This document shows, one piece after another, positions 1 to 64,000 of a DNA stretch of 64,000 nucleotides. Each line of letters starts with the position of its first letter. Position 1 is the first letter of the stretch. The notes below the pieces were generated by a model. That model saw nothing but the letters and a program-made list of their open reading frames with translations. It was not told where the DNA came from and did no database searches. The translations under genes were made by a program, and so were the position numbers. This DNA comes from Catenulispora acidiphila DSM 44928 (GTDB lineage Bacteria; Actinomycetota; Actinomycetes; Streptomycetales; Catenulisporaceae), in assembly GCF_000024025.1 (NCBI RefSeq), contig NC_013131.1, positions 1,116,001 to 1,180,000 of the forward strand, read 5' to 3'.

Positions 1-1
1 C

Positions 2-106
2 TATCCCGGCGGCTTCGGCATCGTGTACCTGGCCGCGGTCGTGCTGCTGTGCGCGCTGGCCTTCTTCCTCCTGATTCGCCGCTACCAGAAGGCGAGCCTG
101 CTGTGA
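2..106 (+). CDS. ABC-2 type transporter permease, C-terminal end (partial)
   Basis: Only the last 34 codons are inside the window, read from base 2 to a TGA at 104-106. They encode one hydrophobic helix (GIVYLAAVVLLCALAFFLL) followed by a short basic tail (RRYQKASLL), as at the C-terminus of an integral membrane permease. The stop overlaps the GTG start of the ATPase gene by a GTGA arrangement, so the two are translationally coupled. Together with the permease at 1103-1897 this suggests an exporter with two permeases and one ATPase. The family is inferred from context, since the body of the gene lies outside the window. Confidence 0.6.
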   Translation, partial: YPGGFGIVYLAAVVLLCALAFFLLIRRYQKASLL

Positions 107-1089
107 GCATCGACGAGATCCCCGGGCAGCGCGACGCCGCCCCGGTCCCGGTCCAGCACAATCTCGGCGGTCCCGCCGAGATCGTGCTGGACAACGTGAC
201 CCACTGGTACGGCAACGTGGTCGCGGTCAACGACATCACGATGACCATCGGCCCGGGCGTCACCGGCCTGCTCGGCCCGAACGGCGCCGGCAAGTCCACG
301 CTCCTGCACCTGGTCTCCGGCTTCCTGGCGCCCTCGCGCGGCACGGTCACCGTGGCCGGGCAGAGCGCGTGGCACAACCCCGGCATCTACAAGGTGATCG
401 GCCTGGTGCCCGAGCGCGACTCGGTCTACGCCTTCCTGACCGGGCGGCAGTTCGTCACCGCGACCGCCAAGCTGCACAAGCTGCCGGATGTCGGCGACGC
501 CGTGGCCCGCGCCCTGCACATGGTCGAGATGGACACCGAGGCCGCCGACCGCCGCATCGAGACCTACTCCAAGGGCATGCGCCAGCGCATCAAGGTCGCC
601 GCCGCCCTCGTCCACGAGCCGCGCGTGCTGCTGCTGGACGAGCCGTTCAACGGCATGGACCCGCGCCAGCGCATGCACATGATGGACCTGCTGCACCGGC
701 TCGGCGACGCCGGCCACACCATCGTGTTCTCCTCGCACATCCTGGAGGAGGTCGAGCGGCTCTCCGGCACGGTGCAGGTGATCGTGTCCGGCCGGCTGGC
801 CGCCTCCGGCGACTACCGCACCATCCGCCGGCTGATGACCAGCCGCCCGCACGTGTTCCAGGTCGCCTCCAGCGACGACCGGACGCTGGCCTCGGCGCTG
901 ATCGGCCGGCCGTCGGTCAACGGCGTGGAGCTGAACCCCGGCGGCGGCCTGGAGGTGCGGGCCGGCGACTACGGCGCGTTCAGCCGGGAGCTGGCGGCGG
1001 TGGCGCGCGAGCACGGCGTGCGGCTGCGCGCGGTGCTGCCCGCCGACGAGTCGCTGGAGTCCGTGTTCACCTATCTGGTGGCATCGTAA
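103..1089 (+). CDS. ABC transporter ATP-binding protein
   Basis: This 328-residue nucleotide-binding subunit powers an ABC-2 type exporter. Visible motifs are Walker A GPNGAGKST (about residues 58-66), the signature region YSKGMRQRIKVAAAL, Walker B VLLLDEPFNGMD and the H-loop IVFSSHI. The signature reads YSKGM rather than LSGGQ, which is common in ABC-2/CcmA-type ATPases. I chose the GTG at 103 because it overlaps the preceding stop (GTGA); the longer frame from 49 would run into the upstream permease. The next gene begins 13 bases after its stop behind an AAGGAG. The substrate cannot be told from sequence. Confidence 0.93.
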   Translation: MSIDEIPGQRDAAPVPVQHNLGGPAEIVLDNVTHWYGNVVAVNDITMTIGPGVTGLLGPNGAGKSTLLHLVSGFLAPSRGTVTVAGQSAWHNPGIYKVIGLVPERDSVYAFLTGRQFVTATAKLHKLPDVGDAVARALHMVEMDTEAADRRIETYSKGMRQRIKVAAALVHEPRVLLLDEPFNGMDPRQRMHMMDLLHRLGDAGHTIVFSSHILEEVERLSGTVQVIVSGRLAASGDYRTIRRLMTSRPHVFQVASSDDRTLASALIGRPSVNGVELNPGGGLEVRAGDYGAFSRELAAVAREHGVRLRAVLPADESLESVFTYLVAS

Positions 1090-1102
1090 GGAGCTGACAC
1101 AG

Positions 1103-1897
1103 ATGTCGACCGTCTTCAACCCCACGATCGCCGCCATCACGCTGCGCGGCCTGCTCGGCAGGCGCCGCTCGCTGCTGATCGCCCTGCCCCCGGCGCTGCT
1201 GCTGGCCCTGACGATCGGGCTGCGCGCCGCCACGAACATCAACAGCTCGCACGACTTCGGCTGGCCCGGCGTCGTCCTGGGCCAGATCGGACTGGTCACG
1301 CTCCTGCCGCTGACCGCGATGATCATCGGCACCTCGGTGCTGGGCACCGAGGTCGACGACGCCTCGATCCTGCACCTGCTGGCCACCCCGGTCAGCCGCG
1401 GCACGGTGATGTTCACCAAGTGGATCGTGGCCTCCGGCGCGACCCTGGTCTTCGCCGTGGTGCCGATCTCGGCGGCGGCGTTCATCGCCACCTCCGGCTA
1501 CGTCGACAACCCCGGCCCGCTGGACATGACCTTCACGCCGATCAAGGGCGACACCTCCGAGGCGATCGGCGTCATCGTCGCCGCCGCGGTCGGCGCGATC
1601 GTCTACAGCGCGTTCTTCCTGTTCCTGTCGGTGGTGACCAAGCGCTCGGTGGCTGTGACCCTGATCTACATCCTGGTCTGGGAGAGCCTGCTCACCCGGT
1701 TTGTCAGCGGTCTGCGACTGCTGTCGATCGGGCAGTACGAACTCGGCCTGGCCGACAAGATCGGACACCTGCCGAACCTCGGCGCGAACCTCACGCTGGG
1801 CACCTCGGTGATCATGTCCGTGCTGTTCACGGTCATCGCGCTGGGCTACGGGACGCGGCGGCTGCAGTCGTTCCGGGTGTCCGGCGAGGCCGCGTGA
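1103..1897 (+). CDS. ABC-2 type transporter permease
   Basis: This 264-residue polytopic membrane protein has about six hydrophobic segments, for example LLIALPPALLLALTIGL near the N-terminus and VIMSVLFTVIALGYG near the C-terminus. It follows the ATPase by 13 bases with a clear AAGGAG ribosome site at 1088-1093, so it is the permease partner of the ATPase. The layout (partial permease, ATPase, permease) fits an ABC-2 exporter of the kind used for drug or lipid export in actinomycetes. The substrate is unknown. Confidence 0.88.
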   Translation: MSTVFNPTIAAITLRGLLGRRRSLLIALPPALLLALTIGLRAATNINSSHDFGWPGVVLGQIGLVTLLPLTAMIIGTSVLGTEVDDASILHLLATPVSRGTVMFTKWIVASGATLVFAVVPISAAAFIATSGYVDNPGPLDMTFTPIKGDTSEAIGVIVAAAVGAIVYSAFFLFLSVVTKRSVAVTLIYILVWESLLTRFVSGLRLLSIGQYELGLADKIGHLPNLGANLTLGTSVIMSVLFTVIALGYGTRRLQSFRVSGEAA

Positions 1898-1975
1898 TGC
1901 CAGGAATCGCAAAGGAATCTGCAAGCTCCTGACCGGAACTGAATAAGAACACGCATACGGGAATAGGCTCCGCGC

Positions 1976-2815
1976 ATGGAAAGCGTGCGTCGCGAGCCTG
2001 TTCCCGTTCTGCGCGGCCTCGTCTACCGCCACACCGGTTTCCATCTGCCGGACGCCGCCGAGCGCGCGCGGCTGGAACTCCCGTCCGGCGCCGCCACGAT
2101 GCTGATCGCCTTCGCCGAGCCGATCCGGATCGGCCTGGTCTCCGAGGGGGAGTCCGAGGTCTTCCAGCGGACGTCCTTTTTGTCCGCCGGCCGCGCCATC
2201 GCGGCGATCGGACGGCATCGCGGCCGCGTCCACGGCATGGAGCTGACCCTGAGCCACACCGGCGCGCACCACATCCTCGGCGTGCGCATGGCCGAATTGG
2301 CTGAGGGCTTCCCGACGCTCGGCGAAGTGCTGGGCCGCGAAGGTGAATTGCTCGTCGAGCAATTGGCGAGCCTGCCGTCCTGGGAGGCGCGCTTCGCGAC
2401 GCTCGACGCGTACCTGGCGCGCCGCGCCGCCGACTCCCAGGTCCAAGCCTCCTGGCAGGTGACGCGCGCGACTCGTCTGGTCGCCGCCGGCTGGTCGCTC
2501 CGCGACATCCAGCGAGACGTCGGCTGGGGCGAGCGGCATCTGCGCTCGCGGTTCCTGGACCAGGTCGGGATGACGCCGAAGGCGATGGCGCGGGTCCTGC
2601 GGCTGCAAACCGCGCTGCGCGCCTATCTGTCCGGACGCAATTGGGCGCAGGCCGCGGTCCTGGCGCGCTACCACGACCAGGCGCACCTCGGGCACGACGT
2701 GAAGGCGATCACCGGGCTGACGCCGGGGCGGCTGGCGGAGCTGCGGCGCGGCGCCCCTCCGGGCTCCGCACTCGACCGGCTCCCCGGACGGGTGACCAGT
2801 GTGCTGATGGGCTGA
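1976..2815 (+). CDS. AraC-family transcriptional regulator
   Basis: This 279-residue protein has a C-terminal AraC/XylS double helix-turn-helix. The recognisable pattern runs from WSLRDIQRDVGWGERHLRSRF through QVGMTPKAMARVLRLQTALR to ARYHDQAHLGHDVKAITGLTP, which matches the family signature (R.F...Q.G..PK....R..R...A.....DQ.HL...(V/F)K...G.TP). The N-terminal about 150 residues form a less conserved sensing domain. It lies 78 bases after the exporter permease on the same strand and may regulate it, but that is inference. It ends in a short arginine-rich tail. Confidence 0.88.
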   Translation: MESVRREPVPVLRGLVYRHTGFHLPDAAERARLELPSGAATMLIAFAEPIRIGLVSEGESEVFQRTSFLSAGRAIAAIGRHRGRVHGMELTLSHTGAHHILGVRMAELAEGFPTLGEVLGREGELLVEQLASLPSWEARFATLDAYLARRAADSQVQASWQVTRATRLVAAGWSLRDIQRDVGWGERHLRSRFLDQVGMTPKAMARVLRLQTALRAYLSGRNWAQAAVLARYHDQAHLGHDVKAITGLTPGRLAELRRGAPPGSALDRLPGRVTSVLMG

Positions 2816-3143
2816 CCCGCGGCGCGCCATGCTGTCCGCGTCCGCCCCCGGCCGGCACAGCACATGGCGGCCGGCGCACGCTGATCCGAACCGAACCCGT
2901 CGTGGAGCCCTCCGTCTCTTCCCACCGCCCCGGCGGCCCACGTCCCGGCGGTACCGGCGCCGCCCAGCCCGGCCGGCTCCGGTACCGTCCCCCCGCTCCG
3001 GGAGGGCCGGGCGTGATCGTCAGGATGGCCGGTGCGCGCGGCTGTGTCTTGTAGAAAACGGAGGCGCGCTGCTCAGCGATTCCAACCGATCCGTGCCGCA
3101 CGGCATTGAGTACGGGTGAGTCGGCCGTGAAACGGGAGGGTGG
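2816..3143. other. Intergenic region upstream of the sigma factor gene
   Basis: I see no supported gene in these 328 bases. The open frames here are short, arginine/proline-rich GC-driven frames. The last 20 bases contain a GGGAGGG ribosome site serving the sigma factor start at 3144. The promoter of that gene presumably lies here, but I cannot mark it. Confidence 0.5.
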
Positions 3144-3647
3144 ATGAGCGACGAGGAGGACTTCCGGCAGTTTGCCGCGAGCCGCCAGAAACAGTTGCTG
3201 CGCAGCGCGTATCTGTTGTGCGGCGACTGGCATGGCGCCGAGGACCTGGTGCAGACCGCCTTCGGGCAGCTGTACCGGTCATGGCACCGGGTTAGGCGCG
3301 TCGAGCATCCGGACGCCTACGCCAAGCAAGTGCTGTACCGCTGCCACCTGTCGGCGAAACGGAAGCGGCGGTTCACGACCGTGTCCATCGACTCTGTCCT
3401 GGAACCTGCTGCGTCCGGCGACGGTTTTGGAGACGGCAGCACCGGCGTCCTCTTGGAGGCTCTCGCCGGCCTGCCGGACCGGGCCCGAGCCGTAGTGGTG
3501 CTGAGGTTCTGGGAGGACTACTCGGTCGCGCAGACCGCTGAAGCCCTCGGCGTATCGCAGGGGACTGTGAAGAGTCAGTCCTCGCGCGCCCTGGCGCTGC
3601 TGCGAGAGCGGATCGGCGACTCGTTCAGCGACATCGGTCAAGACTGA
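3144..3647 (+). CDS. SigE-family ECF RNA polymerase sigma factor
   Basis: This 167-residue extracytoplasmic-function sigma factor of the actinobacterial SigE-like group redirects RNA polymerase to a small regulon. Region 2 is visible as LLRSAYLLCGDWHGAEDLVQ and the following FGQLYRSW. Region 4 is the helix-turn-helix around VVLRFWEDYSVAQTAEALGV and GTVKSQSSRAL. The ATG has a strong GGGAGGG site just upstream. A membrane protein gene follows 13 bases downstream behind GGAGGA, the usual place for an anti-sigma or sensor partner. Confidence 0.93.
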   Translation: MSDEEDFRQFAASRQKQLLRSAYLLCGDWHGAEDLVQTAFGQLYRSWHRVRRVEHPDAYAKQVLYRCHLSAKRKRRFTTVSIDSVLEPAASGDGFGDGSTGVLLEALAGLPDRARAVVVLRFWEDYSVAQTAEALGVSQGTVKSQSSRALALLRERIGDSFSDIGQD

Positions 3648-3660
3648 GAAGGAGGAACCC

Positions 3661-4476
3661 ATGACCGAGCACGAATCCGATGACCATCTCAGGGTCCTGT
3701 TCCGAGGTGCGGACCTCGACGACGTCCCCGTCACCCGCGACTTGATCGGCCCGGCGGTCGCCTGGGGCGACGGACGGCGCCGCCGGGACCGCTGGCGGGC
3801 CGTCGGCGCGACCGGCGCCGTGGCCGCGGTGGCGGTCGCCGGGATCGTGGCGCTGCGGCCCGCTGGCGCGGACGGTGTCGCTCCCTCCAGTCCGGTCTCG
3901 CCGGTCTCGCAGTCCATCCAGCGGGAACTCTCGACGCTGCGCCCCTTCCTGCCGGCGGGTTATACCCTCACCTGTCAGAACACTGAGGGAGTTTTCTGCG
4001 CGATATTCGTGCTCACCAGCCCAGCAGGCGGCACGAGCCTGGTGTTCTGGCACACCGGGATGAACATCCCGCTGGAGGACGGGCCACCCTCGCTCGCGGA
4101 CACGGTCCACGTCCACGAGCAGGGCACGCAAACCTTCGCCAACGGTTCCATGGCGATCCTGGCCTATGACCTCGAGGCGCGGGGCATGGGCTCGGCCACC
4201 GCCGAGGAGCTGACCGATCCGACGGAGATCGTCGGCAACCAGGTGACGTACACCTTCACGCCCGACGGCTCGCCGCGAACCTACGGCATCGAAATGGCCC
4301 AGATGGTCAAGGACATGCCGTGGAAGAGCGGTACGTCGAAGTCTCCCGACGACCGCGCGCGCTTCGGCTACAACCCGGGCGGTCCAGTTCTGAGCACTGA
4401 GCAGTTCGACCGGATGGCGAGCGCTCCCGGTTTCCTGTCCGCGCTCGCGCAGGTGGTTGATTGGGGAGCGCCTTGA
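3661..4476 (+). CDS. Single-pass membrane protein co-transcribed with the ECF sigma factor
   Basis: This 271-residue protein has an acidic cytoplasmic N-terminus of about 38 residues, an arginine-rich stretch (GRRRRDRWR), one transmembrane helix at about residues 47-66 and a long extracytoplasmic domain. The topology and the position just after a SigE-type sigma gene suggest a sensor or anti-sigma role. I see no zinc-binding H-x3-C-x2-C anti-sigma motif, so it is not a classical ZAS protein. Proteins of this layout are common after SigE-type sigma genes and are usually left as hypothetical. A start with AGGAGG immediately upstream supports 3661. Confidence 0.75.
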   Translation: MTEHESDDHLRVLFRGADLDDVPVTRDLIGPAVAWGDGRRRRDRWRAVGATGAVAAVAVAGIVALRPAGADGVAPSSPVSPVSQSIQRELSTLRPFLPAGYTLTCQNTEGVFCAIFVLTSPAGGTSLVFWHTGMNIPLEDGPPSLADTVHVHEQGTQTFANGSMAILAYDLEARGMGSATAEELTDPTEIVGNQVTYTFTPDGSPRTYGIEMAQMVKDMPWKSGTSKSPDDRARFGYNPGGPVLSTEQFDRMASAPGFLSALAQVVDWGAP

Positions 4477-4504
4477 TGGCGGGTGCTTTGCCAGGCAACG
4501 CCGA

Positions 4505-5497
4505 TCAGGGCTTGCGCAGCCGCACCCGCTCCACGCGGTGATCAGCACCCTTACGCAGCACCAGCCGCGCCCGGCCGCGGGTCGGTAGGATGTTGTCCAT
4601 CAGGTTCCGCTCGTTGATCGACGTCCAGATCTCCAGCGCCAGCCCGGCCGCCGCCTCGTCGGACAGGGAGGCGAACTTGTGGAAGTAGGACTGCGGATCG
4701 CTGAACGCCGTCGAGCGCAGCGCCAGGAAGCGGTCGGTGTACCAGTTCTGCAGATCCGAGCGGCGGGCGTCGAGGTAGACCGAGAAGTCCAGGAAGTCTG
4801 AGACCGCCAGCGAGGTGCGGCCGTCGGCGCGGGTGCGGGCCGGCTGCAACAGGTTCAGGCCTTCGACCAGCAGGATGTCCGGGCGCTTCACCTCGACGCA
4901 CTCGCCGGGGACGATGTCGTAGACCAGGTGCGAGTACACCGGCGCCTCGACCGCCTGCTGGCCGGACTTCACGGCCGACAGGAAGCGCAGGAACGCGCGC
5001 TGGTCGTAGGACTCCGGGAAGCCCTTGCGGCCCATCAGGCCGCGCCGTTCGAGTTCCGCGTTCGGATACAGGAAGCCGTCGGTGGTGATGAGGCCCACTT
5101 CCGGATGCTCCGGATTGCGCGCGAGCAGAGCGCGCAGTGTGCGGGAGAACGTGGACTTGCCGACCGACACCGAGCCGGCGATGCCGATCACGAACGGCGG
5201 CGCGGTCTCCGGCGTCCACTGGCTTTCCTTGTCCGCGCTCCCGGCCTCGGTCCCCATCGTGAAGGACGCGATCGTGCCGCGCAGCTCCTTTGTGGCGCGG
5301 ACGTACAGGCTCAGCAGCTGCGTCAGGGGCAGGTAGACGTCGCGCACCTCGTCGATGTCGGTGACGTCGAGCAGACCCCGCAGCCGCTCGATCTCGGGCT
5401 CGGTCAGCGGCAGCGGGGTCCGGTCCCGCAGAGCGGCCCACTCTTCGCGGCTGAACTCCAGGAAGGGACTGGGAGCTGGTGGCGCTGCATTGGTCAC
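4505..5497 (-). CDS. coaA: Type I pantothenate kinase
   Basis: This 330-residue enzyme phosphorylates pantothenate with ATP, the first and usually rate-limiting step of coenzyme A synthesis. The P-loop GSVSVGKS sits at about residues 108-115 in the context [20 protein letters not shown]. The later blocks [21 protein letters not shown] and [12 protein letters not shown] are typical of bacterial CoaA. The length matches the family (about 310-330). It is divergent from glmS with 83 bases between them, an arrangement I recall from Streptomyces. Confidence 0.97.
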
Positions 5498-5580
5498 CCG
5501 CTCACCCTACCGACTGGTAGCCAGGGCGCAGTGGTCTGTACCAATCCAGGTCACCGGGCATACCACTATGCTCTGGACCC

Positions 5581-7470
5581 ATGTGCGGAATCGTGGGTTA
5601 CGTGGGCTCCCAGCAAGCGCTGGGCATCGTCATAGAGGGTCTGCGCCGGATGGAGTACCGGGGCTACGACTCGGCGGGCATCGCCGTGGTCGACCGGTCC
5701 GACGGCGAAGCCCGGCTGGCCGGCGCCAAGAAGGCCGGGAAGCTGGCGAACCTGGAGAAGGAGCTCGACGGCCATCCCCTCCCGGCCTCGACCACCGGTC
5801 TCGGGCACACCCGCTGGGCCACCCACGGCGGACCCACCGACGGCAACGCGCACCCGCACTTCAGCGCTCCCGACGGCGTCTACACCGACACCTCCGGCAA
5901 GGTGGCGGTCATCCACAACGGCATCATCGAGAACTTCGCGCGCCTGAAGGCCGAGCTGGCCGGGCAGGACGTGGAGTTCCTCTCCGAGACCGACACCGAG
6001 GTGGTCGCGCACCTGCTGGCGCGCGACTTCGCCGAGGCCGGCGACGGCGACCTGGGCGCGGCGATGCGCCGGGTCGTGAACCGGCTGCAGGGCGCCTTCA
6101 CGCTGGTCGCCGTGCACGCCGACGCCCCGGACGTGGTGGTCGGCGCGCGCCGCAACTCCCCGCTGGTGATCGGCGTCGGCGAGGGCGAGGCGTTCCTGGC
6201 CTCCGACGTCTCGGCGTTCATCGCGCACACCCGCGAGGCCATCGAGATGGGCCAGGACCAGGTCGCCGAGGTCTTCCGGGACGGCTCGGTGAAGATCACC
6301 ACCTTCGACGGCGAGGTCGTCCAGGGCAAGCGGTTCCACGTGTCCTGGGACGCCTCGGCCGCCGAGAAGGGCGGCTACGACTGGTTCATGCAGAAGGAGA
6401 TCGCCGAGCAGCCGCAGGCGGTCGCCGAGACGCTGCTGGGCCGGGTCAACGGCGAGGGCAAGCTGAAGCTCGACGAGATGCGGCTGTCCGAGGACGAGCT
6501 GCGCGCGGTCACCAAGATCATCGTGATCGCCTGCGGCACCGCCTACCACGCCGGCCTGATCGCCAAGTACGCCATCGAGCACTGGACCCGGGTCCCGGTC
6601 GAGGTCGAGCTGGCCAGCGAGTTCCGCTACCGCGACCCGATCCTGACCAAGGACACGCTGGTGATAGCGATCTCGCAGTCCGGCGAGACCATGGACACCC
6701 TGATGGCCATCCGGCACGCGCGCGAGCAGCACTCCCGGGTCCTGGCGATCTGCAACACCAACGGCTCGACCATCCCGCGTGAGTCCGACGCCGTGGTCTA
6801 CACCCACGGCGGCCCGGAGATCGGCGTGGCGTCCACCAAGGCGTTCCTGACCCAGCTCACCGCCTGCTACCTGGTCGGGCTGTACCTGGCGCAGGTGCGC
6901 GGCGTGAAGTTCAACGACGAGGTCGCCGAGGTCCTGACCCAGCTGTCGGACTCCCCGGCGGCGATCGCCGAGACCCTGAACCGCATGGAGCCGGTCCGCA
7001 AGCTCGCGCGCTCCATGGTCGGCGCGCGCACCGTGCTGTTCCTGGGCCGCCACGTCGGCTACCCGATGGCCCTGGAAGGCGCCCTCAAGCTCAAGGAGCT
7101 GGCCTATATCCACGCCGAGGGCTTCGCCGCCGGCGAGCTCAAGCACGGCCCGATCGCCCTGATCGAGCAGGACCTGCCGGTCGTGGTCGTGGTGCCCTCG
7201 CCCAAGCGGCCGCTGCTCCACGACAAGATCGTCTCCAACATTCAGGAGATCCGGGCCCGCGGCGCCAAGACCATCGTCATCGCCGAGGACGGCGACGACG
7301 TGGTGGCACCCTACGCGGACTTCCTGTTCCACGTCCCGGAGCTGCCGATCCTCCTCCAGCCGCTGGTGGCCACCGTCCCGCTGCAGGTGTTCGCCGCCGA
7401 ACTCGCCGACGCCCTGGGCTACGACGTGGACCAGCCGCGTAACCTGGCGAAGTCGGTCACCGTGGAGTAG
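5581..7470 (+). CDS. glmS: Glutamine-fructose-6-phosphate aminotransferase (isomerizing)
   Basis: This 629-residue enzyme makes glucosamine-6-phosphate from fructose-6-phosphate and glutamine, the entry step to UDP-GlcNAc and peptidoglycan. The N-terminus [10 protein letters not shown] exposes the nucleophilic Cys after Met removal, followed by the class II glutaminase fold ([17 protein letters not shown]). Two SIS sugar-isomerase domains follow ([27 protein letters not shown]). It ends with the conserved [13 protein letters not shown]. The length is slightly above the usual 608-615. acpS starts 17 bases after the stop. Confidence 0.98.
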
Positions 7471-7486
7471 GGAAGCAAGGACACGC

Positions 7487-7837
7487 ATGATCTTGGGAGT
7501 GGGCATCGACGTGGTGGACGTCGACCGGTTCGCCGCGTCGCTGGCCCGCACCCCGGCGCTGCGCGAGAAGCTCTTCACGCCCGCAGAGCGCGAACGCGGC
7601 ACAGCCTCCCTGGCCGCACGCTTCGCCGCGAAGGAAGCACTCGCCAAGTCCCTCGGCGCCCCCCGCGGCCTGCGCTGGCACGACGGCGAGGTGGTCACCC
7701 TCCCCGACGGCCGCCCCGAGCTGCGCGTGACCGGAACGGTTGCGGCACTGGCCGAGTCCCGCGGCATCCGCGTGTTCCACGTGTCGCTGTCGCACGACGC
7801 CGGGATCGCTTCGGCGGTGGTGATCGCCGAGGGGTGA
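7487..7837 (+). CDS. acpS: Holo-[acyl-carrier-protein] synthase
   Basis: This 116-residue enzyme moves the 4'-phosphopantetheine arm from coenzyme A to acyl carrier proteins. The family signatures [12 protein letters not shown] (Asp8 region, metal binding) and [13 protein letters not shown] are both present, as is a C-terminal HVSLSHD strand. It follows glmS by 17 bases and is probably co-transcribed with it. Its coding sequence overlaps, on the opposite strand, the uninterrupted frame of the DUF1707 gene that reads into it (see that entry). Confidence 0.97.
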
Positions 7838-7839
7838 GG

Positions 7840-8832
7840 TGGGGCGGTGTGTGGGGCGGCTACTGGGCCGCTTGCCGAGGCGTTGTTGGAGCCGCTCGCC
7901 ACATCGCTGTCCGGAGTGCCTGCCGAGCCGCTCGCCAGGTCGCTTGCCGTGCCGCTGTTTGGACCGCTTGCCGAGCTGTTGTCCGAGCCGCTCGCCACAT
8001 CGCTGTTCGGATCGCTTGCCGAGGCGTTCGCCAGGTCGCTTGTCGTGCCGCTGTCCAGACCGCTTGCCGAGGCGTTGCCCGAGCCGCTCGCCACATCGCT
8101 GTCCGGGCTGCTTGCCGAGCGGCTCGCCAGGTCGTTCGGCATGGCCGCTGTCCGAGCAGTCGTCCAGGCTGCCTTCCCGACCGACCGCCCGTCGCCCCTC
8201 AGCGACTGCTGCCGTGCCCGCTGCGCCAGCCGCTCGCGCCGCCGCTGCGCGAAGCGCGAGAGCCGCCGGATCCGCAGGTTCGTGTGCTCGGCGTGGCCGC
8301 TGAGGGTGAGCCGGATCGCGTCCGGCGCCGCCGGTCCGAGGCTGGGCTGGCCGAGGTTGGCGTGCCGGGTCGCCAGGCCCGAGGTGTCGACCACCGTCCC
8401 GTTCGGCACCAGCACGCGCAGGTTGGCGTGCCGCACGTCCAGCACCACCTCGACCTCGCGCGCGCCGCTGAACACCGCCTCGGTGAAGTCCAGCACGATG
8501 TTGCCGTGCCGCACCGTCACGTTCAGCTGCCGCGGCACCAGCCACGCGCCGCGCTTGTGCGTGTTCCCGTGCGAGATGGTGATGTTCTGCGACGCCTCGG
8601 CCTCGGTCCGGCGCGCCAGACCCGTCTGCTGCGCCGACGGCGGCAGATCCTTGATCAGCTGGTCCAGCTCGCCGTAGGTCCGCGCGGTCATCGCCGCCTC
8701 GATCCGCTGGTCGAGCTCGTCGCCGTCGATGCGTCCGTCGCCGGCGGCCACCCGCAGCTGGTCCACGACGATGTCCCGGTCTTCATGTGACGCGCGGATC
8801 TCAGCGCGCGCCGCCTGCTCGTCCCCTGACAT
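7840..8832 (-). CDS. DUF1707/LiaF-like protein with Ser/Ala repeat tail and no stop codon before acpS
   Basis: From the ATG at 8832 the protein opens with a DUF1707 domain: RASHEDRDIVVDQLRVAAGDGRIDGDELDQR (about residues 13-43). A LiaF-like cell-wall stress domain follows (about 85-190, repeats of RHGNIVLDF, RHANLRVLVP, RHANLGQ). It then runs into a basic stretch and a Ser/Ala/Gly/Asp tail made of three 32-residue repeats. No stop occurs in this frame until 5566, deep inside glmS, so the listed end is only where acpS begins. The gene may have lost its stop by a frameshift, repeat slippage or a sequence error, or it may truly read antisense through acpS. It is divergent from nnrD with a 46-base gap. 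Confidence 0.7.
7867..8136 (-). repeat. 96-bp in-frame minisatellite, about 2.8 copies
   Basis: The 20-mer GCCGCTCGCCACATCGCTGT (plus strand) occurs at 7891, 7987 and 8083, exactly 96 bases apart, with similar but diverged sequence between the copies. In the DUF1707 frame each unit encodes about 32 residues of the type DVASGS.NASASG..SG..SDLA, so the period keeps the frame. The array sits at the 3' end of the DUF1707 gene immediately before acpS. Confidence 0.9.
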
Positions 8833-8878
8833 GCCGGAGATCTTAGCGAGGCGAGCTGGGCCATGACAGTGTGGAGAC

Positions 8879-10342
8879 ATGCTGACGGCGCACTCGGTGG
8901 ACCAGGTCCGGCACGCAGAGGCCGCATTGATGGCGCGGCTGCCCGACGGCGAGCTGATGCAGCGCGCGGTCGCCGGGCTGACGGCGCAGTGCGTCGGACT
9001 GCTGGGCCGCGTCTACGGCGCGCGCGTGCTCGTGGTCGCCGGCAGCGGCGACAACGGCGGCGACGCGCTGTACGCCGCAGCGCGCCTGGCCCGGCGCGGC
9101 GCGAAGGTCGAGGCGGTACTCCTCGACGAGGCGCGCGCACACGCCGGAGGACTGGCGGCGCTCCGAGCCGCCGGCGGCCGCGTCAGCGCGGCGGGGGAGT
9201 GGCGCTTCAGCGGCGCGGACCTGGTACTGGACGGCGTCGTCGGCATCGGCGGACGCGGAGGTCTGCGGCCCGCTGCGGCAGCGGTGTTCGAGCAGATCGA
9301 GTCGGTCAAGAAGACCCGGCAGTCCACTCACGACAAGGCACCCCGCACCCCCCTCATCGTCGCCGTCGACCTCCCCAGCGGCATCGACGCCGACACCGGC
9401 GAGGTCGCCGGTCCCGCGGTCCACGCTGACGTCACCGTCACCTTCGGCACGTACAAGCCCGGCCTGCTCATCTCCCCGGGAGCCGAGCACGTCGGCGACC
9501 TCCGCTTCGTCGACATCGGCCTCGCACCGCACCTCGAAGGCGCGCCGGTCCTGGAAGCCCTGGAGCCCGCCGACGTCGAAGCCCTCCTCCCCACGCCCTC
9601 CGCCGAGAGCAACAAGTACCGCCGCGGCGTCGTCGGCATCGCCGCCGGCTCCCCCCGCTACCCGGGCGCCGCCGTCCTCGCGACCGGCGCGGCCCTGCGC
9701 AGCGGCGTCGGCGCGGTCCGCTTCGTCGGCGAATCCGAGGTCAGCGACGGCGTCCTGGCGCACTACCCCGAGGTGATGGTCGGCGAGGGACGCGTCCAAG
9801 CCTGGGTCGTCGGTCCCGGCATCGGCCCGGACAGCGCCGACCGCGTCGAGAAAGCGCTCACCGCCGAGGTCCCGGTCCTGGTCGACGCCGACGGCCTGGC
9901 CGCCCTGGCCCACCGCGATAAGCCCCTCGACCGCCCGCACCCGACCCTGCTCACCCCGCACTCCGGCGAAGCCGCACGCCTGCTCGGCGACCCCTGGAGC
10001 GTCGAACACATCGAAGCGCAGCGCCTGGCAGCAGTCCGCGAACTCGCCAACCGCTTCGGCTGCACCGTCCTGTTGAAGGGCTCGACCACCCTCATCGCCG
10101 CCCCGGAAACCACCACGGTCCGCGTCAACCGCACCGGAACCCCGACCCTGGCGACCGCCGGCTCCGGCGACGTCCTGTCCGGCCTCACCGGCGGCCTCCT
10201 CGCCACCGGTCTGCCCCCGCTCGACGCCGCCAGCCTCGCCGCCCACCTCCACGGCGAAGCAGCGCGCGACGTCCACCGCCGCCACCCCGGCCGCCAGCTC
10301 ATCGCCGGCGACCTGATCGAAGCCGTCAGGGCTTCCAGATGA
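8879..10342 (+). CDS. nnrD: Bifunctional NAD(P)H-hydrate repair enzyme (epimerase/dehydratase)
   Basis: This 487-residue two-domain enzyme repairs damaged NAD(P)H hydrates. The N-terminal YjeF-type epimerase (about residues 1-215; VVAGSGDNGGDALYAA, AVDLPSGIDADTG) interconverts the R and S hydrates. The C-terminal ribokinase-like dehydratase (about 225-487; KYRRGVVGIAAGSPRYPGAA, LVDADGLAAL, GSGD at 428-431) removes water using ADP. Length and domain order are standard. Its last codons overlap the left copy of the 18-nt repeat that bounds the mobile-element scar, so the element apparently joined exactly at its 3' end without damaging it. Confidence 0.96.
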   Translation: MLTAHSVDQVRHAEAALMARLPDGELMQRAVAGLTAQCVGLLGRVYGARVLVVAGSGDNGGDALYAAARLARRGAKVEAVLLDEARAHAGGLAALRAAGGRVSAAGEWRFSGADLVLDGVVGIGGRGGLRPAAAAVFEQIESVKKTRQSTHDKAPRTPLIVAVDLPSGIDADTGEVAGPAVHADVTVTFGTYKPGLLISPGAEHVGDLRFVDIGLAPHLEGAPVLEALEPADVEALLPTPSAESNKYRRGVVGIAAGSPRYPGAAVLATGAALRSGVGAVRFVGESEVSDGVLAHYPEVMVGEGRVQAWVVGPGIGPDSADRVEKALTAEVPVLVDADGLAALAHRDKPLDRPHPTLLTPHSGEAARLLGDPWSVEHIEAQRLAAVRELANRFGCTVLLKGSTTLIAAPETTTVRVNRTGTPTLATAGSGDVLSGLTGGLLATGLPPLDAASLAAHLHGEAARDVHRRHPGRQLIAGDLIEAVRASR

Positions 10343-10347
10343 ACAGC
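10330..10347 (+). repeat. 18-nt direct repeat, left copy (candidate att site)
   Basis: GGCTTCCAGATGAACAGC is identical to the copy at 13082-13099. It covers the last codons and TGA stop of nnrD. On the minus strand it reads LFIWKP and is followed by a stop, like the end of the GNAT gene. Confidence 0.75.
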
Positions 10348-10974
10348 GTTTTGCCGGTCGGACTGACTGCCAGCACGCTTGTTTGACGCCGTGTGGGTGA
10401 CGTGCTGTTGAGCGGTGGGTGATTGTCATCGTCGGTCATGATCGAGTGACGTTCCACCGCCCAGGGACGGCCTGGGGGAGGAGCGGGGGATATGTCGGAC
10501 GGGTTGGCTACGCTCTTTGGCGTGCGGTCAGCTTCCGGGAGTTCCAGCTCTGCAAGACGGTTGCATCCCTGAGTCTGCCTGGGGACGACCCGACTACGGC
10601 TCGGGGTTCAGCCGGCGCTCAGGCTTTGTTGATGGCCACAGGTGACCTGCCAGCGCTGACCGTACTTCAACCCCCTGCTTGCAAAGCCCTGATTATGCCT
10701 TCGTAGATCAATGATCTGAGCATGATAGCCGCTGACCTGCTCGTCATTGCGGTGGCGCCGTGAGTAAGCGCCAGCAACCGCGAGATCGATTCCGTACGGG
10801 CGCCGCAGCGGGCACGACGCCCCGGCCGGCGCGCAGAGAACCAGACTCGGACTTGACCTCGACAGGCAAACCCTAAAGCATCGATTACAACACCTTATAA
10901 CAACAAGGCATGAATACCTGACAGTGATTCAAGCCACGTGCTAACTTCCCAGCACGCACTTCGATAGCAGCCGC
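10348..10974. other. Non-coding stretch inside the element, nothing recognised
   Basis: These 627 bases hold no gene I can support. A 95-codon open frame at 10419-10706 has no recognisable motif, mixed codon use and no clear ribosome site. The sequence becomes noticeably AT-richer after about 10870, marking the approach to the cargo gene. Confidence 0.5.
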
Positions 10975-11670
10975 GTGATCGCACTTGGGGGGACCGTGGA
11001 CCCGGCGTTGGTGAGGGCAACTTGGGGCCTAGTGGCTGCAACAGCCCTTTTGTTTCTCGCAGCACTCATTCCAGTGGTAAGGGACATACGATTGTCGCGC
11101 GCCCATCGAGCCGGAACAATAGCTGCTATTGTTCCCGACATGAATATGCTCTGGAGTAGGGTTCAAGGTCTCACTGGAAGAATACAAAAGCTTGGTGCTT
11201 CAAACGAGAGTGACCTTAACAATCTGCTCGATGATATCGACAAACAGCTCAGGATGCTTGCCAAGATTATTGAAAAGAGCCATGACATGGATCTGGCATT
11301 TATCAACGAGCTCTACATCTTGCGGCATCTATTAACGCAGACACACCAAGCTCTGCATGCAGCCATTCACCTGGAAGAAGAGCGCAAGAAGGATCCTGGC
11401 TCCAGCGATGCGAGCGCTGATCTGATCCGACGATACGACAAAAAGATGCTAGAAGCACATCGCAATATAACCGCCTCCGCTATAACCCTGGACGCTGCCG
11501 AAAATCTCCTTCCCGACTGGTCTCGAACGATCAATGGGGAGCCCTTTTGGGATCGCTTTTCCCGCGTATCTGACGAAAGGGTCGGTGACGCAGCGGCCAA
11601 GCTCGCCGACCCAAAGCCGCACAAGGTGGAGCTCAAGCGCTCCAAAACGGCGGCTGGGCCTAGGGGCTAG
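10975..11670 (+). CDS. Membrane-anchored coiled-coil protein, lower-GC cargo gene
   Basis: I do not recognise this 231-residue protein. It starts with an N-terminal membrane helix at about residues 15-35 (TWGLVAATALLFLAALIPVV). A long, charged, helical cytoplasmic part follows with heptad-like stretches (LWSRVQGLTGRIQKLGAS, LDDIDKQLRMLAKIIEK) and ends in a basic tail. Its codon third positions are clearly less GC-rich than in its neighbours (AAG ATT ATT GAA AAG type runs), which points to transfer. It is the only intact gene in the element scar. GTG 10975 is the longest start; an internal GTG at 10996 is also possible. Confidence 0.6.
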   Translation: MIALGGTVDPALVRATWGLVAATALLFLAALIPVVRDIRLSRAHRAGTIAAIVPDMNMLWSRVQGLTGRIQKLGASNESDLNNLLDDIDKQLRMLAKIIEKSHDMDLAFINELYILRHLLTQTHQALHAAIHLEEERKKDPGSSDASADLIRRYDKKMLEAHRNITASAITLDAAENLLPDWSRTINGEPFWDRFSRVSDERVGDAAAKLADPKPHKVELKRSKTAAGPRG

Positions 11671-12049
11671 CTCTTCGACTAATCGCTGACTCCTACGGTT
11701 TCGATTTCGATCAAGGTCCGACCGTTCTTGTCCTACTGTCGGACCAAGATCAGCCATTTGCCCTAACCTCTGATTTAAGATCTTCCAGAACGGGCAGTGC
11801 GTCGCCCAACCGCCTCGTCTCGTGCGCCGATTTCACCTCCAACTCTGAAGGGCGACGACGCGGAGGTGGGGCAAACGCGGCTTGCGCACGATCGCACGGG
11901 CTGGGGGACAGTAAGGTAAGCACAGACTGGGGTGACCACGCTTCCCCGTTAATACGGAGGGGAAGGCGGTCGTACGAGTGGGACACGCCAACAGGTCCAG
12001 CGTCGACCGGTCAGACCAAGAGCGACCAAAAGCAGCCATCGCGCCGAGC
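11671..12049. other. Non-coding stretch between cargo gene and rep relic
   Basis: No gene is supported here. An inverted repeat GGTCCGAC/GTCGGACC (11715-11722 and 11738-11745, 15-nt loop) lies shortly after the cargo gene stop and could end its transcript, though no T-run follows. The minus-strand frames in this part have no recognisable content. Confidence 0.4.
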
Positions 12050-12835
12050 CGGCTGCCGCGCCCGGGACCGGCCGCCAGGCTGGCGGCGGCGCGGTAGCGC
12101 CGTTGATGACTCGGACGACTCGGAGGCGGCCGAGTGGGAAGAGACCATCACCGAGACAAATGCGGAGCTGGCGGCGACCGGCGTCCGCGGCCGACTCGGT
12201 GTCGAGGCTGCTGTCCGGCGCGTCCGGAGCACACGGCGTCGACAGGACGCCTCAGAGCTCCCTAAACGCCCGGTGAGTGCGCGGACTGTCGGCAAGATCT
12301 ACGAAGCGGCTGGCGGTAAGAAGTTCCGGCCGTCGATGTTCCTGACGCTCACGCTCGACAGCTACGGCAGGGTCACCAAGGATGGGACGCCCGTCGCGCT
12401 GGCGACATACGACTGCCAACGAGCTGCCCGCGACGCGATCCACTTCGCGCGGCTCGTCGATCGCTTCGTACAGAACCTCCGGCGCTTGTTCGGCTTCGAT
12501 GTGCAGTACTTCGCGGCAGTCGAATCGCAGCGCCGGTTAGCGGCCGCACCTGCACATGGCGATCCGCAGCACCATCTCCCGCGCCGAACTTCACGAAGTC
12601 ATCACCGCGACCTACCGCCAGGTCTGGTGGCCTTCGACCGACGAGCTGGCGTACGTCGACCAGCTGCCTGAGTGGCATGACGGCATCGGCGCTACATCGG
12701 CGCCGACACCGGCGAGATCCTGCCCGCCTGGGATCAGGCACTCGACGGGATCGGCCCAGACGACGAATCGCCGCATGTCGCCTGCTTCGGCAGGCAACTT
12801 GACGCGCAAGGCGTCTTGGCTGGCACGAAGGACGC
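12050..12835 (+). pseudogene. RepSA-type replication initiator, truncated and frameshifted
   Basis: Translated pieces in three successive frames line up with a replication initiator of actinomycete integrative elements. The blocks are VRSTRRRQDASELPKRPVS, FRPSMFLTLTLDSYGRV, HFARLVDRFVQNLRRLFGF and VQYFAAVESQRRLA. After a one-base gain near 12543 come PHLHMAIRSTISRAELHEVI and TYRQVWWPSTDELAYVDQL. After a second indel near 12690 come YIGADTGEILPAWDQALDG and CFGRQLDAQGVLAGTKDA. The N-terminus is missing and the C-terminus is replaced in frame by integrase sequence. The protein would have started rolling-circle replication of the excised element. It cannot be made intact now. Confidence 0.8.
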
Positions 12836-13028
12836 GGTGCTCCTGGACGCTGGCGAGAACACCAAGGCGCTCAGCGCCTACCTCGGTCACTCCGACCCCG
12901 GGTTCACCCTCCGGGTCTACACGCACCTCATGCCGACGAGCGAGTCTCGGACGCGCGGCGCGGTCGACGAGGCCTATCGGAACGCTGGCAGGTACCCAGA
13001 CGGCCCAGAGGCGGCCCAGACGGCTTAA
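12836..13028 (+). pseudogene. Tyrosine recombinase (integrase), C-terminal remnant
   Basis: The last about 64 codons read GENTKALSAYLGHSDPGFTL then RVYTHLMPTSESRTRGAVDE, the C-terminal catalytic part of a phage-type integrase. The second catalytic His (LGHS) and the nucleophilic Tyr (RVYTHL) are kept, but everything upstream including the catalytic Arg regions is gone. It is joined in frame to the rep relic at about 12825-12850, so the excisionase gene and most of int were lost in one deletion. Its stop is 53 bases from the right 18-nt repeat, as expected for int beside att. Confidence 0.8.
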
Positions 13029-13034
13029 CGGACG

Positions 13035-13065
13035 CCCCCGATCAGCTATCTAGGCTGGTCGGGGG
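13035..13065. terminator. Hairpin at the right edge of the element
   Basis: CCCCCGATCAGC (13035-13046) pairs with GCTGGTCGGGGG (13054-13065) with one T-G wobble and a 7-nt loop. It lies between the converging ends of the integrase relic and the GNAT gene and could end transcripts from either side. No strong T-run follows. Confidence 0.55.
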
Positions 13066-13077
13066 TAAGTCCTTCGC

Positions 13078-13881
13078 CTACGGCTTCCAGATGAACAGCA
13101 TCTCCCCGAGACTCCGGTACCCGATCGACGCGTACAACCGCTCCTGATCAGGCCCGGCAGGCGACAGCCACACGCAGTCCAGCCCCGCCACCTCCAGCAG
13201 ATGCCGCGACAGCGCCGCGGTCACCGCCGCCCCGGCGCCGCGCCGCCGGAACGCCGGGCGCGTCCCGATCCCGCCGATCTCGGTCGTCCCCGCGATCGCT
13301 GGTCCGCCGCTGCCGGCGGCCATCGGCACCCCCGCCGATGCGCTCCCTGCGGCGCAGCGCGCCAGCGAGGCGAACCGCCCCGCGTCCACCATGGCGCGCA
13401 TGCCCGCCAGGGCGTTCGCGCGTTCGGTGTCGTCTTGCGGTTTGTCAGGGCCCTCGAACGCCTCGTGCTGCGCCAAGGCCGCGCCGCTCAGTTCCTCGTC
13501 CGTCGCCGACGTGTCGAGTACCAGCACCTCGATGCCGTCCAGCTGCGCCGGTCCGACCAGCTCCTCGGCGGTCACCACCATGAACGGGAGCCGCTGCTGC
13601 ACCTCGAATCCGGCCGCCAGCAGCGCCTCCTCGACGCCCGGCGCCCCGCCCGGCGCGAACTCCAGGCGCGGCGTGCGCTCCCGCTTCGCGAAGGCGGCGA
13701 TCAGGGCCTCGATGTCCGCCGCCGTCACCGTCGCCCCGGCTTCCGGTACCGCGTAGTTCAGGAACGGATTGGCGTTGTTGTCATCCAATCCGATGTGGAA
13801 CGGGCCACACGCCTCGTTCGTCGCGCGGGCGCGCGCGTTGCCGTGCAGGTAGCCGTTGACCTTCGCTTCCAGCGATTCCAA
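13078..13881 (-). CDS. GNAT-family N-acetyltransferase
   Basis: The protein has 267 residues. The C-terminal half carries a GNAT acetyl-CoA fold with the motif A region IGTRPAFRRRGAGAAVTAAL and the terminal strand GYRSLGEMLF. The N-terminal half (about 1-110) is a second, less obvious domain containing LEFAPGGAPGVEEALLAAGFEVQQR, as in two-domain GNAT proteins. The substrate is unknown. It is divergent from alr. Its 3' end coincides with the right boundary of the integrative-element scar, so the last one or two codons and the stop may be element-derived. Confidence 0.88.
   Translation of the reverse strand: MESLEAKVNGYLHGNARARATNEACGPFHIGLDDNNANPFLNYAVPEAGATVTAADIEALIAAFAKRERTPRLEFAPGGAPGVEEALLAAGFEVQQRLPFMVVTAEELVGPAQLDGIEVLVLDTSATDEELSGAALAQHEAFEGPDKPQDDTERANALAGMRAMVDAGRFASLARCAAGSASAGVPMAAGSGGPAIAGTTEIGGIGTRPAFRRRGAGAAVTAALSRHLLEVAGLDCVWLSPAGPDQERLYASIGYRSLGEMLFIWKP
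13082..13099 (-). repeat. 18-nt direct repeat, right copy (candidate att site)
   Basis: This is identical to 10330-10347. It lies inside the 3' end of the GNAT gene and encodes its last residues (LFIWKP). The stop follows two bases further on, in sequence that may have been supplied by the element. Confidence 0.75.
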
Positions 13882-13986
13882 AATCGTGCATCCCCCACCG
13901 GTGAGCAGGGCCGTATGGGCCCGGACCGGGTCGGCGGCGGCCGGGTGCCACCGTCAAGACCGCGACGGCCTGGCAGACTACCGTCG

Positions 13987-15180
13987 ATGACAGACCTGAC
14001 CGCCACCGATTTTCCGCCCGGCGCCACGTTGCGTGCCGAGGCGCGGATCGACCTGGACGCGATCCGCTCCAACACCCGGCGATTAGGCCAGATCGTCGCC
14101 GAGACTGGTTCTAAGAGCGCCGCCGGGGTGATGGCGGTGGTGAAGGCGGACGCCTACGGCCACGGCGCCGTGCCGTGCGCGCGCGCCGCCAAGCAGGGCG
14201 GCGCCGCCTGGCTCGGCACCGCCTTGCCGGAGGAGGCGCTGCAGCTGCGCGCCGCCGGCCTGACCGGTCCGATCCTGGCCTGGCTGCACCCGGCCGGCGG
14301 GCCCTGGGACGAGCTGATCGTCCACGAGATCGACGTCACCGCCTACGCCCCCTGGGTCCTGGAGGAGATCACCGCCGCCGCGCAGCGCTGCGGTATCCAG
14401 GCGCGCGTGCAGCTCAAGGTCGACACCGGCCTCGGGCGCGGCGGCACCCAGCCGCACGACTGGCTGGAGCTGGTCGAGCTGGCCGCCAAGGCCGAGGCCG
14501 CCGGGCACATCCGGGTCACCGGCGTGTGGTCGCACTTCGCCTGCGCCGACGAGCCCGGCCACCCCTCCATCCGGGCCCAGCTGGACGTCTTCGCCCTGGC
14601 GCTGGCCGCCGCCGACCACGCGGGCCTGCGCCCCGAGGTCCGCCACATCGCCAACAGCCCGGCCGCCCTGAGCCTGCCCGAGGCGCACTTCGACCTGGTC
14701 CGCGCGGGCCTGGCGGTCTATGGCCTCTCGCCCCTGCCGGACACCACCCCCGCCGACTTCGGCCTGCGCCCGGCGATGACGCTGACGGCGCGCGTCGCGC
14801 TGGTCAAGAACGCCCCGGCCGAGCACGGCGTGTCCTACGGCCACATCCACCACACCGCCGGGCCCACGACCCTGGCGCTGGTCCCGCTCGGCTACGCCGA
14901 CGGCCTGCCCCGTAACTCCTCCAACGTCGGCGAGGTCCTGGTCGGCGGCGCGCGGCACCGGGTCGCCGGGCGCATGGCGATGGACCAGTTCGTCGTCGAT
15001 CTCGGCGACCCGGATGCCGTCCACGACGTGCACGTCGGCGACGAGGTAGTGATCTTCGGACCAGGCGACCGCGGCGAGCCGACGGCCGATGATTGGGCCC
15101 AGGCGACCGGGACATTGAATTACGAGATCGTCACGCGCATCGGTCCGCGTGTCCCGAGGGTCTACGTCGGGAACTCGTGA
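13987..15180 (+). CDS. alr: Alanine racemase
   Basis: This 397-residue PLP enzyme interconverts L- and D-alanine and supplies D-Ala for peptidoglycan. The PLP lysine is K53 in VMAVVKADAYGHG and the catalytic Tyr is Y284 in HGVSYGHIHH. The blocks GVWSHFACAD, RPAMTLTARVALVK and AGRMAMDQFVVDLGD are family-typical. I chose ATG 13987 because it gives the normal N-terminus (RAEARIDLDAIRSNTRRL); the open frame extends upstream only by chance. In Streptomyces it follows nnrD closely; here the mobile-element scar and GNAT gene separate them. Confidence 0.97.
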   Translation: MTDLTATDFPPGATLRAEARIDLDAIRSNTRRLGQIVAETGSKSAAGVMAVVKADAYGHGAVPCARAAKQGGAAWLGTALPEEALQLRAAGLTGPILAWLHPAGGPWDELIVHEIDVTAYAPWVLEEITAAAQRCGIQARVQLKVDTGLGRGGTQPHDWLELVELAAKAEAAGHIRVTGVWSHFACADEPGHPSIRAQLDVFALALAAADHAGLRPEVRHIANSPAALSLPEAHFDLVRAGLAVYGLSPLPDTTPADFGLRPAMTLTARVALVKNAPAEHGVSYGHIHHTAGPTTLALVPLGYADGLPRNSSNVGEVLVGGARHRVAGRMAMDQFVVDLGDPDAVHDVHVGDEVVIFGPGDRGEPTADDWAQATGTLNYEIVTRIGPRVPRVYVGNS

Positions 15181-15231
15181 CGTAGGGAACCGGCAGCCGG
15201 CACGGCACGGCCGCCGAGCGGAAGGGGCGTC

Positions 15232-16401
15232 ATGGCAGTCAGCACCGCGAAGAAGGCGGGCATCGCCGGGGCCGCGGTCGGCGTGATCGCCGCCGGGGCG
15301 GCCGCCGGGTTCGCCATCGAGCGCGCGACCATCGGCCGCGCGATCCGCCGCCTGGCCGAACCCCGCCGCGTGGCCGAGCCCTACGGCACGCTGCGCGGCA
15401 GGCCTTTGACGGTCCGCGCCGAGGACGGCGTCGGCCTCTACGTCGAGGTCGACGGCCCGGTGCTGTTCACCAGCGGCGCCGGCTGGGCCCGCCGCCGCTC
15501 GGCCGAACGCGCCGCCGCCGCCGGCCCGACCCTGGTCTTCTGCCACGGCTACGCCCTGCACCAGGACACCTGGCACTACCAGCGCGCGGAGTTCGCCCCG
15601 AACAACCGCTGCGTGTTCTGGGACCAGCGCGGCCACGGCCGCTCCGAGCGTGGCACCCCGTCCTCGCACACCATCGACCAGATCGGGCGCGACCTGTACA
15701 CCGTCCTGGAGGCGGTGTGCCCGGACGGCGACGTGGTCCTGATCGGGCACTCCATGGGCGGTATGACGATCATGGCGCTGGCCGCCGAGCACCCCGAGCT
15801 GTTCGGCGGCGCGGAGGGCGGCGAGCACGCGCGGGTGCGCGGCGTCGTGCTGTGCTCGACCACTGACGGGCACTGGGACGAGATGACGCTGGGCCTGCCG
15901 GCCCGCGCCGCGCAGCTGTTCCAGCGCACCGCCCCCGGCGTCTTCGCGCTCCTCGGGCGCGGCCACACCCTGGTGGACCGGACCCGCCGCGCCGGCACGG
16001 ACCTCGCGCAACTGCTGACCCGCCGCTACGCCTTCGCCTCCGACGTGCCGCCTGGCCTGGTCCGGTTCACCGACGAGATGCTGTCCAGCACGCCGATGGA
16101 CGTCATCGCCGACTTCTTCCCCACCTTCTCCGCGCACGAGAAGGTCTCCACGCTGGCCACGCTCGGCCAGGTGCCGGTGGAGATCATCGTCGGCGACCAC
16201 GACCTGCTCACCCCGGCGTTCCACAGCGAGCGGATGGCCGCGGCGATCGACGCCGTCTCCCCCGACGAGTCCGGCCGTGCCGGGCTGGAGATCGTCCCGG
16301 CCGGCGGACACGTCCTGCCGCTGGAGCACCCCGACGCCGTCGACAGCGCGATCCGCCGCGTCCTGGCCCGCGTGGAAAGTTCCGGCACATCAAGCCATTA
16401 G
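15232..16401 (+). CDS. Alpha/beta hydrolase, membrane-anchored N-terminus
   Basis: The protein has 389 residues. A hydrophobic N-terminal segment (about 8-26, AGIAGAAVGVIAAGAAAGFA) suggests a membrane anchor or signal. It is followed by an alpha/beta-hydrolase fold with an oxyanion-region HGY (CHGYALHQDTWHYQ), the nucleophile elbow GHSMGG (Ser174), a late Asp in VGDHDLLTP and His in AGGHVLPLEHP. The position between alr and the t6A genes is conserved in actinomycetes. The substrate is unknown. It starts 51 bases after alr and is probably co-transcribed with it. Confidence 0.9.
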   Translation: MAVSTAKKAGIAGAAVGVIAAGAAAGFAIERATIGRAIRRLAEPRRVAEPYGTLRGRPLTVRAEDGVGLYVEVDGPVLFTSGAGWARRRSAERAAAAGPTLVFCHGYALHQDTWHYQRAEFAPNNRCVFWDQRGHGRSERGTPSSHTIDQIGRDLYTVLEAVCPDGDVVLIGHSMGGMTIMALAAEHPELFGGAEGGEHARVRGVVLCSTTDGHWDEMTLGLPARAAQLFQRTAPGVFALLGRGHTLVDRTRRAGTDLAQLLTRRYAFASDVPPGLVRFTDEMLSSTPMDVIADFFPTFSAHEKVSTLATLGQVPVEIIVGDHDLLTPAFHSERMAAAIDAVSPDESGRAGLEIVPAGGHVLPLEHPDAVDSAIRRVLARVESSGTSSH

Positions 16402-16448
16402 GCCTAATCACGGTGCGGTTCCCGCTCTGACCGCACAATCTGGGAGCT

Positions 16449-17171
16449 GTGCAGACAACGGAGGCTCCCGGTGCGGCTGGGACTTCGGAGTTCGACGACG
16501 TCTGGGTGGTCATCCCCGTCTACAACGAGGGCTCGGTGATCGCCGAGGTCGTCGCGGGCGTGCTGCCGACGTTCCCGAACGTGGTGTGCGTGGACGACGG
16601 CTCGCGCGACGACTCCGCCGACCACATCGTCGCCACCGCCGCGCACCTGGTCAGCCATCCGGTGAACCTCGGCCAGGGCGCCGCGCTGCAGACCGGTCTG
16701 GAGTACGCCCTGCTGCAGGACGGCTCGGAGTACTTCGTCACCTTCGACGCCGACGGCCAGCACCGCGTGGAGGACGCCGCCGAGCTGGTACGCGCGGTCC
16801 GCGACGGCGGCGCCGACGTCGCCCTGGGCTCCCGCTTCCTAACCGGCACCGCCCACGTGCCCTGGCTCCGGCGCGCGATGCTGAAGACCGTCGCCGCGCT
16901 CAGCCCCGCGGCCCGCCGCCTGCAGCTCACCGACGCGCACAACGGCCTGCGCGTCCTGAACCGCGCCGCCGCCTCCCAGCTGAAGATCACCATGAACGGC
17001 ATGGCGCACGCCTCGGAGATCGTGGACTACCTGGCGCGCTCGGAGCTGGCGGTCACCGAGGTCCCGGTGACCGTGCTCTACACCGACTACTCCAAGGCCA
17101 AGGGCCAGTCCCTGATCAACGGCGTCAACATCCTGTTCGACCTCTCCCTGCGATCGCGGAGGACGCCATGA
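16449..17171 (+). CDS. Glycosyltransferase family 2 (DPM1/DPG synthase-like)
   Basis: This 240-residue GT-A enzyme probably transfers a sugar from a nucleotide donor to polyprenyl phosphate. The motifs are VVIPVYNEGSVIAEV, VCVDDGSRDDSAD, the DxD-containing FDADGQH and ALGSRFL. Such small family-2 enzymes paired with a DUF2304 protein are typical of envelope-glycan loci. It starts with GTG at 16449 and its stop overlaps the next start (ATGA at 17168-17171). It opens a coupled run of four genes up to 21287. Confidence 0.92.
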   Translation: MQTTEAPGAAGTSEFDDVWVVIPVYNEGSVIAEVVAGVLPTFPNVVCVDDGSRDDSADHIVATAAHLVSHPVNLGQGAALQTGLEYALLQDGSEYFVTFDADGQHRVEDAAELVRAVRDGGADVALGSRFLTGTAHVPWLRRAMLKTVAALSPAARRLQLTDAHNGLRVLNRAAASQLKITMNGMAHASEIVDYLARSELAVTEVPVTVLYTDYSKAKGQSLINGVNILFDLSLRSRRTP

Positions 17172-17538
17172 TCATCCAGGGCATCCTGCTCGTCATCGCG
17201 GCGGTCTTCCTGCTGCTGTTCATCCGGAACTGGTACTCGGTGCAGACCGTGGCCCTGAAACGACTGGCGTTCCTGGTCTTCATCGCCCTGATGGTGGTCG
17301 CGATCCTGCGCCCCAACTGGGTGAACTCCGTGGCCCACAAGGTCGGTGTGGGACGCGGCACCGACCTGGTGCTCTACGTGCTGGCCGTGGCGTTCGTCTT
17401 CGTCTCGGTGAACACCTACTTCCGGCTCAAGACGCAGGAGACGCGGTTCACCGAGCTGGCCCGGGCCATCGCGGTGCGGGACGCGACCGAGCTGAACGCG
17501 CGGCGGCTGGGGCGGCGTCCGGTGCGAGAGGGGCGGCG

Positions 17539-17542
<4 letters not shown>
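17168..17542 (+). CDS. DUF2304 small membrane protein
   Basis: This 124-residue protein has three transmembrane helices (about 2-22, 31-47, 61-80) and a cytoplasmic, basic helical tail (RFTELARAIAVRDATELNAR). This is the DUF2304 layout, a small partner almost always found beside a family-2 polyprenyl-phosphate glycosyltransferase. It overlaps both neighbours by four bases (ATGA), so translation of the three genes is coupled. It may anchor or assist the transferase at the membrane; this is inference from context. Confidence 0.88.
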
Positions 17543-19409
<1,867 letters not shown>

Positions 19410-19413
<4 letters not shown>

Positions 19414-21287
19414 GCGAACCCGGAGCAGGGGAGCCGCAGCCGCCCTGGGAACCGCCGCCGGAACCAGAACCGGAATCCGGCCCGCGACCGAACGCGGCTC
19501 CCGGACCCGCGCCGAACCCGTCGCCCTGGACGCCGCCGCCGGAGCCTGAATCAGAACCGCTCGAGCCGGAACCCGAAGTGCCGCCTGCTCCTGCCCCGAC
19601 CTGGCAACTGCCGCCTGATCCTGCGACCCGGCCACTGCCGGACCTGCCACCGGTCTTCGCCGCGCCCGTGCCCCTGCCTTTGCCGCTGCCCGAACCCCCG
19701 GCAGCTCCCGCCTTCGCCACTCCGCCCGAATCGCCCAAATCCCCCGAACCGCCGCCGCCCCCGAAGCACCGCCTCGCCGCAGTCGGCCGCCGCACCGCGA
19801 GCGTCCTCGGCCGTCCCTGGCTGCTGGCGCTGGTCGGCTTCTTTCTGGTCGCCATGGGCTGGGCGTTCGCCTCGCCGATGTCCACGTCGCCCGATGAGCC
19901 GTCGCACATGATCAAGGCTGCCGCGACGGCCCGCGGCGAGTTCGTGAACTCGTCCTCGCGCCACGAGATCACCAACGGCTTCGAGAAGACCTGGCTCGGC
20001 TATCCGCTCCCGGCCAAGTACAAGACCATCGACGCGATGTCCTCCTGCTTCCGCTTCCAACTCCTGTCCGCAGCCTGTGGAAAGAAGTTCGGGACCGACA
20101 ACTCCACCGCGATCGTCGAAACCTCCGCGGGCAACTACAACCCCGCCTACTACTTCCCCGTAGGGCTTCCCAGCCTGTGGCTCCCCGGAGTGAGCGCGCT
20201 ATACGGAATGCGCCTAGCGTCCGCACTCCTCAACTCCGCCTTGCTCGCCGCAGCCGTCGGTATCGCTGCCGGTTGGCGCAGACCGGGTTGGCCGATCCTC
20301 GGCGTCGTAGCCTGCGGCACTCCGATGGCCCTGTTCCTGAGCGGCACGGTCAACTCCAATGGCATGGAGGCCACCGCCGCGGTACTCGCCTGGACCGCCG
20401 CCATGTCCCTGGCGCTGGACGACGACCCGAAACCGGGCCAGGTGACCCGCCGCGCCATCGGTCTGGCGATCGGTGGCGCGCTCCTGGCGAACACAAGGAG
20501 CCTGGGAATCGCCTTCAGCGCCTCGGTGCTGATCGCGCTCGTGATCATCGCCGGTCCGCGCAAGGTCGCGTGGCTGGCCCGGTTCCGCGCCGTGCAGGTC
20601 ATGGCCGTGGTGCTGATCCTGGGCGGAGTCGCGGCGTTCTTGTGGAACCGCTACTCCGACACCCTCACGACCTCGAACCTGTCCTTCCCGACCCTGACGC
20701 CGGGCGCCGTCGCCATCGAGGTGTTCTGGAACTCCGGCAACTACATCTCCCAGGTCGTCGGCAACCTCGGCTGGCTCGACGTCGCCCTGCCGCCGGGCAC
20801 GTCGATCGCCTGGTACGCGGTCGCCGGCCTGCTCATCCTCTGCGCCTTCGGCGTCGGCCGCTGGCGCGAGGCGGCGGTGGTCGCGGCCCTGGTGGTGGGA
20901 ACCGTCGCGATCCCGATCATCGCGCAGGTGCTGGAGGCCAAGCGCTTCGGCATCGGCTGGCAGGGCCGCTACATCCTGGCGTGGGTGCTCGGGCTGCCGG
21001 TGCTCGCCGGGCTGCTGATGGCCCGCCGGGTCGGCAAGGACCTGCCCGGCGCGCTGGAGCGGCGCGTGCCGATCGCCGCCACGATCGTCCTCGGACTCGC
21101 CGGACTCGGCGCCTTCTACTGGTCGATGACGCGCTATATGCACGGCGGCTTTAAGAAGTACGGCATCAGTCCCGTGCTGTGGAGCCCGCCGGGCGGTTGG
21201 ATCGTGTGGTGGGTGGTCTACTCGGCCGGACTCGTGGTGCTGGTTGCGGCGGTCGCGGTGCGGCGGCGCCAAGACATACTCCGTTAG
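19410..21287 (+). CDS. DUF2142 polytopic membrane protein with proline-rich N-terminus
   Basis: The protein has 625 residues. The first about 125 are an intrinsically disordered Pro/Glu-rich segment (PEPEPESGPRPN-type runs). A transmembrane helix then leads to the motif SPDEPSHMIKAAA, characteristic of DUF2142 proteins, which resemble GT-C glycosyltransferases. About ten further helices follow. The start GTG at 19410 overlaps the preceding stop (GTGA), fixing it well inside a much longer open frame. It is probably an envelope glycan transferase using lipid-linked sugars. Confidence 0.85.
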
Positions 21288-21307
21288 CGATCCCCTAGTG
21301 CGATCCC

Positions 21308-22894
21308 CTAGTGGTTCCTCGGTCCCGCGAAGTTGTTCATCCACGACTGGTCGCCGGTCGCCGAGCACTCATGGTTCGGCGCGTACTTCGGGCACGAGCC
21401 GTCGGGCTTGCGCATGGTCTGCGACACATAGGCGAGGATCTTGTAGCTGTTCGTCTTGGCGGGCATCCAGTAGTCGGACACGGACGACGCCGCACTCCCC
21501 AACACCAGCAGCACGGCGGCGAGCACCCCGACGTGCGCCCCGAGCCGCGAAGGCATTGGCGGCCACGACGCCAGCCGCGAGGCCGCGAACGCCGTCGCCG
21601 CCGCGCCCAGGACCAGCACGCAGTACAGGAGCTGGTTGCCGGTGCGCGGCCACAGCTGCACGGTGCCCGTCGCCCACATCCGCGAGGCGACCTCCATCCG
21701 CCACAGCCAGGTCCCGGCGAACACGCACGCCACCGTCACCGCCAACGGCCGCCGCCAGCCCAGCCACAGCGCCATCCCGAGCCCGGCGAACGTCAGCACG
21801 CTGAACAGCCCGACCCCCGCCAACTCGCCCGGCGGCGGCCACTGCCCGACGTCCCCGGGCATGTCGGTCCGCCACATCGAGAAGAACGCCGGGTCGGTAT
21901 AGGCGTCGAAGCCGTAGGCGCGATCCACGGTCCCGGACCCGAGGTCCTTGACGTACCACCCGCACAACACCCCGAACACCGCGACGGTCACCCCGACGAA
22001 CGCCACCAGCTTCCAGACCCGGTCCCTCGCCCACGGGAACAGCAACAGCACCGCCGCCACCAACCCCGGCGCACTCCACAGCGACGACCCCGGATAAGTC
22101 AGGAACAGCACCGAGTACAGAAGCCCGAACAACACGGCACTGACCAGCACCCCCCGCCACGCCATGCCCCCGACCCGCATCGTGTGCCGCACCGAGACCA
22201 CGAACACCGGCAGCAGCACGATCATCACAATGGCGCCATACGGCTTGTAGGGATCGATGATCGCGTACGCCGGCACGACCCCCACCACCAGCGCCCACAA
22301 CGGACTGAGCACAAAACGCCACGCCACATACGCAGCCGGCCCAGTGACAGCCGCACCGCCGATCTCCATGTCCCGAAACGCCGCCGCCGTGTCCCCGTGA
22401 TGGAACAGCTGAGCCCACCACGCCAGCGCATGCAACGTCAGCGGCGGATACGTCGGATTCGGATTGCCGTGCCCGTGCACGATCGACGCCGACCACTCCA
22501 CCAACCGCCCGGTATCCCCGGACAAGCCGAACAGCGGCCACGGCGTCCCCTTCAACGCCACCACGATCCCGCCGGCAAGAAACCCCGAAGCCAACCCGGC
22601 GAACGCAGCGCACACCAGATGCTTCACTGCCAGATACCGCCGCCCACCCCACCACCGATGCGCGCCCAACAACGCCCCGAGCAGCACCACCCCGAGCACG
22701 CTGAACCGCACCTGCAACGCCGCCAGCGCACTGACCTGCCCCGTCCGGTCCAACGGATCCACATCGACGAACCGCGCCGCGAGCACCATCACCGCAGCCC
22801 CACCCAGCGCCGCGACCACTTCCCCAGCTGGTCTGGCGGCACGCCGGAGGACCGGCCGAGCCGCGGACCACCGATTCGGCATCCCGTCGGTCAT
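21308..22894 (-). CDS. Polytopic membrane protein, GT-C glycosyltransferase-like
   Basis: This 528-residue protein has about twelve hydrophobic helices and a large extracytoplasmic C-terminal loop ending NNFAGPRNH. Short polar loops between helices such as HGHGNPNPTYPPLTLH and YAIIDPYKPYG resemble those of GT-C arabinofuranosyl or mannosyl transferases, though I cannot place it in a named family. It converges with the DUF2142 gene (20-base gap) and is on the same strand as the flippase. The context supports a role in polymerising or decorating a cell-wall polysaccharide. Confidence 0.7.
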   Translation of the reverse strand: MTDGMPNRWSAARPVLRRAARPAGEVVAALGGAAVMVLAARFVDVDPLDRTGQVSALAALQVRFSVLGVVLLGALLGAHRWWGGRRYLAVKHLVCAAFAGLASGFLAGGIVVALKGTPWPLFGLSGDTGRLVEWSASIVHGHGNPNPTYPPLTLHALAWWAQLFHHGDTAAAFRDMEIGGAAVTGPAAYVAWRFVLSPLWALVVGVVPAYAIIDPYKPYGAIVMIVLLPVFVVSVRHTMRVGGMAWRGVLVSAVLFGLLYSVLFLTYPGSSLWSAPGLVAAVLLLFPWARDRVWKLVAFVGVTVAVFGVLCGWYVKDLGSGTVDRAYGFDAYTDPAFFSMWRTDMPGDVGQWPPPGELAGVGLFSVLTFAGLGMALWLGWRRPLAVTVACVFAGTWLWRMEVASRMWATGTVQLWPRTGNQLLYCVLVLGAAATAFAASRLASWPPMPSRLGAHVGVLAAVLLVLGSAASSVSDYWMPAKTNSYKILAYVSQTMRKPDGSCPKYAPNHECSATGDQSWMNNFAGPRNH

Positions 22895-22991
22895 CGTGCC
22901 CTGCCTCTCCGCGCGCGCTCAGCCCTGCTGCCGAGGGAACGACCGAGATCGCCGGCGGTCACGCCGCACCACCCGGCCGCTGTCTCCCCAC

Positions 22992-24326
22992 TCATCGCAC
23001 CCTGCCTCTGCGCAGATGCCCGACCGCCCCGCCACTCGACCGCCCGCTCACAGCCGCCACACCCCCGACCCTCCGCAGCGCACTGCCCAACCCCACCGCC
23101 ATGACCACCACCACCGTCACCGGCCCGCCGACCCCGCCCGCAGCCGCCGCGTGCAGCGGATCCACCGGCAGCTCCACCAACACGGCCAGCACCACCGCCC
23201 CCGCCCCCCAAGCCGTCGGCACCAGCCGGTGCCGGTCCATCGCGACCAGCGTCGGCTGCAGAATCGCCGCGGCCATCAGGAACACGGTCCCGAGCCCCAG
23301 CACCGCCAGCAGCTCGTGCGACAGCACCGCCTTCGTCCCGAAGAACACCCGCAGCACCCACGGCCCGGCCACCGCCAGCACCGCCGTCCCGGCCACCCCC
23401 AGCGCCGCGACCGCCGCCAGGGCCAGGCGCACGCGCGCCCGCAGCGCCGCATGGTCCCCGCGTGCGGCCGAACGGGTGAGGTCCGGCAGCAACATCGCCT
23501 GGATCGGCGAGATCAACAACAGCGGAATCCGCACCAGCACGAACGCCTGCCCGAACGCCGCCGCGACCGCATCAGAGTCCGTAAGCCGGGTGCTCGCCAC
23601 CAACGGCGGCAAGTTCGCCACCAGCTGCGTCAGCAGGCTCCCGGCCACCAACAGCGCGAGCCCGCCGGCCGCCGACCGCTCCCCGCTCTCGAAGGAAGAA
23701 ATCTCCGTATCAAGCGGATCACGCTCCCCGTCCTCGAACCCCTCCCGCAGCCACCACAACCCCGCCACCGTCGCCAACCCCTGAGCCGCCGCGAACGCCA
23801 GCGCGTACGCCCACGCCGGCCCGCCCCGCCCCGTCGCCACGAACACCGCCACGCACGGCACCAGCCGCCCCAGCCCCTCGGCCGCCAGCGTCGCGGCGTA
23901 CCCGTGGAACTCCTGCCGCCCGCCCAGAATCCCGCGCACCCAATAACAGGCCGACCCCACTCCCGCCGCCAGCACCAGCGCGCCGAACAGGTCCCACCGC
24001 CCGCGCAGCGGACCGGACACGAGCACCGGCGACAGCGCCGCGAGCACCACGAGCGTCACAGCGAACAGACACGCCGCGTGCCGCCGCGCCCTCCGGGCCA
24101 CCGGCGCCACCGCCCGCCGCTCGGCGATCGCCCGGCTCGTCGCCCGGCTGGTCTCCTGCTCCAGCCCGACGAACACGCCGAGCGTGACCAGCCCGGCCAG
24201 GAAGTACAGCGAGGACAGCGCCGCGGCGTCCGAGGGCGTCGAGGAGTGCCCGGTGACGGCCAGGAACACGTACCCTGACAAGCCCACCAGCAGCAGCCCC
24301 GCCGCCATCCCGACGGAGGCCCTCAT
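22992..24326 (-). CDS. Polysaccharide flippase-like membrane protein (MATE/Wzx-type)
   Basis: The protein has about 444 residues with some twelve to fourteen helices arranged as in oligosaccharide flippases: AAGLLLVGLSGYVFLAV at the N-terminus, RIPLLLISPIQAMLLPDLTR in the middle and FFGTKAVLSHELLAVLGLGT later. It would move lipid-linked oligosaccharides across the membrane. I prefer the ATG at 24326, five bases after GGAGG; the GTG six bases further upstream overlaps that site. It is the last gene of the glycan island and is divergent from tsaE. Confidence 0.8.
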   Translation of the reverse strand: MRASVGMAAGLLLVGLSGYVFLAVTGHSSTPSDAAALSSLYFLAGLVTLGVFVGLEQETSRATSRAIAERRAVAPVARRARRHAACLFAVTLVVLAALSPVLVSGPLRGRWDLFGALVLAAGVGSACYWVRGILGGRQEFHGYAATLAAEGLGRLVPCVAVFVATGRGGPAWAYALAFAAAQGLATVAGLWWLREGFEDGERDPLDTEISSFESGERSAAGGLALLVAGSLLTQLVANLPPLVASTRLTDSDAVAAAFGQAFVLVRIPLLLISPIQAMLLPDLTRSAARGDHAALRARVRLALAAVAALGVAGTAVLAVAGPWVLRVFFGTKAVLSHELLAVLGLGTVFLMAAAILQPTLVAMDRHRLVPTAWGAGAVVLAVLVELPVDPLHAAAAGGVGGPVTVVVVMAVGLGSALRRVGGVAAVSGRSSGGAVGHLRRGRVR

Positions 24327-24483
24327 GCTCACCTCCGGTCCGGGAGTCCTCGGCGGCGGTCATGCCCTTCCCCGGGCGCCGGTAATCAGCCTAAAAACGG
24401 CATATGCCCCCGTGCTCACTCCCCGCGGCGACCCCTGCCGGGCACGCACCGCCGAGCCCCGCACCGCCCGGTACGGTGGACCC

Positions 24484-25032
24484 ATGTCGGTGATCCCTGA
24501 CCAAGCCGGACCCGGGCTGCCCGGACCCGTCCTGGAGACCCCGGTCGCGACCGCGGGCGCCATGAAAGACCTCGGCCGCCGCCTCGGCGCCCGGCTGCGC
24601 CGCGGCGACCTCGTGGTCCTGACCGGCGATCTGGGAGCCGGCAAAACGACCTTCACCCAGGGCCTCGGCGAAGGCCTCGGCGTGCGCGGACCCGTCACCT
24701 CGCCGACCTTCGTCATCGCCCGGGTCCACCCGCCGGCCGCCGGGGGCGGCGTCCCGCTGGTCCACGTCGACGCCTACCGGCTCGGCTCCCTGGACGAGCT
24801 CGACGACCTGGACCTGGACGCCTCGGTCGAGCAGTCGGTGACCGTGGTCGAGTGGGGCGAGGGCAAGGCCGAGGTCCTCACCGACGACCGCCTGGACATC
24901 GTGATCTCCCGGGAGTACGCCGAGGAGCTCGACGATCCCGGCGACTCCGAGGTGCGGTGGGTCGTGGTGCGCGGCATCGGGGAGCGCTGGACGGACCGCG
25001 ATCTGGCCGCCCTCGAAGACGCGGCCGGCTGA
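24484..25032 (+). CDS. tsaE: tRNA t6A biosynthesis ATPase TsaE
   Basis: This 182-residue P-loop protein is required for N6-threonylcarbamoyladenosine in tRNAs reading ANN codons, working with TsaB and TsaD. The P-loop GDLGAGKTT is at residues 48-56. It is followed by VTSPTFVIARVHP, HVDAYRLGS and VTVVEWGEG, all family-typical. ATG 24484 gives the normal length; the frame is open further upstream only by chance. tsaB, rimI and tsaD follow from 25769, separated from it by one minus-strand gene. Confidence 0.96.
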   Translation: MSVIPDQAGPGLPGPVLETPVATAGAMKDLGRRLGARLRRGDLVVLTGDLGAGKTTFTQGLGEGLGVRGPVTSPTFVIARVHPPAAGGGVPLVHVDAYRLGSLDELDDLDLDASVEQSVTVVEWGEGKAEVLTDDRLDIVISREYAEELDDPGDSEVRWVVVRGIGERWTDRDLAALEDAAG

Positions 25033-25110
25033 CACACGCCGGCTGACTCAGGCGGTTCCCCACAACTAGCAGCGTCCTGGCCCGCTCCGGGCCAGGCGCC
25101 TCGCCTACTT

Positions 25111-25740
25111 CTAAGCCACCACGACAACCGGCGTCTGCAGCACCGCGAACTGCCACACCGCCAGCGCGTCGTTCTGCGTCAGCCGCACCCCGCCGGTCTT
25201 CGCCTCGGGCTTCATCGGCATCTGGTCGCCCGGCAGCGACGAGACCGCCTCCATGGCGAACTTCGTGGTGTCGCCCTTCGGTCCCCACAGCACCTCGTAC
25301 TGCACGGCGACGCGGTCGGCGGACTGGTTGTTGGCGATCCGCTTGGACACCGCGTAGGTCCCGGCCGCCGGAATCACCGTGCTCGGCACCACCGCCGCCG
25401 ACATCTGGACCTTCTCATCGGCGCCGACCAGCCAGATCCGCGCCTTGGACAGGCTGTACACCATGCGCTTGCCGGTGCCGCTGGAGGCGGGAAGCGCCAG
25501 CGCCGGATCCGGAGCGGGGGAGACCGGCTGCCCGACCTGGTTCGTCGAGACCGGCGGCTGCTGTTTCGCCGCGACCGCCGAGGGCGCCTTGTTCGGCGCC
25601 GAACCGTTGGCCTGGACGGCCAGCACGCCCACCCCGACCAGGGCCGCGGCCGTGATCGCGGCGACCGTCGCCATGGGGCTCACACGCCCGCGCTTCACCC
25701 GCGCCGGTGACCGCGGGGCGTTCTGCTGCTGGCTGGTCAT
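25111..25740 (-). CDS. Membrane-anchored L,D-transpeptidase-like protein lacking catalytic Cys and His
   Basis: The 209-residue protein has a basic N-terminus, one transmembrane helix at about residues 22-43, a Pro/Ala linker and a C-terminal domain resembling a YkuD L,D-transpeptidase. That domain runs MVYSLSKARIWLVGADEKVQ, PAAGTYAVSKR, VQYEVLWG, then TGGVRLTQNDALAVWQFA. In active enzymes the last block reads SHGCVRLSQADA; here the His is Thr182 and the nucleophilic Cys is Gly184. It therefore looks like a pseudo-enzyme, perhaps a peptidoglycan-binding or regulatory relative. It sits between tsaE and tsaB on the opposite strand. Confidence 0.75.
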   Translation of the reverse strand: MTSQQQNAPRSPARVKRGRVSPMATVAAITAAALVGVGVLAVQANGSAPNKAPSAVAAKQQPPVSTNQVGQPVSPAPDPALALPASSGTGKRMVYSLSKARIWLVGADEKVQMSAAVVPSTVIPAAGTYAVSKRIANNQSADRVAVQYEVLWGPKGDTTKFAMEAVSSLPGDQMPMKPEAKTGGVRLTQNDALAVWQFAVLQTPVVVVA

Positions 25741-25768
25741 GGGTCGTATGGTGCCAGAAAGATAGGCT

Positions 25769-26431
25769 GTGCGGGTGCTCCTGCTCGCGTTCGACACCGC
25801 CACCCCGGCCATCACCGTCGCCTTGCACGACGGCGCGGACATCCTCGCCGAGTCCACCACCGTGGACGCCCGGCGCACCGGGGAACTGCTCGCACCCGGC
25901 ATCACCGCGGTCCTGACCGCCGCCGGGCGCAAACCCGGCGACCTCACCGGCGTCGCCGTCGGGGTCGGACCCGGCCCGTTCACCGGGCTGCGCGTGGGAT
26001 TGGTCACGGCGCGCGCCCTCGGCGACGCCCTGGGCATCCCGGTCCACGGCGTCTGCTCCCTCGACGTGGTCGCCTACCAGACCCGCAGCGCCGAGCCCTT
26101 CGCCGTCGCCACCGACGCGCGCCGCAAAGAGGTCTACTGGGCTCAGTACACGGACTACCTGACCCGCGCGACGGAACCGGACGTGGCGCACCCCGCGCTC
26201 ATCGCCGAAAGGCTCACCGGTCTGCCGGTCGCGGGGGAGGGCGCCCTGGTCTACCCGGACGCGTTCCCCAAGGCGATCGAGCCTCGGTACCCCTCTGCGG
26301 CGGCTCTAGCGGAACTCACTGTCAGGCGTCTGCATAGCGATCCCGAGTCCTTGCTGTTCCCGGAGCCGCTCTACCTGCGCCGCCCGGACGCCGTCGAACC
26401 AGGTACCCGCAAGCGTGTCTCCACGAGCTGA
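25769..26431 (+). CDS. tsaB: tRNA t6A biosynthesis protein TsaB
   Basis: This 220-residue ASKHA-fold protein acts as the scaffold partner of TsaD in t6A synthesis. The N-terminal motif LLLAFDTATPAITVALHDG and the block VGVGPGPFTGLRVGLVTARA are diagnostic. It starts with GTG 25769, 28 bases from the divergent L,D-transpeptidase-like gene, and overlaps the rimI frame at its 3' end. The length is normal for actinomycetes. Confidence 0.96.
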   Translation: MRVLLLAFDTATPAITVALHDGADILAESTTVDARRTGELLAPGITAVLTAAGRKPGDLTGVAVGVGPGPFTGLRVGLVTARALGDALGIPVHGVCSLDVVAYQTRSAEPFAVATDARRKEVYWAQYTDYLTRATEPDVAHPALIAERLTGLPVAGEGALVYPDAFPKAIEPRYPSAAALAELTVRRLHSDPESLLFPEPLYLRRPDAVEPGTRKRVSTS

Positions 26432-26930
26432 CGGCGTGAAGTCGACCATGGCGCCGACGCTGCGTCCGTTCCGCTGGTGGGACATCGAAACGGTGCGACG
26501 GATCGAGGAGGACCTGTTCCCCGAGGACCCCTGGTCCGTGGAGATGTTCTGGTCCGAACTCGCGGACGTCCCGCACTCCCGCTACTACGTCATCGCCGAA
26601 GCGGAAGCCGGATCCGAATCCGAGATCGCCGGCTACGCGGGCTTGATGGCCCAGCCCGGATCCGACGCGGGCACGGTCGAGGGCTGGATCCAGAACATCG
26701 CGGTGGCCCGCGCGCACCAGGGCCGGGGACTCGGGGCGGTCCTCTTGGAGGCGCTTCTGGACGAGGCACTGCGCAGGAAATGCGTAGAGGTCTGGCTGGA
26801 AGTGCGCACAGACAACGACTCCGCGCAGCGCCTGTACATCCGCCACGGCTTCGAACCCGCCGGCATCCGCCGCGGCTACTACCAGCCCGGCAACCACGAC
26901 GCGCTGATCATGAGGAAGGCACTGGCGTGA
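26415..26930 (+). CDS. rimI: Ribosomal protein bS18 N-alpha-acetyltransferase-like GNAT (RimI)
   Basis: The protein has up to 171 residues of a GNAT acetyltransferase with the acetyl-CoA motif [19 protein letters not shown], then [21 protein letters not shown] and a C-terminal DALIMRK, which are RimI features. The place between tsaB and tsaD is the standard one. Starts at GTG 26415, GTG 26436 and ATG 26448 are all possible; the family N-terminus ([20 protein letters not shown]) begins just after the last. Its TGA overlaps the tsaD GTG. Confidence 0.93.
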
Positions 26931-27976
26931 CGGCACTGAAGGAAGAACCTCTGGTCCTCGGCTTCGAGACCTCCTGCGACGAGACCGGCATCGGCATCGT
27001 GCGGGGCAACACCCTGCTCGCCGACGCGGTGGCCTCCAGTGTGGACGAGCACGCGCGCTTCGGCGGCGTGGTGCCCGAGGTCGCCAGCCGGGCGCACCTG
27101 GAGGCCATGGTGCCGACGGTGCAGCGGGCGCTGAGCGACGCCGGCGTGGCGCTGGCCGACATCGACGCGATCGCCGTCACCGCCGGTCCCGGCCTGGCCG
27201 GCGCCCTGCTGGTCGGCGTCGCCGCGGCCAAGTCCTACGCCCTGGCGCTGGACAAGCCGATCTACGGCGTCAACCACCTCGCCGCGCACATCTGCGTCGA
27301 CCAGCTCGAACACGGTCCGCTGCCCGAGGGCTGCATCGCCATGCTGGTCTCCGGCGGGCACTCCTCGCTGCTGTTCGTGCCCGACGTCACCGGCGACGTC
27401 CAGCCGCTCGGCCAGACCATCGACGACGCCGCCGGCGAGGCCTTCGACAAGGTGGCGCGCGTCCTGGGCCTCGGCTTCCCAGGAGGCCCGCTGATCGACA
27501 AGGCGGCGCGCGAGGGCGACCCGGAGGCGATCGCCTTCCCCCGCGGCCTCACCGGTCCGCGCGACGCGCCCCTGGACTTCTCCTTCTCCGGCCTCAAGAC
27601 CGCGGTCGCGCGCTGGGTCGAGAAGCGCGAGCGCGCCGGCGAGAAGATCTCGATCCCGGACGTCGCGGCCTCCTTCCAGGAAGCGGTCGTGGATGTCCTG
27701 ACCCGCAAGGCGATCCTGGCGTGCAAGGAGCAAGGAGCGGAGTACCTGCTGATCGGCGGAGGCGTCGCAGCGAACTCCCGCCTGCGCGTCCTGGCCGAGG
27801 AACGCGCCGCCAAGGCGGGCATCCAGGTCCGCGTCCCGCGCCCCAAGCTGTGCACGGACAACGGCGCCATGGTCGCCGCCCTCGGTTCGGAACTGGTGCG
27901 GCGCGGCCGCGTGCCCTCGCAGCTCGGCTTCCCGGCGGATTCCTCCCAGCCGGTCGTGGACGTGGTGGTCCGATGA
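26927..27976 (+). CDS. tsaD: tRNA N6-adenosine threonylcarbamoyltransferase TsaD
   Basis: This 349-residue catalytic subunit transfers the threonylcarbamoyl group to A37 of tRNA. The metal-binding HLAAH motif has its two His at residues 117 and 121. The blocks [38 protein letters not shown] and [11 protein letters not shown] are all present. The start GTG 26927 overlaps the rimI stop (GTGA). The stop overlaps the next ATG (ATGA), so a small hypothetical gene is coupled to it. Confidence 0.97.
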
Positions 27977-28272
27977 GTGACTCCGGTGGCAAGAACGCCA
28001 AGAACCAAACGCTTATGTGGGAGGTCCGCTGCGAGCCGGGTAAGGCCGCCGCAGTAGAGGAGTGGATCCGCGCCGTTATCGTTCCCCCGCTATGGGATGA
28101 CGAGGAGGTCGCCTCCTATAACGCCTACAGCTCGGTAGGGCAGGACGGGGAACGCGTAGTAGTAGTCATCGACTACCTAGCCGCTGCCCCCGCCACACTG
28201 TCCGCCGAACCTCCGGAACGCCTCATCGCCCGTCCGCCGCACGCCTGGGTCTTCCAACGTCTTGACGTGTGA
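27973..28272 (+). CDS. Small hypothetical protein coupled to tsaD
   Basis: This 99-residue soluble protein with an ATGA overlap to tsaD reads [36 protein letters not shown] and [11 protein letters not shown]. The layout of short strands and a helix is like a ferredoxin-fold monooxygenase-type (ABM) domain, but I see no catalytic signature and do not assign a function. Translational coupling suggests expression with the t6A genes. A 111-base gap with no hairpin I would call follows it. Confidence 0.7.
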
Positions 28273-28383
28273 ATGTCCTCGGATTGCTTTCTTAAGCAAC
28301 TCTTCAGGTTCCACAAACGTCCTCCCTCAGTAGCGACACCAGGCGGGCTCCGGGGGCCCGCCGGACTGAACTGAGGCATAGGC

Positions 28384-29400
28384 GTGACGTACGAGGACCA
28401 GGACCTCCCCATAGGCTGCGGCTGCGAAGACCACGACCTGACACCGACACCGGACGCGAGCCCGGCGCACGCCTCTCGACGACGCTTTCTCCGTTCCGCC
28501 GCAGGGCTCGCCGTAGCCGCGCCGGCCATGCTGGCCGCGGCTTGCGGCTCCGGCAGTTCATCCTCGGGAGCGAAGCAGAACGCCGGAGCCGGCGTGACTC
28601 CCACCTCGGGCGCCTCCACGTCGGGCGCGCCCTCGCAGTCCTCCAGCTCGCCGTCCGGCGCCGCGAGTAGCAGCGGCAACGGTCTCCCCGGTCCCGAGAC
28701 CGCGGACGCGGCACTCCTGGCGCACCGCTACGACGGACTCAAGCCCTTCGCCCCGGCTCCGCCGCCGCCCGCGACCAAGCCGGTGAACACGAACGTCGAC
28801 CTCCCCCCGGTCATCAGCCACATCCCGACGGACCAGAAGATCTGCTTCCTCACCATCGACGACGGCGCCGAGAAGGACCCGGCCTTCATCCAGATGGTCA
28901 AGGACTTCCGCATCCCCATCACGATGTTCCTGGCCGACATGTTCATCCAGGACGACTACTCGTACTTCACAAAGCTCCGCGACACCGGCTACTGCACCAT
29001 CCAGAACCACACCCTGCACCACCCGGACATGACGACCCTGAGCGCCGAGCGCCAGCTGGCAGAGGTCACCGGCCAGCAGCAGAAGCTCGTCAAGAACTAC
29101 AACACCCACCCCTACCTGTTCCGCGCGCCCTTCGGGAACTCCAACAAGGCGACGCAGCAAGCCTGTAAGCAGAACGGCCTCAAGGCCATCTGCTACTGGC
29201 GCGCGACGTTCCAGAAGCAGGGCTTCCAGTGGCAGGCGGCCGACAAGAAGCTCCGCCCCGGCGACATCCTGCTGGCGCACTTCCGCGGTCCCAAGGCCAA
29301 CGGCAAGGGCTGGCCGGAGATGCACGAGCTGATGACCAACCTGTTCCGCATCGTGCAGGAGCAGGGGTACACGTTCGCTCGGCTGGAGGACTACGTCTGA
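28384..29400 (+). CDS. Tat-exported lipoprotein polysaccharide deacetylase (NodB/CE4 type)
   Basis: The protein has 338 residues. It carries a twin-arginine signal (SRRRFLRSAAGLAVAAP) ending in a lipobox LAAAC with Cys54, so it is exported folded and lipid-anchored. After a Ser/Gly-rich linker the CE4 domain shows FLTIDDGAEKDP (catalytic and metal Asp pair), NHTLHHPDM (metal His pair) and YLFRAPFGNSN. It would remove acetyl groups from a cell-surface glycan such as peptidoglycan or N-acetylglucosamine polymer. It starts with GTG 28384. Confidence 0.92.
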   Translation: MTYEDQDLPIGCGCEDHDLTPTPDASPAHASRRRFLRSAAGLAVAAPAMLAAACGSGSSSSGAKQNAGAGVTPTSGASTSGAPSQSSSSPSGAASSSGNGLPGPETADAALLAHRYDGLKPFAPAPPPPATKPVNTNVDLPPVISHIPTDQKICFLTIDDGAEKDPAFIQMVKDFRIPITMFLADMFIQDDYSYFTKLRDTGYCTIQNHTLHHPDMTTLSAERQLAEVTGQQQKLVKNYNTHPYLFRAPFGNSNKATQQACKQNGLKAICYWRATFQKQGFQWQAADKKLRPGDILLAHFRGPKANGKGWPEMHELMTNLFRIVQEQGYTFARLEDYV

Positions 29401-29403
29401 GCC

Positions 29404-29466
29404 CTGCCGGACTCTGAAGCCCTGACGGAGTCTGAAGTTCTGACGGAGTCTGAAGCGCCGCCGGAC
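29404..29466 (+). repeat. 18-nt tandem repeat, about 3.5 copies
   Basis: The units start at 29404, 29422 and 29440 and follow the pattern CTGACGGAGTCTGAAGNN, with a partial, diverged fourth copy running into the end of the minus-strand lipoprotein gene. It fills the gap between the converging deacetylase and lipoprotein genes. Confidence 0.8.
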
Positions 29467-30219
29467 TCAGTGGCAGGAAACCGTCGCACTGACCGGAAAC
29501 GAGACCTGCCCGCCGTTCGGCCCGACGAACCCCAGCGTCCCGGACATGGTCTCCGACGCCGGCGCGCTCGGCACCGACCCGCCGGTGCTCACCAACGGAT
29601 CCACCTCGACCAGCACGACAGTGTTCCCGCTCTGCGTCGCGCTGCCCCCGGTGTAGTGCGCGACCCAGTCGCCGAGCCCGCTGCTGAACACCGCCGTGGC
29701 GCGCAGCGTCACCTTCGTCGGTCCCCAGGTGCAGCTGTCACCCGTCAGGCTGACCAGCGTCGGCCGGGCGTCGGTCGTCGTCGGATGCGGAGCCGGGCAG
29801 CGCGCCGCCTGCGCGGGCGTCGTCGGGTGTTGGCAGGGGTTGGAAGAGGTCGGCTTGGCGGCCGGCGCCGACGAGTGAGGCGCTGCGCCGGGTGAGCGCG
29901 ACGCCGTGCCCGTCGCCGCGGTCGTGGGCGCATGCGTCGCGGTCGGTGCGCTCGGAGCGGTCGGTGTGGCGGCTGTGCTCCTGCTCGCGCTCGCGGCAGC
30001 GCTCGTCGGCACGGAGGTTGAGGTGGCTGTCGGCACGCTCGTCGGAGCGGTGCCACCGGTCGTCTCCGTGGCCGCCGTCTGGCTCGTGACCGAGGCTGCG
30101 ACAGGACCCTGGTTCTTCGCGGTTGCCGTAGTCCCGCCCCCGCACCCGGCGGCCACCAGCGCTCCGGCGGCCGCCATCGCCGCTACCGAGAGCGCCCGAG
30201 CACGCTTCGACGTCGTCAT
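29467..30219 (-). CDS. Secreted lipoprotein with Thr/Ala/Pro-rich linker
   Basis: The protein has 250 residues. It begins with a signal peptide with lipobox (ALSVAAMAAAGALVAAGC). A long low-complexity Ser/Thr/Ala/Pro segment (about residues 45-150) follows, then a compact C-terminal domain of about 90 residues containing two Cys (SLTGDSCTWGPTKVTLRATA and terminal VSATVSCH) that may form a disulphide. I do not recognise the family. I chose ATG 30219 because it has GGGAG upstream and gives a clean signal peptide. It is divergent from groES. Confidence 0.75.
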   Translation of the reverse strand: MTTSKRARALSVAAMAAAGALVAAGCGGGTTATAKNQGPVAASVTSQTAATETTGGTAPTSVPTATSTSVPTSAAASASRSTAATPTAPSAPTATHAPTTAATGTASRSPGAAPHSSAPAAKPTSSNPCQHPTTPAQAARCPAPHPTTTDARPTLVSLTGDSCTWGPTKVTLRATAVFSSGLGDWVAHYTGGSATQSGNTVVLVEVDPLVSTGGSVPSAPASETMSGTLGFVGPNGGQVSFPVSATVSCH

Positions 30220-30311
30220 TCCCGCTCCCCACGGATCTTGATCCCCGTTCTGGGGCCGCGCGAGCGTATCACCGTGATCATCCCCGCGATCACCGAGGCC
30301 GACGCGCCCCT

Positions 30312-30338
30312 TTGGCACTCCACTTGACCGAGTGCTAA
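30312..30338. promoter_or_regulatory. CIRCE operator (HrcA binding site) upstream of groES
   Basis: TTGGCACTC-N9-GAGTGCTAA, one mismatch from the consensus inverted repeat TTAGCACTC-N9-GAGTGCTAA. It is 139 bases before the groES start. HrcA repressor binding here is expected to keep groESL low without heat stress. Confidence 0.93.
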
Positions 30339-30357
30339 ACGCCCGCCTAGTCTCGCT

Positions 30358-30384
30358 TTGGCACCCTCGCACCGAGAGTGCCAG
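30358..30384. promoter_or_regulatory. Second, degenerate CIRCE operator
   Basis: TTGGCACCC-N9-GAGTGCCAG has the same spacing as CIRCE and matches most positions of both arms. It lies 19 bases downstream of the first operator. Two sites would allow tighter HrcA repression. Confidence 0.75.
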
Positions 30385-30476
30385 CGCGATACGGCCGGAC
30401 CCTGGCACCCGCGACGACAGGTTCCGCAACCAGTTCACCATCGCCGATCCGTCACGCGAACGAAAGGTCACACATC

Positions 30477-30773
30477 GTGGCTACCGTTGCCATCAAGCCG
30501 CTCGAGGACCGCGTCGTCGTCAAGCCGCTCGACGCCGAGCAGACCACCGCTTCCGGCCTCGTCATCCCGGACACCGCCAAGGAGAAGCCGCAGGAGGGCG
30601 TCGTCCTGGCCGTGGGCCCCGGCCGCTGGGAAGACGGCAAGCGCGTCGAGCTCGACGTCAAGGAGGGCGACATCGTCCTCTACAGCAAGTACGGCGGCAC
30701 CGAGGTCAAGTACAACAACGAGGAGTACCTCGTCCTGTCGGCGCGCGACCTGCTCGCGATCGTCAACAAGTAG
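30477..30773 (+). CDS. groES: Co-chaperonin GroES
   Basis: This 98-residue lid of the GroEL chaperonin contains [20 protein letters not shown], the mobile-loop residues ASGLVIPD and the C-terminal [14 protein letters not shown]. The GTG start at 30477 gives the standard length and has GAAAGG upstream. It is transcribed behind two CIRCE operators and is followed by groEL after 103 bases. Confidence 0.97.
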
Positions 30774-30855
30774 ACGTTCAAGGCTCTCGGAGCCGCGTTT
30801 CCGCCCCGGGCGGCCGGGGACCCGGTCGGCATGCCGGGGCGGATTTTTCTCTTAA

Positions 30856-32499
<1,644 letters not shown>

Positions 32500-32539
32500 G
32501 GGATCGCCTAAGGATCGCCCGCGCTATAGCGCGCGCTGA

Positions 32540-32579
32540 GGGCGGCTCTCTACGGAACTCCGTAGAGAGCCGCCCTTTT
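32540..32579 (+). terminator. Rho-independent terminator after groEL
   Basis: GGGCGGCTCTCTACGGA (32540-32556) is perfectly complementary to 32559-32575 and is followed by TTTT. It ends the groES-groEL operon. Confidence 0.93.
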
Positions 32580-32601
32580 GCGTACGCCGCATGAACTCCG
32601 T

Positions 32602-32711
32602 ACGCGCGCTCGCCATGTAGAAGCCGCGGCTTGCTCAACCGCCTGATCTGCCTCTTGGCCTGCCGCATGATCTGCGGCCTGGACAGCGGCTTGATCTACG
32701 GCTCGATCTAC
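32602..32711 (-). repeat. Degenerate 12-nt repeats after the whiD stop
   Basis: On the minus strand the sequence just after the whiD stop is built of 12-nt units of the type GCCGYAGATCAR, about seven or eight diverged copies. The first two units each contain a TAG in the whiD frame (at 32708-32710 and 32696-32698). Beyond them the frame stays open and basic. Confidence 0.6.
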
Positions 32712-33190
32712 GGCTTGCTCTTCGCCTTGGCCCGCACCCCGGCCGACACCGCGTTCGCCGGCCGCGTCATGGTCATCCCGTTGCTGGGCGCCGTCGCCGG
32801 CGCGCCGTTGGGCTTCGCCTGCAGCTTCACCGGCACCTTCGTCGACGGCTTGCGCGCCGGCTTGGTGTTCTTCGCCGCCGCCAGCGCCGCCAGCTTGGCC
32901 GCGCGCGCCGCGGACTTCTCCCGCGCGTAGGACTCGTCGCGTTCTTCCTCGGTCATGCCGCCCCACACCCCGTAGGGCTCGTGGACCCGCAGGGCGTGCT
33001 CACGGCACGGTTTGCATACCGGGCAGTGCAGACACACCTCCTTGGCGGCCTCCTCTCGGGAGGTCCGCGCCTGGCCCCGTTCGCCTTCCGGGTGGAAGAA
33101 CAGGTCGCTGTCGGTGCCGCGGCAGGAGCCGCGCAACTGCCAGTCCCAGAAGTCCGCGTTCGGGCCCGGGAGACGGGACACGTCGGCCAT
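32708..33190 (-). CDS. whiD: WhiB-family iron-sulfur regulator, WhiD orthologue, with extended basic tail
   Basis: The protein has 160 residues. The N-terminal about 90 match WhiD closely (SRLPGPNADFWDWQL, DLFFHPEGERGQAR, AAKEVCLHCPV). The 4Fe-4S ligands are Cys23, Cys53, Cys56 and Cys62, with an extra Cys59, followed by the GVWGGMTEEER turn. WhiD partners the principal sigma factor and is needed for late sporulation in Streptomyces. The last about 65 residues are a Lys/Ala/Pro tail (AKNTKPARKPSTKVPVKLQ) that the Streptomyces protein, as I recall it, lacks. The neighbouring bldM supports the assignment. Confidence 0.9.
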   Translation of the reverse strand: MADVSRLPGPNADFWDWQLRGSCRGTDSDLFFHPEGERGQARTSREEAAKEVCLHCPVCKPCREHALRVHEPYGVWGGMTEEERDESYAREKSAARAAKLAALAAAKNTKPARKPSTKVPVKLQAKPNGAPATAPSNGMTMTRPANAVSAGVRAKAKSKP

Positions 33191-33550
33191 GGCAAACCCT
33201 TCCTTCCGCTGACCGCCCCCAGCCAAGAACCCGCAGGTCAGTCGTCCTGTTGTCGGACGACCGACGGCGAGTCGCTGGATGGAGTGGTCTTCGGCTGCAT
33301 CGTGTTGGCCGCAGCCGCGGCGGGTGCATGATCCCGGTGAGAGTGAGTCCGGGACATGCATCGGCGCCGCGGCGGCGGCCCTACCTCGTGGTGAACCAGG
33401 TGTCAGTTGTCCAATACCTGATCCGGCGAGCGGTCATACCGATCATGCCCCGAACCGTGCTCGATTGTCACTGAGTTGTCGCAATCGACTACGGACTGTG
33501 AGCAACGGCCGGGCGGTCGGACCGCCCGCCGGAACGAGAGGCGCGGCGAA

Positions 33551-33850
33551 GTGAGCGGGCTCCCCGAGGGTGACGGCTGGGTGGAAGAAGGGGACGGGAA
33601 CGACAGGTGGGACGGGTGGGTGCGGGCCTTGGACGCCGGCCGGCCGCCCGAGAGCGGCGGCGGAGGCGGCCGGGGACGCGGCGCCAGGGGCGGCAAGGGC
33701 GACGGCGAGCGTCGTGAAGAGGCCGACGAGCAGGCCGCCGGGAGCCCGGAGGACCGGCCCTGGACCCCGATCCCGCGTCAGGCGAAGTCGGTCGAGCGGG
33801 GTCTGATCCCGCCGCAGCGCCGTCTGAAAAAAACATCGCGGAGCGCGTAA
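33551..33850 (+). CDS. Small acidic Gly/Arg-rich hypothetical protein
   Basis: This is a possible 99-residue gene between whiD and bldM. From GTG 33551 it reads LPEGDGWVEEGDGNDRWDGW, a Gly/Arg linker, then PWTPIPRQAKSVERGLIPPQ. Third positions are strongly GC-rich and two tryptophan clusters argue against pure noise. I recognise no family. A longer start in the same frame at 33476 exists, and a Pro/Ala-rich open frame on the other strand competes. Confidence 0.4.
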   Translation: MSGLPEGDGWVEEGDGNDRWDGWVRALDAGRPPESGGGGGRGRGARGGKGDGERREEADEQAAGSPEDRPWTPIPRQAKSVERGLIPPQRRLKKTSRSA

Positions 33851-34053
33851 CGCTTTCGGGTGAAGCTCGTTTTCCATCTCGGAGTGACGATGGCCCGCGC
33901 CCCCGCCTGCCGCCCGGCCGCCTTGGTAAAGGCGCTTCGCGCAGCGGTCCGCACTTGGGTGGGTGGCGAAGCGGCGCGAACCATCGACTACGGGGACCTG
34001 TCCGCCATAAGCTCAATAGGTGTCACAACCTCACGAATGTGGAGGCTTGACCG

Positions 34054-34665
34054 ATGACGTCCATCCTAGTCTGCGACGACTCCCCGCTGGCCCGGGAGAC
34101 GCTGCGACGCGCCGTGGCGACCGTGCCCGGCGTCGACAAGGTCACCACCGCCAACAGCGGCGAGGAAGTGCTGCGCCGGTGGACCGCCGACCGCTCCGAC
34201 CTGGTCCTGATGGACGTGCGGATGCCCGGCCTGGGGGGCGTGGAGACCGTCCGCCGCCTGCTGTCCAACGACCCGAACGCCCGGGTGATCATGCTCACCA
34301 TGGCCGAGGACCTGGACGGCGTGGCGCTCGCGGTGGCCACCGGCGCCCGCGGCTACCTGCACAAGGACGCCTCACGCGCCGAGCTGCGCGCCACCGTCAG
34401 CCAGGCCCTGGCCGACCCGACCTGGCGCCTGGCGCCGCGCCGGCTGCGCCCGGCGGAGATCGGCGCCGTCCCGACCCTGACCGCCCGCGAGATCCAGGTG
34501 CTGGAGGGCATGAGCCACGGCCGCTCCAACGCCGAGATCGGCCGGGACCTGTTCCTCTCGGAAGACACGGTGAAGACCCATGCGCGCAGGCTGTTCAAGA
34601 AGCTCGGCGCCTCCGACCGCGCGCACGCCGTCGCGCTCGGGTTCCGCTGGGGCCTGGTCCGCTGA
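34054..34665 (+). CDS. bldM: Response regulator BldM orthologue (NarL/LuxR type)
   Basis: The protein has 203 residues. The receiver domain (1-120) carries Asp8, Asp9, phospho-acceptor-position Asp54, Thr82 and Lys104. The C-terminal LuxR-type HTH reads TLTAREIQVLEGMSHGRSNA then DLFLSEDTVKTHARRLFKKL. The sequence is close to Streptomyces BldM along its length, and the place beside whiD and guaB is the same. BldM acts as a homodimer on early aerial-growth genes and with WhiI on late sporulation genes. No partner kinase is adjacent, as expected for this orphan regulator. Confidence 0.94.
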   Translation: MTSILVCDDSPLARETLRRAVATVPGVDKVTTANSGEEVLRRWTADRSDLVLMDVRMPGLGGVETVRRLLSNDPNARVIMLTMAEDLDGVALAVATGARGYLHKDASRAELRATVSQALADPTWRLAPRRLRPAEIGAVPTLTAREIQVLEGMSHGRSNAEIGRDLFLSEDTVKTHARRLFKKLGASDRAHAVALGFRWGLVR

Positions 34666-34814
34666 GAGCGGGCCGGGCGCTGCCGCGGCCGTCCCCGGCG
34701 GGGGGTACGGCGCGCTGTGCCGGTGTGATTCCGAGCACGCCGGCGGTGATCATCCGTTGATCGGTTTGGTCGGGCCGGATTCCTGGGGGAAGATTGCATA
34801 TCGGTCCCCCTTGA

Positions 34815-36326
<1,512 letters not shown>

Positions 36327-36342
36327 CCAGATAAAGCACCCG

Positions 36343-36370
36343 ACGGCCCGACGCGATAGCGTCGGGCCGT
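36343..36370 (+). terminator. Hairpin between guaB and guaB3
   Basis: ACGGCCCGACGC (36343-36354) pairs perfectly with GCGTCGGGCCGT (36359-36370) around a GATA loop. No T-run follows, as is common in actinomycetes. It would end or reduce guaB read-through. Confidence 0.8.
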
Positions 36371-36406
36371 AAGCACGCTCAGAGAAAAGAAGTCGAGGTA
36401 TTCCAG

Positions 36407-37516
36407 GTGACCGAGGTCGAGATCGGCCGGGCCAAGCGTGGCCGCCGCGCCTACGGGTTCGACGATGTGGCGGTCGTGCCGTCGCGCCGCACCCGGGACC
36501 CCGAAGAGGTCTCCATCGCCTGGCAGATCGACGCCTACCGGTTCGACACGCCGTTCATGGCCGCCCCGATGGACAGCGTGGTGTCCCCGGCGACCGCGAT
36601 CCAGATCGGCAAGCTCGGCGGTGTGGGCGTCCTGAACCTCGAGGGTCTGTGGACCCGCTACGAGAACCCTGAGCCGCTGCTGCAGGAGATCGCGGACCTG
36701 CCGGCCGGCGCCTCCACCAAGCGTCTGCAGGAGATCTACAGCGCACCGGTGCAGCCGGAGCTGATCTTCGCGCGAATCAAGGAGATCCGCGCCGCCGGGG
36801 TCACTGTGGCCGGCGCGCTGTCGCCGCAACTCACTGCGGAGTTCCACTCCGTCGCGGTCTCCGCGGGTCTGGACATGTTGGTTATCCGCGGGACCACAGT
36901 GTCCGCCGAGCACGTGTCGGCCAACGCCGAGCCGCTGAATCTCAAGCAGTTCATCTACGAGCTCGACATTCCCGTCGTGGTCGGCGGCTGCGCGACCTAC
37001 CAGGCGGCGCTGCACCTGATGCGCGCCGGCGCTGCGGGCATCCTCGTGGGCTTCGGCGGCGGCTCGACCCAGACCACCCGCGACGTCCTGGGCATCGAGG
37101 TGCCGATGGCCTCCGCGGTCTCCGACGTCGCCGCCGCGCGCCGCGACTACCTGGACGAGTCCGGCGGCCGCTATGTGCACGTCGTCGCCGACGGCGCCAT
37201 GGGCATCTCCGGCGACATCACCAAGGCGATCGCCTGCGGCGCGGACGCGGTGATGATCGGCTCGCCGCTGGCCCGGGCCGCCGAGGCGCCGGGGCGCGGC
37301 TTCCACTGGGGCGCCGAGGCGTACCACGCGTCCGTTCCGCGCGGGCACCGCACCGCGGTCGGCACTGTGGGGACGCTGGAGGAGATCCTGGTCGGTCCGT
37401 CCTCCTCTCCGGACGGCACCATGAACCTCGCCGGTGCGCTGCGCCGCGCGATGGGCACCTGCGGCTACACCGAGCTCAAGGGGTTCCAGCGGGTCGAGGT
37501 CACCATCGCGACCTGA
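36407..37516 (+). CDS. guaB3: GuaB3-family IMP dehydrogenase-related protein
   Basis: This 369-residue TIM-barrel protein is related to IMPDH but lacks CBS domains. Where IMPDH has GPGSICTTR it reads GGGSTQTTR, so the catalytic Cys is Gln and normal IMPDH activity is unlikely. Other barrel blocks are FMAAPMDSVVSPATAIQIGK and VADGAMGISGDITKAIACG. Actinobacteria usually carry this paralogue next to guaB, and its reaction is not established. GTG 36407 follows a TATTCCAG stretch with weak ribosome-site match. Confidence 0.93.
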   Translation: MTEVEIGRAKRGRRAYGFDDVAVVPSRRTRDPEEVSIAWQIDAYRFDTPFMAAPMDSVVSPATAIQIGKLGGVGVLNLEGLWTRYENPEPLLQEIADLPAGASTKRLQEIYSAPVQPELIFARIKEIRAAGVTVAGALSPQLTAEFHSVAVSAGLDMLVIRGTTVSAEHVSANAEPLNLKQFIYELDIPVVVGGCATYQAALHLMRAGAAGILVGFGGGSTQTTRDVLGIEVPMASAVSDVAAARRDYLDESGGRYVHVVADGAMGISGDITKAIACGADAVMIGSPLARAAEAPGRGFHWGAEAYHASVPRGHRTAVGTVGTLEEILVGPSSSPDGTMNLAGALRRAMGTCGYTELKGFQRVEVTIAT

Positions 37517-37603
37517 TCCGTCGGCGAACCCTGTGATCGGCTTCACGGGTGACGTACCGCATGTGATCGCGTGCGGCGTCCCTCATTAGGGCAGGCTTGT
37601 ACC

Positions 37604-39313
37604 GTGCGTAGTTTGCGGTTGGGTCCGGTAGAGCGTGAGGCGGCGCTGTCCGCCATGGCTGAGCGCGAGCTCGACGTCGTGGTCGTGGGCGGCGGGGTCG
37701 TGGGAACCGGGACGGCGTTGGACGCCGCGACCCGGGGTTTGAGCGTGGGTCTGCTGGAGGCGCGGGACTGGGCGTCGGGGACGTCCTCCCGCTCCTCCAA
37801 ACTCATCCACGGCGGTCTCCGCTATCTGGAGATGCTCGACTTCGGTTTGGTCCGCGAGGCGTTGAAGGAGCGCGGGCTGCTGTTGGAGCGGCTGGCTCCG
37901 CACCTGGTGCGTCCGGTGCCGTTCCTCTATCCCCTGACAGGTCGTGGCTGGGAACGCCTCTACGCGGGTTCCGGTGTGGCGCTGTACGACGGCATGGCCA
38001 CGTCGTCGAGCCACGGCAGAGGTCTGCCTCTGCACCGGCAGCTGACGCGCCGCGCTGCGTTGCGTATCGCGCCCGCGCTTAAGCGTTCCTCGCTTGTGGG
38101 GGCGATCCAGTACTACGACGCGCAGGTGGACGACGCGCGGTACGTCACCTTCCTGGCGCGCACCGCGGCGAGCTACGGCGCGCATGTGGCGTCTCGGGCC
38201 CGCGTCACCGGCTTCCTGCGCGAGGGGGAGCGCGTCACCGGCGTTATCGCCAAGGACTTGGAGACCGGTAAGTCGATCGAGATCCGCGCCAAGCAGGTCG
38301 TGAACGCGACTGGCGTGTGGACCGACGAGACGCAGGCGTTGGTGGGGGAGCGCGGACGCTTCCATGTGCGCTCCTCTAAGGGAATCCACTTGGTGGTTCC
38401 CAAGGACCGTATTCACTCCTCGAGCGGAATCATCCTGCGCACGGAGAAGTCCGTGCTGTTCGTCATCCCGTGGGACCGGCACTGGATCATCGGGACCACC
38501 GACACCGACTGGACGCTCGACAAGGCGCACCCGGCGGCGTCGCAGACCGACATCCAGTACCTGCTGGACCACGTGAACGCGGTGCTGAACGTGCCGCTGT
38601 CGCGCGCGGACGTCGAGGGCGTATACGCCGGACTCCGTCCGCTGCTGGCCGGCGAGTCGGACGAGACCTCGCAGCTGTCGCGGGAGCACATCGTCGCGCA
38701 CGTCGTCCCCGGCCTGGTCGTCGTCGCCGGCGGCAAGTACACGACCTACCGCGTGATGGCGCAGGACGCCGTGGACGCGGCCGTCCACGGTCTGGGAGGC
38801 GGAGTGCCCGCCTCGATCACCGAGAACGTGCCGCTGCTCGGCGCGGACGGTTTCCAGGCGGTGTGGAACAACCGCGGACGCATCGCCGCGCGCAGCGGAC
38901 TGCACGTCGCGCGCGTGGAGCACCTGCTGCACCGCTACGGCTCGCTGATCGACGAGGTCCTGGACCTGATGACCGAGCAGCCGGAACTGGCCGAGCCGCT
39001 GCCCGGCGCCGAGGACTATCTGAAGGCGGAGGTCGTCTACGCGGCAGCGGCCGAGGGCGCGCTGCACCTGGACGACGTCCTGGCGCGCCGCCTGCGGGTC
39101 TCCATCGAGACCTTCGACCGCGGCGTCGGCGCCGCCGAGCCCACCGCGCGCCTCATCGCCCCGGTCCTGGGCTGGACCGAGGAGCAGATCGCGCGCGAGG
39201 TGGAGCACTACGTGGCGCGGGTCGCCGCGGAGCGGGAGTCCCAGGAGCAGCCCGACGACGCCACCGCGGACGCCGCGCGGCTCGGCGCGCCGGACATCGT
39301 GCCGGTGAAGTAG
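37604..39313 (+). CDS. glpD: Glycerol-3-phosphate dehydrogenase (aerobic, FAD-linked)
   Basis: This 569-residue membrane-associated flavoprotein oxidises sn-glycerol-3-phosphate to dihydroxyacetone phosphate and passes electrons to quinone. The FAD motif is VVVGGGVVGTGTALDAATRG. Family blocks ARDWASGTSSRSSKLIHGGL, WDRHWIIGTTDTDW and VAGGKYTTYRVMAQDAVD follow. GTG 37604 gives the usual N-terminus (RSLRLGPVEREAAL); the open frame from 37571 is longer by chance. Confidence 0.96.
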   Translation: MRSLRLGPVEREAALSAMAERELDVVVVGGGVVGTGTALDAATRGLSVGLLEARDWASGTSSRSSKLIHGGLRYLEMLDFGLVREALKERGLLLERLAPHLVRPVPFLYPLTGRGWERLYAGSGVALYDGMATSSSHGRGLPLHRQLTRRAALRIAPALKRSSLVGAIQYYDAQVDDARYVTFLARTAASYGAHVASRARVTGFLREGERVTGVIAKDLETGKSIEIRAKQVVNATGVWTDETQALVGERGRFHVRSSKGIHLVVPKDRIHSSSGIILRTEKSVLFVIPWDRHWIIGTTDTDWTLDKAHPAASQTDIQYLLDHVNAVLNVPLSRADVEGVYAGLRPLLAGESDETSQLSREHIVAHVVPGLVVVAGGKYTTYRVMAQDAVDAAVHGLGGGVPASITENVPLLGADGFQAVWNNRGRIAARSGLHVARVEHLLHRYGSLIDEVLDLMTEQPELAEPLPGAEDYLKAEVVYAAAAEGALHLDDVLARRLRVSIETFDRGVGAAEPTARLIAPVLGWTEEQIAREVEHYVARVAAERESQEQPDDATADAARLGAPDIVPVK

Positions 39314-39401
39314 CCGCCTCACGCGGCCGCTCGCGCAGACCCGCGGCAGATCCGGGCGGCCGCGCGGGAATCCGTTCAAGCGCGCGTGCTTTGATACCGA
39401 C

Positions 39402-39890
39402 ATGAGCCTTTACGACATCCCGATCAACACCCTCGACGGCAAGCCGGCCTCGCTGAAGGACTACGAGGGCAAGACCGTCCTGCTCGTCAACGTCGCCTCG
39501 CGCTGCGGCCTCACGCCGCAGTACGAAGGTCTGGAGCGGCTGCACGAGCGGTTCGCGGACCGCGGCTTCACCGTCGTCGGCGTTCCGTGCAACCAGTTCG
39601 GCGGCCAGGAGCCGGGTACCTCCGAGGAGATCCAGGAGTTCTGCTCGGCGACCTACGGCGTGACCTTCCCGCTCACCGAGAAGATCGACGTCAACGGCGA
39701 CGAGCGCCACGCCCTTTACACCGAGCTCACCAAGGCGACCGACGCCGAGGGCGGCAACGGCGACATCCAGTGGAACTTTGAAAAGTTCTTGATCGGCTCC
39801 GACGGAACGGTGCTCAAGCGCTTCCGTCCGCGCACCGAGCCCGAGGCCGCCGAAGTGGTCGAGGCCATCGAGGCGGCGCTCCCGGCTTAG
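39402..39890 (+). CDS. Glutathione peroxidase-type thiol peroxidase
   Basis: This 162-residue thioredoxin-fold peroxidase reduces hydroperoxides. The peroxidatic Cys35 is in NVASRCGLTPQY. The Gln and Trp of the catalytic tetrad are in QFGGQEPGTS and IQWNFEKFL. It is a cysteine rather than selenocysteine form, and in actinomycetes such enzymes normally use thioredoxin or mycothiol-linked reductants. It stands alone between glpD and an SDR. Confidence 0.95.
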   Translation: MSLYDIPINTLDGKPASLKDYEGKTVLLVNVASRCGLTPQYEGLERLHERFADRGFTVVGVPCNQFGGQEPGTSEEIQEFCSATYGVTFPLTEKIDVNGDERHALYTELTKATDAEGGNGDIQWNFEKFLIGSDGTVLKRFRPRTEPEAAEVVEAIEAALPA

Positions 39891-39934
39891 TCACGGGTAG
39901 TGACACGCGCCGCTGATCACGCCAGGATGGCGCT

Positions 39935-40909
39935 ATGCCGCAGTGGAGTCCGGAGGAAATGCCGGATCTGACGGGGCGAGTCGCCATGGTCACGGGGGCC
40001 AGCAGCGGAATCGGGTTCCACACAGCGTTGGAACTCGCGCGTCACGGAGCCCGGACCCTGCTCGCCGTCCGTGATCCGAGCAGGGGAGAGTACGCGCGCG
40101 AGCGGATCACCGCGGTGGTCCCCTCCGCGCGCGGCCTCGTCGAGATCGTCGCGGTCGACCTGGCCAGCCTGGAATCGATCGAGGACGCCGCCGCCGACCT
40201 GGCCGACCGCACGGCGGCGGTGGACATCCTGGTGAACAACGCAGGGGTGATGGTGCCCGACGGCCACACCACCTCCGACGGCTTCGAGCTCCAGTTCGGG
40301 ACCAACCACCTGGGGCACTTCGCCCTCACCGGCCGGGTGCTCCCGCTGCTGCTGGCCGCGGAGTCCGCGCGGGTCGTCACGATTTCCAGCCTCACGCACC
40401 GCCGCGCCCGGCCGTTCTGGGACTTCGAACCGGCGACGGCGAACTCCAAGGAGTCCTATACCGAAGCCGAGTGGCACCGGCACCGGGTCTCCGCTTATGG
40501 CCGCTCCAAGCTCGCCAACCTGCTCTTCGCCAAGGAGTTGGACCGCAAAGCGAAGCAGGCGCGGTTCCCCCTTGCGAGCATCGCCGCGCACCCCGGCTAT
40601 ACGGCTACCGGGCTGTTCGCCAAGACCTCCTTCAGCCGGCGCAACCGTGTCGTGTCCGGACTGTCCCACATGGTTACTTGGGCTACCGGTCAGAGTGCGG
40701 CCACAGGTGCGTGGCCCTCCTTATACGCGGCTACTCATGTAGACCTCTTCGGCGGCGAGTACATCGGTCCGCGCGGACCCGGGGAGATGCGTGGCGCACC
40801 TACGCGGGCCGTCATGAGTGCGATCGCGCAGGACGAGACCGTGGCCGCCATCTTGTGGGATCAGTCCGTCGCCGCCACCGGAGTGGGGTACGAGGAGCTG
40901 TCCCGCTAA
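39935..40909 (+). CDS. Short-chain dehydrogenase/reductase (retinol dehydrogenase-like)
   Basis: This 324-residue NAD(P)-dependent oxidoreductase has the cofactor motif VTGASSGIG at residues 19-27 and NNAGVM in the middle. The catalytic Tyr188 and Lys192 are in AYGRSK. The conserved TNHLGHFALTG block and long C-terminal part resemble the retinol/WW-domain oxidoreductase-like SDRs common in actinomycetes. The substrate cannot be predicted. It starts 45 bases after the peroxidase gene. Confidence 0.92.
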   Translation: MPQWSPEEMPDLTGRVAMVTGASSGIGFHTALELARHGARTLLAVRDPSRGEYARERITAVVPSARGLVEIVAVDLASLESIEDAAADLADRTAAVDILVNNAGVMVPDGHTTSDGFELQFGTNHLGHFALTGRVLPLLLAAESARVVTISSLTHRRARPFWDFEPATANSKESYTEAEWHRHRVSAYGRSKLANLLFAKELDRKAKQARFPLASIAAHPGYTATGLFAKTSFSRRNRVVSGLSHMVTWATGQSAATGAWPSLYAATHVDLFGGEYIGPRGPGEMRGAPTRAVMSAIAQDETVAAILWDQSVAATGVGYEELSR

Positions 40910-41056
40910 GCGTTCGGCTATGCGTTCCCGCTAGGGAGTCTCTAGCTGCGTCGCCGAACGTCCGCGAAGATCCGTGAAAAAGCGGGGAACCGGCGCGGGA
41001 GTCGCTGCGTCCAAATGCCAGTGACCCAGACAGTGTCGGCTAGGAGATGGAGCGAA

Positions 41057-41575
41057 ATGAAGCCCCTGGTGAAGTCCGTGGCGACCACCGCCGTCGTGCT
41101 TGCGGCGCTGGCCGGGTGTGCCTCCCGCAGTTCTGAGAGCTCCAGCGCGCCGGGTGCCGGCGGCGGCAGCACCAGCTCGTCGTCGTCCGCGTCGTCCCCG
41201 TCCTCGTCCTCCTCCTCGAGCCCGAGCACGCCGCCGTCGAGCAGCGGCCAGACCGGCTCGTCCAGCCCGTCGAACCCCTCCGAGCCCGGCACCGTGAAGT
41301 ACGTCGCGCTGCAGGGCCTGTCCCTGGAGAAGGACGGCATCACCCTGGCCACCGAGGTGAACTGGGGCGGGTGCAACGACCAGCCGCAGCTCGTGGTGAA
41401 GAGCCAGGACGCGAGCAAGGTCGTGGTCGAGCTGAAGACCGTCTCGCACGCCCGCGTCGGCGTCATGTGCCCCGACTTCTCCCGCAACGGCGAGGCCACC
41501 GTGAAGCTGGACGCCCCGCTGGGCTCCCGCCAGGTGGTCGACGGCGTCAAGAACGTGGCCATCAGCGTCAGCTGA
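41057..41575 (+). CDS. Lipoprotein with Ser-rich linker
   Basis: The protein has 172 residues: a signal peptide with lipobox (TTAVVLAALAGC), a serine-rich disordered linker (about 24-80) and a C-terminal beta-rich domain. That domain has two Cys (NWGGCNDQPQLV, VGVMCPDFSRNG) that could bridge. I do not recognise the family. I chose ATG 41057 because of the lipobox and a GGAG five bases upstream. A strong terminator follows. Confidence 0.78.
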   Translation: MKPLVKSVATTAVVLAALAGCASRSSESSSAPGAGGGSTSSSSSASSPSSSSSSSPSTPPSSSGQTGSSSPSNPSEPGTVKYVALQGLSLEKDGITLATEVNWGGCNDQPQLVVKSQDASKVVVELKTVSHARVGVMCPDFSRNGEATVKLDAPLGSRQVVDGVKNVAISVS

Positions 41576-41590
41576 GGTCACGCCCCCGAG

Positions 41591-41636
41591 CGTCGGGCCC
41601 CTTCCGCAGTGCCTGGGACACGGAAGGGGCCCGACG
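41591..41636 (+). terminator. Strong hairpin terminator after the lipoprotein gene
   Basis: CGTCGGGCCCCTTCCG (41591-41606) is perfectly complementary to 41621-41636 with a 14-nt loop. There is no T-run, as often in high-GC actinomycetes. Confidence 0.85.
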
Positions 41637-41729
41637 TGCGTCCCGGCGCATGAGACCCCGGTCATGTGGATCTCCACACGTTGCCATCGACGGCTGACAC
41701 CGGCGGGTTTTTCTGGGAGGCTCATCGCC

Positions 41730-43382
41730 ATGACCGCCGACACCATCGATCCGGGCAACGGCATATCCGAGGACGCCCAGGACGTTCCGGCCGGCGCCGG
41801 TCCCCAGGATGCGACCCGCCTCGACAGCATCCACACCCGACTGTCGGCCGACCTGGTCGAGCGGCTCATCGGGAAAGTGGCCATCCACGGCGCGGTGGGC
41901 GGTCGGACGCAGTCCTACAGTCCGCTCACCGGCGAGCTCATCGCCGACTTCCCCGCCAGCGCTCCCCAGGACGTCCGCGCCGCCTACGCCAAGGCCCGCG
42001 CCGCGCAGCTGGAGTGGGGCGCCACGAGCCTGGCGCACCGGACCGGCTTCGCCCGCCGCATGCACGACCTGCTGCTGGAGCGCTCCGACCAGCTGCTCGA
42101 CCTGGTGCAGATCGAGACCGGCAAGGCTCGCAAGCACGCACTGGACGAGATCCTCTCTGCCGCCGCAGCTACTCGGCACTACGCGTACGCCTCGCGCGGC
42201 TACATCCGCAGCAAGCGCCGTCGCGGCGTCCTTCCGGTCCTGACGAAGGTCACCGAGAACCGCATCCCCAAGGGCGTCGTCGGCATCATCACGCCGTGGA
42301 ACTATCCGCTGGCGCTCGCCGTCTCCGACGTCATACCGGCGCTCATCGCGGGCAACGCGGTAGTGCACAAGCCGGACACCCAGACCGCGCTCACAGGTCT
42401 GCGGCTGCGCGAACTGGCTGTTCAGGCCGGGCTGCCGGAGGACCTGTGGCAAGTGGTGGTCGGTGACGGACCGGTCGTCGGTCCCGCAGTCGTCGCAGAC
42501 GCCGACTACGTCGCCTTCACCGGTTCCACTGCTACGGGTCGCACTGTCGCGCAGGCCGCTGCCTCCCGACTGATCGGCTGCTCGCTGGAACTCGGCGGCA
42601 AGAACGCCATGCTCGTGCTCGACGACGCGGACATAGAGAAGTCGGTGTCCGGTGCGGTGCGTGGCTGTTTCTCCTCCGCGGGACAGCTGTGCATATCTAT
42701 AGAGCGCATATACGTGCACTACACCAAGTACGACGAGTTCCTGTCGCGGTTCCTTACCGAGGTGCGCGCTATGCGCCTGGGATCCGGGCTCGACTACTCC
42801 GCGGACATGGGTTCGCTGACGAACACCAAGCAGCTCGAGAACGTGACGCTGCATGTGGAAGACGCCAAGGCGAAGGGCGCGAAGGTGCTCTCCGGCGGGC
42901 GGCGCCGTGCGGAGATCGGTCCGCTGTTCTATGAGCCGACAGTGCTCGGAGACGTCAAGAACACCATGCGTGTCTACGGCGAGGAGACGTTCGGGCCGGT
43001 CGTGTCCGTGTACTCCTTCAAGAACGAGGGCGAAGCCATAGCGGACGCGAACAACACGCCGTATGGCCTGAACGCCTCCATGTGGACCCGCGACCACAAG
43101 CGCGCTCGCGAGATCGCCCGCCAGCTGCACGCCGGCACGGTGAACGTCAACGAGGCCTATGGCGCGGCCTGGGGCTCGGTCGCCTCGCCGATGGGCGGCA
43201 TGGGCCAGTCCGGGCTCGGGCGCCGCCACGGCGCGGAGGGCATCCTGCGCTTCACCGAGGCCCAGACCGCGGCCCGCCAGCGCCTGCTGCCGATCGCTCC
43301 CTGGTTCGGGATGTCGGATCAGAAGTGGGGCGACCTGATGCTGCGCTCGCTGAAGCTTCTCAAGGTCCTGCGGATGAAGTAG
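41730..43382 (+). CDS. Succinate-semialdehyde dehydrogenase-like aldehyde dehydrogenase
   Basis: This 550-residue NAD(P)-dependent aldehyde dehydrogenase has catalytic Cys321 in SSAGQLCISIERIYV and general-base Glu287 in LELGGKNAM. The cofactor segment is FTGSTATGRTV. It matches the long GabD2-type enzymes of actinobacteria, which oxidise succinic semialdehyde to succinate, though the exact substrate is not proven. ATG 41730 has GGGAGG upstream. The C-terminal 40 residues (WFGMSDQKWGDLMLRSLKLL) are typical of this group. Confidence 0.92.
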   Translation: MTADTIDPGNGISEDAQDVPAGAGPQDATRLDSIHTRLSADLVERLIGKVAIHGAVGGRTQSYSPLTGELIADFPASAPQDVRAAYAKARAAQLEWGATSLAHRTGFARRMHDLLLERSDQLLDLVQIETGKARKHALDEILSAAAATRHYAYASRGYIRSKRRRGVLPVLTKVTENRIPKGVVGIITPWNYPLALAVSDVIPALIAGNAVVHKPDTQTALTGLRLRELAVQAGLPEDLWQVVVGDGPVVGPAVVADADYVAFTGSTATGRTVAQAAASRLIGCSLELGGKNAMLVLDDADIEKSVSGAVRGCFSSAGQLCISIERIYVHYTKYDEFLSRFLTEVRAMRLGSGLDYSADMGSLTNTKQLENVTLHVEDAKAKGAKVLSGGRRRAEIGPLFYEPTVLGDVKNTMRVYGEETFGPVVSVYSFKNEGEAIADANNTPYGLNASMWTRDHKRAREIARQLHAGTVNVNEAYGAAWGSVASPMGGMGQSGLGRRHGAEGILRFTEAQTAARQRLLPIAPWFGMSDQKWGDLMLRSLKLLKVLRMK

Positions 43383-43545
43383 GAGCGTGCGCACGCTCCC
43401 GCGTTCCGCAAAACGGGTGACGCCGCGACCGATCGGTTCCGATTGTCGGTGCCGGACGCTACGGTGGTGGTCCGACGTCACTCAAGGTCACCGACCGCTT
43501 CCTCTGTGGCGTCTCCGCATCGCACCAGAGGGGATGGTGATCCGC

Positions 43546-43914
43546 ATGACGGAACCCGCCTCGTCCGCCTTCGTCCCCGCGCCCGGCGGCGCGGCGTCCA
43601 CCGGGCCGGCGCAGTTCGGCGCCACCTTGGACGTCATGGCGCAGGCCGCCGCGCACGTCGGCACGGTCAACGAGGAGATCGCCACCCTGCTGGCCACGCT
43701 GCTGGCCCAGCTGGAGCCGATCGCCTCGACCTGGAAGGGCGCCGCCTCCGGCGCGTTCCAGAATCTGCACCAGCGCTGGAACGCCGACGCCCGCAAGCTC
43801 AACGGCGCGCTCGGCGGCATCGCCGAGTCCCTGTCCGGCACCCACCGCCGCTACACGGCGGCCGAGGAGTCGAACACCACCGCCGTCAACCGCGTCGCCG
43901 GCCTGATCGGCTGA
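43546..43914 (+). CDS. WXG100-family secreted effector (EsxA/B-like), first of pair
   Basis: The protein has about 122 residues, a helical hairpin with the W-x-G turn in ASTWKGAASGAFQNLHQRW. It forms two amphipathic helices flanked by a 25-residue N-terminal extension. Such proteins leave the cell by a type VII (ESX) secretion system as pairs. ATG 43546 is preferred; ATG 43534 and GTG 43537 are possible. No ESX apparatus genes are in the window. The partner gene starts 15 bases after its stop. Confidence 0.88.
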   Translation: MTEPASSAFVPAPGGAASTGPAQFGATLDVMAQAAAHVGTVNEEIATLLATLLAQLEPIASTWKGAASGAFQNLHQRWNADARKLNGALGGIAESLSGTHRRYTAAEESNTTAVNRVAGLIG

Positions 43915-43928
43915 GGGAGGGGAGAGCG

Positions 43929-44225
43929 ATGAGCTACGGAGGCGAACTCCTCGTCCACGCCGAGACGCTGTCCTCGGCGTCGCAGAACGTGGCGGCGGCC
44001 CACAACGAGCTGAACAGCAAGCTGCACGACCTGCGCACCCTGCTCCAGCCGCTGACGCAGACCTGGAGCGGCCAGGCGGCCGCGGACTACCAGGCCCGGC
44101 AGCGGCAGTGGGACCAGGCGCAGGCCGACCTGAACGAGGTGCTGCAGCAGATCGGGAAGGTGCTCGAGGTCGCCCAGCAGCAGTACGGCGACGCCGAGCG
44201 GGCGAACATCGACGTGTGGGGCTGA
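43929..44225 (+). CDS. WXG100-family secreted effector (EsxA/B-like), second of pair
   Basis: This 98-residue helical hairpin has the W-x-G turn in TQTWSGQAAADYQARQRQW and ends YGDAERANIDVWG. The length and symmetry are classical for WXG100 proteins, which form a four-helix dimer with the neighbouring partner. Its ribosome site GAGGGGAG lies immediately upstream. The pair resembles the lone esx pairs of many actinomycetes whose secretion genes are elsewhere. Confidence 0.92.
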   Translation: MSYGGELLVHAETLSSASQNVAAAHNELNSKLHDLRTLLQPLTQTWSGQAAADYQARQRQWDQAQADLNEVLQQIGKVLEVAQQQYGDAERANIDVWG

Positions 44226-44293
44226 GCGCGGCTACAGGTCCGGATCACGAGACCGACTGGACCACGCCGCGGACGCCATGGCACGATGACGGC

Positions 44294-44359
44294 ATGCTCG
44301 CGAACCGCCGATTTTTCTATGGCTACGGACCAGGGTCCCTAGCCATCGTCGGCTGCTGA
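44294..44359 (+). CDS. Leader peptide with Phe-Phe-Tyr-Gly-Tyr run (attenuator)
   Basis: This is a 21-codon open frame starting ATG 44294 and ending TGA 44357-44359. Residues 7-11 are Phe, Phe, Tyr, Gly, Tyr, an unusual aromatic cluster matching the end products of the pathway of the next gene, chorismate mutase. A pause hairpin, an alternative pairing and a terminator follow, as in classical amino-acid attenuators. The ribosome site upstream is weak. It is inferred to act in cis by ribosome stalling, not as a functional protein. Confidence 0.75.
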   Translation: MLANRRFFYGYGPGSLAIVGC

Positions 44360-44415
44360 GCACACCAAGCCAACGAGCGCCTCGGACCCCTTCCGGTTCG
44401 GGGCGCTCGCCTTTT
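44321..44415 (+). promoter_or_regulatory. Transcription attenuator of the chorismate mutase gene
   Basis: Three segments compete. Segment 1 (GGACC, 44327-44331) and segment 3 (GGACCC, 44384-44389, inside the terminator 5' arm) are both complementary to segment 2 (GGGTCC, 44333-44338). Segments 1 and 2 sit in a hairpin spanning 44321-44344 that overlaps the leader after its aromatic codons. A ribosome stalled at Phe/Tyr codons would free segment 2 to pair with segment 3 and so break the terminator. This is inferred from sequence only. Confidence 0.7.
44375..44415 (+). terminator. Attenuator terminator before aroQ
   Basis: A 14-bp stem, 44375-44388 with 44395-44408 (two G-T wobbles, 6-nt loop), opens with GAGCGCC and closes with GGCGCTC. 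It is followed by GCC and TTTT. It lies between the leader peptide and the chorismate mutase start. Confidence 0.85.
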
Positions 44416-44470
44416 GTGGCGAGTGCGGTCGGACCGCTCGGAGCCCGGGCCCAGCCCGAGGAGCCCCGCC

Positions 44471-44869
44471 ATGACCGCCAGCGCCACCGCCGACCCGACG
44501 TCCGCCGATTCCTCGCACCCCGTCGCGCCGGAGCCGGCATCCCCCGCTGCCCCCGCCGCCCCCGCGCCGACCAGCTCAGATGCCCCGACCATGCCAGCTG
44601 CCTCGTCCCCGGAAACCGGCCAGCCCACCCCCGCCGGCGTACATAGCGGCCGCTCCCAGATCGACGACCTGGACGCCCGCATCCTGGCCCTGATCACCGA
44701 GCGCATCAGCACCGCCGCCGACATCCAGACCGCCCGCATCGCCGACGGCGGCCGCCGCCTGGACCTCAAGCGCGAGACCGAGATCATCGCCCGCTACCGC
44801 GGTGCGCTGGGCCGCCCCGGCGTGACCGTCGCGATGGCCGTCCTGGAGCTGTGCCGAGGCCGCGTGTAG
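44471..44869 (+). CDS. aroQ: Chorismate mutase (AroQ type)
   Basis: The protein has 132 residues. The first about 65 are a disordered Ala/Pro/Ser extension. The AroQ helical domain then begins at SQIDDLDARILALITERIST and continues with RLDLKRETEIIARYR. The residues Arg, Lys and Glu of the active site are in their usual helices. It converts chorismate to prephenate, the branch toward Phe and Tyr. GAGGAG at 44458-44463 serves ATG 44471. The upstream attenuator fits control by Phe/Tyr supply. Confidence 0.92.
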   Translation: MTASATADPTSADSSHPVAPEPASPAAPAAPAPTSSDAPTMPAASSPETGQPTPAGVHSGRSQIDDLDARILALITERISTAADIQTARIADGGRRLDLKRETEIIARYRGALGRPGVTVAMAVLELCRGRV

Positions 44870-45090
44870 AGAGGGCCGCGAAGCGCGGGCCGAGTGCCGG
44901 ACGGTGAACAAGACCCTGGCCCGTAACCGCCGGGTCCCCGGCTCGTTGAACCGCTCGAATCACCGGTGCGGATCGCAGAGCCCGGTCGGCGCCCCACGCT
45001 CATGCGCCCGATCGGTGCCGGCGATGTGGGACACCTCGCCGGTGCCAGTGGTCCAACCGCAGGGGACAGCGGGCCGGCCACCAGGGAAAA

Positions 45091-45128
45091 GCGGCGGCTG
45101 CCCCGGGGACGCCCGGGACAGCCGCCGC
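45091..45128 (-). terminator. Rho-independent terminator of the minus-strand hypothetical gene
   Basis: GCGGCGGCTG (45091-45100) pairs with CAGCCGCCGC (45119-45128), extended by an inner stem of six pairs. On the minus strand it is followed by TTTT. It lies 18 bases past the stop of the gene at 45146-45580. Confidence 0.88.
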
Positions 45129-45145
45129 GGCACCGCCGAGGCGAA

Positions 45146-45580
45146 TCAGACGGTGTACTTCTCCACGATCTTGCCCAGTTTCGGCAGCGCCTTCTCGATG
45201 TTGTCGACACCCTTCGGGCGCACCTGCTCGTAGGCCTTGCGCAGCGTGGCGCGGTCGGACTGAGCCGCCCGGTCGTCCGTCACCCCCAGCAGCGCGTTCG
45301 ACACCTCCGGCCCCCTCCCGGCCAGATAGTCGCCGAACGAACCGCCGCCGGCAGCCACGAAGTCCTCGTGGAACGGCTCCAGCCGCACGACGAAGTCGTC
45401 GACCAGCGTGTCCACGGCATCCGGGATGATGTCCGACTTGAACGCGGTGACGACCTTGTAGGCGCCCTTCACCATCAGCCCCGAGTCCTTGACCTGCTCA
45501 TCCACGAGCTGCGCGCAGTCCTTCACGACCTGCGGGCGGTTGGTCGGATTGAGGAGGCTCTCCTGCAGAGTCTGTCCCAT
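45146..45580 (-). CDS. Conserved actinobacterial hypothetical protein
   Basis: This 144-residue soluble helical protein opens with TLQESLLNPTNRPQVVKDCA and continues SGLMVKGAYKVVTAFKSDII, PDAVDTLVDDFVVRLEPFHE, FGDYLAGRG and KALPKLGKIVEKYTV. I recognise it as a widespread actinobacterial conserved hypothetical (DUF6918-like, number from memory). No function is known to me. It has its own strong terminator and stands alone between aroQ and the thioesterase gene. Confidence 0.85.
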   Translation of the reverse strand: MGQTLQESLLNPTNRPQVVKDCAQLVDEQVKDSGLMVKGAYKVVTAFKSDIIPDAVDTLVDDFVVRLEPFHEDFVAAGGGSFGDYLAGRGPEVSNALLGVTDDRAAQSDRATLRKAYEQVRPKGVDNIEKALPKLGKIVEKYTV

Positions 45581-45822
45581 TGTGTATGTCCTCGAACGCG
45601 GTAGAGGGACGACCGCAACGGACCGGACGCACGGCCCGGGGCCCGACGTACGGCCGAGTAGTGAGCGCTTAGGTTACCGTAACCCGACCGGCCCCCAAGA
45701 CGCCTTCCACCACCCCGCCCTCAGACAACTGAGAACACCCCCAACTCCCCGCCCCCACCCAAACGCCCAGTAGAGCACCCCCACCACAAACCCCACCCAA
45801 GCCCCCACCACTCCCCTATCGT

Positions 45823-46287
45823 GTGAACGTGACCACCCCCCAACCCCCAGCACCCCTAACCCAGGCCCAAGCCACCGAAATCCTCGCCCAAAACTTCGCC
45901 CCCTGGATCCAATCCCTCAACCTCACCGTCGAGGAAACAACCCCCACCACCACAACCCTCCGCCTCCCCTGGCACCCAACCCTCGCCCGCCAAGGCGGCA
46001 CCCTCTGCGGCCAAGCCCTCATGGCAGCAGCAGACACAGCAACAGTCATCGCCATCAGCGCAGCCCGAGGCACCTACTGCCCCATGACCACCGTCCAGCA
46101 AAACACCACATTCCAACGCCCAATCCACCAATCGGACGTCCTCATCACAGCCCACATCACCAAACTAGGCCGCACCCTAGCCTTCACCGACATCACCATG
46201 ACCCCAGCCCCCGACCCAACCCACCCCCAAACCCCACCACCCCCACCAGCAGCCCAAGCAACAACCATCTACGCCCTCCTAACCTGA
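45823..46287 (+). CDS. PaaI-type hotdog thioesterase with strongly biased codon use
   Basis: This 154-residue hotdog-fold thioesterase contains LPWHPTLARQGGTLCGQALM, MAAADTATVIAISA, a core strand MTTVQQNTTFQRPI and LGRTLAFTDITM. It probably hydrolyses acyl-CoA or clears stalled CoA esters. Codons almost avoid G in the third position (ACC, CCC, CCA, CTC, CAA), unlike every neighbour, and the C-terminus ends in a run of prolines. GTG 45823 and GTG 45829 are both possible starts. It lies between the C-rich leader region and a tRNA. Confidence 0.82.
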   Translation: MNVTTPQPPAPLTQAQATEILAQNFAPWIQSLNLTVEETTPTTTTLRLPWHPTLARQGGTLCGQALMAAADTATVIAISAARGTYCPMTTVQQNTTFQRPIHQSDVLITAHITKLGRTLAFTDITMTPAPDPTHPQTPPPPPAAQATTIYALLT

Positions 46288-46360
46288 CCCCACCCCCGCC
46301 ACCCCACCAAAACAGTGGCGCACCCCCCACCGAGGACCTGATATCGTTTCTACGTCCCGA

Positions 46361-46432
46361 GCCCCCGTAGCTCAGGGGATAGAGCACCGCCCTCCGGAGG
46401 CGGGTGCGTAGGTTCGAATCCTACCGGGGGCA
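46361..46432 (+). tRNA. tRNA-Arg (anticodon CCG)
   Basis: The full cloverleaf is present: acceptor GCCCCCG/CGGGGGC, anticodon stem CCGCC/GGCGG with loop CTCCGGA (anticodon CCG at 46394-46396), T stem GTAGG/CCTAC with loop TTCGAAT, and discriminator A. The CCA end is not encoded (CCC follows). It reads CGG arginine codons. Confidence 0.97.
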
Positions 46433-46446
46433 CCCTGTCTGACCAG

Positions 46447-46480
46447 GCCGCAGCCGCTATGAGCTGCGGCTTTCTGTTTT
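46447..46480 (+). terminator. Terminator after tRNA-Arg
   Basis: GCCGCAGC (46447-46454) pairs with GCTGCGGC (46463-46470), followed by TTTCTGTTTT. This is the transcription end of the tRNA gene. Confidence 0.88.
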
Positions 46481-46705
46481 CCGCTATCGAGCGCGTGTGC
46501 GAGCGTGTGTCGCAGAGAGCGGCCCTGTGTCGGTGTTCGTGGCCTATCTGTGGCCTGGAAATCGGGCTCTCTGCCCAGGCCGGATCGGTGACTCCGAACC
46601 GTTTGGGTCGCTCGCCCCGTGGCTGATCCGCCGGCTGCGGGTGGGGGGAACAGTGCCGATCAGGGTTCAGGTGCGGCGGACTAGGAAGGGGCGCACGATG
46701 GAATC

Positions 46706-47167
46706 ATGATCGAGACAAAGGGGCATAACGGGCAGGTACAGTTCGACGGCGAGTTCGTCACAATCGCCCGAAAGGGCTTTCTCGCGCGCAGTAGCGTAGG
46801 CAAGGGTGTCAAGCGAATCCACCTATCGCAGATCGCTGCGGTTCAGTGGAAGCCCGCCGGATTCGCGGTGAACGGGTTCATTCGTTTCACTGTGCCAGGT
46901 GGAATCGAAACCCGTGCGCGATTCGGCTCGCGGACTACTTCCGCGGCGAAGGACGAGAACTCGGTGATCTTCACTCAGAAGCAGCAGCCTGCGTTCGCAG
47001 AGCTTCGTGACGCTGTCGAGAGCGCGATCGCAGCTAGGGGCCAAGTCGCGGCGCCGACGTCTGCGGGGATGGTTGCCGATGAGCTGGCGAAACTTCAGGG
47101 CTTACTTGACCAGGGCGTCCTGAGCCCGGAGGAGTTCAGCCAGCAGAAGGCACGCCTGCTGGGATAA
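46706..47167 (+). CDS. DUF4429 and SHOCT-domain protein
   Basis: The protein has 153 residues. The N-terminal DUF4429-type domain reads GQVQFDGEFVTIARKGF, then RIHLSQIAAVQWKPA and GFIRFTVPG. The C-terminal short SHOCT helix pair reads DELAKLQGLLDQGVLSPEEF then SQQKARLLG. Such proteins bind nucleic acids or membranes and are frequent in phage and integrative elements. GC content and codon use are lower than in the core genes, in line with the tRNA-linked element. The ATG overlaps a preceding short frame that I do not support. Confidence 0.85.
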   Translation: MIETKGHNGQVQFDGEFVTIARKGFLARSSVGKGVKRIHLSQIAAVQWKPAGFAVNGFIRFTVPGGIETRARFGSRTTSAAKDENSVIFTQKQQPAFAELRDAVESAIAARGQVAAPTSAGMVADELAKLQGLLDQGVLSPEEFSQQKARLLG

Positions 47168-47206
47168 GACCTAGCGGCTTGGTCGCGCCCTGTATGGCGT
47201 GAGTGC

Positions 47207-47233
47207 AAAAGCCCCCAACCGAAGTCGGGGGCT
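47207..47233 (-). terminator. Terminator of the integrase relic
   Basis: The stem runs 47210-47216 with 47227-47233 (AGCCCCC/GGGGGCT). On the minus strand it is followed by TTTT. It lies just past the stop of the integrase relic. Confidence 0.8.
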
Positions 47234-47259
47234 ATGCGCCAAGATATTTCAGAAGAGCT

Positions 47260-47520
47260 TCATACGCTCGGATTGTTGCCAAGCGCGGTTTCGATCGCCT
47301 TGTTCGCGGCTTTGTCCTGATCGTCGAGGACCCACGAGTATGTGGACATCATGATTTCGACGCTGTGCCCGGCTGTAGGTGGGGATCAAGATCCCTTCGC
47401 TGTGCCTGGCCGCTTCGAGATCGGCGTTGGATCGCGTGTGCTTAGCGGACTGGGCGAGGTGTCGGCGTGTCGGAGGTGGTAGGGGTCTGCGGCGATGAGG
47501 GAGTCGACAGGATCGGGTGT
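47260..47520 (-). pseudogene. Tyrosine recombinase (integrase), C-terminal relic
   Basis: On the minus strand one frame gives IAADPYHLRHADTSPS, matching the catalytic LRH region. After a break another frame gives GHSVEIMMSTYSWVLDDQDK then AANKAIETALGNNPSV and a TGA at 47262-47260. The GHS histidine and the STYSWV tyrosine are the last two catalytic positions of phage-type integrases. At least one stop or frameshift separates the two parts and the rest of the gene is missing. The position beside tRNA-Arg fits an element that used that tRNA as its target. Confidence 0.75.
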
Positions 47521-47645
47521 CCTCGCGAATGGTCGAGTGTCTCGCTACACACGCGAGTACGTTGACGCAGCGATCCGGGCGCCGAAGACGCGACCGCCGC
47601 TGTTCTTTCCCGTGAGTTCGCGGATGTGTTCCTTCAGCATGGCTC

Positions 47646-47810
47646 TCAGGAGGACTTCAGCCAGCCGACGCCCTGCATTCGGGCCAGGATCGGGTGGATG
47701 GTGCCGGACGGCAGCCCGGTCTCCGCGCCGATCTGCAGTCCGTATATTTCCTGCGCCGGGTTTTCCGACAGGGCTCCCAGCGCCGCCAGGGTGGGCTGGG
47801 TTATCTGGGC
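47646..47810 (-). pseudogene. PadR-family regulator fragment
   Basis: One minus-strand frame reads ITQPTLAALGALSENPAQEI then YGLQIGAETGLPSGTIHPIL and ARMQGVGWL, the winged-helix start of PadR regulators (compare LPSGT.YPIL.R). A stop lies just upstream with no start codon between, and translation ends after GWLKSS at 47646-47648. It is thus only a fragment of the DNA-binding domain, in the degraded zone after the tRNA-linked scar. Confidence 0.6.
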
Positions 47811-47883
47811 TTCGGATCATCAGGGTTCTTACGTTCCACGCTGTTCTCTGCCTAAGGCCCAGGTGGAGAAAAAGGGTACTGCG

Positions 47884-48093
47884 ATGATCCTTCGGCGGCG
47901 TGGTGGACGGGCCGTCTGGTGGCCGCCGCATGGCGTGATGAGGACCTGCGTCGTGGGCAGAGACGACCGGACGGTCGTGGCTTCGGCACTGCTGGATAGC
48001 CCGGACCGGCGGGTTCTGCTTCGACCTGGGGGCGGGCTGGACGTGAGCGTCGAGTTCCGCCCCCAGGCGTCTGGCGGTGCCGGCCGGGAGTAG
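47884..48093 (+). CDS. Possible small hypothetical protein
   Basis: This is a 69-residue open frame from ATG 47884 reading AVWWPPHGVMRTCVVGRDDR and VLLRPGGGLDVSVEFRPQ. Nothing is recognised. The absence of a ribosome site and its place in a degraded zone make it doubtful. Confidence 0.25.
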   Translation: MILRRRGGRAVWWPPHGVMRTCVVGRDDRTVVASALLDSPDRRVLLRPGGGLDVSVEFRPQASGGAGRE

Positions 48094-48131
48094 TGGGGAT
48101 TACGGGCTTCGGGCTACGGCCCTGGAAGGGG

Positions 48132-49661
48132 CTACGACCCTAGGAGCGTGCGGGCCTTGTCGAGGCCGGGGTCGATGGCCTTGGAGATGTCCTGGGCGGT
48201 GTAGGGGATCTGGTAGTCGACGGGGACGCCGATGGTGTCGACGAGTTCTCCGTTTGCCCAGATGCGGTGCTGGGTGGGCATTACCAGGATGGTGTTGTTG
48301 GTGAGGGCGAAGCCTCGCTGGGTGCCGGATACTACGCCTGCGGTGCGTTGGCCGATTACTTTGCCTAGGTTGAGGAACTTTATGTCGGCGGTGAAGTCTT
48401 CGCATGCTGAGGCGCAGGTGGCGTCGGTGATGAGGGTTATTGGCAGGTTCAGGAGTGGGATGGCGTCGTCGGTGTGGTTGTCCGTGCAGTTGTTGTGGAT
48501 GTCGCAGTTCTTGCTCAGTAGCTTGTTGTGGACGAGGGAGCTGATTAGTTGGGTGACTGGCTCGTCGCGGCCGCCGCCGTTGCCGCGTACGTTGAAGATG
48601 ACTCCGTGGAGCTGGGTGGTTTGGCGCAGGTTGGCGATTCCGGCTAGGGCTTCGTCGCCTGCGGTGGGTGTGAATGCGGGGATTGTGACCTCTGCGATGC
48701 CGCCTGGCAGCAGTGTGACGCTGACGGTCGGGATCAGCGGGGTGGTGACGCCGACGGCGTGGAGCTCGACCGTCGAGGTCTTGCCGGTGGCTGGGCGCTG
48801 GACGGTCAGGCGCACCGTGTCCGTGGCGCTTCCTGCGGTCAGCGGTGTGAGGACGCCGCCGTTGATCAGGCCGTTGCTGACGGTTGGCAGGTCGTTGACG
48901 CCGATGATGATGTCGCCCGGCTTCAGGCCGGCCTTGTCGGCGGGCTCTCCTGGCCGCACCTTCAAGATGTACAGCGGCGGCGCTGCGTCGGTGATACTCG
49001 CGGTCATCCGGCCCGACGGGACCGGCACGAAACCGTAGGTGTAGACGGTGGTGGCGCCCGGGTCCGGGATCGACCCGTCGTCCCAGTGGGCGTGGTCGTC
49101 GCCCAGGGCTGAGAGCATCCCGGCCACCGCGGCGGACGCCACGGCTTGCTGCGCCGCGGTGTTGCCCGGCAACCCGGCGATCACTTGCTGGTAGGCCTTG
49201 GCGAAGGACGCCCAGTCCTGGTCGCGGTGGCCGGTCAGGTTCGCGATGCTCGCCGTCGGCTGGTCGAGGTCGCGGCGCATCAGTTCCTGGGTGATCGACT
49301 GGAAGGCGTCTCGGAGCATCACCCGGGTGTCCGTCTCCGAGCCGGCGTAGGCGTTGTCGAGGATGCAGTTGTACGCCTGGTGCAGCGTTGCGAGCGTGGC
49401 CGGCGTCGCCGGCGGCAGCCCTCCCGGCTGGACGTCCTCTGGCTGCTCGATGCACGCGCCGGCCTTGGCGGCGGCCGTGATGCTGCTCGTGCTGTGCGCG
49501 TCGCCGGCGTAGGCCGCGACCCCGGATGCGGCGAGCAGGCACGAGACGGTCGCGGCCACGCCCCACGTGGTGACCCGTCGCCGTCGGAGGGCTCCGGCGG
49601 CGAGCTTGCCGCGGTGTGGACGGTAACTGGTCGGGGCGAGCGGTTCTGCGGTGTTCACCAC
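48132..49661 (-). CDS. Secreted or membrane-anchored S41-family protease with PDZ domain
   Basis: The protein has 509 residues. A basic N-terminus precedes a hydrophobic segment (VTTWGVAATVSCLLAASGVAAYA, about residues 30-52) that acts as signal or anchor. A helical N-terminal part leads to a PDZ domain with PLYILKVRPGEPADKAGLKP. The S41 catalytic core follows with GVIFNVRGNGGG and the nucleophile region DATCASACEDF. The S41 family processes C-termini of envelope proteins. It is 99 bases downstream of the export operon and on the same strand, so it may act on its cargo. The start is GTG 49661 or 49658. Confidence 0.87.
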   Translation of the reverse strand: MVNTAEPLAPTSYRPHRGKLAAGALRRRRVTTWGVAATVSCLLAASGVAAYAGDAHSTSSITAAAKAGACIEQPEDVQPGGLPPATPATLATLHQAYNCILDNAYAGSETDTRVMLRDAFQSITQELMRRDLDQPTASIANLTGHRDQDWASFAKAYQQVIAGLPGNTAAQQAVASAAVAGMLSALGDDHAHWDDGSIPDPGATTVYTYGFVPVPSGRMTASITDAAPPLYILKVRPGEPADKAGLKPGDIIIGVNDLPTVSNGLINGGVLTPLTAGSATDTVRLTVQRPATGKTSTVELHAVGVTTPLIPTVSVTLLPGGIAEVTIPAFTPTAGDEALAGIANLRQTTQLHGVIFNVRGNGGGRDEPVTQLISSLVHNKLLSKNCDIHNNCTDNHTDDAIPLLNLPITLITDATCASACEDFTADIKFLNLGKVIGQRTAGVVSGTQRGFALTNNTILVMPTQHRIWANGELVDTIGVPVDYQIPYTAQDISKAIDPGLDKARTLLGS

Positions 49662-49760
49662 AGCGGTTCCTTTCGGTGACGGTTCACGGCGATCCGTGAA
49701 CCAGGGGGAGAGCGCATGGCCCTTTTCCAGACGGGCCTGCGCCGAAGAGGGAAGTGCGGA

Positions 49761-51002
49761 TCAGGGGACTGACAGGGCCTCGGTCGGCGACATGCGCGCC
49801 GCCCGCCAGGCCGGATACAGCCCCGCGAAGCCGCCGATGACGACGGTCGCGGCGACGCCTCCGGTGCTCACCCAGGCCGGGACGACCGAGGGCCAGCCTT
49901 TGAACGACGCGTAGCCGGCGGTGACCGCGATGCCGACCGCGACGCCGCCGACCCCGCCTAGAGCCGACAGCAGGAGCGATTCGGCGAGGAACTGCGACCG
50001 GATCTGGCCGCGCGTGGCACCCAGCGACCGCCGGAGTCCGATCTCGGCGCGTCGTTCGAGCACTGAGATGACCATGGTGTTGGCGACGCCGATCCCGCCG
50101 ACGAGCAGCGCGACCGCGCCGAGGCCGAGCAGCAGCCCGCTGACGGCGCTGTTCGCCGCCTGCTTCGCCGCCAGAGCGTCGGACGGCCGGGAGACCTTCA
50201 CCTCGTCCGGGTGCTCCGGGTTGGCGGTCGCGCCGAGTATCGCCTGGACGCTCGCCACGGAATCGTCGCGGGTGCGGGTGTAGACGGTGGTCGGGTGGCC
50301 GTCGAACCCGAGGGCTGATGCGGCCTGCGGCCAGCCGACCATGGCGGCGGTGTCCAGCTCCGGCGCCAGGGGAACCGGGTTCAGGATGCCGACGACGGTG
50401 TAGGAGGAGCCGCCGAGCCAGACTTGAGTGCCGGGGGAGGCGGCGCCGACGCCGAGCAGTCGCGCCGCCGCAGCGCCCAGGACGACCGCCGGGTACTTCG
50501 AGGTCGCCGCGCTGAGCCAGGTTCCGGACGCGACCGTGGCGCCCACGGTCGGAAGCAGGTCGGTGCGTGCGGCCTCGACGGTGATAGCGCCGGTCTGTCC
50601 AGACGGGATCAGGCTGCTTCGATAGACGTTCGCGGTGACGGTGCCGATCGCCGAGACCGAGGTGACCGGGCCGATCCGGGCGATCATTCCGATGGACTCG
50701 GTCGGCAGGTGGGTCGTCCCGCCGAACAGCGTCTGGCCTGGTGCCACCCGCAGCAGGTTGGTGCCGATCGCTGCCAGTCGCCGGTTGAGGTCTGCCTGGC
50801 CGGACGTAGAGATCCCGACGACGGCGATCATCGCCGATATCCCGATTCCGATGCCGAGGGCCGACAGGAAGGCTCGGACCGGCCGCGTGCGCAGACCGCC
50901 GGCGCCGACCCGCGCGATGTCGCCGACCCCGAGTCGGGACGGCTTCGGGCGCTTGCGGTCGGCCGTGGCCGCGGACTCGCCAGGTGCTTCGCCGCGCTTC
51001 AC
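49761..51002 (-). CDS. MacB/FtsX-type ABC transporter permease
   Basis: This 413-residue permease has one N-terminal helix ([20 protein letters not shown]) and a large extracytoplasmic MacB-PCD domain. Three C-terminal helices follow ([40 protein letters not shown], the last near [20 protein letters not shown]). The motif [22 protein letters not shown] is diagnostic of this family, which works by mechanotransmission rather than by channel transport. Its start overlaps the ATPase stop by four bases (ATGA). Confidence 0.93.
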
Positions 51003-51829
51003 GACGCCACCTCAGCTGAAGGGGCTGAAAGGGATGAAGGGGCTGAAGGGGATGTCGGCTGGGACGCGGAGGGGGAGGCCGAGGCGGAAGCGAAGGCAGC
51101 GGCGCAGGCGGCGGCCGAATCAGCCACGACCTCGCCATCCCGAATCTCCACGCGCCGCGGCAAACCGGCGGCGATGTCTCGATCGTGGGTGATGAGCACG
51201 ATCGTCGTGCCGGCCGCGTTGAGACTGCGGAGCAAGGCCATGACGGCGTGGCCGGACGCCGAATCGAGGTTGCCGGTCGGCTCGTCGGCCAGCAGCACCG
51301 CCGGGTCGCCGACGACCGCCCGCGCGATCGCCACCCGCTGGCGCTCGCCGCCGGAAAGTTCGTGCGGCCGGTGGTCGAGCCGGTGGGCCATGCCGACGCG
51401 GTGCAGCGCGGCCGAGGCCCGCTGCCGACGTTCGGCAGGGCGGACGCCCGCGTAGAGCAGGCCGTCCGCGACCGCTTCGACAGCCGACAGGCCGGATGTG
51501 AGGTGGAACTGCTGGAAGACGAAACCGATCGTCGCGCCGCGCAGCGCCGACAGCTCACGGTCCGACAGGTCGGCGATGTCCCAGCCGTCCACGCGCACCG
51601 TCCCGGACGACGGACGGTCGAGGGTGCCGAGGATGTGCAGCAGCGTCGACTTGCCGGATCCGGAAGGCCCGACGACTCCGACGAACTCGCCGCGCCGCAC
51701 CACAAGCGACACTCCTCGCAGAGCGCTGACTCCGCCCGGATAGGACTTGGTGACGTCGTCGAGGGCGATCACGACGTGATCGGAGCCGCCTGCTTCGCGA
51801 CGCCCGAGCGCGGTCGGTGCGCTACTCAT
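50999..51829 (-). CDS. MacB/LolD-type ABC transporter ATPase
   Basis: The protein has 276 residues. Walker A is GPSGSGKST at 54-62, the Q-loop is FVFQQFHL, the signature [17 protein letters not shown], Walker [15 protein letters not shown] and the H-loop LITHD. This is the nucleotide-binding half of a MacB-type transporter. The last about 40 residues are a Ser/Ala/Pro tail not usual in the family. ATG 51829 lies inside the end of the adaptor gene (8-base overlap), so the operon is tightly coupled. Confidence 0.94.
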
Positions 51830-53054
51830 CGGGCACCCCCACGATGGTCCCCTCGCTGATTCCGTCCCCGGAGATCTCGACGTCACCGCCGGCGAACATC
51901 CCGGTCTTCACGGCGACGTACTTCGTGGTCGTCCCCTCGACGACCTGGACGCCGTATCCGCCCTCGGCCAGGGCGACGAGCGCCGAGACCGGCACGACGA
52001 GGACGTCGGCCGCCCGCCCGGACTGGATGTCGACGTCGACCGGCGCCTCGTCCAGCGATGCGCCGGCGTTCTGGTCGGTCAGCGTGACCGAGACCTCGAT
52101 CGTCGCCGAGCCGGATCCGCCGGATCCGCTGCCGCTGCTACCACCGCCACCGCCAGCGCCGGAAACGCCTCCGCCCCCGCTTCCGCCGGTTGAGGGCACG
52201 GTCGCGACCTTGCCCACGCCGGTGACCGTCCCAGCCGTCGTCGAACCGTCTGGCAGCGTCACCGTGACCTTGTCGCCTGCCTTGACAAGCCCTTCTTTGG
52301 CGACGGCGAGTGCGACGGTGACGAGCTTGGTGGTACCGGTGTCATCGAGCACCTGCCCACCTGCTGCCGACCCGAGACTGGTATGCAACGCCGCGATCCG
52401 GATAGGGCCTGAGGTCACCGCGGCCTGCGCGGGATCGACGTTGCCGGTCTGGTCGAGTCCGACTGCGGCCTGCCACTTCTTGACCGCTGCGGCGGTGTCG
52501 GCCGTGTACGACGTGCCGGGGGTGAAGCCGGTGTATCCGAGCGCTGCGAGATCAGTCTCGAACTCCTTCACGTCGGCGCCGGTTGTGCCGACGGTCAGGG
52601 GTCGGAAGATCGGCAACACGCCGTAGAGCAGCGTCACCGGCTTGTCGTTCACGCGGTAGACGGGCTTGCCCTCAGTGATCGTGTCGCCCGCCGCCGGAAG
52701 CCAGGTGACGATGCCACCCGCCGCGTTTCCCGAAGCGCTGAGTGTGGTTGACGCCCCGTATCCCAGAGTTCCGGACACGCTCTCGGTCTGCGTCAGCGTC
52801 TCGCGCCTCACCTGCGTCGTCGCGGGAGGCAGACCGTTGTGGGACGCAGCCCCGGACGACCCGCTGCTGCCGCCGACGCCCGTCGCGGCCACGCCGCCCG
52901 CCGCCGCCACGGTTACCGCTCCGGCGCCCATCAGTGCTTTGATGTACCGGCGTCGGCGCATCCGCCCCGGCCAAGTCTGCTCGGTCTTGGCCATCGCGCC
53001 GGTCCACTCTGGCACCTCAGTCACGGCACGCTCGTGCTCGACGTCGGCGCTCAC
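51822..53054 (-). CDS. Membrane-fusion adaptor with peptidoglycan-binding domain
   Basis: The protein has 410 residues. A cytoplasmic N-terminus and one helix (about 38-60, with an Arg cluster RMRRRR before it) precede an HlyD-like barrel. A PG_binding_1 domain is inserted at about residues 151-203 ([39 protein letters not shown]). The second half returns to the adaptor beta-barrel, interrupted by a glycine/serine loop of about 30 residues. It would link the MacB-type permease to the cell wall of a Gram-positive envelope. The start GTG 53054 overlaps the stop of the lipoprotein gene (GTGA). Confidence 0.88.
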
Positions 53055-53602
53055 GGGTTGCCCGCGCCCTGGCCCGCATGCACCTGGCCGCCCTGCACCA
53101 TGCCGTTGGGCAGCAGGGACTGGCAGGCGGTTTGCGCGGCCTTGAACTTCGGGTCGGTCGGGTCGATGCCGGAGCCCTGCTGGATCATCGAAGAGCCGTT
53201 CGCGGAGGGGTCCGGCATGGCGACCCCGTGGTCTCGCATGCACTTCGCGAACTTCAGCATCTGCGCGGTGACCGCCGGGTCCTGCGCCGGCGGCTGGCCT
53301 CCGTTGGGGAGGTACTGTGTGCAGGCCGTCATCGCCTTCTTGAACACCGGTGAGTCGGGGTTCACGCCGCTTCCCTGCGCGATGAGGGTCTGGGAGTCCT
53401 TCGGATCCGGCATGTCGACGCCGTTCGCGCGCATGCATTTCCCGAAGGCCGCCGTGCTGCCTGCCGTGCTGCCAGCCGTGGTGGCCGCTGCTTTGGCCGG
53501 GGCGGCGTTCGCTGTGGCCACGGCCGGTTTGGCGGATGCCGAGCAGCCTGCGGTCATCGCGGCCGCTAAGGCGACCGGGATGAGAAACGTGCTGATTCGC
53601 AT
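53051..53602 (-). CDS. Lipoprotein with two tandem KCMR..GV.MPDP modules
   Basis: The protein has 183 residues: a signal peptide with lipobox MTAGC (Cys20), an Ala/Thr linker and two copies of a module of about 48 residues at 53-100 and 118-166. Each module reads F.KCMR..GV.MPDP then GSG(V/I)(N/D)P..P.FK.A..AC...LPNG. The Cys pairs are 56/94 and 121/160 and could form one disulphide per module. It is the first gene of the export operon and translationally coupled to the adaptor, so it is probably the extracellular partner. The module is common beside such transporters; its ligand is unknown to me. Confidence 0.87.
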   Translation of the reverse strand: MRISTFLIPVALAAAMTAGCSASAKPAVATANAAPAKAAATTAGSTAGSTAAFGKCMRANGVDMPDPKDSQTLIAQGSGVNPDSPVFKKAMTACTQYLPNGGQPPAQDPAVTAQMLKFAKCMRDHGVAMPDPSANGSSMIQQGSGIDPTDPKFKAAQTACQSLLPNGMVQGGQVHAGQGAGNP

Positions 53603-53745
53603 GGTCTTCTCCGTTGAAAGGCAGGAATTCGGGTACTGATTCGCAGCGCCGCTGCGGCAGAGGCCATTCGATCCGCCGGGCTGTCACCGGGCCGTCTCCA
53701 AGGACGATGACGCGGTGGTGACAAGGCCTCTGGGACCATGACCGA

Positions 53746-54402
53746 ATGCGCATCCTGGTGGTGGAGGACGAGCCCTTGTTCGCGGATTCCGTGGCCGAGT
53801 GGCTGCGGGAAGCGGCGCACGCGGTCGATGTGGCGTACGACGGCGGCAGCGCGCTGGAACGGGCCGCGGTCAACGAGTACGACGTCGTGGTCCTGGACCG
53901 AGACCTGCCGGTCGTGCACGGCGACGAGGTGTGCCGGACGTTGGTGGCCGCCGCGTCCGGCGCGCGCATCCTGATGCTCACCGCCGCCGCGGACATCGAC
54001 GACCGTGTCGCCGGGCTGATGCTCGGTGCGGACGACTACCTGGCCAAGCCCTTCGCGCTGCGCGAACTGGGTGCGCGGGTGGTGGCGCTGGGAAGGCGGT
54101 CGCGGCCTGCTGTGCCGCCGATCCTGACCCGTGCCGGGATACGCCTGGATCCGCACCGCCGCGAGGTCTACCGCGACGGCCGGTACGTGCCGTTGTCCCG
54201 CAAGGAGTTCGCCGTCCTGACCGAACTCCTTCGCGCCGAGGGAGCGCCGGTGTCCGCGGAGACGCTGCTGGAGAAGGCGTGGGACGAGAACATGGATCCC
54301 TTCACCCACACCGTCCGAATGACGATCCTCAAGCTGCGCCGCAAACTCGGCGAGCCGCCGGTCCTGCTGACGGACGCGGGCGTCGGGTACCGCATCGCAT
54401 GA
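53746..54402 (+). CDS. OmpR-family response regulator
   Basis: The protein has 218 residues. The receiver domain has acidic residues EDE at 7-9, phospho-acceptor Asp51 in VVVLDRDLP, Thr in MLTAAADIDDR and Lys in DYLAKPFALREL. The C-terminal winged helix reads RDGRYVPLSRKEFAVLTELL then THTVRMTILKLRRKLGE. It is divergent from the export operon with a 143-base gap and coupled to its kinase by an ATGA overlap. I infer that it controls the operon. Confidence 0.95.
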   Translation: MRILVVEDEPLFADSVAEWLREAAHAVDVAYDGGSALERAAVNEYDVVVLDRDLPVVHGDEVCRTLVAAASGARILMLTAAADIDDRVAGLMLGADDYLAKPFALRELGARVVALGRRSRPAVPPILTRAGIRLDPHRREVYRDGRYVPLSRKEFAVLTELLRAEGAPVSAETLLEKAWDENMDPFTHTVRMTILKLRRKLGEPPVLLTDAGVGYRIA

Positions 54403-55610
54403 GCCTTACGTCGTCGGCGCGATCCTCAGGACACAGGCTCGCGAATCCGGGAAGAGTCTCGAAGCTGTCCATCCGGGCCCTACTGGCTCTCGTCCAGGGC
54501 GCGCTCGCGGTGCTCGCCTGCGTGCTTCTCCTAGCGATCACCTATGTCTTGTTCGATCGGCAACTGCCGTCGAACCCGGTGCTCAAGGCAGACGTCACCA
54601 TCGCCGTTCAGGATCCGGTGCCTCGGCCGGATCCCTCACTGGGCCGCCAGGCGGGATCGTTCCTGTCGAAGGACGCGGTGCTCGATCAGCTGCTCGTCCA
54701 AGGCGGGCTCGCCCTGGGCGCGGTCGCCGTCGCCGCCACCGGCCTGGCCTGGCTCACGGCCGGACGCATGCTGCGTCCCCTCCACCGGATCACCGCCACG
54801 GCCGGCCGGATCGCGGGCGCTCCCGCCGCCGACCGCGGACTGCACGAACGCATCGCCCTGAACGGCCCGGCCGACGAGGTCAAGGAACTCGCCGACACCT
54901 TCGATCTCATGCTGTCCCGCCTCGACCAGTCCTTCGACAGCCAGCGGCGGTTCATCGGCAACGCCTCGCACGAACTGCGTACTCCGCTCGGCCTCAACCA
55001 GGCGCTGATCGAACTCGCTCTTCAACGCACTGATACGACGCCTGAGATGCGCCGCCTCGGGGAGACGCTCCTCGAGGTCAACTCCCGCCACGAGCGGCTC
55101 ATCGACGGCCTGCTGGTGCTCGCCAGATCGGAGGGCGAGCCGGGGCAGGGCTCCTTCGTGGACCTCGCGGACATCGCCGAGCACGTCGTGGAGCAGACTC
55201 CCGCAGGTGACGTCGAAGTCACGTGCGCGGTCGAGGAGGCACCCGCGATCGGGAATCCGGTCCTGCTGGAGCGACTCGTCCAGAACCTCGTCGAGAACGG
55301 CATCCGGTACAACATCCGGCACCGCGGCTGGGTCCGCGTCACCACCGGCACCGCAGCGGACGGATCAACCCGGCTCCAGGTGAGCAACACCGGCCCGATC
55401 GTTCCCCGGCACGAGATCCCGACCCTGTTCGAGCCCTTCCGCCGCCTCGGCGGCGAACGGCCGTCCGGAAGGTCTCACGGCACATCAGGCGCGGGTCTGG
55501 GCCTGTCGATCGTCCGCGCCGTCTCCCGCGCGCACGGCGGCGACGTCCAAGCCGAGCCTCGGGACGGCGGAGGTCTGATCGTCACGGTGACTCTGCCGCG
55601 AGCGGAGTAG
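54399..55610 (+). CDS. Sensor histidine kinase
   Basis: The protein has 403 residues with two transmembrane helices (about 33-53 and 100-122) around a short extracytoplasmic loop, a HAMP linker and a HisKA domain with NASHELRTPLGLNQAL (phospho-acceptor His). The ATPase domain follows with LVQNLVENGIRYN and SGAGLGLSIVRAVSRAHGG. The small loop suggests sensing within or near the membrane. ATG 54399 overlaps the response regulator stop. The pair resembles CutS/CutR-type systems of actinomycetes. Confidence 0.94.
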   Translation: MSLTSSARSSGHRLANPGRVSKLSIRALLALVQGALAVLACVLLLAITYVLFDRQLPSNPVLKADVTIAVQDPVPRPDPSLGRQAGSFLSKDAVLDQLLVQGGLALGAVAVAATGLAWLTAGRMLRPLHRITATAGRIAGAPAADRGLHERIALNGPADEVKELADTFDLMLSRLDQSFDSQRRFIGNASHELRTPLGLNQALIELALQRTDTTPEMRRLGETLLEVNSRHERLIDGLLVLARSEGEPGQGSFVDLADIAEHVVEQTPAGDVEVTCAVEEAPAIGNPVLLERLVQNLVENGIRYNIRHRGWVRVTTGTAADGSTRLQVSNTGPIVPRHEIPTLFEPFRRLGGERPSGRSHGTSGAGLGLSIVRAVSRAHGGDVQAEPRDGGGLIVTVTLPRAE

Positions 55611-55737
55611 AAACGGCGGTCGCTCGGCAGCGCACCCGCCGGAGCTGCGGCTAGGCCGTTCGAGTGGCTCTGCGGCGTGCCTTCGTCTGGTTGGACGTCT
55701 CGTGACCTAACAATTTGGGCATTCGACTCGAACGGGG

Positions 55738-58700
55738 ATGGATGCCATGCGTGGTGGATGGAGAGCACGGCTGGCTGTTGCGGCCGCGGCGTTGGGCGTG
55801 GTCGCGGCGGTGGTGGTGCCGGCGGCGCATGGTGCGGACAAGACGGCGTCGCTGTCGTTGTCCAAGCAGGTGTTCGAGCCGGGGACGACCACGCCGGTGA
55901 CCGCGCCGTTGGAGCCCGGGCAGACGTTCGACTATTCGGTCACCGCGTCGTGTTCGGGGCTGACCGAGGGCTGCGTCAACGCCAAGACCGTCGATGTGAT
56001 TCCGGCCGGGGTGACCATCGAGGTTCCGCCGTCCCAGCCGCCGCTGTACACCGTCGCGTACGACGCCGGTACCAGGACCCTGACGGTCACCTACACCAGT
56101 GCGCTGCCTTCGCCGCCGAACCCGGCTGACTCGGTCGGGCTTCCGGCCGGTGCCGTGCGCGACATCACGATCCGCGGGTCCGTCGACGCCGCGGACAAGG
56201 ACGGCCAGAAGGTCGTCAACACCGCGACGGTCACCGCGGACAACGCCGATCCGGCTGACGGCTCGACGACCATCACGGTGCACATCCCGCCGGTGCTGAA
56301 GCCGGTGGCGACCAAGGTCGTCGACCCGACCTCGGTCGTGGCGCAGTCCGGCGCCGGCGCGACGGTCACCCTCGGGGTGCAGAACCAGTCCACCGGCACT
56401 GCCGAGGTGATGTCGCTGACCGTCGGCGACCGCACTCAGCAGACCTGGGACGACTGGGACCTGACCGGTGTGGGTCCGGTGACGCAGTTCCCGGCGGGCG
56501 CGAACCAGGTCGCGGTCGCGGTCTGCACCCTTCCCACCCCGTGCACGGCCGCCCAGATGGTCACCGGGCCGCCGCAGCCCGGTCCGGCGCTGAGCCTGCC
56601 GTCGGGCGTGGACCCGGCCACCGTCACCGGCGTCGACTTCGTCTTCACCAACTCCTCCGGCACCCCGCTGGTGAACGGCGGCTCGGCGGGCAGCGTGCAG
56701 CTGCAACTGAAGCTGCGCGACACGGTGCGCTCCACCGGGCAGCCGCTGAACCCGACCACGACGCTGACCCGCAGCAACTGCGCCACGCCCTCGGCCCAGG
56801 ACATGGACCACCACACCGCCACCGGTGCGGACGCCTGCGCGCAGTACTCGATCCTGTCGGCGATCCCGACGGTCGGCGGGTCCAAGGAGTTCTTCGCCGA
56901 CGCCGCCGGTACCTACAGCCCGAACGGCTATGCCGTCGCCGGGCAGAAGTCCGGCGTGACCGCGCTGGTGAAGGTGCAGAACACCTCCCAGTTCCCGGTG
57001 ACCTCGATGACGCTGACCGAGCCCTCGAGCACGTCGCCCTCGGCCCTGTCGGGGATCGACGCGACCAACGCCCGCCTGGTCTTCCCGCAAGGGGCGACCT
57101 CGGCCAGCGGTGAGTTTGTGTGCGGAGACGGGTCCACCAAGCCGTTCACCGTGTCCCCGCCGCCCACGACCGTGGACATCAGCTCCTCGGGCTGCCCCGC
57201 CGACCAACCGCCGACCAAGGTGACCGTCACCTTCACCGGCTCGATGCCTCCGGGCGCGAATGCGACGCTCGGTATCCACGGCACGCTGCGCGACAGCGTC
57301 ACCGGTGGCACGGTCCTGACCAACTGCGCCGACGGCTCCGTCAGCGGCGGACCCGGCGGTACCGCGACCGGCAGCGCCTGCGCGGAGCTGACCGTGGAGG
57401 ACCCGCACACCACGATCAACGGCTCGAAGAACACCTCCGCCCCCGACACCGGCGGGCAGCTCGTCCCCGGCCAGCCGTACACCTACATCGCGCAGGCCAC
57501 GAACAACGGCAACCTGCCGCAGACCCAGTTCACCATCACCGACCCGGTCGACCCCGCCGCCACCGGCGCCGACAACCCCTTCACCTACCTGCGGCTGACG
57601 TCGGCGACGATCACCACGCAGCCGGGGAGTCTGGCCTCTGACTTCGTGCTCGAGGTCTACCAGGGCGGAGCGTGGAAGCCTTATGACGCCTCGGATTCGG
57701 CGCTGCTCTCCACCGCCACCGGTGTCCGGGCCCGCCTGGTCTCCGGTGCGGTGCAGCCGACCAACACCGTGACCCTGAGCGTCACCACCACCCCGCGTGA
57801 CGGCGTGCCGGCGGGCACCACCATCACCAACTGCATGATCGCCGACGGCACCTCGGTGGACGGCACCGGGACCTCCGGCAACATCTGCTCGGGCACGCAG
57901 ACCGTGACCGCGCCGGCAGCGGCCGGGCAGATCGCCAAGGACATCGTCCCCGGCACGCTGCCGCGCTCGCTGCCGGGCGTGCCGCCGAAGACCGCGCAGG
58001 TGAAGATCCGCGCGGCGAACATCGGCAACCTCCCGATGGACCGGATCGTCGTCACCGACCCGGACCAGGCACAGAAGGACCCGACCGCGTTCTTCGACAG
58101 CGTGGACCTGGTGAGTCTGGACGGCGTCAGCTTCCCGCCGGGCGCGGACCGGGTCCAGGTGGATGCCTGCACCAGCTTCGCGGACTGCGCCGCCGGGACC
58201 TATGTGGCCGGCACGCCGGGCACGGCGCCCGCGCTGCCGTCCGGGGTGGCGCCGGAATCGGTGACCGGGCTGCGGTTCACCTTCACCAACTCCACCGCGA
58301 CCGCCGGGAAGTACCTGCTGATCCCCGGCACCAACTACCCGACGAGCGGGCCCTGCCCCAACGGCACGGTCTGCTTCACCGTGGCGCCGCGTGTGACGCT
58401 GCGTTCCAACCCGGCGCAAGAGATCCCCGACACCGTCGTGGACATTGCCGCCGCTGCGGGCAGCGATGTTCTCAGCGGCGGGAACCTGGCGCCGTTCGGC
58501 AACGCCCCGGCGCAGCTGGTGGTCACGCCGGGCACGATCGAGCTGGGGACGCAGAAGTCCGCGGCGCCGACCTCGGTCGCTCCCGGCACCCCGATCCTGT
58601 ACAGCTTGAAGACAACCAATACCGGGACCGGCGCGGTACCGGCGCTGTTGGTGACCGAGCCGATCCCGGCGGGCCTGGTCTTCGACCCGACCTTCGCCGG

Positions 58701-60540
58701 CGACGACGGCGAGCCGTACACGATGACCGCGACCGTGCCGCCGGGGACCCCGCCGATGCCCACGCCGGTCTTCACCGCGACCGCCGATCCGGCCACGCAC
58801 GCCGTGACCTCGCTGACGTGGCAGTTCCCCGCCGACTTCCAGTTCCTGCCCGGATCGGTGGTCACGCTGTCTTTCCAGGCGACGCTCGCCGCCGGCACGC
58901 CCGCCAACACGGTCGTGGACAACACGTTCGGGGCGGGCACGTCCGACACCGCCAGTCGCAGCAAGCTGACATGCCAGGGCGGCGCGACCCCCGACCCGGC
59001 GCTCGGCTGCACTGCCACCGCGCAGGTGACCACCCGCTCCGGCAACGCGTTGGACTCGCAGAAGTGGGTGCACGGCGACGACGCGCTCGGGTTCGTCAAC
59101 GTCCGCACCAACAAGTCGGTTCCGGTCGGTGACGCCGACTGCCCGCTGCTGACCGTCGCAGGGAACTCATACACTCGCTACCCCTGCGTGGCGCGCATCT
59201 TGGCTGGGCAGCGCTTCGACTTCGTGCTCGCCTTCACCAACGTCGGCACGACGGACGCCACGCAGACACGCGTCGTGGACGACCTGCCGAAGCTGGGGGA
59301 CAAGGGCGTGATCGTCCCCGGCGGCCGGGGCACCCAATGGGCGCCGCGTCCGACGTTGGCTGCCGCACCGAGCCTGGCTGCCGGCAAGCCCGGCACGCTG
59401 ACCTCCGCCTACGCGCCGAGTTCTCCCGGCTGCACCTTGGACCTAGCACCGGCGCCTTCGGCGTGCCCGGCCGGGGCGTGGAACACACCGTTCGACGCGA
59501 ACGCCGAATCGCTGCGGGAGTACATCGGATTCTCTCCGGCGCTGCCGCCGGGCGGCTCGACGCTGCTGCACGTCCCGATGACAGCTCCGGCCGATCTCAC
59601 CGGTCCGGGGGAGAACCCGGTGGCGTGGAACTCCTTCGGCCACACCGATTTCTTCACCACCGGCGAGACCACCACGCAGCTGCCCGCGGTCGAGCCGATC
59701 AAGGTCGGGATCGCCATGCCCTTCGGCGACCTGGCCATCACCAAATCGGTCCAAGGGGCACTGCCGCCCGGATCGAAGGTCGGGCCGTTCACCGTCGACT
59801 ACGACTGCGTCGTCCACACCGCCGACGGCGCGACGGTGACGGTCGCCTCCGGCAGCGGCAAGATCGCCGACGGGCAGACCCTCAGTCGCAGGCACATCCC
59901 GGCCGGAGCGGTGTGCACGGTCACCGAGACCGACGCCGCGGGCGGGCGGACGAGCCCGGTCGCGCCGGTGACCATCCCGGCCGGCGACGGCGTCACACCC
60001 ACCTCGACCAGCGTGACCGTGACGAACACCTTCGCGGCACCGCGGCTGATCGTGGTCAAGCATGTGACCGGATCGGGCGCGCCGGCCGGCGCGACGTTCA
60101 CCGTGGATGTGAACTGCCTCCTCGACGGCAAGCCGGTGTCCGGGTATCCGCGAACCCTGACACTGACCGCCGATCAGCCGATCGTGCTCACGGACGTCCC
60201 GGTCGGCGCGACCTGCACCGCGCGCGAGACCGACGCCCAAGGCGCGGCCAGAACCACGATCGCCTACTCCGACGGCTCGGACGCGGTGATCCGGGTCGAC
60301 AAGGACGCGACGATCACGGTGACGAACAAGTTCGTTCCGCCGCCCACGCCGCCGACTCCTCCGACCCCTCCGACGCCGCCCACCCCGGCTCCGGCGCCGC
60401 ATCACCACCCGAAGCACCACCTGCCGGCCACCGGCGCCGACGTGGTGCTGCCCGCCGCCGTCGCCATCGCGCTCGCCCTCGCCGGCGCGGTCCTGCTGAT
60501 GGCTGCGCGTGATCGACGTCGGGGACGGCGCGGCGCGTAG
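55738..60540 (+). CDS. Very large LPXTG-anchored surface protein with repeated DUF11-like domains
   Basis: The protein has 1600 residues: a signal peptide ending near AAHGAD (about residue 33), then many beta-sandwich DUF11-type modules of 120-160 residues. Their marks are L..GQ.F.Y, GT.DTA-like strands and conserved Cys pairs. Near the C-terminus two DUF5979-like segments (TVDYDCVVHTADGATVTVAS, TFTVDVNCLLDGKPVSGYPR) precede a Pro-Thr repeat and the sortase signal LPATG at 1562-1566. A membrane helix and Arg tail follow it. It should be covalently fixed to peptidoglycan. No sortase gene is in the window. ATG 55747 is an alternative start. Confidence 0.9.
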   Translation: MDAMRGGWRARLAVAAAALGVVAAVVVPAAHGADKTASLSLSKQVFEPGTTTPVTAPLEPGQTFDYSVTASCSGLTEGCVNAKTVDVIPAGVTIEVPPSQPPLYTVAYDAGTRTLTVTYTSALPSPPNPADSVGLPAGAVRDITIRGSVDAADKDGQKVVNTATVTADNADPADGSTTITVHIPPVLKPVATKVVDPTSVVAQSGAGATVTLGVQNQSTGTAEVMSLTVGDRTQQTWDDWDLTGVGPVTQFPAGANQVAVAVCTLPTPCTAAQMVTGPPQPGPALSLPSGVDPATVTGVDFVFTNSSGTPLVNGGSAGSVQLQLKLRDTVRSTGQPLNPTTTLTRSNCATPSAQDMDHHTATGADACAQYSILSAIPTVGGSKEFFADAAGTYSPNGYAVAGQKSGVTALVKVQNTSQFPVTSMTLTEPSSTSPSALSGIDATNARLVFPQGATSASGEFVCGDGSTKPFTVSPPPTTVDISSSGCPADQPPTKVTVTFTGSMPPGANATLGIHGTLRDSVTGGTVLTNCADGSVSGGPGGTATGSACAELTVEDPHTTINGSKNTSAPDTGGQLVPGQPYTYIAQATNNGNLPQTQFTITDPVDPAATGADNPFTYLRLTSATITTQPGSLASDFVLEVYQGGAWKPYDASDSALLSTATGVRARLVSGAVQPTNTVTLSVTTTPRDGVPAGTTITNCMIADGTSVDGTGTSGNICSGTQTVTAPAAAGQIAKDIVPGTLPRSLPGVPPKTAQVKIRAANIGNLPMDRIVVTDPDQAQKDPTAFFDSVDLVSLDGVSFPPGADRVQVDACTSFADCAAGTYVAGTPGTAPALPSGVAPESVTGLRFTFTNSTATAGKYLLIPGTNYPTSGPCPNGTVCFTVAPRVTLRSNPAQEIPDTVVDIAAAAGSDVLSGGNLAPFGNAPAQLVVTPGTIELGTQKSAAPTSVAPGTPILYSLKTTNTGTGAVPALLVTEPIPAGLVFDPTFAGDDGEPYTMTATVPPGTPPMPTPVFTATADPATHAVTSLTWQFPADFQFLPGSVVTLSFQATLAAGTPANTVVDNTFGAGTSDTASRSKLTCQGGATPDPALGCTATAQVTTRSGNALDSQKWVHGDDALGFVNVRTNKSVPVGDADCPLLTVAGNSYTRYPCVARILAGQRFDFVLAFTNVGTTDATQTRVVDDLPKLGDKGVIVPGGRGTQWAPRPTLAAAPSLAAGKPGTLTSAYAPSSPGCTLDLAPAPSACPAGAWNTPFDANAESLREYIGFSPALPPGGSTLLHVPMTAPADLTGPGENPVAWNSFGHTDFFTTGETTTQLPAVEPIKVGIAMPFGDLAITKSVQGALPPGSKVGPFTVDYDCVVHTADGATVTVASGSGKIADGQTLSRRHIPAGAVCTVTETDAAGGRTSPVAPVTIPAGDGVTPTSTSVTVTNTFAAPRLIVVKHVTGSGAPAGATFTVDVNCLLDGKPVSGYPRTLTLTADQPIVLTDVPVGATCTARETDAQGAARTTIAYSDGSDAVIRVDKDATITVTNKFVPPPTPPTPPTPPTPPTPAPAPHHHPKHHLPATGADVVLPAAVAIALALAGAVLLMAARDRRRGRRGA

Positions 60541-60755
60541 GACTGCTTGTGCTTGGTGCGGCCCGGTCGTCCTTGGGGCGACCGGGCCGCACCAGCAGAG
60601 CCGTGGCGCAGATCGGTCTCCTGCCGCCTCGCGACACCAAAGATCCGACTATTTAACTCTTTCGGTGAATATCAGCATGATGCGTCACGATTGGCGAGTC
60701 GCCAGCATAGATGATCTTGAGCGAAGTGACTTCCGCCCTTGATCATGGAGGATCC

Positions 60756-61796
60756 ATGCGTCATCTCTCCCGCCTGCGAACGCAAGCACTGGCCGTGACA
60801 TTCGCGCTGAGTGCGGCCGCACTGATGCCCTCGGGCTCCGCCACGGCGGCAGACTCGTATCAGTGGGCTGCGTTGGGCGACTCGTACACCGCCGGCGGCT
60901 TCGTCGGGGACCCGCAGCCCGCGCTCGGTGATGCCTCACGCGACGGCTGCGACCGCACCACCAACGCCTACCCCGACGTCGTCGACCGAGAGCTCGCCAA
61001 GTTCCCGCCAGGCAAGCCCGTCCACCTGACCAACGTCAGCTGCGGCAACGCCACCATCGCCGACATCGCCAACGAGAAGCAGACCCCGATCAGTCCCGTC
61101 CAGCCCCCCGCCGGCGGCTGGCCCGCGGTGGACTCGCAGATCCAGCGGGCCCATCTGGGTGAGGACACCGACGTCGTCACGGTCGGCATCGGCGGCAACA
61201 GCCTGCCCTTCGGCGACATCCTGCTCAAGTGCGTCGAGCTGGGCACGGCCGGCAACTCCTGCCGCGACTACTACACCAACCCCCCGGAGGGGGTGGAGAG
61301 CATGCAGGACAGACTCGCCCGAGTTCAGGACGAGTACATCGAGATGCTCGCCAAGGTGCACCAGGCCGCACCCCACGCCAAGGTGATCACCGTCGGCTAC
61401 CCGGCAGTCCTGCCTGAGGACAGCAGTGATTGCAAGCGCTTCGACTTCACCAAGCTGGGCCCGGTCACCCACGCCGATATCGACTGGCTCCGCGGCAGCG
61501 TCCTCGAGCAGCTGAACAACACGATCCAACGGGTGTCGGGCTTCTTCGGCGACCGTTACGTCGATGTCTACTCCTCCAGCATCGGCCACGATGCCTGCCA
61601 GCCCGAGCACACCAAGTGGGTCGAAGGAATCTGCGGCAACGCTGAGGACTACTGGCCCGCCAGCCTTCCCGGCACCCTGCTGAACTGCGCTCTGCTCAGC
61701 AAGCGCGTCACCCTCGTCCACCCCAACGCCGCCGGATACGCCAACACCGCAGCTCATGTGGAACGAGCGATCCGCATCGCCTTGCTCGAACGCTAG
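60756..61796 (+). CDS. Secreted SGNH-family esterase/lipase
   Basis: The protein has 346 residues with a signal peptide (AVTFALSAAALMPSGSATAA). The SGNH blocks are GDSYTAGG (nucleophile Ser43), a Gly block near NVSCGNATIADIA, GIGGNSLPFGD and HPNAAGYANTAAHV with the catalytic His. Several Cys pairs suggest disulphides. It resembles the secreted GDSL lipases of Streptomyces. ATG 60756 has GGAGG at 60747-60751; the longer frame upstream is not needed. Confidence 0.92.
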   Translation: MRHLSRLRTQALAVTFALSAAALMPSGSATAADSYQWAALGDSYTAGGFVGDPQPALGDASRDGCDRTTNAYPDVVDRELAKFPPGKPVHLTNVSCGNATIADIANEKQTPISPVQPPAGGWPAVDSQIQRAHLGEDTDVVTVGIGGNSLPFGDILLKCVELGTAGNSCRDYYTNPPEGVESMQDRLARVQDEYIEMLAKVHQAAPHAKVITVGYPAVLPEDSSDCKRFDFTKLGPVTHADIDWLRGSVLEQLNNTIQRVSGFFGDRYVDVYSSSIGHDACQPEHTKWVEGICGNAEDYWPASLPGTLLNCALLSKRVTLVHPNAAGYANTAAHVERAIRIALLER

Positions 61797-62061
61797 CCCG
61801 ACAGACCCCTGACACCACAGTCACAGCGCTGATTTCACCTGTCTGCCCGATGCACGCGGCGACCTGGGCCACCTTCTCTGCGGTGCCCAGGTCGCCGTCG
61901 CTGATCGTGCGTGGTGTCGGTCGTGGTCGGTGCTGAGTGCGACGTGGCGCCAGGCGTTCAATTCCCTGCCGAAGCTGTCGAGCTTGGCGTCGTATGCCTG
62001 CGGCGCGGAGTTGTTCCCGAGGGGGCTCCTGATCTGCCATGATCTGCCGGTGCCTTCGAAC
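61797..62061. other. Intergenic region after the SGNH hydrolase
   Basis: These 265 bases hold no gene I can support. Minus-strand frames here (for example ISDGDLGTAEKVAQVAACIG near 61820-61920) look somewhat protein-like but match nothing I recognise and lack a start. They could be a remnant. Confidence 0.4.
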
Positions 62062-62541
62062 ATGCGCTTCAAGCTGAAGCTGTCGCCTCGTGGTTGGGTG
62101 AGCTGGGCCTTTTTCGCTGCCAGCCCGGTGATCATCCCTGGCCTGGTCAGCCTCACCAAGCCTCGGCCCGTGCATTACTCGGGCTTGGGGTACGGACTGT
62201 TCGCCGTGGCGGTGGGGCTGATCGTCCTGCACCGGGTTCGGGCGGCCACCGAGCTTGAGGCCGACGGTGTCCGGCTGCATCGCATGTTCTGGGTCAGGTA
62301 CCTGTCGTGGAGTGAGATCACCGGCATCGAGATCCGTAAAGCAGGCAAGGCGCGCCTTGTGCAGGTACGGACGTCATCCGGCCGCGCGGTCAGGTTGCCG
62401 GCTCCGATCGCGGGCGGAAGCTACGACGGCACACTGTTCGACGCCCAGCTTGCCGAGATCACGGCAGCGTGGAAGGCATCTCGGGGCGAAACCCACGAGC
62501 CCGGCGCGAGCAGTGCTCGAAGCGGATCTCACCGGTTCTGA
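62062..62541 (+). CDS. PH-domain-like two-helix membrane protein
   Basis: This 159-residue protein has two helices (about 15-32 and 42-58). A cytoplasmic domain follows with the pattern TELEADGVRLHRMFWVRYLS then WSEITGIEIRKAGKARLVQV, typical of bacterial PH-like (YdbS/DUF2581-type) membrane proteins. The function is unknown. ATG 62062 is chosen over upstream starts because the preceding stretch is not conserved-looking. It stands alone. Confidence 0.68.
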   Translation: MRFKLKLSPRGWVSWAFFAASPVIIPGLVSLTKPRPVHYSGLGYGLFAVAVGLIVLHRVRAATELEADGVRLHRMFWVRYLSWSEITGIEIRKAGKARLVQVRTSSGRAVRLPAPIAGGSYDGTLFDAQLAEITAAWKASRGETHEPGASSARSGSHRF

Positions 62542-62716
62542 GCATCGCGCGGTCCAGTCCTGGTAGGCGCGGCGGACGTTGAGGCGCTAGAGACAGCCGA
62601 TCGCGGATTCCGTCATGCGCTGCCACCCGCGCGTCGAAGGGGTCTGATGAGGTGCGCGTCCGCCGTTCAGGGTGTGGATCCGCTGAGGGCGGCGTCGACG
62701 ATCTAGGGTTTCAGGC

Positions 62717-63832
62717 ATGAGCGCCGATGACTTCCGTAGGTTCGCGACGACGGCGGCCGGGACCTCGCCGCTGTACGCCGCGCTGGCCGAGCAGGTTGCC
62801 GATGATGGGCGGCTGCGGGAGGTGTCTGAGGCCGCTGGCGATCCGTCGGTGGCGTTGTTCTTCGCTGCTGTGCAGCGGGTGCTGGCTGACCGTGGGGACC
62901 ATCCGTTGGCTGCCTACTACCCGTCGTTCGGCGGCGACCGCGCGCCGGATGCGGAGCTGGCGGAGGCCTTTGAGGGCTTCGTGGTGGGACATCGTGATCG
63001 GCTTGAGGCGTTGCTGGTGACGGGACACGTCCAGAGCAACGAACCGTTGCGGGCCGCGCAGTTGCGGCCGGCGTTCGGCTGGGCCCAGGCCGGGCTCGGG
63101 CGTGCGTTGGGTCTGATCGAGGTCGGGACCAGTGCGGGGCTCTTGTTGTATCCGGAGCGCTATGGCTACGTATACGAGTTCGGCGACGGCTCGGTGCTGG
63201 AACGGCTGCCCGCAGCGGATCCTGACCAGCGCGACGATGTTCCGGGACCGGTGCTGCGGTGTCTGGTGCGCGGCGCGGCGACTGCGAAGACGCTTGCCCC
63301 GTTCGTCAGCAAGGAGCTGCGCGTTTCTTCGCGTGTCGGTATCGACCTGAATCCGTTGAAGCCGGCCGATGCCGAGACCAGAGCGTGGCTGCGCGCGCAG
63401 GTCTGGCCGGAGGAAGCCGATCGCCTGGCGCGTTTGGACGCGGCCCTGGCCATGGCGGCCCGGTATCCGTTGCGGCTGCGCCAGGGCGATGTGCTCGACA
63501 TCCTTCCGGCGGCGATCGGGATGGTGGCGGCTCCGTCCGTGCCGTGCGTCTTTCTCTCCAACACGCTGGCGCACCTCACTGCCGAGGCTCGCACCTCGTT
63601 CGTCGAGATCATCAGGGCCCTGGGATCGAGTCGAGATCTGGTGCTGATCCTGAAGGAACCTGATGCGGTGGGCTTGGGGCTGTTCGTTGAGCGGCCGGGC
63701 GGGGATCCGTCTGCGGCGCGGGCCGACTCGTTGGGTGCCGTCCTCTACCAGTCGGGTCGTGAGCGGTCCTTCTTGCTCGGCACGGCCGGATCGCGAGGCG
63801 ACTGGCTGGACTGGTCGCCTGCCATGCTCTGA
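62717..63832 (+). CDS. DUF2332 family protein
   Basis: This 371-residue cytosolic protein matches DUF2332: an N-terminal helical segment with YAALAEQVADDG, then LFFAAVQRVLADRGDHPLAA, GHVQSNEPLRAA and LGLIEVGTSAGLLL. The later blocks are RVGIDLNPL, WPEEADRLARLDAALAMAAR and VFLSNTLAHLTAEAR. The layout suggests a SAM-dependent-methyltransferase-like fold (VGTSAGL), but the function of the family is not known to me. Confidence 0.88.
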   Translation: MSADDFRRFATTAAGTSPLYAALAEQVADDGRLREVSEAAGDPSVALFFAAVQRVLADRGDHPLAAYYPSFGGDRAPDAELAEAFEGFVVGHRDRLEALLVTGHVQSNEPLRAAQLRPAFGWAQAGLGRALGLIEVGTSAGLLLYPERYGYVYEFGDGSVLERLPAADPDQRDDVPGPVLRCLVRGAATAKTLAPFVSKELRVSSRVGIDLNPLKPADAETRAWLRAQVWPEEADRLARLDAALAMAARYPLRLRQGDVLDILPAAIGMVAAPSVPCVFLSNTLAHLTAEARTSFVEIIRALGSSRDLVLILKEPDAVGLGLFVERPGGDPSAARADSLGAVLYQSGRERSFLLGTAGSRGDWLDWSPAML

Positions 63833-63879
63833 ACAGGTGGTTCGGCCGGAACATGAGCAATCTCGCTGGCATGCGGGCG

Positions 63880-64000
63880 TCAGTGTGCGGCCGTGCGCAG
63901 TTGTGACCTGAGGCGGATGGCGGAGATGAGGAAGAAGATTCCGCCGAGGATGGCGTAGCCGCCGATAGCAGAGATGCTCGACGGGTCCTTGGCGGATTGA
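63880..64000 (-). CDS. Membrane protein, C-terminal end (partial)
   Basis: The last 39 codons of a minus-strand gene end at TGA 63882-63880. They read DPSSISAIGGYAILGGIFFL then ISAIRLRSQLRTAAH, one transmembrane helix and a basic cytoplasmic tail. The body of the gene is outside the window, so the family cannot be named. Confidence 0.55.
   Translation of the reverse strand, partial: QSAKDPSSISAIGGYAILGGIFFLISAIRLRSQLRTAAH

Follow-up and report, generated by a model that had tools for sequence, protein, structure and literature searches.

A probable phenylalanine/tyrosine leader-peptide attenuator upstream of chorismate mutase in Catenulispora acidiphila and related actinomycetes

In Catenulispora acidiphila DSM 44928, a chorismate mutase (CM) gene is preceded by a small leader ORF with clustered Phe and Tyr codons, a leader hairpin and a predicted intrinsic terminator, an arrangement that is very probably a ribosome-mediated transcription attenuator of that gene. 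Prephenate, which CM makes, is the precursor of Phe and Tyr, and as expected of an attenuator the short ORF before the gene carries codons for the amino acids that its pathway produces. The locus lies in a window of 64,000 nucleotides, meaning the whole stretch of DNA analysed here (NC_013131.1, forward strand, positions 1,116,001 to 1,180,000). A preliminary description of the window had proposed an attenuator at this place. Comparative sequence analysis now supports that interpretation through a conserved leader, co-changing pairing partners and a -10-like site upstream of the leader, and it indicates that the element is spread over the class and not private to this genome. The sequence itself shows the elements, their conservation, their co-change and the fixed -10-like site; we infer the transcription start, termination, the sensing of tRNA charging and the dominance of Phe.

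Results

The chorismate mutase gene and its leader

The downstream gene had been called a chorismate mutase, and the profile search agrees: it matches NCBIfam NF005894 at 96.3 bits against a cut-off of 73, with its start at the ATG at 44471. A Pfam CM_2 match is also above its cut-off and spans only positions 2-52 of 80. The genome (10,467,782 bases, one contig) holds three CM_2 matches. Of the two further domains (L001 and L002), one belongs to a stand-alone protein of 126 aa and the other to a longer frame, and these proteins may have a role in secondary metabolism. No small ORF with paired aromatic codons was found in the 1000 nt upstream of L002; seven overlapping small frames with paired aromatics lie upstream of L001. 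Two WXG100 genes (PF06013; 43387-43914 and 43929-44225) stand directly upstream of the leader, and by eye a similar protein end precedes the leader in the Catenulispora-type loci L005-L008. A tRNA-Arg (CCG) gene is present at 46361-46434.

Read directly from the sequence, the 21-codon leader ORF runs from an ATG at 44294 to a TGA at 44357-44359. Phe-Phe-Tyr-Gly-Tyr occupies codons 7-11 as the preliminary description had it, and the segments GGACC, GGGTCC and GGACCC are all where it had placed them (Table 1). An intrinsic terminator is predicted between leader and gene. It had been described as a 14-bp stem with a T-run; hairpin and T-run are both present, but the stem comes to 15 bp on folding (44374-44388 with 44395-44409) and the T-run is modest, with CC followed by a short TTTT at 44412-44415. 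The alternative pairing of GGGTCC with the terminator segment was also borne out, and the antiterminator predicted here is longer than the one first seen.

The 127-nt region folded at -63.8 kcal/mol; its dinucleotide shuffles averaged -44.3 ± 3.75 kcal/mol (z -5.2), and none of the 200 did as well. No Rfam family reached its gathering threshold in the region, and a relaxed search returned two weak unrelated matches, far below threshold.

Table 1. Features of the putative attenuator and of the gene that follows it, in window coordinates.
Feature	Position	Strand	Detail	Basis
-35-like CTGGAC, weak	44257..44262	+	19 nt from -10	sequence; relatives by eye
-10-like CACGAT	44282..44287	+	ends 6 nt before leader ATG	sequence and relatives
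Leader ORF MLANRRFFYGYGPGSLAIVGC	44294..44359	+	ends in stop codon; aromatics F7 (TTT), F8 (TTC), Y9 (TAT), Y11 (TAC)	
Phe codon TTT, codon 7	44312..44314	+	rare and conserved	codon counts in relatives and window ORFs
Leader hairpin 1:2	44319..44346	+	includes GGACC 44327-44331 and GGGTCC 44333-44338	folding
Region 2, GGGTCC	44333..44338	+	partner of region 1 or region 3	folding, pairing in relatives
Extended antiterminator (predicted)	44333..44389	+	44333-38:44384-89, 44342-43:44379-80, 44346-49:44373-76, 44351-54:44368-71	
Intrinsic terminator hairpin (3:4)	44374..44409	+	followed by CCTTTT	folding
Region 3, GGACCC	44384..44389	+	in terminator 5' arm	sequence, folding, pairing in relatives
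Shine-Dalgarno-like GGAG of CM gene	44460..44463	+		sequence
CM, stand-alone monofunctional AroQ-type (NF005894)	44471..44869	+		profile matches

The leader is conserved across the order and beyond

Genomes of the order carry a CM match in 144 of 147 cases. We assembled 65 distinct CM-upstream regions, the window's among them, from the 30 best-scoring loci and 35 stretches after excluding five duplicates. A Phe/Tyr leader was present in 64 of the 65, with 60 called by script and four recognized by reading (L070, and L018, L019 and L021 on the stretches L114, L115 and L116). The sole region that lacked one, L076, belongs to the second CM copy of its genome. Leaders within Catenulispora are near-identical; those of Streptomyces-type loci mostly follow M....TF.FTYG..P.GCHGRAA, and other leaders of the order contain RFGYGF, RFSYGHR or WF[ST]YGTGP.

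Across the class, 58 of 196 genomes (order genomes counted in) exceeded the NF005894 cut-off, and we read 40 further regions, four of them (L113-L116) from order genomes. Outside the order, usable over-cut-off primary CM orthologues had a Phe/Tyr leader in 27 of 30 cases, from six other families. The leader occurred in all 16 regions of family f18, as ..FYG[GD]R.RSP.. or DHFYQGPG.., in 2/2 of f34, 1/1 of f32, 1/1 of f14 and 2/2 of f16, where a third region (L108), 56 bases long, was excluded from the count. In family f6, sampled at 8 of 16 listed genomes, five of eight regions had it, each from genus g8, with VLNMQRRFFYGYRPAVPVV as one example. The other three (L083, L084 and L086, from three other genera) have CM and no Phe/Tyr leader in the region read, which suggests losses in those lineages. 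Second CM copies (L076, L110, L111, L112 and L113) had no leader. In family f17, whose CM falls below the NF005894 cut-off, one of two regions carries a leader: L118 has MIHRYFVFSQPTVPSAADT, preceded at 7 nt by a -10-like site, and its switch folds poorly in the model described below. Because the leader occurs in nine families plus this one weaker case, it is likely to be old.

A fixed promoter-like site suggests a leaderless mRNA

In 58 of the 60 order leaders, 6-7 nt separate the called start from the end of an upstream hexamer of the form [TC]A...T; elsewhere in these stretches the hexamer occurred at 9 of 1680 offsets. This fixed placement marks a conserved promoter-like site upstream of the leader. 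L038 and L078 have no hexamer at that distance, and the match in L072 arose by chance because its start was mis-called; read by eye, each of the three has CATACT 6 nt ahead of a more upstream ATG in frame with the leader. For class leaders outside the order the script tried every in-frame start, and 30 of 31 had a -10-like hexamer before some such start; L109 has GACACT. Inspection by eye also placed CTGGAC or CTAGAC at the position matching the -35-like element in Catenulispora relatives, and TTGGAC in many Streptomyces-type loci.

Such short spacing makes a leaderless leader mRNA probable, with transcription predicted to begin at the first base of the leader. The consulted part of one report describes several leader-peptide mRNAs of S. 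lividans as leaderless (PMC8079986). A transcription start downstream of 44415 had been named as an observation that would speak against attenuation; the conserved -10-like site lies instead upstream of the leader, and a second promoter nearer CM may exist.

Pairing partners change together

The MAFFT alignment misplaces region 2 between genera, so pairing was scored within each sequence. A helix of 5-10 bp between leader and terminator arm was present in 53 of 53 order leaders whose arm fell within the stretch examined (for the other seven of the 60 it did not), a count that carries no chance control. The pair GGGTCC:GGACCC is that of Catenulispora; L020 has GGTCCGG:CCGGACC, most Streptomyces-type leaders have CGGCCCG:CGGGCCG in whole or in part, and L055 has CGGTCCG:CGGACCG, with both partners changed within that genus. 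The partners in L058 are GGTCCGGG:CCCGGGCC, and a different helix is the longest in L024 and L053. Among 16 representatives, leaders paired with their own arms at a mean of -19.9 kcal/mol, against -18.35 ± 0.60 kcal/mol when re-paired (104 of 20000 permutations). Taken leader by leader, the interaction residual was positive in 4 of 16, and the own arm ranked first in 2 only. Conservation of the aromatic codons and of the alternative pairing, on which the preliminary description had staked its proposal, thus extends to relatives within the order and beyond it, with changes on both sides of the helix, and such conservation with covarying pairing is a feature expected of an attenuator.

A modelled switch responds to stalls at aromatic codons

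In the mechanism that we propose, a leaderless mRNA would begin at the leader ATG and a ribosome would trail RNA polymerase. Scarcity of charged tRNA-Phe (or, in this genus, of charged tRNA-Tyr at codon 9) would stall the ribosome at codons 7-9, where it would open the leader hairpin; region 2, once free, would pair with the 5' arm of the terminator as an antiterminator, and CM would be transcribed. Under adequate charging the ribosome would reach the stop codon and cover region 2, allowing the terminator to form and transcription to end near 44415. If translation failed, hairpin 1:2 would also leave the terminator free in the window.

We modelled this by cutting the transcript before the terminator 3' arm and letting the ribosome mask to 13 nt from the A-site codon. 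In the window the probability of pairing between regions 2 and 3 was 0.00 without a ribosome, 1.00 at stalls on F7, F8 and Y9, 0.44 on Y11 and 0.00 at the stop codon, so the modelled antiterminator, mutually exclusive with the terminator, is released by a stall and blocked at the stop. L028 and L016 behaved like the window in the model, L028 reaching 0.74 at Y11, and L058 responded at F8, Y10 and F12. The best aromatic stall exceeded the stop state in 25 of 26 hand-chosen representatives, narrowly in some; the exception was L118 (f17), in which no stall exceeded it, and the modelled switch was weak in f14, f17 and f18. The antiterminator formed without a ribosome in L055 (0.97), L020 (0.80) and L073 (1.00), for which the off-state would consequently need a ribosome at the stop codon, and in more such lineages among the 26. 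As untranslated RNA already favours the antiterminator in several lineages, hairpin 1:2 is not a general default switch.

Chance was gauged with 200 synonymous recodings per leader, all in the window's codon usage. Mean occupancy did not separate the window from its recodings (103 of 200), and because recoded controls scored as high this measure was dropped after the first result and replaced by an energy score. The window antiterminator then stood at -14.3 against -10.2 ± 3.4 kcal/mol for recodings (22 of 200 as good), a modest gain, and its leader self-fold was equalled in 38 of 200. Over the 26 leaders, the antiterminator was stronger than the recoded mean in 23 (mean z -1.4; exceptions L114, L118 and L053) and the self-fold in all 26. 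For this test the ribosome was stalled at the final Phe or Trp lying seven or more codons from the end, moved one earlier by hand in L058 and L020; in L053 the rule chose W18, the wrong stall codon. Terminator arms were assigned by hand, since the automatic finder had misplaced the hairpin in several loci. Because the leaders are related to one another, these results are not independent trials, and it is the comparison with relatives that carries the case beyond chance.

A conserved UUU codon and the presumed amino-acid signal

Each of the 60 order and 31 class leaders contains at least one TTT codon. A Phe codon no more than two codons ahead of Tyr is TTT in all 60 order leaders and in 30 of 30 class leaders scored (L118, which is without the motif, falls outside the 30); 12 of the 90 have TTC as a second Phe codon at this place. 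Outside it, the Phe codons of these leaders number 51 TTC and 4 TTT, a tally in which f18 leaders are represented from their FY codons onward only. Among the Phe codons of 21 long window frames, selected by codon-position GC, TTT accounts for 9 of 268, and among their Tyr codons TAT accounts for 32 of 207. Codon 7 of the window's leader is unpaired in the predicted structures. Phe and Tyr tRNAs read C-ending codons faster than U-ending ones, according to the portion of PMC4046918 consulted, which cites earlier work. These counts suggest that the TTT codon may be kept slow on purpose.

This conservation also bears on whether the signal is read from codons or from the peptide. Under nascent-peptide arrest, RFFYGY would itself stall the ribosome on free Phe, Tyr or prephenate and the codons would be incidental. 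RRFFYGY is indeed alike in the window's genus and in f6, it recurs as RFFYGY in f32, and the C-terminal YG..P.GCHGRAA is very constant among Streptomyces-type leaders. However, the third-position T is kept in 90 of 90 leaders scored, which points to selection at the level of the codon, the C-terminal part varies by lineage together with the RNA pairing, and the motif is reduced to FY in f14 and much of f18; we consider peptide-driven arrest very unlikely.

With codons as the presumed signal of the attenuator, a ribosome stalled at Phe releases region 2 in the models of most representatives. A stall at the first Tyr is predicted to be about as good in f1, f3, f6 and f34, partly effective in f2 and f32, and poor in f14 and most of f18, and the second Tyr (Y11) of the window's genus appears too close to work well. 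The modelled geometry thus favours Phe over Tyr as the main signal. The preliminary description had both amino acids sensed together: Phe stands as the main signal by geometry, but in the model Y11 only partly frees the antiterminator. Our best reading is that charged tRNA-Phe would be the main input and tRNA-Tyr a candidate second one, dependent on lineage.

Termination, translation or an upstream gene end

Many Streptomyces-type terminators have poor U-tracts, which would fit a leader that acted on translation, by access to the CM ribosome-binding site, instead of on termination. Translation attenuation with leaderless cysteine-rich ORFs has also been reported in mycobacteria (cited in PMC13236596, of which part was consulted). 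Yet in the window the switch engages a terminator arm whose end is 71 nt upstream of the Shine-Dalgarno-like GGAG, and the order loci that were folded have a GC-rich hairpin 3' of the leader, both of which argue against translational control and make it, in our judgement, highly improbable. That the hairpin is a mere 3' terminator of the WXG100 gene pair, whose second gene ends 68 nt before the leader start, and the small ORF a product of chance is scarcely credible, given that other families also have the leader and the hairpin ahead of CM, with partners that covary and a -10-like site at a fixed distance.

Leader-like ORFs before DAHP synthase genes

Among full-domain matches to type I DAHP synthase, two of eight were preceded by an ORF that resembles a leader and lies 7 nt downstream of a -10-like hexamer. 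The ORF before DAHP synthase in L132 (an f3 genome) is MQRRFFFFGYGGRPEAPRAGCLIGVAQI, with TTC TTC TTT TTT and TAT. In the C. acidiphila genome itself, DAHP synthase locus L125 (G000:C1:4067160-4068044, minus strand) has the candidate leader MSTVVRSYPRFTPASGEAVGRVR, with TAT and TTT, followed by a hairpin with GGCAGAGAC:GTCTCTGCC and TTT; the stall model gave no support for a switch there (Y8 0.03, F11 0.25, stop 0.26). No small ORF with paired aromatics was found in the 600 nt before the type II DAHP synthase (L119) or prephenate dehydratase (L120) of the same genome.

The pattern TTTNNCTATGGC, tried as a marker, had 3 matches in the genome versus 7 for its reversed control and by that comparison is not specific on its own. 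The other two matches were not leader-like.

Discussion

Regulation by a Phe-codon leader has a classical counterpart in E. coli, where pheA encodes a fused CM-prephenate dehydratase behind such a leader. The likeness lies in a Phe-codon leader and attenuation before CM activity. The window's system differs in that its CM is stand-alone, its mRNA is probably leaderless, Tyr codons are present and no Rfam family matches. The E. coli pheL-pheA attenuator is named in PMC11802643, the consulted part of which also describes aroR of C. glutamicum, a Phe-Tyr-Phe leader of aroF that responds to Phe limitation and not to Tyr. As described there, aroR-aroF resembles the window's system as an actinobacterial Phe/Tyr leader before a gene of the aromatic pathway; aroR controls DAHP synthase, whereas the window leader precedes chorismate mutase. 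The DAHP synthase leaders of L132 and L125 recall aroR by their look. Actinobacterial trp, leu and ilv attenuators, as presented in the excerpts consulted (PMC1262725, PMC8079986), likewise combine a leader peptide with alternative hairpins and serve other amino acids.

Within the part consulted, a 2005 comparative survey reports no conserved RNA structures upstream of Phe and Tyr operons in Actinobacteria (PMC1262725), and the S. lividans table of 8 leader peptides, in the section available to us, includes none for Phe, Tyr or CM (PMC8079986). We found no description of such an element before CM in the literature searched, much of it in excerpt. Attenuators of this kind have long been known; what looks new is this member, its spread and the fixed codon.

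We tentatively suggest, as a reading with not quite an even chance of being right, that one particular synonymous codon does the sensing: a slow, wobble-read UUU beside Tyr, held since early in the class by genomes that use UUC elsewhere, would act as a calibrated pause in a class-wide Phe gauge of CM. In some lineages this gauge would have a sister on DAHP synthase, and selection would bear on the third position as well as on the amino acid encoded.

An attenuator of this kind would give actinobacteria a regulatory input where the pathway branches to Phe and Tyr, also in Streptomyces-type organisms, which are known for chorismate-derived products. It would offer a defined site for studying Phe/Tyr flux in laboratory Streptomyces, and the fixed UUU codon would be a natural case for testing whether attenuators are tuned by synonymous choice.
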